Shown here in pieces: positions 1 through 35,466 of a stretch of DNA of 35,466 bases; the stretch's first letter is position 1, and each line of letters starts with the position of its first letter. Under the pieces are notes generated by a model. It ran no database searches. It was not told where the DNA came from and saw only the letters and a list, made by a program, of their open reading frames with translations. The stretch is from the NCBI GenBank assembly GCA_903915035.1, contig CAIWRI010000140.1, positions 1 through 35,466 of the forward strand, in the 5' to 3' direction. Both the position numbers and the translations under genes were made by a program. Source of the stretch: an uncultured Nitrosomonadales bacterium (GTDB lineage: Bacteria > Pseudomonadota > Gammaproteobacteria > Burkholderiales > Gallionellaceae).

Positions 1-2
1 CA

Positions 3-446
3 CAACATTTAAACTACTTCGCCTTGGGCAATGACAGCTACATCGTAGATTTACCGGGTTATGGTTACGCAAAAGTGCCGCCAGAGGCGAAGCGCCATTG
101 GGAATCGCTGTTAAGCACTTATTTGCAGAAGCGCGAGGAGCTTGCCGGGCTGATCGTTATCATGGATATACGCCGCCCCTTACTGGAGCTGGATGAAACC
201 ATGCTAGACTGGTTCGGTACGACGGGCAGGCCGATTCACATTTTGCTGACCAAGTCGGATAAATTCAGTCGTCAGCAATCAACCTTGACGTTGATGAAAG
301 TAAAAGCCTATCTTGCGGAAAATTATCCGCAATGTTCTGTACAGCTGTTTTCAAGCCTGAAAAAGCAGGGCCTGGAACAAGCGGAAGCCGTCATCGCAGG
401 CTGGCTGGCAAAGCCGGAAGAATCTCAATTGATAGTGGATAATTGA
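3..446 (+). CDS. engB: Ribosome-biogenesis GTPase EngB/YihA, 3' part (5' end outside window)
   Basis: The reading frame is open from the first bases of the window, so the gene starts upstream; about 147 C-terminal residues are present out of the usual 200 or so. Visible GTPase motifs are the G3 motif DLPGYGYAKVP near the start, the G4 motif TKSD (positions 268-279) and a G5-like SSLKKQG near the end. DLPGYGYA followed by TKSDK is characteristic of EngB (YsxC/YihA), a GTPase needed for late assembly of the 50S ribosomal subunit in the cytoplasm. The G1 (Walker A) part must lie before the window. Translation ends at TGA 444-446. The downstream hairpin carries its U-run on the opposite strand, so it does not look like a terminator for engB itself. 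Confidence 0.95.
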   Translation, partial: QHLNYFALGNDSYIVDLPGYGYAKVPPEAKRHWESLLSTYLQKREELAGLIVIMDIRRPLLELDETMLDWFGTTGRPIHILLTKSDKFSRQQSTLTLMKVKAYLAENYPQCSVQLFSSLKKQGLEQAEAVIAGWLAKPEESQLIVDN

Positions 447-455
447 TAATCAGAC

Positions 456-482
456 AAAAAAAGCCCCCAGCATGTGGGGGCT
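456..482 (-). terminator. Rho-independent terminator on the minus strand
   Basis: Stem AGCCCCC/GGGGGCT of 7 bp with a 7-nt loop (469-475). On the minus strand seven consecutive T follow directly; the last A-T pair of the stem shares the first base of the run. On the plus strand the hairpin is followed by CTAAAGATC, without a T-run. The polarity is therefore opposite to both flanking genes, engB and hemB. Confidence 0.7.
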
Positions 483-545
483 AAAGATCTTAACAGGGTT
501 AAGAACACGCTCAGGGAGGAGAAACGCGGAACGATTCATCACCAT
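456..545 (-). ncRNA. Candidate minus-strand small RNA with intrinsic terminator and CCUCC (anti-Shine-Dalgarno) segment
   Basis: Read on the minus strand, this stretch ends in a perfect 7-bp stem AGCCCCC/GGGGGCT (482-476 with 468-462) followed by seven T (462-456), a classical Rho-independent terminator. On the plus strand the same hairpin has no T-run after it. Upstream on the minus strand is a second perfect hairpin, CTTAAC-CCT-GTTAAG (503-489), and before that the pyrimidine-rich segment TCTCCTCCCTGAG (522-510), which contains the complement of a ribosome-binding site. No open frame on either strand uses this region. The 5' end is a guess and I found no convincing promoter, though the DNA at about 550-605 is AT-rich. 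Function is unknown; sRNAs with exposed CCUCC that block translation starts are known in Betaproteobacteria. Confidence 0.5.
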
Positions 546-593
546 TCGCGTACTCTGATAAGCGTTTTCTTAAATAGTTCACTAATAAATTAG

Positions 594-1613
<1,020 letters not shown>

Positions 1614-1646
1614 AGGTTGAGGAAAAATCCTGCTTTGACTTTTCTT

Positions 1647-2261
1647 TCAATCCTCGCTCCTCGCTCCTCGCTCCCCAATTATCTTGGCTAACGCAGCAAT
1701 ATCCGCATGGGTATCCGGGTGACGGCTGCCGCTGTGCCGCGCATTTTCCGGTAGCACCACCAGGTGAATTTGTGTGCCGGATTCACTGTTTAGCGTATAG
1801 CTGGGTACAATTTCGTCACGTCCCCCTAAGCGTACTTTCCATTCGCCATCCTCAAAGTCGAGCTTATTTTTAAGCAGGAATAACAACACGGATTTTGCGT
1901 CATCTGAAAATAAAATCAGGTTGATATCCGACAACTCCCCGGCCGTCCCGCTTAATGCCGAACCGGTCAGGTAAGGGTTGAATGTTGCAAACGCCTGCAT
2001 GCAGGCCAGCGCTTCACTGCGCAACTGATACAGAATGTCAGGGTGGCTGTCGTGTTGGTATAAAACACGGTAACTGTGCAAGGCCTCTTCTACCTCCCGG
2101 TTGCTGGGCAAATGTTGTGTGTCTGATGCACCAAGCTGACGAGCGGCCTTGCGTTTTGCAGAAGCAAAATCAGTCATACCGGCTTCTGCAATCAACTTTG
2201 CGGCCAAATGCGCCAACTGCTCGCGCATCAGGTCTCGTCTGGCATGTGTTTTTTGCGTCAT
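1647..2261 (-). CDS. Nucleotidyltransferase-fold protein of unknown function
   Basis: This is a 204-residue soluble protein. The N-terminal third is helical and basic (DFASAKRKAARQLGA). The centre carries a nucleotidyltransferase-like signature, LTGSALSGTAGELSDINLILFSDD, with G100-S101 and D112-x-N114. Canonical enzymes of this fold have GS followed by DxD, so the second acidic position is changed to Asn and catalysis is uncertain. Similar proteins are common as conserved hypotheticals in Betaproteobacteria. It starts 5 bases after the stop of mrcA and is probably the second gene of that transcript. The ATG at 2261 lies in the context TTTAAAGATAATG with no clear ribosome-binding site, suggesting coupling to mrcA. 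Its 3' end contains three near-perfect copies of CTCCTCG, which code for the tail GARSED. Confidence 0.8.
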   Translation of the reverse strand: MTQKTHARRDLMREQLAHLAAKLIAEAGMTDFASAKRKAARQLGASDTQHLPSNREVEEALHSYRVLYQHDSHPDILYQLRSEALACMQAFATFNPYLTGSALSGTAGELSDINLILFSDDAKSVLLFLLKNKLDFEDGEWKVRLGGRDEIVPSYTLNSESGTQIHLVVLPENARHSGSRHPDTHADIAALAKIIGERGARSED

Positions 2262-2266
2262 TATCT

Positions 2267-4582
2267 TTAAAGCAGCTGATCCCTGATTGCATCAACTGGC
2301 TTTGCCAAGGGCGCCTCACCGCCGGGTGCTGCGTTCTGCTCACCGGGCACATTTTCCTTATAAAAATATTCCAGCCGGGGGCCGTTGTCGTCGCGATGGC
2401 CGTTATCATCTATACGTGCGGCGACCATGTTGTCCGGCATATGGTACTCAACTTCCGGTACGCCTTTGAGTACACGCCCCATGTAGCCCATCCAAATTGG
2501 CAAGGCTGCGATTGCCCCGGTTTCATGACTGCCGAGCGTGTGCGGCTGGTCAAAACCTATCCATGCAATCCCAACAACAGTGGGTTGAAACCCGCAAAAC
2601 CAGGCATCAATAGAATCATTCGTCGTGCCGGTTTTACCCGCCAAATCCTGACGGCCGAGTTGCATGGCGCGAAAGCCGGTACCGTGCTTTACCACATCCT
2701 GCATCATGCTGACCATGGTATATGCATTCCGCACATCAATGACCTGCGGAGCACCTTCATTTGCCACGGAAGGAATCGTTTTACTCAATACATGACCTTG
2801 TGCATCTTCGATGCGCTGGATAAAATAAGGCGTGGTACGAAATCCGCCATTGGCAAATACCGAATAGCCAGTCAGCATTTGCAGAGGGGTGACAGATCCG
2901 GCCCCCAGCGCCATAGTCAGATAGGGCGGATTTTTTTCAGCATCCAGACCGAATTTAGTGATGTAGTCCTGTACATAGCGCGGCGTGATCGATTGTAATA
3001 TGCGTATTGAAACCAGGTTTTTAGATTCGACCAATGCCTGACGCAGGCGCATGGGTCCATCATAGGTACCTTCATAATTTTTCGGCTGCCATGGCTCACT
3101 GCCGGTCTGATCAGCACTAAATGATAATGGCGCATCATTGATAATAGTGGCGGGTGTCAAACCTTTTTCAAGCGCGGCTGAATAAATGTAAGGTTTGAAA
3201 CTGGAACCGGGTTGTCGCCAGGCTTGTGTGATGTGATTGAACTGATTTTGATTGAAATCAAAACCGCCGACCAGCGAATAAACGGCTCCATTAAGGGGAT
3301 TAGCGGACACGAAGGCAGCCTCAACCTGAGGTAGCTGGCTGATTTGCCAGACGCCTTGCTCATTCAACTTAACGCGAATGATGGAACCTGGCACGATGCG
3401 CTGAGTCAAGGCCACCTTGTCAGTCAGTGCACGCTGTGCAAAGCGCAACGCATCCCCGCCAAGGGTCACACGTTCGCCACCCTTACAATAGGCCAGAATC
3501 CGGCCGGGTGCAGCGGACAAAACCACAGAGGGGATTAAGTCATCGTTATCAAGGGAATCTTGCAGTGCTTCTTCCAGCGCTTCATCGCCTTTGTTTTGAT
3601 TTAAATCTACGTAGCCTTCCGGTCCGCGATAACCATGGCGCCGGTCATATTCAAGCACTCCTTTACGCACAGCATGATAGGCGGCTTGTTGATCAGCTAC
3701 ACGCAGTGTGGTGTAGACCTTAATTCCCTGCGTGTAAGTCGCGTCCTTATATTTCTGAAAGACAGTCTGACGCACCATCTCCATAAAATAATCCGCTATG
3801 ACCGGGAATGACTGATTACCGCGTTTGACGACCACGGGTTCCACTTTGGCAATTTCAAATTGCGCATCGCTGATGAAGTGCAATTCATGCATACGTCGCA
3901 AAACATAAAGCTGGCGCAATTTGGCGCGTTTCGGGTTAACGACAGGATTGTAGCTTGAAGGCGCTTTGGGCAACCCGGCCAGCATCGCGGCCTCAGAGAT
4001 GGAAATCTGATTCAGTGGTTTGCCAAAGTAGATCTGTGCAGCAGAAGCGAAGCCATAAGAGCGCTGCCCAAGGTAGATCTGATTAATGTAGAGTTGAAAA
4101 ATATCATCTTTACTCAGGTAGTGCTCAATTTTGAACGCCAGCAGCATTTCGTTGAATTTACGCGTAAAAGTCTTTTCCTTGGACAAGAAAAAATTTCTGG
4201 CGACTTGCATGGTTATAGTGCTGGCACCTTGTTTACTTCCGCCTGCCGTAAAGTCGGAAAGTGCAGCGCGCAGCACACCCGGATAATCGACGCCACCATG
4301 CTGATAAAACTTATCATCTTCAGCGGCGAGAATGGCATGCTTCAGCACGAGAGGAACATCGGCAAACTTAACCAGTGCGCGGCGCTCTTCACCGAATTCA
4401 CCGATGAGCGTGCCCTCGGCACTATAGATGCGCAATGGTACTTTCGGGTGGTAGTCTGTGAGCACATCCAGAGAAGGCAGATTCGGATAAGTCAGCATTG
4501 CTGCCATGCAAAGCAGTAAAACCGGCAGCGAAATAAGTGTCAGGACAACAAGAGTCGGTAGCAACCAGCGGCGTGTAGTCAT
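2267..4582 (-). CDS. mrcA: Penicillin-binding protein 1A (bifunctional transglycosylase/transpeptidase)
   Basis: The protein has 771 residues from ATG 4582; an in-frame TTG at 4597 would add five residues and neither start has a good ribosome-binding site. After two arginines comes one membrane anchor (WLLPTLVVLTLISLPVLLLC). The family-51 glycosyltransferase domain follows, with catalytic Glu in AAEDDKFYQHGGVD and the motifs GGSKQGASTITMQ and RKFNEMLLA. The transpeptidase domain has all three signatures: SSFK (catalytic Ser about residue 460), SKN and KTGTTND. It polymerises and cross-links peptidoglycan in the periplasm. Divergence from pilMNOPQ, so that mrcA and pilM read away from each other, is the classical arrangement in Proteobacteria. 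The first gene of a probable two-gene unit with the nucleotidyltransferase-like gene. Confidence 0.96.
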   Translation of the reverse strand: MTTRRWLLPTLVVLTLISLPVLLLCMAAMLTYPNLPSLDVLTDYHPKVPLRIYSAEGTLIGEFGEERRALVKFADVPLVLKHAILAAEDDKFYQHGGVDYPGVLRAALSDFTAGGSKQGASTITMQVARNFFLSKEKTFTRKFNEMLLAFKIEHYLSKDDIFQLYINQIYLGQRSYGFASAAQIYFGKPLNQISISEAAMLAGLPKAPSSYNPVVNPKRAKLRQLYVLRRMHELHFISDAQFEIAKVEPVVVKRGNQSFPVIADYFMEMVRQTVFQKYKDATYTQGIKVYTTLRVADQQAAYHAVRKGVLEYDRRHGYRGPEGYVDLNQNKGDEALEEALQDSLDNDDLIPSVVLSAAPGRILAYCKGGERVTLGGDALRFAQRALTDKVALTQRIVPGSIIRVKLNEQGVWQISQLPQVEAAFVSANPLNGAVYSLVGGFDFNQNQFNHITQAWRQPGSSFKPYIYSAALEKGLTPATIINDAPLSFSADQTGSEPWQPKNYEGTYDGPMRLRQALVESKNLVSIRILQSITPRYVQDYITKFGLDAEKNPPYLTMALGAGSVTPLQMLTGYSVFANGGFRTTPYFIQRIEDAQGHVLSKTIPSVANEGAPQVIDVRNAYTMVSMMQDVVKHGTGFRAMQLGRQDLAGKTGTTNDSIDAWFCGFQPTVVGIAWIGFDQPHTLGSHETGAIAALPIWMGYMGRVLKGVPEVEYHMPDNMVAARIDDNGHRDDNGPRLEYFYKENVPGEQNAAPGGEAPLAKPVDAIRDQLL

Positions 4583-4634
4583 TGAATAGTTGTTCAAAAA
4601 TAATTAATAATGGTATTGTTCAAACAGCAGTCCG

Positions 4635-4673
4635 ATTATACGAGATAAATGCATCATTCACGTCAAACGTGAA
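4635..4673 (-). promoter_or_regulatory. mrcA -10 element with upstream palindromic operator candidate
   Basis: The minus strand has a perfect TATAAT (plus-strand ATTATA 4635-4640), placing the start of transcription near 4628 and giving a leader of about 45 bases. No good -35 lies at 17 bp; a TTGACG occurs at a 20-bp spacing. That -35 region is occupied by a perfect 7-bp inverted repeat with a 3-base centre, TTCACGT-CAA-ACGTGAA (4657-4673). This position is typical of an operator or an activator site that compensates for a weak -35. The regulator is unknown. Confidence 0.5.
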
Positions 4674-4857
4674 CAGTGATTCATGAAGATTTTCGCTTCG
4701 TGAGTCGATTCAGCGCATTGAGAATCACTTGCGGGGGATGAAATACACAGGACTTCGGCCCTGCTTGCAACACTAGCGTGTGCGGCTGAATCAACCACGC
4801 TGGCGCCACTTCATGACCGACAAGGGTAAGTTCTTGTTTCTGCAATTCAAAAACATC

Positions 4858-4886
4858 TTTACAGCAAAGAAGGTAATTGCTACGAT
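4858..4886 (+). promoter_or_regulatory. Sigma70-like promoter of the pilMNOPQ operon
   Basis: TTTACA (4858-4863) and TACGAT (4881-4886) are separated by exactly 17 bases, matching the consensus at 5 of 6 and 4 of 6 positions. Transcription would start near 4893, leaving a leader of about 30 bases before the pilM ATG. Confidence 0.5.
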
Positions 4887-4922
4887 TTCAAGCAATTTAA
4901 ATGGAAAAGCTCCACATGGCCT

Positions 4923-6017
4923 ATGCCTAAAGTTAATTTTAATATATTTCTGGATTTTATCCGGTCTAAGAATCCGCCTTTAATTGGTGTCGACATCAGT
5001 GCCTCCTCCGTTAAGCTGGTCGAACTCAGCCAGGGGGCTGCGGGTTACGTTTTAGAGCGCTATGTCATTGAGACGCTGCCAAAAGACGCATTTTTTGACG
5101 GCAATATCAATAATCTGGATGCGTTAGCGGAAACACTGCAGCGCGCCTGGAAGCGCCTGGGGACTAAAATTAAAAACATCAGTGTCGCGTTGCCTGCGGC
5201 ATCGGTCATTTCAAAAAAAATCTTACTGCCTGCCGGTATGCAAGATGACGATTTAGAGTTTCAAGTCGAATCCGAGGCCAATCAATATATTCCTTTTGCG
5301 CTGGACGAGGTCAATCTGGATTTTTATGTACTGGGAGCCGCACCCGGAAACGTAGAGGAAGTCGAAGTATTGCTGGCCGCTTCGCGCAAGGCAAATGTAG
5401 AAGACAGGGTGGCCGCTGCACAGGCTGCAGGCCTTAAGGTGGTGGTAGTCGATGTTGAACCCTATGCGTCTGAGACCGCTTTTTCACAAATACGCGCGCA
5501 ATTACCCAGCAATGCGGAAGATAAATGCGTAGCATTGATCGATATCGGCGCGACCGTAATGAATGTCAATGTGTTGCGTAACGGCCTGTCTATTTATACG
5601 CGAGACCAGCAAATTGGCGGTGAACAATTGACCCAGCAAATTCAAAACCTGTTTGGCCTGTCCGCCGAACAGGCGGAAACCGCTAAACGCAATGGTAATT
5701 TACCGGAAAACTATGAGACTGATTTGCTGATTCCCTTTCGTGAAAATCTGGTTATGGAGATTGTTCGCTCGCTACAGTTCTTTTTTACCGCCTCACAATA
5801 CAATGAAGTCGATTATATTGTACTGGCAGGAGGGAGCGCTGTCTTGCCCGAACTGGCTGATGCCGTGGCAACGCGCACGCAGGTGAACACTATGGTGGCA
5901 AACCCTTTTGCCCTGATGACGATGGCGAGCAGGCTAAAGGCCCGTCAATTGCAAGCAGATGCACCGGCCTTGATTGTTGCTTGTGGCCTGGCTATGCGGA
6001 GATTTGATCCATCATGA
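4923..6017 (+). CDS. pilM: Type IV pilus inner-membrane assembly ATPase-like protein PilM
   Basis: This 364-residue actin-like protein lies on the cytoplasmic side of the type IV pilus alignment complex, where it binds the N-terminal tail of PilN. The phosphate-1 motif LIGVDISASSVKLVEL lies near the N terminus. The mid-region VALIDIGATVMNVNVLRNG is the phosphate-2 motif, and YIVLAGGSAVLPELADAV is the adenosine motif of the FtsA/hexokinase/actin fold. Length is that of the family (about 350). It is the first gene of pilMNOPQ, preceded by a sigma70-like promoter. Start ATG 4923 has only a distant GGAAAAG (4903) as ribosome-binding site. The stop overlaps pilN by four bases (ATGA). Confidence 0.97.
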   Translation: MPKVNFNIFLDFIRSKNPPLIGVDISASSVKLVELSQGAAGYVLERYVIETLPKDAFFDGNINNLDALAETLQRAWKRLGTKIKNISVALPAASVISKKILLPAGMQDDDLEFQVESEANQYIPFALDEVNLDFYVLGAAPGNVEEVEVLLAASRKANVEDRVAAAQAAGLKVVVVDVEPYASETAFSQIRAQLPSNAEDKCVALIDIGATVMNVNVLRNGLSIYTRDQQIGGEQLTQQIQNLFGLSAEQAETAKRNGNLPENYETDLLIPFRENLVMEIVRSLQFFFTASQYNEVDYIVLAGGSAVLPELADAVATRTQVNTMVANPFALMTMASRLKARQLQADAPALIVACGLAMRRFDPS

Positions 6018-6580
6018 TACGCATCAATTTGCTGCCACATCGCGAAGAAAAACGACGCGTTCAACAAAGGCAATTTATCACGCTCAGTATTTTTTCTTTG
6101 CTACTGGGGCTACTTGTATGGGGGCTTGTGCATGCGGTAATCAACAGTAAAATTGATTATCAGGAGCGACGTAATAGCTACTTAAAGCAGGAAACGCAGG
6201 TTCTGGATAAGCAAATCGCGGAAATCAAAAAGCTGCGTGAACAAACCCGTGCATTGCTTGAGCGCAAAGATGCCGTTGAGAAATTGCAAAGCGACCGTGC
6301 CAGCGTAGTCCATTTACTTGATCAAATGCTGCGCATATTGCCTGAGGGCGTGTCTGTCAAATCGATCAGACAAACGGGTGATGTCATTAATCTGATCGGT
6401 CTGGCACAATCAAACGCACGTATTTCAACCTTGATGAGAGCGATAGAAGATTCCGCCTGGCTTGATTCACCTGCGCTGATTGAAATTCATGCGACGACAA
6501 CAAACGGCGGTCGACAGAATGAATTTACCTTGACGTTCAAGCTTACCAAGGGCACAAATACCGCTGGAAAAAAACCATGA
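6014..6580 (+). CDS. pilN: Type IV pilus assembly protein PilN
   Basis: This 188-residue bitopic inner-membrane protein opens with the conserved MIRINLLPHREEKR, the tail that PilM binds. One membrane helix (FITLSIFSLLLGLLVWGLVHAVI) follows, then a coiled coil (YQERRNSYLKQETQVLDKQIAEIKKL and on) and a small periplasmic ferredoxin-like domain (LPEGVSVKSIRQTGDVINLIGLAQS). Together with PilO it forms the heterodimer linking cytoplasmic PilM to PilP and the secretin. It overlaps pilM and pilO by four bases on each side (ATGA), so the operon is translationally coupled. Confidence 0.96.
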   Translation: MIRINLLPHREEKRRVQQRQFITLSIFSLLLGLLVWGLVHAVINSKIDYQERRNSYLKQETQVLDKQIAEIKKLREQTRALLERKDAVEKLQSDRASVVHLLDQMLRILPEGVSVKSIRQTGDVINLIGLAQSNARISTLMRAIEDSAWLDSPALIEIHATTTNGGRQNEFTLTFKLTKGTNTAGKKP

Positions 6581-7203
6581 TCAATCTGGACGCACTGAAA
6601 AATTTAAATCCGAAAACCCCGGGGCAATGGCCCTGGTCAGCAAAGCTGATCGCTTATGCAGTGATGTTTGTCACAGTCGTGGTGATGGGTGTCTTGCTTG
6701 ATAATCAAAACCAATGGGATAGTTTGAACAATGCAAAAGCGCAGGAAGTGACACTGAAAGATGCCTTCCTAATCAAGAAGAAGCAGGCTGTCAATCTGGT
6801 GTTGATTAAAAAACAGTTACTTGAAACTCAGGAATCCTTTGGTGCTTTGCTTAAACAACTGCCAAACAAATCTGAAATGGACGCCTTATTAACGGATATA
6901 AACCAGGCAGGCTTAGGACGCGGCTTGCAATTTGATTTGTTTCGTCCGGGACCGGAAAGTATCAAAGGATCTTTTGCCGAGCAACCCATTGCCATCAAGG
7001 TAATAGGGAATTATGACGATTTGGGGAAATTTGCCAGCGATATTTCCATGTTGCCACGTATTGTGACGTTGAATGACATCAGTATTACGCCATCGGGCGG
7101 AGCGTTAAGCATGGATGCTGTTGCGAAGACCTTTCGCTATCTGGATGAAGAAGAGCTTACCGAGCAGAAGAAGGCTGCCAAACTGGCCGGAGCTAAAAAA
7201 TGA
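6577..7203 (+). CDS. pilO: Type IV pilus assembly protein PilO
   Basis: The protein has 208 residues with a short cytoplasmic N terminus, one membrane helix (AKLIAYAVMFVTVVVMGVLL), a coiled-coil stretch and a periplasmic domain ending in an Ala/Lys-rich tail. The segment FGALLKQLPNKSEMDALLTDINQAGLGRGLQFDLFRPGPE is the typical PilO core. It pairs with PilN in the periplasm and contacts PilP. It overlaps its neighbours by four bases at both ends. Confidence 0.96.
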   Translation: MINLDALKNLNPKTPGQWPWSAKLIAYAVMFVTVVVMGVLLDNQNQWDSLNNAKAQEVTLKDAFLIKKKQAVNLVLIKKQLLETQESFGALLKQLPNKSEMDALLTDINQAGLGRGLQFDLFRPGPESIKGSFAEQPIAIKVIGNYDDLGKFASDISMLPRIVTLNDISITPSGGALSMDAVAKTFRYLDEEELTEQKKAAKLAGAKK

Positions 7204-7715
7204 AGCTAATCTATATTGCATTTGCCTGTATATTACTCGCGGGTTGTGGCGGTGACGAGTTTCAGGATCTGCGGAATTTCGTTAAAAACTCTGGTGTAAA
7301 TATGCAGGGAAAAATACCGCCGCCACCCGAGGTTAAACTTTACGAGCCTTTCGCCTATGTGAATGACGCAAATTTATCAGATCCCTTTAAGCAGCGCAAA
7401 CCGGAGACCACTTCCAACGGGCGGCGCGGGGAAAATGAACCGGATATCAATCGCCCAAAGGAAGCGCTGGAAGAATTTCCTTTGGAAAGTCTGAAAATGG
7501 TCGGCTATCTCATGAAACAAAAAGTCGGACACGCCGTGATCCGCGCACCGGACAACAAACTATACGTCGTCAATGTGGGTAACTACCTGGGCATGAATTT
7601 CGGTTTGATTCAAAAATTATCTGATTCGGAAATTACGATTAAAGAGGTGGTGCAAGATAGCACCGGGGATTGGTCTGAGCGGATCAGCAATCTGCAATTG
7701 GTTGATAAGGAGTAA
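7200..7715 (+). CDS. pilP: Type IV pilus lipoprotein PilP
   Basis: This 171-residue lipoprotein has a clear lipobox, LLAGC, with the modified cysteine at residue 16. A natively flexible stretch with prolines (IPPPPEVKLYEPFAYV) and the conserved SDPF motif (LSDPFKQRK) follow. The C-terminal beta-domain is LESLKMVGYLMKQKVGHAVIRAPDNKLYVVNVGNYLGMNFG. PilP is anchored in the inner membrane and connects PilN/PilO with the secretin PilQ. It overlaps pilO by four bases and is followed three bases later by pilQ. Confidence 0.96.
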   Translation: MKLIYIAFACILLAGCGGDEFQDLRNFVKNSGVNMQGKIPPPPEVKLYEPFAYVNDANLSDPFKQRKPETTSNGRRGENEPDINRPKEALEEFPLESLKMVGYLMKQKVGHAVIRAPDNKLYVVNVGNYLGMNFGLIQKLSDSEITIKEVVQDSTGDWSERISNLQLVDKE

Positions 7716-7718
7716 GGC

Positions 7719-9806
7719 ATGGCTATAATGTTAAAAATCGCAGTGCTGTTCATGGTTGCTGCCTTCAGCAGTGCGCAGGCCGAAACTCAGAATAAGATAA
7801 CCGCGTTGAGTGTGTTAAAAACGGGTTCGGATACGATTATACAGGTGCAGTTGGCAGAACCTCTGACTAAACCCCCGGCGGGCGTTAGCATCAACCTGCC
7901 GCCAAGTATTGCTCTGGATTTTCCAAATACAGCAAGTGCGCTTGACAAGTCCTTACAGAATTTTTCCTCAGGCGATTTGCGCAGTGCCAACATACTCCAG
8001 GCAGGCTCACGCACACGCCTGGTCGTTAATCTGAATAAGATGATGGCTTATGAAACCAGCATAAGAGACAAGACTGTGTTGATCACGCTGCATACTTCCC
8101 CCCCCGAATTGCCTGTTGCCAGCGCACAGTTTGCCCAAGTGCGCCAGAGCTCGCAAAAATACAGCTTGAATTCCATCGATTTTCATCGTGGTAAAAATGG
8201 CGAAGGGCGTATCCAGGTTGATCTGTCCAATCCCGGAATCGGCATTGATACGCATCGACAGGGTACTCAACTGATCGTAGATTTTATGCAAACCAGCTTG
8301 CCTGTCAAATTACAGCGCAAATTGAATGTGACTGATTTTGCGACTCCGGTACAAATCGTTGATACTTTTACCCAAGGCGACAATGTTCGCATGGTGATTG
8401 AGCCCAAGGGTATTTGGGAACAGATAGCCTATCAGACAGACAATAAATTTATTCTCGAAATCAAAGCTGTTTCGGAAGACCCGAATAAGCTTGTCAAAGC
8501 AGGCTATACGGGTGAAAAACTGACTCTCAATTTTCAGGATATTACGGTTCGTGAAGCCTTGAATGTGATTGCTGACTTTACCCAGTTGAATATGGTAATC
8601 AGCGATACCGTGACGGGCAATTTAACGCTTCGCTTAAAAGATGTACCTTGGGATCAGGCACTGGATATTATTTTGCAAAGTCGTGGCCTGGCCATGCGTA
8701 AAAACGGCAATGTGATTCAGGTTGCGCCCACAGGTGAACTAGCGACTTCCGAGAAGAATGAATTGACTTCGCGTCAGGACATTTCCGAGCTTGAAGAATT
8801 GCAAACTGAAAGCTTTCAACTGGGTTACACCACGGCAGTGGCAGCTGCTGCATTACTAAACGGTGTTGCGGGTGCTGCAGCACCGGGAGCGACACCCGGC
8901 GCGACAACAGTCTCAACGAGAATTTTGTCGAAGCGCGGCAGTGCAATGGCAGATATTCGTACCAATACGCTGTTTATCAAAGACACGCCTTCGCGTCTGG
9001 ATGAAGTACGCAAACTGCTCAAACAGATCGATGTCCCGGTGCGTCAGGTCATGATCGAAGCGAGATTTGTTTCGGTCGGTGATAATTTTGCCAGGACATT
9101 GGGTGGAAAACTGGGTTACTCAGGCCCTGCCGTATCGTCCGGAGCCGGTTTCGCACTGGGTGCCAACACCCCGACAGCTACCCGTGCAATAGTGACCGGA
9201 TTACCCAATGTGAATTTGCCGAGTCCGGCGAACGGCACAGGCGGCGCAGGACTGTTGCTGTCACTGTTTAATCCGTCAGCAACAAAAGTATTGTCACTGG
9301 AGCTTGATGCTGCCGAGTCTGATGGTGTCAGCAAAAATATCGGCAGCCCGAAAGTGGTCACTGCCGACAGGGCAAAAGCCATAATCCAGCAGGGTGTGCA
9401 GATTCCCTACACAATCGCAGCGACAGGTTCCTTACCGGCTTCGACCGCTTTTGTCTCGGCGAACTTGAGTCTTGAAGTAACGCCGCATATTACACCGGAC
9501 AATAATGTCCATATGACGCTGGATGCCAATCAGGATACCGTCGGTACACTGCTTGGCGGGCAGACGATTCCGAGCATCAATACCAAAAAGATTTCGACAG
9601 AAGTGTTGGTGCAAAACGGCGGCACGGTCGTGGTCGGCGGTGTATTTACCCAAGATAGTGGTGATACGTTTCAAAAAGTCCCGTTACTGGGAGACATCCC
9701 GGGGCTTGGCTGGTTGTTTAAAAACAACAGCAAAACCAATAGTAAAAGTGAATTGCTGATTTTCATTACCCCTAAAATCATGCAGGACTCCATCAATTTA
9801 CGCTGA
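7719..9806 (+). CDS. pilQ: Type IV pilus secretin PilQ
   Basis: This 695-residue outer-membrane pore releases the pilus fibre. A signal peptide (about residues 1-21, ending in SSAQA) precedes two AMIN peptidoglycan-binding domains (roughly 27-110 and 150-245). A secretin/TonB short N-terminal domain (LTLNFQDITVREALNVIADFTQLNMVIS), an N1 domain and the C-terminal secretin barrel follow. The barrel ends with the family signature VPLLGDIPGLGWLF, then LLIFITPKI. An Ala/Gly/Pro/Thr-rich insert (AAAPGATPGATT) lies in the N1 region. The start ATG 7719 has AAGGAG eight bases upstream. It is the last gene of the operon, followed by a terminator. Confidence 0.97.
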   Translation: MAIMLKIAVLFMVAAFSSAQAETQNKITALSVLKTGSDTIIQVQLAEPLTKPPAGVSINLPPSIALDFPNTASALDKSLQNFSSGDLRSANILQAGSRTRLVVNLNKMMAYETSIRDKTVLITLHTSPPELPVASAQFAQVRQSSQKYSLNSIDFHRGKNGEGRIQVDLSNPGIGIDTHRQGTQLIVDFMQTSLPVKLQRKLNVTDFATPVQIVDTFTQGDNVRMVIEPKGIWEQIAYQTDNKFILEIKAVSEDPNKLVKAGYTGEKLTLNFQDITVREALNVIADFTQLNMVISDTVTGNLTLRLKDVPWDQALDIILQSRGLAMRKNGNVIQVAPTGELATSEKNELTSRQDISELEELQTESFQLGYTTAVAAAALLNGVAGAAAPGATPGATTVSTRILSKRGSAMADIRTNTLFIKDTPSRLDEVRKLLKQIDVPVRQVMIEARFVSVGDNFARTLGGKLGYSGPAVSSGAGFALGANTPTATRAIVTGLPNVNLPSPANGTGGAGLLLSLFNPSATKVLSLELDAAESDGVSKNIGSPKVVTADRAKAIIQQGVQIPYTIAATGSLPASTAFVSANLSLEVTPHITPDNNVHMTLDANQDTVGTLLGGQTIPSINTKKISTEVLVQNGGTVVVGGVFTQDSGDTFQKVPLLGDIPGLGWLFKNNSKTNSKSELLIFITPKIMQDSINLR

Positions 9807-9834
9807 ATTAATCCAAAAAACCAACACTTCAAGG

Positions 9835-9855
9835 CCCGGCATTGACCGGGTTTTT
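9835..9855 (+). terminator. Rho-independent terminator of pilMNOPQ
   Basis: Stem CCCGG (9835-9839) pairs with CCGGG (9846-9850) around a 6-base loop, followed by five T (9851-9855). It lies 29 bases after the pilQ stop and just ahead of aroK, so aroK should have its own start or depend on read-through. Confidence 0.7.
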
Positions 9856-9881
9856 AGTTGAATTCGTTTACAATACGTCTT

Positions 9882-10445
9882 ATGCAAAATAGTCCAATAC
9901 AGAACGCACGAAAATTTCAGTCGGGAAACCTGATTCTGGTTGGCATGATGGGCTCGGGTAAAACTACCATGGGACGAATTCTGGCGAAACACCTTGACAA
10001 GGTTTTTATCGACAGCGATGAAGAAATACAGTTTCGTACCGGCGTGACCATTCCACATATTTTTGATGTAGAAGGGGAGTCAGGTTTTCGCCTGCGTGAA
10101 ACCGACGCACTGGAAGCTCTGATGACACGCGATGGTCTTGTGCTGGCTACCGGCGGCGGGGCCGTAATCGCAGAACAGAATCGTAAGCTATTGAAAAAAA
10201 ATGGGATTGTTATTTATCTGAGGGCCGGCGTGCATGATTTGTGGCTGCGCACACGCAACGACAAGAACCGCCCCTTGTTGCAAACAGGTAACCTGCATGC
10301 CAGATTGACTGACTTGCTGCATCAGCGAGAAGCATTTTATCAACAAGTCGCAGATATCGTCATTCCAACCGGCCGGCAAAGCGTGCATGCCCTGATGTTA
10401 AGACTGGTCACTGAAATCAAGAATTACCGGGAAAAAAATCAATAG
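9882..10445 (+). CDS. aroK: Shikimate kinase
   Basis: From ATG 9882 the protein has 187 residues, the usual length being 170-190; a TTG at 9858 in the same frame is a less likely start. It phosphorylates shikimate with ATP, the fifth step of the pathway to chorismate. Walker A is GMMGSGKT (21-28). Substrate-binding motifs are D44 in FIDSDEEIQ, the arginines in GESGFRLRET (about 65-73) and GGG at 91-93 in LATGGGAV. The lid arginine is in NRPLL (about residue 130). The order aroK-aroB after pilQ is conserved in Beta- and Gammaproteobacteria. The ribosome-binding site is not obvious. Confidence 0.96.
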   Translation: MQNSPIQNARKFQSGNLILVGMMGSGKTTMGRILAKHLDKVFIDSDEEIQFRTGVTIPHIFDVEGESGFRLRETDALEALMTRDGLVLATGGGAVIAEQNRKLLKKNGIVIYLRAGVHDLWLRTRNDKNRPLLQTGNLHARLTDLLHQREAFYQQVADIVIPTGRQSVHALMLRLVTEIKNYREKNQ

Positions 10446-10451
10446 CAGATG

Positions 10452-10570
10452 TCCATGAAATACACGAAACACTAGCCGCGACTTTGGATTCAGCTGTTTT
10501 GAAAGTTTTCAGATGTGTCTTGAATTGTATGCCTCCCACGAAAGCTGTTATTTTTCGTGCCTTTCGTGGA
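10452..10570. repeat. Short dispersed element with inverted ends, copy 1
   Basis: The left end TCCATGAAATACACGAAACA (10452-10471) is the imperfect reverse complement of the right end (10551-10570). The right end read outward-in is TCCACGAAAGGCACGAAAAA. An internal CACGAAA (10537-10543) also pairs with TTTCGTG (10553-10559), giving a hairpin. A second copy with the same outer ends sits at 31742-31870. No open frame lies inside. It fills most of the aroK-aroB gap and is probably a non-autonomous or REP-like intergenic repeat; its mobility is unproven. Confidence 0.55.
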
Positions 10571-10621
10571 TAGAATGGTTTTAGCTTGTCATCTTTTGTG
10601 GATCGTTTTTAATAGAAAATT

Positions 10622-11719
10622 ATGCAGACATTGACAGTAGGATTGGAAGAACGCAGCTATCCGATACATATCGGTACGGGATTGCTGGCGAATGAAGAAT
10701 TGTTAAGCGCCTATCTGCCCGGCAAACGTGCAGCCATCGTGACCAATATTACTGTTGCGCCGCTTTATCTGGCCAGACTACGCGAAACGCTGCACAAACT
10801 CGGCGTGCAAAGTGTCGAAATTATTCTGCAGGATGGCGAAGTATACAAAACAACAGAGACCCTTCAGCTGATATACGACGCATTGCTGACGCATCGTTGT
10901 GAACGCAGCACGCCGCTCATTGCGCTGGGTGGCGGGGTCATTGGCGATATGACAGGCTTTGCTGCCGCGAGCTATTTGCGCGGCGTACCCTTCATACAGA
11001 TCCCGACTACCCTCTTATCACAGGTAGATTCATCGGTAGGCGGTAAAACAGGAATTAATCATCCGCTCGGCAAAAACATGATAGGTGCGTTTTATCAGCC
11101 TCAGTTAGTACTGGCGGATATCTCCACACTTAACACACTCCCTGACACGGAACTCTCGGCGGGCTTGGCTGAAGTAATCAAGTACGGACTGATACGCGAC
11201 CTGCCCTTTCTGGAATGGCTGGAGCTGAACATGGACAAACTGCTCGCGCGTGACATTGAGGCGCTGCAGTATGCTGTGCTGAGGAGTTGTCAGAACAAGG
11301 CTGAAGTGGTGGCTAGGGATGAGCGCGAAAGTGGCGAGCGTGCCCTGTTGAATTTAGGTCATACCTTCGGGCATGCTATTGAATCGGGTATGGGCTATGG
11401 TAACTGGCTGCATGGCGAGGCGGTCGCGGCAGGAACGATGATGGCAGCAGATTTGTCGCAGCGTTTGGGCTGGATCAGCGAACAGGATGTAGATCGCATA
11501 AGGAATTTATTCGTCCGGGCTCGGTTGCCGGTTATAGCGCCCGATCTGGGTGTGGAAAAATATCTGAATTACATGGGACATGACAAAAAAGTTGAAGGCG
11601 GAAAGCTGCGCTTTGTATTGCTTAAAAGCATGGGAGAGGCTGAACTGGTGAGCAATGTGCCATCCGAACTGCTGCTGCAGACGCTTGAGGCTTGCGTGGT
11701 TCAGGGCAAGCATGAGTGA
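10622..11719 (+). CDS. aroB: 3-dehydroquinate synthase
   Basis: This 365-residue NAD- and metal-dependent enzyme converts DAHP to 3-dehydroquinate, the second shikimate-pathway step. Visible signatures are the NAD-binding [19 protein letters not shown] (103-121), [19 protein letters not shown] (128-146) and the metal ligands. The ligands are E184 in [10 protein letters not shown]247 in [11 protein letters not shown] and H264 in LHGEAVAAG. Length matches the family (about 360). The start ATG follows an AT-rich sequence without a clear ribosome-binding site. It overlaps the dGTPase-like gene by eight bases. Confidence 0.97.
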
Positions 11720-12848
11720 CTTTGCCAGCTATGCGGTAACTGATACCAATTCACGGGGAAGAAGATTTCCTGAGACGGCACCGCAGGGGCGCAGCGAATT
11801 TCAGCGCGATCGCGATCGCATCATTCATTCCGGTGCGTTCCGTCGACTTGAATACAAGACCCAGGTATTCGTTAATCACGAAGGGGATCTGTTCCGCACG
11901 CGCCTGACGCACAGCATCGAAGTCGCACAAATCGCCCGCTCGATTGCGCGCCGCCTGCATTTGAACGAAGATCTCACCGAGGCGATTTCACTGGCGCATG
12001 ATCTGGGGCATACGCCGTTTGGTCATGCAGGCCAGGATGCGCTCAACAGTTGCATGCAACCCTATGGCGGCTTTGAACATAATCTGCAATCAGTGCGCGT
12101 GGTGGATGTGCTCGAGGAGCGCTATGCAACTTTCGACGGACTGAATTTGTGTTTTGAAACACGCGAAGGGATATTGAAGCATTGTTCGTTGAATAATGCC
12201 AGACAAATGGGCGAATTGGGTGAGCGCTTCATTAAAAACCTGCGTCCTTCTCTGGAAGGACAAATCGCTAATCTGGCCGATGAAATTGCCTACAACAATC
12301 ACGATGTCGATGACGGCCTGCGATCCGGAATCATAACACTGGAGCAACTGTCCACCGTGCCTCTGGTCGCAGAACATCTGCAACAAGTGCGCAGCGCCTA
12401 TCCTGAGTTACTTGAGCGTCGTGTGGTGCATGAAACCGTACGGCGCATGATCAACACCCTGGTAACGGATCTGATCCGTCAGAGTGCCGCCAATATTGCC
12501 GCACAAAATCTCGTCACGCTGGACGATGTCCGTAACGCGCCTGCGCTGATTGCTTTTAGCGATGAATTGAACATCAAACAGCGTGAACTTAAAAAATTCC
12601 TGTATACGCATTTGTACCGTCATTATCGCGTGATGCGCATGAGTGCCAAGGCCCAGCGTATTATTCGTGAATTGTTTGATGTTTTCATGAAAGACAGCCG
12701 CTTGCTGCCAACCCGATTTCAGACACCCCAAACCCGTGAAGAACAGGGCCGCGCCCGAGCTGTGGCTGACTATATTGCCGGCATGACGGATCGTTATGCA
12801 ATACGTGAACATAAGCGCATCTTTGCCGTGGAAGAAGATGCTATTTAA
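11712..12848 (+). CDS. dgt: dGTP triphosphohydrolase-like HD-domain protein
   Basis: From ATG 11712 (AGGG ribosome-binding site at 11703) the protein has 378 residues. It belongs to the shorter dGTPase-like type 2 group, which hydrolyses dNTPs to deoxynucleoside and triphosphate. The HD metal site is complete: H67 in [17 protein letters not shown]96-D97 in [15 protein letters not shown], and the late Asp in [16 protein letters not shown]. The N terminus [28 protein letters not shown] is characteristic. The start overlaps the aroB stop (ATGAGTGA), indicating coupling. An upstream extension of the frame to 11655 lies entirely within aroB and is not conserved-looking. Confidence 0.93.
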
Positions 12849-13064
12849 AAGCCGGGTGAAGATTGGCAGTCTCTTTAATGATGGCTGAAACCACTATGGT
12901 TGCTGGCCGGCCTTATTAAAGGTAGAATTCTAACCCTTTCAGCTCTGTATTTGAATGGCTAGCCGGCATGGCGACATCTGTGTTTTTACCAGTGTTCGAA
13001 GACAGCGCGCTAGCAAGGTCAGCTGTTGTTTTTAATATCCAGTTTTATTTGATTGAGGTAAGCC

Positions 13065-16000
13065 GTGTTTAATTTGCCAATGCAACAAGGTTTGTACGAT
13101 CCGCGCCAGGAACATGATGCCTGCGGAGTCGGTTTTGTCGCCCATATTAAGGGTAAGAAGAGCCATGATATGGTTAGTCAAGGTTTGCAAATACTGGAAA
13201 ATTTGACTCATCGCGGGGCGACCGGTGCAGATCCGTTGGCCGGCGACGGTGCAGGTATTTTATTGCAGATTCCCGATGCTTTCTTTCGTGCGCAATGTTT
13301 GATATCGGGCTTAGTCTTACCTGCGCGTTATGGCTTAGGCATGTTATTCCTGCCTAAAGACAATGCGGCAAGGAGCATTTGCGAACAAATCATCGCTGAC
13401 AAGATTGCCACTGAAGGGCAGATCTTACTGGGCTGGCGCGATGTTCCGGTAGATAGCAGCATTCTGGGCGAGAGCGTCAAACTGGTCGAACCCATGGTAC
13501 GCCAGGTATTTATCGGTTGCGGAGAAAACTGCGCCGACACCGATGCTTTTGAGCGCAAATTGTTTGTGATCCGCAAAACGGCTGAACATGCAGTAAGCAA
13601 TCAGCTAGGCGCAAAAAAGTTTTACATTCCGTCACTGTCCTCACGTACCATTGTTTACAAAGGCATGTTGCTGGCCGACCAGGTAGGCAAGTATTATCCG
13701 GACTTACAGGACGAGAGTTTAATTAGCGCGCTGGCACTGGTGCATCAACGCTTTTCAACCAATACCTTCCCCAGCTGGGATCTGGCACATCCGTTCCGCA
13801 TGATCGCACATAACGGCGAAATCAATACCGTGCGTGGTAACGTAAATTGGATGGAGGCCCGCCATGCGGCGATGTCATCCAACTTGCTGGGCGAAGATCT
13901 GGAAAAGCTCTGGCCTCTGATTGTGGACGGGCAATCCGATTCAGCCTGTTTTGATAACGCGCTTGAACTATTGGTAGCTGGTGGCTATTCCTTGCCGCAT
14001 GCGATGATGTTGCTGATTCCCGAAGCATGGGCAGGCAATCCACTGATGGATGAAGAGCGTCGCGCCTTCTATGAATACCATGCCGCGCTGATGGAGCCAT
14101 GGGATGGTCCGGCTGCAGTCGCGTTTACCGACGGGCGCATGATTGGTGCAACGCTTGATCGCAACGGTCTGCGTCCGGCGCGTTATCTGATTACCGATGA
14201 CGACGTGGTGTTACTGGCTTCAGAAATGGGTGTACTGAATATTCCTCAGCACAAGGTCGTTAAAAAATGGCGGTTGCAACCGGGAAAAATGTTCCTGATC
14301 GACATGGAAGCCGGTCGCATTATTGATGACGAAGAACTGAAAAATCAGCTGGCTACCGCCCGCCCTTACCGCCAGTGGATCGAAAAGTCGCGTATTTTCC
14401 TGGGCGATTTACAAGCAGGCGCAAGCGACACCCCGTTGAATGCTTCGTTGCTGGATACCCAGCAGGCTTTCGGCTATTCGCAGGAAGACCTGAAGTTTAT
14501 TTTAGCGCCTATGGTTAACGCAGGCGAAGAACCGACCGGTTCCATGGGCTCTGATGCCGCGCTGGCGGTACTGTCAAACAAGAATCGCTCGTTCTATGAT
14601 TACTTCCAGCAGTTGTTTGCGCAGGTGACCAATCCGCCTATTGATCCGATACGTGAAGAAATCGTCATGTCACTGACATCATTCATCGGCCCTAAGCCAA
14701 ACTTACTCGGCATCGATACGACCACCCCGGCATCCAGTCTGGAAGTGCATCAACCGGTGTTGTCGAATGAAGACATTGCCCGTTTGCGCAATATCGACCA
14801 ACTCACGCAAGGCCGTTACCGCTCGCAGGTTCTGGATATCACCTACCCTGCCTTTGAGGCCGCTGCCGCGTGCGAAGTTTATGTAAATGCGCTCTGCACC
14901 GCAGCGGACAAGGCGGTTGCCGATGGTTACAATGTGCTGATCCTGTCTGATCGTGCCATGTCAGCCGAACGCGTGGCGATACCTGCACTGGTTGCCTGCT
15001 CCAGGGTACATCAGCATCTGGTGCGCGCAGGTCTGCGCACCAGCACAGGACTGGTGGTGGATACTGGCTCTGCGCGTGAAGTGCATCACTTTGCCTTATT
15101 GGCCGGGTTCGGTGCGGAAGCGATTTGTCCCTGGTTGGCTTTTGAAACCATCACAACGATGAGTCTGCCCAAGGACTTAGCGCCTGCGGATGCCAGAAAG
15201 CGTTTTATCAAGGCGATAGACAAAGGCTTGATGAAGGTCATGTCCAAGATGGGTATTTCTACCTATCAGTCCTATTGCGGCGCACAAATATTTGAAGCAA
15301 TCGGACTGAATGCCGCTTTCGTCGCACAGTATTTTACCGGTACAGCCACCCAGATTGAAGGGATAGGCTTGATCGAAATAGCCGAAGAAGCACTGCGTAC
15401 CCATAAAGAAGCGTTCGGCAATAACCCGGTGCTGGCGAATGCCCTGGACGCCGGGGGTGAATTTGCTTATCGCGTACGCGGTGAAGAGCATATGTGGACG
15501 CCGGATTCTATTGCCAAACTGCAAATGGCGACGCGCACCAACAATGCAGCAACTTACAAGGAATACGCCCAGCTTATCAATGAGCAATCCACCAAGCTGA
15601 AGACGCTGCGCGGCCTGTTCGATGTTAAATCAGCCGGCGCCGCCGTGCCACTGTCTGAGGTCGAATCCGCGAAAGAAATCGTCAAACGCTTTGTCACAGG
15701 GGCAATGTCGCTGGGCTCTATTTCGACGGAAGCGCATACCACGCTTGCGATTGCGATGAACCGCCTAGGCGGCAAATCCAATACCGGTGAAGGCGGTGAA
15801 GATGCGGCTCGTTTTGCAACATTGAAGGGCGGCGAAATGCTCTCCGACATCATCGGCAAGAGTCGTATCGAGAAGGATCGCGAAATGCAGGCAGGAGACT
15901 CCTTGCGTTCGAAGATTAAACAGGTCGCCTCCGGACGCTTTGGGGTCACCGCTGAATATCTGGCCAGTGCGGATCAGATTCAGATCAAGATGGCGCAGGG

Positions 16001-17717
16001 TGCAAAGCCCGGTGAAGGCGGTCAACTGCCAGGTCACAAGGTATCCGAGTACATCGCAAAACTGCGCTTCTCGGTACCCGGCGTGGGACTAATTTCACCT
16101 CCACCGCACCACGATATCTATTCCATCGAAGATCTGGCGCAGCTGATCCACGATCTGAAGAACTCAAACCCTTCCGCCTCAATCTCGGTGAAACTGGTAT
16201 CCGAAGTGGGCGTAGGAACTGTTGCAGCCGGTGTGTCCAAGGCCAAGGCTGATCATATCGTGGTCTCCGGTTTTGACGGCGGCACAGGTGCGTCACCCTT
16301 ATCGTCGATCAAGCATGCCGGTACGCCGTGGGAGTTGGGGCTTGCCGAAGCGCAACAAACCCTGGTATTGAATCAGCTGCGCGGTCGCGTGGTATTGCAA
16401 GTGGATGGGCAGCTCAAGACCGGACGCGATGTACTGATCGGAGCCTTGTTAGGTGCGGATGAGTTTGGTTTCGCAACGGCACCGCTGGTGGTTCAAGGTT
16501 GCATCATGATGCGCAAGTGTCATCTGAATACCTGCCCGGTAGGTGTAGCCACTCAGGATCCGGAATTACGCCGTAAATTTAGCGGACAGCCGGAACATGT
16601 CGTAAACTACTTTTTCTTCGTCGCAGAAGAGTTGCGCGAATTGATGGCACAGTTGGGTATCCGCCACTTTGTCGATCTGATCGGCCGTTCTGATCTGCTG
16701 GAAATGAAGCACGGCATCGCGCACTGGAAATCTCAAGGACTCGATTTTAGTAAGGTATTCCATCAGCCTCGGGTCGCCTCAGATGTGGCACGTCAGCACG
16801 CCGAGCAACAGGACCACGAACTGGACAAGGCGCTGGACAACGCGCTGATTGCCCAGGCTGAGCAGGCACTCGACAATAAAATCCCGGTCCTGATTAACAG
16901 CCCGATACGCAATGTCAACCGCACAGTTGGCACCATGTTATCGCATCAAGTCGCAAAACGTTACGGTCATGCCGGTTTGCCTGACGATACCATACGGGTG
17001 AATTTTAACGGTACTGCAGGGCAAAGTTTCGGTGCCTTTCTGTCCAACGGGATCTCCTTCGAACTACGCGGCGAAGGAAATGACTATGTAGGCAAGGGGT
17101 TATGCGGAGGCCGTATTGCCATCATGCCGCCTATTGAGGCGAAATTGGTTGCCCATGAAAATATTATCGCCGGCAATACGGTGTTGTATGGTGCGACTTC
17201 CGGTGAATGTTATTTAAACGGCGTGGCAGGTGAACGTTTTGCCGTGCGCAATTCCGGTGCCATCGCAGTTGTCGAAGGCCTGGGTGATCATGGTTGCGAA
17301 TACATGACCGGCGGTATGGTCGTCGTGCTGGGTCAAACCGGTCGTAACTTTGCTGCGGGGATGTCAGGTGGTGTCGCCTTCGTGCTGGATGAAACCGGTG
17401 ACTTTGAAAAACGCTGCAATTTGACGATGGTCGCACTCGAACCCGTGCCAGCAGAACTGGCAGCGTTGGACAGCACGGAAGATTTGCCAGTCAGTCATGG
17501 CCGTGTCCATTTCAACCATTTGAACAAGGCTGATGAACACGCGCTGCGTGAGCAAATCGAAAAACATTTACTGTATACCGGCAGCGAACAGGCCAGATTG
17601 ATTCTGGAAAACTGGGCAATTTATCTGCCAAAGTTCACTAAAGTCATGCCAACCGATTACCGCCGTGCATTGCAGGAGCACGCGGCACAAAATAACAAGC
17701 AAGTGGAGGCTGCATAA
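13065..17717 (+). CDS. gltB: Glutamate synthase (NADPH), large subunit
   Basis: This 1550-residue protein has normal length for the alpha subunit. It takes the amide of glutamine and transfers ammonia to 2-oxoglutarate, completing the GS-GOGAT route of ammonia assimilation. The N-terminal nucleophile is Cys20 in [14 protein letters not shown]; the first 19 residues are a propeptide. The class-II glutaminase domain is followed by a central domain and the FMN/2-oxoglutarate domain (for example [17 protein letters not shown]). The 3Fe-4S cluster is bound by C1146, C1152 and C1157 in [16 protein letters not shown]. The C-terminal GXGXG beta-helix domain is present ([12 protein letters not shown] onward). 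The start is GTG 13065 with GAGG at 13055-13058. It overlaps gltD by one base. Confidence 0.98.
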
Positions 17718-19171
17718 TGGGTAAGCCAACTGGATTCATAGAATATGATCGCCTGTCTGAGGCAAGCTTGCCTGTGGACGAACGCCTGAAAAATTACAAT
17801 GAATTTGTACTGCATCTGAGCGACGAGCAGGCCAAATCACAAGGGGCCCGCTGCATGGATTGCGGTATCCCGTTCTGTACTACCGGTTGTCCGGTCAACA
17901 ATATCATTCCGGACTGGAATGATCTGGTGTATCGCGGCAACTGGCAGGAAGCGTTAAACGTGCTGCATTCGACCAATAATTTTCCGGAAGTCACCGGACG
18001 CCTGTGTCCTGCACCTTGCGAAGCCGCCTGTACGCTGAACATCAATAACGATGCAGTGGGCATCAAGTCCATTGAACATGCAATTATTGACAAGGGCTGG
18101 GAGATGAGCTGGGTAATCCCGCAAGTCGCACCAACAAAAACCGGCAAAAGCATCGCCGTGGTAGGTTCCGGCCCTGCCGGAATGGCCTGCGCCCAGCAAT
18201 TGACCCGCGCCGGACACAACGTTACGCTGTTTGAAAAGAACAGCCGTATCGGTGGTCTGATGCGTTACGGCATTCCTGATTTCAAGATGGAAAAGTCACA
18301 CATTGACCGCCGTGTTGCACAAATGGAAGCGGAAGGGGTTATCTTCAAAACCTCCGTTTTTATCGGCACAGAATGTGAAACTGATATCACCAACATGGCG
18401 ATTGAGACAATTTCACCTGAGAGTTTACTGGCCGAGTTTGATGCCGTGGTATTGAGCGGCGGTGCCGAAACGCCACGTGATTTGCCCGTTCCCGGTCGTG
18501 AACTTTCCGGCATTTACAACGCCATGCAGTTTTTGCCCCAGCAAAACCGTGTCAATGCAGGTGATGAATTAGCGGAACAACTGCGGGCAACCGGCAAGCA
18601 CGTGGTGGTCATCGGCGGTGGCGATACAGGATCCGATTGCGTCGGCACTTCCAATCGCCATGGCGCACTCTCGGTGACACAGATAGAGTTAATGCCGCGT
18701 CCGCCTGAACAGGAAAATGGTCCGATGACCTGGCCTGGCTGGCCGATGAAGTTGCGGAGCTCCAGCTCTCATGAAGAAGGCTGCAATCGCGACTGGGCGA
18801 TAGCAACCAAAGAGTTTATCGGGACAAACGGCAAACTGGAAGCGCTGCGTGCAATTCGTGTTGAATGGGTCAACGGCAAGATGGTCGAAATTGCTGGCAG
18901 TGAATTTGATCTCAAAGCTGATCTGGTATTTCTGGCGATGGGTTTTGTCAGCCCTATGCAAAAAATGCTGGCGGCATTCGGCGTTGAAAAGGATGCCAGA
19001 GGCAATATCAAGGCAAACACCGACGATTATCGCACCAGTGTCGATCGCGTGTTTACCGCAGGTGATATGCGCCGGGGCCAGTCGCTGATTGTATGGGCCA
19101 TCCGTGAAGGTCGCCAGTGCGCACGTTCGGTGGACGAGTTTCTGATGGGTTCATCAGTATTGCCACGTTAA
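17717..19171 (+). CDS. gltD: Glutamate synthase (NADPH), small subunit
   Basis: This 484-residue FAD protein supplies electrons from NADPH to GltB. The N-terminal cysteines form two low-potential 4Fe-4S clusters: C46, C49, C54, C58 in [17 protein letters not shown] and C97, C101, C105 in CPAPCEAAC. The FAD fold begins at [15 protein letters not shown] (about 148-162). The NADPH fold is at [16 protein letters not shown], and the C terminus has the flavoprotein signature [21 protein letters not shown]. Its ATG shares the last A of the gltB stop (TAATG), with GGAGG just upstream, so the subunits are translationally coupled. Confidence 0.98.
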
Positions 19172-19189
19172 CCATAGATTAAAATAAAA

Positions 19190-20254
19190 ATGAACTTCAA
19201 ATTAAAGAACGATACTTTCCTGCGCGCGCTGCTGCGTCAACCTACCGAATATACCCCCTTATGGATGATGCGCCAGGCAGGTCGTTTTTTGCCGGAATAT
19301 CGCGAAACACGCAAACGTGCCGGCAGCTTTCTGGGGCTTTGCAAAAATCCGGATTTTGCCACTGAAGTCACCATGCAGCCACTTGAGCGTTTTCCGCTGG
19401 ATGCCGCCATTTTATTCTCCGACATTCTAACCGTACCCGATGCGATGGGGCTGGGACTGTATTTTGCAGACGGTGAAGGTCCGAAGTTTGAACGGCCTTT
19501 GCGGGATGCGGCCTCCATTATGGCATTGCGTGTGCCTGACATCGACAAGGATTTGCGCTATGTCACCGATGCCGTGACGCAAATTCGCAAAACCCTCAAC
19601 GGCAGCGTGCCGCTGATCGGCTTTTCCGGCAGTCCGTTCACGCTGTCCTGCTATATGGTGGAAGGCGGCGGCAGCGATGATTACGCACGCGTCAAAACGT
19701 TGATGTATAACGAGCCCAAACTGATGCACCATATTCTTGAAGTGACCACGCAAGCCGTGATCGCTTATCTGAATGCACAAATCGAAGCCGGCGCACAGGC
19801 TGTCATGATTTTTGATTCCTGGGGCGGGGTATTGTCGCATTCATCTTTCCATGAATTCTCACTGCCTTATACACAACGCATCGTAGCTGGCTTAATCAAG
19901 GAAAAAGATGGTGTGCGTATCCCCAATGTCGTTTTCACCAAGGGTGGCGGTTTGTGGATAGACAGTATTGCCGCGACAGGTTGTGACGCAATCGGCCTGG
20001 ACTGGACCATGGATATTGGCGTTGCGCGCCAGAAGGTAGGCCATAAGGTTGCGCTTCAGGGCAATCTCGACCCGGCAGTTTTATTCGCCTCGCCGGATGC
20101 AATTCGTACGGAAGTTGAAAAAGTGCTGAGCAGTTATGGTTATGGCAGCGGCCACGTATTTAATCTGGGACACGGTATTTCGCAGCATACCAATCCTGAA
20201 CATGTTGCAGCAATGGTTGCCGCCGTGCACGAACTGAGCCGCAAATATCACTAA
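19190..20254 (+). CDS. hemE: Uroporphyrinogen decarboxylase
   Basis: This 354-residue cytoplasmic enzyme removes four carboxyl groups from uroporphyrinogen III to give coproporphyrinogen III. The family signature [19 protein letters not shown] contains substrate-binding R28 and R32; the catalytic D78 lies in [35 protein letters not shown] and the late [20 protein letters not shown] are typical. It starts 18 bases after gltD without a strong ribosome-binding site and is likely the last gene of gltBD-hemE. Transcription probably ends at the perfect dyad 15 bases beyond its stop. Confidence 0.97.
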
Positions 20255-20268
20255 ACCTTAAATGCTCC

Positions 20269-20318
20269 GGATAACATTAAAATCATGCCCTCATCTGTAT
20301 GATTTTAATGTTATCCGT
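20269..20318. terminator. Perfect 19-bp dyad between convergent hemE and ampG, candidate bidirectional terminator
   Basis: The arm CGGATAACATTAAAATCAT (20269-20287) is exactly repeated in inverted orientation at 20300-20318, around a 12-base loop. It lies between the 3' ends of two convergent operons, so a bidirectional terminator or 3'-end stabilising hairpin is the natural reading. It lacks the usual GC-rich stem plus T-run. A protein-binding dyad cannot be excluded. Confidence 0.6.
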
Positions 20319-20324
20319 ATCGAA

Positions 20325-21590
20325 TCAGTGAACAGCCTCCGGGATAGTCTGAACTTCATTCCACGGCGCAACCTTGAACAGCAGCAACATCCCCGGAATG
20401 GCGAATACCGCACACAACAGAAAAAATCCGCTCCAGCCCATGCTCTCCACTAACCAGCCGGTGGCTGCATTGGCAAAGGTGCGCGGCATCGCCATCAGGC
20501 TGGTAAACAGCGCAAACTGTGTGGCGGTATAAGCCGGATGCGTAGTGCGAGCAATGAAGGCGACAAAAGCCACCGTACCCAGCCCCACGCCTAACGCCTC
20601 AAGTCCTATCACCAGCGCTAATTGCATGCGTGCCAGCGCGTTGATCTCGGCATGGTGACCGATGGATGCCAGCCACGCGAAGCCGAAAATCGCCACGATC
20701 TGCACCACACCGAACAGCCACAAAGCGCGGTTGATGCCGATCTTCACCATCCACAGCCCGCCCAGCATTCCACCAATCACCGCAGGCCAAAGTCCCGCAT
20801 TTTTGGCAATCAGTCCGATATCGGTCTTGGAAAAACCCATGTCGAGATAAAACGGGGTGGCAAGCGAGGTGCACAGGCTGTCGCCCAGCTTATAGAATAG
20901 CAAAAAAAACAATATAAACATGGCACTACGCGAGCCTTGCCGGTTGATGAATTCCCGGAATGGCTCGATGACCGCTTCGCGCAAGGTTCGGGGAGCAATC
21001 GCTAAGTGCGGCTCAGCAATGCTCAAGGTCATCGCAATCCCGGGCAGCATAAACAGCGCGGTGATGATGAAAACCGTGCTCCACGGCAAAAAATCCGCCA
21101 GAATCAGCGACAAGGAACCTGGCACCAGACCGGCTACGCGATAGGCATTGACATGCACCGCATTGCCCAGCCCCAGCTCCGGGTCGCTCAACAGTTCACG
21201 ACGATAGGCATCGAGCACAATATCTTGCGTCGCGCCGAGCACTGCCAGCAACGTGGCGCACCAGGCGATGGTAGATAACTGGCTGGCAGGTGAAAATCCG
21301 CCCATGTTAGCGATTACCGCTAGAAGGCCTAGCTGAGTTAGCGCCATCCAGCCGCGACGGCGGCCCAGCATCGGCAACGCATAGCGATCAAGCAACGGTG
21401 ACCAGATAAATTTCCAGGTATAAGGAAATTGAATCAGCGCGAATAAACCTATAGTTTTCAGATCGACATGTTCGCTGCGCAGCCAGGCGGGCAGCAAGTT
21501 GAACAGCAGATACAGCGGCAGACCGGAAGAAAATCCGCTAAACACGCAAATCAGCATATTGCGGGTAAATAATTGCCGGATAACGCTCAT
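20325..21590 (-). CDS. ampG: AmpG-family muropeptide permease (MFS)
   Basis: This 421-residue protein has about 12 to 14 hydrophobic segments. The AmpG signature ATQDIVLDAYRREL lies near residue 107-120, and the N terminus (FSSGLPLYLLFNLLPAWLR) and KFIWSPLLDRY are also typical. AmpG imports N-acetylglucosaminyl-anhydromuropeptides into the cytoplasm for cell-wall recycling. The substrate is inferred from the family. The ATG overlaps the metW stop by four bases, so it belongs to the metX-metW-ampG operon and should fall under the upstream SAM-II riboswitch. Its 3' end is followed within six bases by the 19-bp dyad. Confidence 0.88.
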   Translation of the reverse strand: MSVIRQLFTRNMLICVFSGFSSGLPLYLLFNLLPAWLRSEHVDLKTIGLFALIQFPYTWKFIWSPLLDRYALPMLGRRRGWMALTQLGLLAVIANMGGFSPASQLSTIAWCATLLAVLGATQDIVLDAYRRELLSDPELGLGNAVHVNAYRVAGLVPGSLSLILADFLPWSTVFIITALFMLPGIAMTLSIAEPHLAIAPRTLREAVIEPFREFINRQGSRSAMFILFFLLFYKLGDSLCTSLATPFYLDMGFSKTDIGLIAKNAGLWPAVIGGMLGGLWMVKIGINRALWLFGVVQIVAIFGFAWLASIGHHAEINALARMQLALVIGLEALGVGLGTVAFVAFIARTTHPAYTATQFALFTSLMAMPRTFANAATGWLVESMGWSGFFLLCAVFAIPGMLLLFKVAPWNEVQTIPEAVH

Positions 21591-22192
21591 ATCCCGCGCT
21601 GGAAGCGATAGACCGCTGTGCTGCCGAGCAAATTGGAGAACAGCGAGATTTCATGCCCGCCCGTCATGACGCTACGTGCGGTGATACTGACGCAGTATTT
21701 TTCGCAAAACTGATCAAAGTCGTTCAGGGTACACAGGTGCACATTGGGCGTGTCATACCACTGGTAGGGCAACTCGCGCGACACCGGCATGTGGCCCATG
21801 ATAATGTTCCAGCGATTCTTCCAGTAACCAAAGTTGGGAAAACTGACGATGCCCTCACGGCCTACGCGCAGCATTTCCTGTATCAGCGCCTCGGTATGAC
21901 GGGTAGCCTGCAGCGTCTGTGAGAGAATCACAAAATCAAATGCGCCATCTTCGAAATCAGACAAGCCGGAATCCAGGTCATTCTGGATCACGTTAACACC
22001 GTTGGCGATGCACGACACGATATCCATATCGCTGATTTCCACGCCGTAACCGCGCACTGAGCGTGTTTCCTTGAGATAGCGCAACAGACTGCCATCCCCG
22101 CAACCCAGATCCAGCACCGAGGCACCTTTAGGTATCCAGGCAGCAATAGCGGCAAAATCGGGACGCTCCGCTGCAAGTGAAGCTATGCTCAT
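21587..22192 (-). CDS. metW: Methionine biosynthesis protein MetW (SAM-dependent methyltransferase fold)
   Basis: This 201-residue protein has the SAM-binding motif [16 protein letters not shown] near residue 25 and a methyltransferase fold. The segment [29 protein letters not shown] is typical of MetW. MetW works with MetX: in several Proteobacteria the pair is needed for homoserine acylation, the first committed step of methionine synthesis. It overlaps metX and ampG by four bases (ATGA) on each side, so all three are translationally coupled. Confidence 0.95.
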
Positions 22193-23322
22193 TTTGATAT
22201 CTCCCGGCTGACATTGGCAAGATAGGCGCGCATCACATCGAAGTAATGCGGGTGCTCCATCAGAAAAGAATCATGCCCGTGATTGGAAGTAATTTCCGCA
22301 TAGCTGACCGGGCGTTTATTATGCAGCAGCGGGCGGATAAGCTCGCGTGAACGCTTAGGTGAAAAACGCCAGTCCGTGGTGAATGAGATCACAAGAAAAC
22401 CCGCGCGCGCACGTGCAAAAGCCTTATTCAAATCGCCGTCACAATCTTGTGCCGGATCAAAATAATCCAGCGCCTTGGTCATCAACAGATAGGTATTGGC
22501 ATCAAAGTAGGCAGCAAACTTATCCCCCTGATAACGCAGATAGGATTCGATCTGAAATTCCACCTCATAGCCGTAGTTATAATTTTCGGTCTGCAGATGG
22601 CGGCCGAATTTGTCTGCCATTGCATCGTCTGACAAGTAAGTAATATGGCCCAGCATTCGCGCCAGACGAAGGCCTCGCGTCGGCACTACGCCATGCTGAT
22701 AATAATTCCCGCCATGAAAATCAGGATCAGTCAGAATGGCGTTGCGGGCCACGTCATTGAAAGCGATGTTCTGTGCGGTAAGCCGAGGTGCGCTGGCAAT
22801 CGCCAGAACATGATGCACCCGTTGCGGATAGGCTAACGACCATTGCAAAGCCTGCATCCCGCCCAGGCTACCGCCTATCACCGCTGCAAAGCAGTCAATA
22901 TCCAGCAGGTCAGCTAACCTTGCCTGCGACTCGACCCAGTCTTCCACGGTGATCACCGGGAAGCTCGCGCCATAAGGCTCGCCAGTTTCAGGATTGATCG
23001 AAGAAGGTCCGGTCGAACCGTGACAACCGCCCAGATTATTCAAACCGATGACGAAAAACTTGTCAGTATTGACAGGCTTGCCCGGGCCGACCATGTTATC
23101 CCACCAGCCGATATTTTCCGGTTGCCCGGCATAGACGCCTGCCACATGATGATGACCCGACAGGGCATGGCAAATCAGAATGGCATTAGATTTGTCGACA
23201 TTTAACGTGCCGTATGTTTCATACATCAACTCATAACGAGGCAAAACCGCACCACTGCGAAATACCAGCGGAATATCAAACAACGCGCTCTGCGCTTTAA
23301 CAATACCTACAGAATCACTCAA
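22189..23322 (-). CDS. metX: Homoserine O-acyltransferase (MetX family)
   Basis: The alpha/beta-hydrolase MetX activates homoserine with an acetyl or succinyl group for methionine synthesis. The nucleophile elbow is [12 protein letters not shown]; the catalytic His is in NHGHDSFL near the C terminus, and [16 protein letters not shown] is the oxyanion region. I choose the TTG at 23322 (377 residues, starting with the typical SDSVGIV). GGAG (23331-23328) lies five bases upstream of it, and the protein has normal length. An in-frame TTG at 23358 would put the start inside a terminator hairpin. No in-frame ATG occurs until about 30 residues later. Betaproteobacterial members often use succinyl-CoA; this cannot be read here with certainty. 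Expression should be controlled by the SAM-II riboswitch. Confidence 0.95.
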
Positions 23323-23331
23323 AGCAGCTCC

Positions 23332-23365
23332 AAAAGAAAACCCGTTTAGCTTAGCCAAAACGGGT
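23332..23365 (-). terminator. Intrinsic terminator of the metX leader (attenuator)
   Basis: On the minus strand ACCCGTTT (23365-23358) pairs perfectly with AAACGGGT (23347-23340) around a 10-base loop. TTTCTTTT (23339-23332) follows directly. It sits between the SAM-II aptamer and the metX ribosome-binding site (GGAG 23331-23328), the position expected of a riboswitch-controlled terminator. Confidence 0.75.
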
Positions 23366-23370
23366 GTTCA

Positions 23371-23460
23371 CGCTTTAGCTGGTATATTTTAGTAAACATG
23401 AAAATCCTGAATTTAGATGTTTACCTGTGCCCCGCAAGCTGATGTCAAATCGGCACGGAG
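23371..23460 (-). promoter_or_regulatory. SAM-II riboswitch aptamer upstream of metX
   Basis: Read on the minus strand: P1 is GTGCC (23456-23452) with GGCAC (23431-23427). The loop holds the conserved GATTTGA and GCTTGC (23439-23434). The 3' strand GCTAAAGC (23379-23372) pairs with GCTTGC as in the SAM-II pseudoknot (C-G, G-C, two bases UA left over for ligand, then U-A, U-A, C-G, G-C). The order GATTTG, CTTGC, P1, A-rich linker, GCTAAAG is the SAM-II signature. Unlike compact members, an 8-bp hairpin GTAAACAT/ATGTTTAC (23424-23417 with 23399-23392) is inserted in the linker. SAM binding should lower metX-metW-ampG expression. Confidence 0.85.
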
Positions 23461-23463
23461 CTA

Positions 23464-23492
23464 AGTGTCCGCGTTTTATCCCGCGCTGTCAA
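23464..23492 (-). promoter_or_regulatory. Promoter of metX-metW-ampG
   Basis: On the minus strand a perfect TTGACA (23492-23487) is followed after 17 bases by GACACT (23469-23464), a weak -10 (3 of 6). The predicted start near 23457 falls exactly at the first base of the riboswitch P1 stem, which supports both calls. The -35 lies within the last codons of the hopJ-like gene. Confidence 0.6.
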
Positions 23493-23829
23493 TTTTCAGT
23501 GCCAGCGCACTGCTCTGAAATTTTATTCCGCCCCAGCCGGATAGCATAAAATTGCGGATATTCTGATGATCCGTGCCTGAGCGGTGCTTGAGCACATCGT
23601 CACGGTAATAGCTGCCGAAGCAATGCAGGGTCTGCTGCGATGTCAGTCCTTGCAAGCTTGCAAAGGAGAAAACCTTGCATGAACCGTTGTTCTCACCGGC
23701 TTCGTTTTGCAGCTCCCCGTTGCGAAATGCGCCTGGCGTAAAATCGTAATACGCGTCAACCACCGCAATGGTGTCATTGAAGGCGATGCTGTCGGGCGCG
23801 GTTGCCAGCGTTTTTAGGAATTGTTTCAT
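23476..23829 (-). CDS. HopJ-family protein (type III effector HopJ domain)
   Basis: The 117-residue protein matches the HopJ family along its whole length: SIAFNDTIAVVDAYYDFTP, NGELQNEAGENNGSCKVFSFA, LQGLTSQQTLHCFGSYYRDDVL and GTDHQNIRNFMLSGWGGIKF. The family is named after a Pseudomonas syringae type III effector. Close relatives are widespread in non-pathogenic Proteobacteria, so secretion is not implied and the function is unknown. There is no signal peptide or membrane segment. It has its own TATAAT upstream and no terminator before the metX leader, so some metX transcription may come through it. Confidence 0.88.
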   Translation of the reverse strand: MKQFLKTLATAPDSIAFNDTIAVVDAYYDFTPGAFRNGELQNEAGENNGSCKVFSFASLQGLTSQQTLHCFGSYYRDDVLKHRSGTDHQNIRNFMLSGWGGIKFQSSALALKIDSAG

Positions 23830-23859
23830 GAGCGGGAATCAGGTGATTGATGACGGAAT

Positions 23860-23865
23860 ATTATA
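23860..23865 (-). promoter_or_regulatory. -10 element of the hopJ-like gene
   Basis: A perfect TATAAT on the minus strand (plus-strand ATTATA) lies 30 bases before the ATG at 23829, implying a start near 23853. A matching -35 at 16-18 bases is weak. The element separates this gene from ptsI, although no terminator is visible after ptsI. Confidence 0.45.
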
Positions 23866-23961
23866 CCGCGCTACGCTCTTAAGGCCGGTGCAGAACGCAG
23901 CTGAGCATCGGCGACACTGTAAGCCATTACCTGATTCATCAAAAGAAAATTCAGCATGCCA

Positions 23962-25686
23962 TCAGCTGTTGAGCTTATCCAGCAACTCGCGGATTTTCAG
24001 GGGATCTTCGGCGCGCAGAATTTTTTGTGTGAGCGCGGCGATTTCCGGCAGGCTGGTCGTCAACACACGCTGCTTGACGCCCGGCACCTGCGCGGAGGAC
24101 ATCGAAAACTGGCGCAGTCCCATACCCAAAAACAATCGGGTATAGGCAATCTCACCCGCCATCTCACCGCACACAGAAACCGGCACCTGTAATTTATTCG
24201 CCGTACTGATGACATGTGACAACAAATGCAGTATGGCAGGATGCAGCGGGTCATACAGGTGCGCGACATCCTCGTCGGTGCGATCAATCGCCAGCGTGTA
24301 CTGGATCAGATCATTGGTGCCTATGGATAAGAAATCCAGTCGTTTAGCGAACACATTGAGGGACAAGGCTGCGGCGGGAATTTCGATCATACCGCCTACT
24401 TTGACTTCGCGGTTGTAGCGTATGCCCTCGTCGTCCAGCATTTGCTTGGTCGCTTCAATAAACTGCAAGGTCTGATTCAATTCAGCAACACAAGACAGCA
24501 TCGGAATCAATATCTTAATGTCGCCATAGTGTGTGGCACGCAGCAGCGCACGCAATTGGGTGCGAAACAATTGCGGCTCAGACAGACACAGCCGTATTGC
24601 ACGCAGACCCAGTGCAGGGTTGCTGGCTACATGCTTCACCCCCTTGATTTGCTTGTCTGCGCCCAGATCGAATGTACGTATCGTGACGGACTGCCCCTTC
24701 ATGCCAATGGCTGCCGCACGGTACGACTCAAACTGCTCATTCTCATCCGGCAACTCATCACGATTCAAAAACAGGAATTCGCTACGGAACAATCCGACAC
24801 CGGTAGCACCATTTTCCTTCGCCTCAACGATATCTTCCGGCTTCTCGATATTGGCGTGCAGCTCGATCACCACCCCGTCCAGCGTGTTGGCACGCGCACT
24901 GCGCAGACGTTTGAGCTTCTTGCGCTCAAGTTCCCACTCGCTTTGCAGCAATTTGTATTCTGCCAGAATGGCTTTGTCAGGATTGACAATCAGCACGCCT
25001 TGCTCGCCATCCAGAATCAGCAGATCATCTTCGCGTATCATTTCCCGCGCATGATGCAAACCGACTACACAAGGCGTATTCAGACTGCGGGCAACAATTG
25101 CGGTATGCGACGTCGCACTGCCTGCATCGGTGATAAAAGCCGCGTATTGTTGCGGTTTGAACTGGATCATATCCGCCGGACTCAAATCATGCGCCACCAA
25201 TATCGTATCAATATCGCGTCGCAAATGCGCAGGCTGATGCCCGGGATGGCCGGACAACTGATTGAGCAGCCGTTCGGCAACCTGCTTGACATCGGCCTGA
25301 CGTTCACGCAAATAGGCATCTTCGAATTCATCAAATTGCGCTGCCATCGCATCAGTCTGCACCTTGATAGCCCATTCGACATTACACAACTCGCGTTCAA
25401 CCATTTCACGCGGCCCGACACTGAGCAACGGGTCGTCGAGTATCATCTGATGCAGTTCCAGAAAGGCGTCAAACTCGGCAGCGGCATAGCTCGGACGATT
25501 ACTGCGCAGACCGGCGAATTCGCTGCGTGTGGCGAGCAAGGCCGCATCAAAACGCGCAAGCTCCTCTGCGACAAATTGTTTGGGCAGCACGTAATGCGAC
25601 ACTTCCAGTGAACTGTGCGAAAGTAAATGTGCATGACCTATGGCTATGCCGCTGGAGACCGCAATGCCGTGCAGGGTAAAGCTCAT
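23962..25686 (-). CDS. ptsI: Phosphoenolpyruvate-protein phosphotransferase (PTS enzyme I)
   Basis: From ATG 25686 (GGGG about ten bases upstream) the protein has 574 residues, the family's length. Enzyme I takes phosphate from PEP to its own histidine and passes it to HPr. The phospho-histidine is H194 in GSATSHTAIVARSLNTPCVVG. The PEP-binding barrel shows GLFRSEFLFLNRDELPDE, the signature DFLSIGTNDLIQYTLAIDR, and the active-site Cys in SVCGEMAG. It is separated from ptsH by 133 bases with no clear feature. Without EIIB/EIIC genes nearby the chain probably serves regulation. Confidence 0.96.
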   Translation of the reverse strand: MSFTLHGIAVSSGIAIGHAHLLSHSSLEVSHYVLPKQFVAEELARFDAALLATRSEFAGLRSNRPSYAAAEFDAFLELHQMILDDPLLSVGPREMVERELCNVEWAIKVQTDAMAAQFDEFEDAYLRERQADVKQVAERLLNQLSGHPGHQPAHLRRDIDTILVAHDLSPADMIQFKPQQYAAFITDAGSATSHTAIVARSLNTPCVVGLHHAREMIREDDLLILDGEQGVLIVNPDKAILAEYKLLQSEWELERKKLKRLRSARANTLDGVVIELHANIEKPEDIVEAKENGATGVGLFRSEFLFLNRDELPDENEQFESYRAAAIGMKGQSVTIRTFDLGADKQIKGVKHVASNPALGLRAIRLCLSEPQLFRTQLRALLRATHYGDIKILIPMLSCVAELNQTLQFIEATKQMLDDEGIRYNREVKVGGMIEIPAAALSLNVFAKRLDFLSIGTNDLIQYTLAIDRTDEDVAHLYDPLHPAILHLLSHVISTANKLQVPVSVCGEMAGEIAYTRLFLGMGLRQFSMSSAQVPGVKQRVLTTSLPEIAALTQKILRAEDPLKIRELLDKLNS

Positions 25687-25828
25687 GTATTTCCCCAAAG
25701 TAGCGTCGCTCGCAAACCTGTATGCAAAAAGCCGCGCTGCGAACGATAAAACGCGTCAGACAGGCAGATGCAGAACAAGCTGGCAGACGATGCTGCAGGC
25801 TGTTTGTGCAGCAGCTTATTCGGAGAAA

Positions 25829-26095
25829 TCATCCGCCTTCCCCGAAATAGTCGTTGATCAGCGCCAGCAAAGCCTGCATCGCGACTTCTGCATCTTCGCC
25901 TGTTGTTTCGATACTGATCGTCGTGCCCTTAGCTGCCGCCAGCATCATCACACCCATGATGCTCTTGGCATTCACGCGACGGTTATTGCGAGATAACATC
26001 ACCTCGCACTTAAAATTGCCAGCCAACTGGGTAAGTTTCGCTGAAGCACGCGCATGCAATCCGAGTTTATTGATGATCAGTGCGTCTTGTTGCAT
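25829..26095 (-). CDS. ptsH: Phosphocarrier protein HPr
   Basis: From ATG 26095 the protein has 88 residues, standard for HPr. The active-site histidine is H14 in NKLGLHARASAKL. The regulatory serine position is S45 in KSIMGVMMLAAAKGT, the form recognised by HPr kinase/phosphorylase. It starts one base after the EIIA stop (TAACATG), with GGAG inside the end of the EIIA gene. It carries phosphate from enzyme I to the EIIA encoded immediately upstream. Confidence 0.96.
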   Translation of the reverse strand: MQQDALIINKLGLHARASAKLTQLAGNFKCEVMLSRNNRRVNAKSIMGVMMLAAAKGTTISIETTGEDAEVAMQALLALINDYFGEGG

Positions 26096-26096
26096 G

Positions 26097-26483
26097 TTAG
26101 TGCTCCATATGAACGATACATTCGCGGCCGCCGTCAATGGCAATGCCGGCCAGTTCCGGCAGACTCTTATTCGAAGAACCCACCACCCGCAGCAGCATAG
26201 GCAAATTCACGCCGGCCACCCCCTCAACGCGTTCCGCATGACAAAGCTGCCTGCCGATATTACTCGGTGTTGCACCGAATACATCGACCAGAATCAACAC
26301 GCCACTGCCTGAATCAAGCTCTTTGAGCAGCTCTTCGCCCTCAGTCAATTTCTGCTGAGGATCATCCGTAGCCCATACAGACAGCACCCTCAGATTTTTC
26401 GGGATTTCACCAAAAACATGTTTCGCACAGTCTGCCAGCGCATTGCCCAGGCCGTTATGCGTCACCAATAAGATTCCAATCAC
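26097..26483 (-). CDS. PTS EIIA component, mannose/fructose (Man) family
   Basis: This 128-residue protein has the EIIA(Man) fold, with the phospho-histidine H9 in LLVTHNGLGNAL and the motif GSGVLILVDVFGATPSNIGRQL. It would accept phosphate from HPr. It starts with GTG 26483, with AGGGG upstream. In Betaproteobacteria this EIIA-ptsH-ptsI trio is common without a sugar permease and is thought to act as a regulatory relay. The same seems true here, as no EIIB, EIIC or EIID gene is in the window. Confidence 0.92.
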   Translation of the reverse strand: MIGILLVTHNGLGNALADCAKHVFGEIPKNLRVLSVWATDDPQQKLTEGEELLKELDSGSGVLILVDVFGATPSNIGRQLCHAERVEGVAGVNLPMLLRVVGSSNKSLPELAGIAIDGGRECIVHMEH

Positions 26484-26492
26484 TTTATCCCC

Positions 26493-27536
26493 TCATTCCA
26501 TCTGTACTTGTATTTTTTTATCGGTAAATTCAAGCCGCTTTTGCAGAGCGCCTGTCAAATAAATCCGCCCTTGTTCATCTACCAGCATTGCTTCATTCAG
26601 CGCCATGCGTGTAGCGGCCATCCGCCAGCCTTGCACACCGCTGATAAACAAAGGCTTGGAATCCGCATCTGACAATACGCCGGCATGAGGCCCGTGCGTA
26701 AGAATAGTCACCTCTTCCACACCCTGCATCGGATAGCCGCTGCGCGGGTCAATCAGATGACAATAACGTTTACCGCCTTGCATAAAATAGCGCTGATAGT
26801 CGCCGGATGTACCGATCGCCTCACCGTCATGCAACTCAAGCACCGCAAGCGCACCCGATTTACGCGGATCCTGAATACCGACACGCCACGAATTTTTACC
26901 GTGCAGCCCCATCGCGATGATATTGCCGCCGATATTGATCAACGCGTTGTGCACACCCTGCTGCTGCAAAATATCCACAGCCCGATCCAGCGCATAGCCC
27001 TTGGCATAACCGCCCAAATCGATCTGCACGGCACGGTTGCTACTTTGCACCTTCACTCCGGCAGTTACAACGGTAAAGCTCAAATCACTCAGCTGCGGAT
27101 TCGCCTTCACCCACTTTTCCAGCTGTGATTCATCCGGCTGGACGGGCTTGAATTCATCCGCATGAAATCCCCATAACTGCACCAAGCCACCGATGGCCGG
27201 GTTGAACAGCCCTTGTGATTGCTGCGAAATACGCCCTGCATCCTGCAACATGGCCGCCAGGTCAGACGACACAACACGACTCTCACCTTTGGCGATCGCC
27301 TTGTTTAAATCGCTCATTTCCGAAGGCTTCCAAGCATGAAGCTGATCATGCAGCCGCTGAAATTCATGCATCACCTGTGCGGTCGCCTGCCGGGCCTTCG
27401 CGTCGGTTTCGCCATAAATCGTCACTTCGACCAGCGTACCGAATACATACCCCTGCTCCTGATACAACGGTTCTTTGCCACAAGCCGTCATCAGGATGCA
27501 GGATGCAGGAAACAGAAGGCGAGTCGCCAGCCGCAT
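26493..27536 (-). CDS. apbE: ApbE-family FAD:protein FMN transferase, lipoprotein
   Basis: From ATG 27536 the protein has 347 residues and begins with a lipoprotein signal, LLFPASCILMTAC (modified Cys19). ApbE enzymes attach FMN from FAD to a threonine of membrane electron-transfer proteins in the periplasm. Family motifs are FGTLVEVTIYG, DLGGYAKGYALDRAV, NIGGNIIAMG, GTSGDYQRYF, the substrate loop HLIDPRSGYP and the metal site SDADSKPLF. The usual ApbE metal motif is ADAxST, so the change to ADSK is notable. The frame is open upstream to 27701, but that stretch has repeated DNA and no signal. It lies between gshA and EIIA, where many Betaproteobacteria have gshB. Confidence 0.9.
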   Translation of the reverse strand: MRLATRLLFPASCILMTACGKEPLYQEQGYVFGTLVEVTIYGETDAKARQATAQVMHEFQRLHDQLHAWKPSEMSDLNKAIAKGESRVVSSDLAAMLQDAGRISQQSQGLFNPAIGGLVQLWGFHADEFKPVQPDESQLEKWVKANPQLSDLSFTVVTAGVKVQSSNRAVQIDLGGYAKGYALDRAVDILQQQGVHNALINIGGNIIAMGLHGKNSWRVGIQDPRKSGALAVLELHDGEAIGTSGDYQRYFMQGGKRYCHLIDPRSGYPMQGVEEVTILTHGPHAGVLSDADSKPLFISGVQGWRMAATRMALNEAMLVDEQGRIYLTGALQKRLEFTDKKIQVQME

Positions 27537-27549
27537 CGCAGGCAGCAGA

Positions 27550-27608
27550 AATAATATGATGCGACGCTGCGACCATGCGCCCCATTCATCACGCAATAAT
27601 ATGATGCG
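27550..27608. repeat. Pair of 14-bp direct repeats between gshA and apbE
   Basis: AATAATATGATGCG occurs at 27550-27563 and again at 27595-27608, 45 bases apart. The surrounding 164 bases separate gshA from the chosen apbE start. On the minus strand the copies read CGCATCATATTATT. They may be remnants of a rearrangement or a regulatory pair; nothing more can be said. Confidence 0.5.
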
Positions 27609-27700
27609 GGAAATCCATGATGACCTGACGGATTTATTGTCATCAATGAATTGCCCTATCGGCCCCTTGTGCTCTGAGTCCCGAATCCGGCATCCTGTCA

Positions 27701-28972
27701 TTAGCTTTGCATACCTTCCAGCTCAAGGGATGCGGCCAGCAGTGCCAGTCGCGCGACCACCCCGTAGGCATAGAAACGATTAGGCGTATCATCGGGCGCA
27801 CCGTCAGGATTGGGCAAGGAACAGCCGGATTCAAAGGCAAGCGGCACAAAATGCATACCCGGGGCATTGAGATTCTCGTCTATGCCGCGACTGGTATGCA
27901 CACGATAAAATCCACCGACAACAAAGCGATCAATCATATACACCACCGGCTCGGCTACGGCCAGATTGATATTTTCAAAGGTATAAACACCCTCCTGCAC
28001 CAGCACATCCGAGACGGCCATGCCATCCTTTACCACCGCCATCTTATTGCGTTGACGGCGATTCAGAGCGGTAATTTCACTGGCATCCTTAACGGTCATA
28101 ATACCCATGCCATAAGTACCCGCATCCGCCTTGACGATGACAAAAGGATCACTTTTGACGCCATATTCGGCATATTTAACTCGTATTTTATTCAGCACAT
28201 CGTCCACCTGCACTGCCAGACATTCTTCGCCGATACGCTCCTGAAAATTGACCTGACGGCAGGTTGCAAAATAGGGATTGATCAGCCACGGATCAATCTC
28301 CAGCAGTTCGGCGAAATTCGTCGCGACCTGGTCATAGGCCGTGAAGTGCTTTGATTTGAGCCGCGTACTCCAGCCGGCTTCCAGCGGGGGAAAAACCGCC
28401 TGCTCAAGATTTTTGAGAATATCCGGCACACCGGCCGACAAATCGTTGTTGAGCAAGACCACACAAGGATCAAAACCCTCCAGTCCCAGACGATTGCCGC
28501 GTCGCACCAGAGGCTCCAGTTTCAACGCATTGCCATTGGGCAAAGCAATTTCCACCGGTTGAGTGACGTCAGGCAACAGACTGCCTACACGCACCAGCAT
28601 GCCGGCTTGCTTGAGAATAGTGACGATCTGTGCCACGTTTTGCAGATAAAACATATTGCGTGTGTGATTTTCAGGAATCAGCAGTACAGCGCGCGCGTCC
28701 GGACAAATTTTTTCCACCGCGCTTTGCATCGCCAACACGCATAACGGCAAAAACTCCGGATTGAGATTGTTGAAGCCACCCGGAAACAGGTTGGTATCCA
28801 CAGGCGCCAATTTGAAACCGCTGTTGCGCAAATCGACAGAGGCATAAATCGGTACGGCGTGTTCCTGCCATTGGCTGCGGAACCAGTGTTCGATGGTTGG
28901 CATCGCGGTCAAAAAACGTCGTTCCAGTTCGAGCAACGGGCCATTCAATGCAGTAGTGAGATGTGGAACCAT
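27701..28972 (-). CDS. gshA: Glutamate-cysteine ligase, Acidithiobacillus-type GshA
   Basis: This 423-residue protein matches the proteobacterial GshA family first recognised in Acidithiobacillus ferrooxidans, unrelated in sequence to E. coli GshA. It makes gamma-glutamylcysteine, the first step to glutathione, in the cytoplasm. Typical stretches are PIYASVDLRNSGFKLAPVD, NLFPGGFNNLN, VLLIPENHTRNMFYLQN and VKADAGTYGMGIMTV, the last being an ATP-grasp-like loop. The C-terminal VGGFYRVHTSRGIDENLNAPG also fits. The ATG 28972 follows AAGGT at a good distance. gshB is not in the window; the next gene downstream is apbE. Confidence 0.93.
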   Translation of the reverse strand: MVPHLTTALNGPLLELERRFLTAMPTIEHWFRSQWQEHAVPIYASVDLRNSGFKLAPVDTNLFPGGFNNLNPEFLPLCVLAMQSAVEKICPDARAVLLIPENHTRNMFYLQNVAQIVTILKQAGMLVRVGSLLPDVTQPVEIALPNGNALKLEPLVRRGNRLGLEGFDPCVVLLNNDLSAGVPDILKNLEQAVFPPLEAGWSTRLKSKHFTAYDQVATNFAELLEIDPWLINPYFATCRQVNFQERIGEECLAVQVDDVLNKIRVKYAEYGVKSDPFVIVKADAGTYGMGIMTVKDASEITALNRRQRNKMAVVKDGMAVSDVLVQEGVYTFENINLAVAEPVVYMIDRFVVGGFYRVHTSRGIDENLNAPGMHFVPLAFESGCSLPNPDGAPDDTPNRFYAYGVVARLALLAASLELEGMQS

Positions 28973-29047
28973 ATATTTTTACCTTCTTATGCGTACACCA
29001 GGAGACTTTGCAGGCACTGACAAACCGTTAGCGACTGCGTCCGAACC

Positions 29048-29764
<717 letters not shown>

Positions 29765-29779
29765 TTTGAATTCCCTGTA

Positions 29780-31717
29780 TCAAGCCGGTATTATTTCATC
29801 GGGCACAACCCCAAGATAAGCCTTGATCACTTGCGGATCCCGGTTTACTTCATCCGGCGTTCCCCGTGCGATGACCTGCCCGCCATCGACAACAGTGACC
29901 TGATCACACAATTTACTGACCACATCCATGTGATGTTCAATCAAGATGGTGGTGATGCCCCGCCGTTTGATCGTCCGAATCATTTCAACCAGTACCGCCA
30001 CATCAGGATGTGCCAGTCCGGCTGCGGGTTCATCAAGAATCAAGAGTTCAGGTTTACGCGCGAGCGCGCGGGCAATTTCAAGAAAACGTTGCGAACCATA
30101 CGTGAGGTCTTTAGCACGAACCCGCGCCTGATCGGCCAAGCCTGCCAGTTCCAGCAAAGCCAGTGCTTCCGCCTGCGCGCGCCTGTCTTCAGCTCTGGAA
30201 AATCCCAGCAATACCAACAGTACAGGAATCCGGTAAGCATCTTTGAGCGCCAGCATGACATTATCCAGTGCGGACAATTCACCGAACAGTTGCAGATTCT
30301 GGAAGGTACGTGAAACACCGGCGCGCGCAACGCTGAACAGACTGCCCGCCGGCAAGGGTTTACCCAGCAGCAGCACCTCGCCACTTGTCGGCGCATACAG
30401 CCCAGAAATAACATTCACCACAGTGCTCTTGCCTGAGCCATTCGGTCCGATCAGTCCGTGAACATGTCCTTTCTGAATTGATATGGAAACACCGTCTACC
30501 GCCTTGACCCCGCCAAAATAGCGCTTCAGATTTTTCAATTCCAGCAATACGCCCAGATCCCGCGTGTTCGCTGGCAACACATCATCCAGCATGGACGCCG
30601 CCGGCAGTGCCGCGGACTTGATGCCGAACAAACGCGCCAGGTATTGAGCGGCAAAGCCCATGATGCCATCAGGCAGACCGACCACCACCGAGAACAGCAT
30701 CAATGCAAAAATTGCCTTACGCCAGTTCTCTGTGTTCTCAACCATGAAACCGCCTGCCACCAGTATGCCCATGGCTACCACGGGTGCAATCGCCTGAAAT
30801 GGTTGAGTGGTCTTTTTGAGCAAGCCACGACCGCCAGCCACTACCGCCAGCAAAAAACCAAGCCCGGAAATAATTTCAAACAGCAGACGACTCGATAACA
30901 GGTTAGGCAATAACACGATCAGCGAAGCGCCAAAAAATGCGCCCCACAGACTCTTGCGTCCGCCCAGCACCACGCCCAACAGCAAGACAACCATCATGTC
31001 ATAGTTAAAGGTCTGCGGCTGCAAATACTCAAAGTTGAAGGCATACAGCCCCCCCGCCAGTCCACCCAGCGATGAACCCAGTGCGAAACCGGCAACCTTG
31101 TGGCGGAAAGTACCTACTCCCATGGCATCCGTGGCAATCGGACTATCACGCAAAGCTTCAAATGCGCGTCCCCATTGCGAGGAAAGCAGATTGCGCATTG
31201 CCATCCACACCAGCGCCAACAAAACCAGGCATAACCAATAGAATCCAGATGCCTTCATCGCGTGGCCTAACATCGCAGGCCGGCTCAAAGATAAGCCCTG
31301 AGCCCCGCCGGTCAGACTTTCCCATTCATTGAGGACAGTCGTACAAAGCGCGGAAAAACTTAGCGTCGCGAGTGCGAACTGGGGCCCCTCCAATCGCAAG
31401 GCGGGAAAAGCCAGCAATGCACCCATCACCAGACCGATCAGCATGCTGACTCCCAGCGCGGCTGGAATGCCAAAACCCAGAACCGTTACACTCAGCCCCG
31501 CCGCATAAGCACCTAAGCCGAGAAAGGCGGCTTGAGCGAGATTAACCTGACCAAGATAGCCTACCGTAACGTCCAGTCCGATCAGCAAAATCCCGTAAAT
31601 TGTAAGCAGCGTGAGTAATCCCAGGGCATAGGAATTATTCACTACCAGCGGAATACTGGCTAGCAGAACCAGGGCGACAAGCTCGGTTCCGCGCAATAAT
31701 AATAGTCGTTTCAACAT
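29780..31717 (-). CDS. Fused LivM permease - LivG ATPase of branched-chain amino acid ABC transporter
   Basis: This 645-residue protein combines two usually separate subunits. Residues 1-300 are a LivM permease with about eight to ten membrane segments and the EAA-like GRAFEALRDSPIATDAMGV. An extra two-helix stretch (about 308-365) and a linker follow. From about 390 a LivG ATPase begins, with Walker A GPNGSGKST (424-432), Q-loop TFQN, signature LTYGSQR (LSYGQQR in most), Walker B LLILDEPAAGL (558-568) and switch EHHMDVV. The frame is continuous with no sign of a frameshift. Together with LivH, LivF and LivK it would import branched-chain amino acids, or possibly amides or urea; the substrate is inferred. 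Confidence 0.9.
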   Translation of the reverse strand: MLKRLLLLRGTELVALVLLASIPLVVNNSYALGLLTLLTIYGILLIGLDVTVGYLGQVNLAQAAFLGLGAYAAGLSVTVLGFGIPAALGVSMLIGLVMGALLAFPALRLEGPQFALATLSFSALCTTVLNEWESLTGGAQGLSLSRPAMLGHAMKASGFYWLCLVLLALVWMAMRNLLSSQWGRAFEALRDSPIATDAMGVGTFRHKVAGFALGSSLGGLAGGLYAFNFEYLQPQTFNYDMMVVLLLGVVLGGRKSLWGAFFGASLIVLLPNLLSSRLLFEIISGLGFLLAVVAGGRGLLKKTTQPFQAIAPVVAMGILVAGGFMVENTENWRKAIFALMLFSVVVGLPDGIMGFAAQYLARLFGIKSAALPAASMLDDVLPANTRDLGVLLELKNLKRYFGGVKAVDGVSISIQKGHVHGLIGPNGSGKSTVVNVISGLYAPTSGEVLLLGKPLPAGSLFSVARAGVSRTFQNLQLFGELSALDNVMLALKDAYRIPVLLVLLGFSRAEDRRAQAEALALLELAGLADQARVRAKDLTYGSQRFLEIARALARKPELLILDEPAAGLAHPDVAVLVEMIRTIKRRGITTILIEHHMDVVSKLCDQVTVVDGGQVIARGTPDEVNRDPQVIKAYLGVVPDEIIPA

Positions 31718-31741
31718 GAGTTTAACCTAGAAAAGCAGTTG

Positions 31742-31870
31742 TCCACGAAAAGCACCAAAAAACACGAACAAATTCAAATACATGTCAGGTTTTTGGTGGT
31801 ACCCGTTAAGTGAGTTGAAAAACATCTGTAATTAATTGTTTAATTTAGTGAATTTTGTTTCTTTCGTGGA
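31742..31870. repeat. Short dispersed element with inverted ends, copy 2
   Basis: The left end TCCACGAAAAGCACCAAAAA (31742-31761) is mirrored by the right end TTCTTTCGTGGA (31859-31870). The outer sequence TCCACGAAA is identical in both ends and in the right end of copy 1 at 10452-10570. It fills most of the livH-livMG gap, an unusually long gap for an ABC operon, and holds no open frame. The interior is AT-rich and unlike copy 1 as far as I can align by eye. Confidence 0.5.
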
Positions 31871-31942
31871 TAAAAGCCGTTTTTTAACGCAGTATGCGGT
31901 TGGCAAAACAAGTGACTTTATCAGGAATGGTAACCATGAGCG

Positions 31943-32821
31943 TTATACCTTGCGTATGTTAGCTTTGCCGAACACGCCGTTGGGACGCAACGCCAGCGCC
32001 ATAATCAGCAGGATCAGTCCGGGCGCCTCACGCCAGCCACTCCCCAGATAGAAACTGGTCAAACTTTCCAGCGCACCCAATGCAATACCGATCAGCACCA
32101 CCCCGAAGCCTGAATCCAAGCCTGCCACTACCGCCACTGAAAACGCCTTCAGGATTAGTGCTGACGCCATGGTAGGGCCGACTGTGGTAATCGGAGAAAT
32201 CAGTATTCCTGCCATTGCCGCCACCATGCCCGACAAACCGAAGGACAACATAATCGTGCGTGTGGCCGAGATTCCCATCAACTCAGCAGCATCACGATCC
32301 GCCGATACCGCTTCAAACGCTTTTCCCAATAAGGTCTTGTGCTTAAACAGTTCGATTAGACCCATCACTGCAAACACACCGATGGCAACAGAAAGTTCAA
32401 GCGGCGTAATACTGATTCCAAAAACATTAAATGCATCTGCAGAAATCGGGGAGGGGAAAGGGCGGTCATCGCGCCCCCAAATATTCTCAGCAGCTGAAAA
32501 GCTCAGTAAACCAAAGATAATCGTCAGCAGAATCCAGCCCTCGCTTTTCTGCTCCAGTGATAACCGTACACAGGCACGTTCAACCACCAGCCCCATCATT
32601 GCGCCAAAAAGCAACCCACCTGGCACCATGAGCCAGTAAGGCAACCCTGCATCCAGCAAAGTCAGGCTAAAAAAAGCTGACAGCATAACCAGCTCACCCT
32701 GCCCAAAGTTGATGCTTTTGCTAGTGGCGTAGGTGAGCTGAAAGCCATAAGCAATCAGCGCGTAAACTAGTCCCATCAGCGCGCCGCTTACGGCCATCTG
32801 GACAATAATAATCGAATTCAT
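31943..32821 (-). CDS. livH: Branched-chain amino acid ABC transporter permease LivH
   Basis: This 292-residue inner-membrane protein has about eight hydrophobic segments. LivH hallmarks are ALIAYGFQLTYATSKSINFGQGELVMLSA near the N terminus, the EAA-type loop GKAFEAVSADRDAAELMGI and the end LRPNGVFGKANIRKV. It forms the channel together with the LivM half of the fused gene. It is 63 bases after livK, with a strong hairpin in the gap, and 225 bases before the fused gene, with a repeat element between. Confidence 0.94.
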   Translation of the reverse strand: MNSIIIVQMAVSGALMGLVYALIAYGFQLTYATSKSINFGQGELVMLSAFFSLTLLDAGLPYWLMVPGGLLFGAMMGLVVERACVRLSLEQKSEGWILLTIIFGLLSFSAAENIWGRDDRPFPSPISADAFNVFGISITPLELSVAIGVFAVMGLIELFKHKTLLGKAFEAVSADRDAAELMGISATRTIMLSFGLSGMVAAMAGILISPITTVGPTMASALILKAFSVAVVAGLDSGFGVVLIGIALGALESLTSFYLGSGWREAPGLILLIMALALRPNGVFGKANIRKV

Positions 32822-32847
32822 ACCATTACCTGGTGCTTCCGGTGATA

Positions 32848-32872
32848 CGCAAAGAGGGATCGCCTCTTTGCG
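32848..32872 (-). terminator. 10-bp hairpin between livK and livH
   Basis: CGCAAAGAGG (32848-32857) and CCTCTTTGCG (32863-32872) form a perfect stem with a 5-base loop. No T-run follows on the minus strand. Its place after the binding-protein gene suggests an mRNA-stabilising or leaky-termination hairpin that keeps livK transcript in excess over livH. Confidence 0.6.
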
Positions 32873-32884
32873 GTTGTTTCACAG

Positions 32885-34108
32885 TTATTTAGAATCGCTC
32901 TTAATCAGGCGCTGGCGATCGGCTTGCTCAGCGAACACCACATGTCCATCCTGAATTTTTCCCATCACGACATCAGCACGCCTGAAAGCTTCATGGGTCA
33001 GTTCATTAGCCGGATCCCACTTGGAAAATGGATGCTTCCAAGTGCTGATCACGCCTTTCACCGGTTCACGCAAATCTTCAAGTGCGAGCTTGATTTTGTG
33101 AGTGTCATCACTCCCTGCCTGCTTGACCGCTGCCGCAAAAATATATATAGCATCGTACCCTTGTGCGGCGGAAACCGGAGAAGGAATACGCGTCACGTTA
33201 TAAGCTTTGTGGTAGCCTTCGATGAAACTCTTGACGTGGGGTGTTGTTGCTTCTTCGATAAAGGTTTGTGGCATCAACGTGCCATTACCATTCTTACCTG
33301 CATTGTCAATATAGTTTGACATGGAAAGCGTCCAGCCGCCGATCAGCGGCATCTTCATACCCAACTTCGCCATACCGTTGGACACAGCGGCCATTTCCGG
33401 ACCGATACCCCAGATCAGGATGACCTGTGCGCCGCCCGCTTTCGCACTCAACAACTGCGCGGTCATGTCCTTGTCGCCGATATTGAACTTTTCTGAGGCG
33501 ACCACAGCGAGTTTATTTCCCTGCTTTTTGATCTGATCAACCAGATCGTCATGCCCGGATACACCGTAGTTGGTGCTATCGTATAAGATCGCCGCTTTGG
33601 TAAATTTGTGGCTAATGGCATCTTCGACCACCATCGCAGATTGAATTGCGTCATCTGCGGCAAAACGGAAAATCGACAAATCCTTAACGCCGGCCTTGCT
33701 CCATTGGTTCATGGAAGCTGAGCCTGCCGCAGGCGTAATGATCTTGGTAATACCTTTTTCCTGCAAATGCTTGTCACCGGCAACGACCACGCCAGTATTC
33801 ACCGAACCTATCACGCCGGACAAGTCACTCATCGAGGCGAGTTCCTGTCCTATCAGTGCACCGCGCTCGTTTTTGCCTTCATCATCACGTTCGATGATTT
33901 CAATCATCTTTTTCTTGCCTGCGACGTTAATACCGCCCGCCGCATTGATTTCAGCGACAGCAAGTTTGGCACCATCTCTCATGGAAGTTCCCATAGGTGC
34001 AGAACCACCGCTGAACGGACCGGTAATCGCGATCTTGATCGCGTCTGCAGCCATGGCTGGAACAGCAAACATACCTAAAAGCAGTGAGGCAATAAGCGTT
34101 TTTTTCAT
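32885..34108 (-). CDS. livK: Branched-chain amino acid ABC transporter periplasmic binding protein LivK-like
   Basis: This 407-residue protein has a signal peptide MKKTLIASLLLGMFAVPAMA (cleavage near residue 20-21). A type I periplasmic-binding fold follows: IKIAITGPFSGGSAPMG, DGAKLAVAEINAAGGI, GVIGSVNTGVVVAGD, and KAAILYDSTNYGVSG. It captures the substrate and delivers it to LivH/LivM. Ligand specificity cannot be read, and relatives bind leucine, amides or aromatic compounds. The start ATG 34108 has GGAGAAG just upstream. The promoter candidate is at 34201-34229. Confidence 0.93.
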   Translation of the reverse strand: MKKTLIASLLLGMFAVPAMAADAIKIAITGPFSGGSAPMGTSMRDGAKLAVAEINAAGGINVAGKKKMIEIIERDDEGKNERGALIGQELASMSDLSGVIGSVNTGVVVAGDKHLQEKGITKIITPAAGSASMNQWSKAGVKDLSIFRFAADDAIQSAMVVEDAISHKFTKAAILYDSTNYGVSGHDDLVDQIKKQGNKLAVVASEKFNIGDKDMTAQLLSAKAGGAQVILIWGIGPEMAAVSNGMAKLGMKMPLIGGWTLSMSNYIDNAGKNGNGTLMPQTFIEEATTPHVKSFIEGYHKAYNVTRIPSPVSAAQGYDAIYIFAAAVKQAGSDDTHKIKLALEDLREPVKGVISTWKHPFSKWDPANELTHEAFRRADVVMGKIQDGHVVFAEQADRQRLIKSDSK

Positions 34109-34200
34109 TTCTTCTCCGAGTAAAAATCAGTTTTCACACAAGCAAGAGGCGCGTCCGGAAAAGTCTGACAGTAAATTAGGCAGACACTTCAAGGGAAAGG

Positions 34201-34229
34201 ATTATATACACATATTCAAATCTTGCCAC
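34201..34229 (-). promoter_or_regulatory. Promoter of livK
   Basis: On the minus strand GTGGCA (34229-34224, 4 of 6) and a perfect TATAAT (34206-34201) are 17 bases apart. Transcription would start near 34194, giving a leader of about 85 bases before livK. Confidence 0.55.
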
Positions 34230-34397
34230 TCATCAATCAGGCGTCGCATGCGTTACATTCCACCCTGATTACGAAATAGGTTTGCGGCTAAATATCGCTC
34301 ATAACAGGAGAATCAGCTCTTTAATATATTTTGTACCGGCACTTTAACAACACAGTGGTAAAATCAACTTCCGGAATTTTTCAAGATCGAGTTTTTC

Positions 34398-35466
34398 ATG
34401 CTTTCCACAGCAAATATCACCATGCAATTCGGGGCCAAGCCCTTGTTCGAGAATGTCTCTGTCAAATTTGGCGACGGCAACCGCTACGGACTGATCGGCG
34501 CAAACGGCTGCGGCAAATCCACTTTTATGAAAATTCTGGGTCGCGATCTTGAGCAGACCTCAGGCGAAGTGATGCTCGATAAATCTGAACGTCTGGGCAA
34601 ATTGCGCCAGGACCAGTTCGCCTATGAAGACAATCGCGTGCTGGATGTGGTGCTAATGGGGCATGACGAGATGTGGCAGGTGATGTTCGAACGCGATGCG
34701 ATCTATGCCAATCCGGATGCCTCCGAAGAAGATTACATGCATGCTGCTGATCTTGAAGCTATATTTGCCGAATACGACGGTTACACGGCGGAAGCGCGTG
34801 CCGGTGAGTTATTGTTAGGGTTGGGTATCGCCATCGAATTGCATCAAGGACCGATGAGCGCAGTCGCACCCGGCTTCAAGCTGCGTGTGCTGCTGGCTCA
34901 GGCCTTGTTCTCCAATCCGGACATCCTGCTGCTCGATGAACCAACCAATAATCTGGATATCAATACCATACGCTGGCTGGAAAATATTCTCAATGCGCGC
35001 ACCTGCACCATGGTCATCATTTCGCATGACCGGCATTTTTTGAACAGCGTGTGCACCCACATGTCCGATCTGGACTACGGCAAGATCACCACCTATCCCG
35101 GCACTTACGACGATTACATGATGGCCGCCACTCAGGCGCGTGAACAGCAATCGGCGGACAATACCAAGGCCAAGGAGAAAGTCGCCGAACTCAAAGCGTT
35201 CGTGGCGCGTTTCTCGGCCAATGCTTCCAAGGCCAAGCAGGCTACCTCCCGTGCGCGCCAGATTGACAAGATCAAGATCGAAGACATCAAACCTTCCAGT
35301 CGTCAGTATCCGTTCATTCGTTTCGAATTCGACGAGCGTGAGAAGCTGCATCGCACCGCAGTGGAAGTTGAAAATCTGACCAAGAGTTTCGATAAACCCC
35401 TGCTTGCCAATGTCAATTTCCGCATTGATGCGGGCGACAAGGTTGCCATCATCGGCCCGAACGGCA
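34398..35466 (+). CDS. ybiT: ABC-F ATPase, YbiT type (3' end outside window)
   Basis: The first 356 residues of a normally about 530-residue protein are present, and the frame is open to the window end. It begins [12 protein letters not shown]. The first ATPase domain has Walker [10 protein letters not shown] (34-42), the unusual signature [19 protein letters not shown] (in place of LSGGQ, as in YbiT), Walker [13 protein letters not shown] and the SHDRHFL switch. A charged linker ([21 protein letters not shown]) and the second domain, with [11 protein letters not shown] at the edge, follow. ABC-F proteins act on the ribosome, not in transport. The start ATG 34398 lacks a strong ribosome-binding site. 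It diverges from livK. Confidence 0.95.

What the first reader, a model, noticed from the sequence alone, without database searches (positions are those of the whole stretch)
23371..23460. SAM-II riboswitch controlling metX-metW-ampG in a betaproteobacterium
On the minus strand the leader shows P1 (GTGCC/GGCAC), the loop motif GATTTGA, the pseudoknot strands GCTTGC and GCTAAAGC with the two unpaired bases UA between the paired segments, and a promoter starting exactly at P1. SAM-II is best known upstream of metA/metX in Alphaproteobacteria. Here it sits in front of a TTG-started metX gene in a betaproteobacterial locus. The match of sequence order and pairing is strong, but it was made by eye.
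Basis: partly seen in the sequence, partly recalled or inferred. Interest (0 to 1): 0.8.

Follow-up and report, generated by a model that had tools for sequence, protein, structure and literature searches.

The report
SAM-II riboswitch with extra hairpin
The RNA leader in front of a methionine-synthesis operon of a bacterium akin to Gallionella is very probably a known kind of SAM-sensing switch (SAM-II) with an extra built-in hairpin that public models overlook, and the same switch seems to have been filed elsewhere under two other names.

Summary
In detail: window 23456-23372 (minus strand) carries P1 GTGCC/GGCAC, GATTTGA, GCTTGC and GCTAAAGC ahead of metX-metW-ampG. A model from 58 relatives, window left out, scores it 71.4 bits, E=1.8e-15; next best place 17.5 bits. 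Rfam's SAM-II model gives 20.3 bits (cut-off 36) with the wrong 3' strand, because a covarying hairpin (23425-23391) sits between P1 and loop L3: eight of nine pairs show two-sided changes. A GCTAAAGC-based antiterminator and a terminator follow, so the likely mode is SAM-induced termination. SAM-II with terminators in betaproteobacteria is published (PMC1273637, PMC2258182). Not found in print (ten searches of an open-access library): the hairpin, present at this site in six family-level groups; that Rfam 'sRNA' RF02424 is antisense to such a switch before metZ (the 30 best loci, 30 of 30); and the probable identity of Leyn 2014's 'metXZ element' with SAM-II, whose alignment I could not read. 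SAM binding is untested.

The parts
23464..23492 (-). Likely promoter: -35 TTGACA 23492-23487, 17-nt spacer, weak -10 GACACT 23469-23464; start of transcription inferred at about 23457
   Evidence: sequence; TTGACA 29-35 nt before P1 in 65 of 79 related loci; not listed by the consensus scan
23452..23456 (-). P1 5' strand GTGCC
   Evidence: P1 fully paired in 155 of 156 loci, in three covarying versions
23445..23451 (-). Conserved SAM-II loop motif GATTTGA (L1)
23434..23439 (-). Pseudoknot P2 5' strand GCTTGC
23427..23431 (-). P1 3' strand GGCAC
23391..23425 (-). Inserted hairpin between P1 and L3: outer arms GGTAAACAT 23425-23417 and ATGTTTACT 23399-23391
   Evidence: fold z -3.3; 8 of 9 pairs with two-sided changes across 6 sequences
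23380..23390 (-). L3, A-rich (AAAATATACCA), aligned with the L3 of relatives without the insert
23372..23379 (-). Pseudoknot P2 3' strand GCTAAAGC; also 5' strand of the proposed antiterminator
23353..23362 (-). Proposed antiterminator 3' strand CGTTTTGGCT, ten pairs (G-U included) with AGCTAAAGCG 23380-23371
23332..23365 (-). Intrinsic terminator: CCCGTTTTGGC-TAA-GCTAAACGGG then TTTTCTTTT
   Evidence: -12.1 kcal/mol; similar hairpins with a T run in the relatives printed; not listed by the tool's scan
22189..23322 (-). metX (TTG start, GGAG 23331-23328), homoserine O-acyltransferase
   Evidence: NF047916 MetX_succinyl 667 bits (cut-off 560)
21587..22192 (-). metW, overlaps metX by 4 bases
   Evidence: PF07021, TIGR02081
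20325..21590 (-). AmpG-family MFS transporter, overlaps metW by 4 bases
   Evidence: TIGR00901 490 bits, cut-off 350

Best explanation
This is a SAM-II riboswitch in an enlarged form. P1 and pseudoknot P2 make the usual SAM-II fold; an extra hairpin is embedded between the 3' strand of P1 and loop L3, where it could stack under P1 without touching the ligand core. Without SAM the newly made strand AGCUAAAGCG pairs with CGUUUUGGCU, part of the 5' half of the terminator, and transcription runs into metX-metW-ampG. With SAM, GCUAAAGC is held in P2 with GCUUGC, the terminator forms, and transcription stops. Shown here: the conserved core, P1 covariation, hairpin covariation, terminator, complementarity, nested folding energies, gene context. 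Inferred: SAM as ligand, P2, the stacking, the switching, and that the hairpin tunes folding speed or stability rather than the ligand.
For: R1 71.4 bits, E=1.8e-15 in own genome. Insert-free relatives above Rfam's SAM-II cut-off: L009 and L035 (2 of 5), 3 of 20 class loci. P1 in three covarying versions, 155 of 156 loci fully paired. Insert hairpin: 96.3% of cells paired, 8 of 9 pairs with two-sided changes, covariation 0.896 against 0.278 shuffled, 0 of 500. GCTAAAGC finds 8 of 8 pairs in the terminator region in 43 of 77 leaders, where 0.1-2.6% of single-leader shuffles do as well. In the window the nascent leader is -29.1 kcal/mol with the antiterminator and -18.3 when the P2 strands are blocked; the full leader prefers the terminator, -33.2 against -30.6 with the antiterminator forced. 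Genes metX, metW.
Against: Rfam SAM-II model 20.3 bits, cut-off 36; that model also rings at E<=10 in 14 of 14 control genomes, so such a score proves nothing by itself. P2 does not vary, so it has no covariation support. 18 of 77 leaders have 7 of 8 antiterminator pairs, which 3-12% of shuffles reach, and 16 of 77 have 6 or fewer; the leaders are kin, so the counts are not independent. The fold of the insert is weak in L030 (z -0.42), L043 (-1.38) and L132 (-1.6). The folding does not model the pseudoknot. No binding or expression data.
Confidence: 0.82

Rival explanations
1. Same SAM-II switch, but it works mainly at the level of translation or mRNA stability, and the terminator hairpin is constitutive or incidental.
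For: 16 of 77 leaders have no better than 6 of 8 pairs for the antiterminator, and the 7-of-8 cases (18 of 77) are within reach of chance; in S. meliloti metA a terminator behind a SAM-II aptamer was not predicted to be switched by it (PMC9373788, passages).
Against: The ribosome-binding site GGAG lies 40 nt behind GCTAAAGC and outside the aptamer; 43 of 77 leaders keep all 8 pairs between GCTAAAGC and the terminator region.
Confidence: 0.15
2. A relic: the hairpin insertion has spoiled the aptamer and the leader no longer senses SAM.
For: The window departs from the canonical 38-nt spacing and fails Rfam's cut-off.
Against: The 8 insert loci found through MetX similarity alone keep the core motifs intact, and the hairpin covaries; a dead switch would decay.
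Confidence: 0.04
3. The functional RNA is on the other strand: a small RNA, as Rfam family RF02424 claims for the Burkholderia counterpart.
For: RF02424 hits the plus strand of the window weakly, 19.0 bits, cut-off 70; the founding member was detected by RT-PCR and a Burkholderia review lists it as an expressed transcript (PMC3521395, PMC10987360; passages).
Against: The T-run terminator and the downstream met gene are on the riboswitch strand: GCGGGCTTTTT in 30 of 30 and a metZ-like start in 27 of 30 of the best RF02424 loci; the published RT used oligo(dT) and PCR and does not by itself show the strand.
Confidence: 0.02
4. A SAM-V or SAM/SAH-type pseudoknot, or another ligand.
For: SAM-V and SAM-II share a pseudoknot core (PMC2704228, passages).
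Against: No hit to other SAM families at E<=10 in 23200-23600; the insert-free relatives that hit an Rfam family hit RF00521 only.
Confidence: 0.03

Closest known systems
SAM-II riboswitch (SAM_alpha, RF00521)
   Same: P1, GATTTGA, P2 strands GCTTGC/GCTAAAGC, A-rich L3, methionine genes, terminator behind it
   Different: 34 extra bases forming a covarying hairpin between P1 and L3; below RF00521's cut-off
SAM-II long loops (RF01726; Weinberg 2010, PMC2864571, passages only)
   Same: listed there as an expansion of SAM-II
   Different: reported from Bacteroidetes and marine samples; RF01726 gives no match at the riboswitch in 14 of 14 insert genomes searched, though it matches the insert-free one of G267 weakly (14 bits); the supplement with its details could not be read
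metXZ element of beta-proteobacteria (Leyn 2014, PMC4239095, abstract, outline and passages)
   Same: upstream of metXW or metZ, proposed pseudoknot, terminator and antiterminator, 35 genomes
   Different: published as a new element of unknown ligand, with SAM_alpha reported only in Rhizobiales and Rhodobacterales; its alignment (Figure S2) was not readable here, so the identity is inferred
Bp2_287 'sRNA' (RF02424; Khoo 2012, PMC3521395, passages and one section)
   Same: the reverse complement of its consensus contains P1, GATTTGA, GCTTGC, a small hairpin, GCTAAAGC and a terminator
   Different: filed as a small RNA on the opposite strand; the authors suggested a cis element of methionine metabolism; SAM-II is not named in the passages and section seen, and a search counted no 'SAM-II' in that paper
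preQ1-II riboswitch (recalled, no call)
   Same: H-type pseudoknot with an embedded extra hairpin in the third loop
   Different: other ligand and other core

Membership tests
SAM-II | P1 helix supported by covariation | tested here: met
   three covarying versions, 155 of 156 loci fully paired, two of five pairs vary on both sides (3' strand taken as the best of four offsets)
SAM-II | Conserved GATTTGA loop and GCTTGC / GCTAAAGC strands in order | tested here: met
SAM-II | Pseudoknot P2 formed by GCTTGC and GCTAAAGC | tested here: inconclusive
   strands complementary in the window; conserved in 76 of 80 MetX-chosen loci but without variation, so no covariation
SAM-II | A-rich L3 next to GCTAAAGC | tested here: met
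   AAAATATACCA, aligned with insert-free relatives
SAM-II | Controls methionine genes | tested here: met
   position in front of metX, metW; control itself not tested
SAM-II | Binds SAM selectively | not testable with these tools
   needs a binding assay
SAM-II (Rfam RF00521; a detection threshold, not a defining trait) | Score above the curated cut-off of 36 bits | tested here: not met
   20.3 bits, mis-aligned 3' strand; insert-free relative L009 scores 40.0; 17 of 20 short-spacing class loci fail it too
SAM-II long loops RF01726 | Match to its model | tested here: not met
   no match at the riboswitch
SAM-V | Match to its model | tested here: not met
   no match at E<=10
metXZ element (Leyn 2014) | The six conserved regions of its published alignment | not testable with these tools
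   figure and supplement not readable; context and architecture agree
Bp2_287 sRNA RF02424 | Score above the curated cut-off of 70 bits | tested here: not met
   19.0 bits on the plus strand, antisense to the riboswitch
Bp2_287 sRNA RF02424 | Independent transcript on the strand of the model | not testable with these tools
   in 30 of 30 best loci a SAM-II core lies on the opposite strand

The most novel reading that the evidence does not exclude
SAM-II has a recurrent, unrecognised three-stemmed form: a hairpin repeatedly gained at the P1-L3 junction that stacks under P1 and tunes the switch, as an embedded hairpin is recalled to do in preQ1-II. This form, with its plain relatives, is the main SAM sensor of methionine synthesis in beta- and many gammaproteobacteria, where it is in print as an unassigned 'metXZ' element and, on the wrong strand, as the sRNA family RF02424.
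Probability: 0.5. Interest if true: 0.6.

Novelty: new variant of a known kind. Interest (0 to 1): 0.48.

Why it matters
It shows where the SAM-II pseudoknot tolerates a whole extra helix. It explains why Rfam's SAM-II model misses such copies; the same model also fails on 17 of 20 short-spacing copies sampled from the class. It offers a concrete correction: RF02424 would have to be re-filed as the antisense of a SAM-II riboswitch, and the ligand of the 'metXZ' element is probably SAM. All these points can be tested by simple binding and strand-specific RNA experiments.

Tried and rejected
Rfam at gathering thresholds finds nothing at the site. The sub-threshold RF00521 match uses CUAAAU near 23410 as 3' strand, which I rejected in favour of GCTAAAGC 23379-23372 on the strength of the relatives. 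The idea that SAM-II in a betaproteobacterium is itself new was dropped after passages of PMC1273637 (Bordetella in the legend of its SAM-II figure), PMC2258182 and PMC2704228. Rfam 'SAM-II long loops' was tested as the home of the insert variant and rejected.

The match in G579 (L140) of the phylum search was rejected as chance: no R1 hit, no clear met gene, and the reversed-pattern control also rang once in that search. A control search for insertions in loop L1 over the same 369 genomes gave matches in 5: R1 supports two (L174 32.5, L175 44.2 bits); one (G332) is by eye a normal switch with a spare GATTTGA upstream and was not scanned; two (L171, L172) have no R1 hit. So the P1-L3 junction is the commoner insertion site but not the only one.

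Strand data for the Burkholderia counterpart were looked for in PMC4603805 (passages) without result. The consensus scan found no promoter and did not list the metX terminator.

Papers: PMC2864571, PMC2704228, PMC1273637, PMC2258182, PMC9373788, PMC6337395, PMC10987360, PMC4603805 seen as passages; PMC4239095 as abstract, outline and passages; PMC3521395 as passages and one section; all others as search listings only. 'Not found in print' rests, in a library of open-licence papers without supplements or most subscription journals.

Full report
What is there. The minus strand between the HopJ-domain ORF (ends 23476) and metX carries, in order, TTGACA 23492-23487 (inside the end of that ORF), P1 GTGCC, GATTTGA, GCTTGC, GGCAC, a hairpin, an A-rich stretch, GCTAAAGC, and a hairpin followed by TTTTCTTTT. 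metX, metW and an AmpG-family transporter follow with 4-base overlaps. The best metX start is TTG 23322 behind GGAG; the longer ORF would begin inside the terminator. Two relatives printed (L017, L025) have ATG where the window has that TTG.

Is it more than chance. Of 80 loci chosen by MetX similarity alone, many titled Gallionella or its kin, 76 carry GATTTG and GCTAAA; 68 have them 37-39 nt apart, 8 have 57-74 nt, the window 72; L014, L052, L061 and L074 show no such pair. A covariance model R1 from 58 distinct relatives (10 of them with inserts; window left out; P1 its only helix) gives the window 71.4 bits, E=1.8e-15 in its own genome, next best 17.5. R1's E-values are rough.

Is it SAM-II. 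Five insert-free relatives were scanned: L009 40.0 and L035 36.9 bits pass Rfam's SAM-II cut-off of 36; L020 34.8, L070 34.4 and L023 32.4 fall short. In the same of 8 insert loci have no hit at E<=0.5. The window gets 20.3 bits with the wrong 3' strand; in its genome this is the best RF00521 place, next 15.9, but the model also rings at E<=10 in 14 of 14 control genomes. Of 20 short-spacing class loci (of 30 fetched) 3 pass the cut-off. P1 occurs as GTGCC/GGCAC (87 loci), GCGCC/GGCGC (36), GCGTC/GACGC (32) and once with a mismatch (156 loci, duplicates and the window itself included). P2 does not vary and rests on conservation only.

The inserted hairpin. In six sequences of the genus the nine outer pairs are 96.3% paired; eight pairs change on both sides; covariation 0.896 against a shuffled mean of 0.278 (0 of 500) and at most 0.207 when slid. 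Folding z-scores run from -7.9 to -0.4 over 19 inserts; L030, L043 and L132 are not convincing alone; the first pair begins 0 or 1 base after the P1 3' strand in 19 of 19. Ten of 150 genomes of the family, the window's included and all in its genus, have the long form. On a metX tree of 83 rows the trait needs 4 changes, against 10.5 for shuffled labels; starred branches force 2, so gains and losses both remain possible.

Spread. In a class-wide sample 122 of 369 genomes match the core with a gap of 14-44 and 8 of 369 with a gap of 34-64; the reversed-pattern control is 0 in both. With G041, seen, nine genomes in five families carry hairpin-like inserts, the window's included. The phylum search matches 4 of 299: the window, two genomes of one further family with unlike inserts, and one chance match. 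R1 hits the insert loci scanned from these other families (L129-L135, L138, L139), L139 only weakly at 18.9 bits; G041 was not scanned. Loop L1 can also take insertions, two supported cases.

How it probably works. GCTAAAGC can pair with GCTTGC (aptamer) or with the 5' half of the terminator (GTTTTGGC here). 43 of 77 leaders have 8 of 8 pairs (0.1-2.6% of shuffles do as well), 18 have 7 (3-12%), 16 have 6 or fewer. In the window the nascent RNA favours the antiterminator by about 11 kcal/mol over the state with the P2 strands blocked; once the terminator is complete it wins by 2.6 kcal/mol. So SAM, by holding GCTAAAGC, should favour termination: an OFF switch. That the hairpin at the foot of P1 stacks on this five-pair helix and stabilises it is inference.

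What is known. Intrinsic terminators behind SAM-II and its presence in betaproteobacteria are in print (PMC1273637, PMC2258182, PMC2704228; passages). Leyn 2014 (PMC4239095; abstract, outline, passages) described 'metXZ', a pseudoknot with terminator-antiterminator before metXW or metZ in 35 betaproteobacterial genomes, as new, and reported SAM_alpha only from two alphaproteobacterial orders. By position, architecture and taxa it is very probably the same RNA as here; I could not read its alignment.

RF02424. Rfam's Bp2_287 'sRNA' hits L138, a leader of O-succinylhomoserine sulfhydrylase (metZ) with an insert-type SAM-II, at 107.5 bits on the opposite strand. In 150 genomes of that family 73 match at E<=0.01 and 36 pass the cut-off. 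Of the 30 best, 30 have the SAM-II core on the opposite strand and GCGGGCTTTTT behind it on that strand; 27 have a metZ-like N-terminus within 350 nt. The weaker matches were not checked. In the four of these loci that I scanned no SAM-II family is reported at E<=1. By eye the P1-L3 junction holds a minimal GGG...CCC hairpin in 27 of the 30 and a longer one in 3 (L168-L170). Khoo 2012 (PMC3521395; passages and one section) suggested a cis element of methionine metabolism. The name stands in lists of small RNAs in PMC6337395 and PMC10987360 (passages).

Verdict.

Noticed in passing
window 454-530, minus strand: anti-hemB RNA (RF02837), 57.3 bits, above its cut-off.
   Followed up: no
window 23476-23829, minus strand: ORF with a HopJ domain (PF08888, 160 bits) directly upstream; the likely metX promoter overlaps its end.
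   Followed up: no
L017, L024, L028, L031, L040, L045, L046, L047, L049, L051, L054, L057, L060, L062, upstream of P1: In 14 of 79 metX leaders a further stretch, in most with a hairpin such as CGACTTAACGAG..CTCGTTTAGTCG, lies between the conserved promoter and P1 (by eye). Origin and role unknown.
   Followed up: partly
L118 1495-1548 and 1606-1660: Two SAM-II aptamers in tandem, 44.0 and 31.7 bits with R1; G247 and G360 carry several pattern matches each.
   Followed up: partly
L131, L133, L134, L135: Insert-type SAM-II in front of metN-like ABC transporter genes rather than biosynthesis genes (by eye).
   Followed up: no
L174, L175: SAM-II with extra bases in loop L1 instead of at the P1-L3 junction.
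   Followed up: partly
L141-L170: Rfam RF02424 sRNA family lies antisense to a SAM-II core in 30 of 30 best loci.
   Followed up: yes
window 22189-23322: metX scores above the cut-offs of both a homoserine O-succinyltransferase model (667 bits) and an acetyltransferase model (564 bits) of NCBIfam, higher for the former.
   Followed up: no
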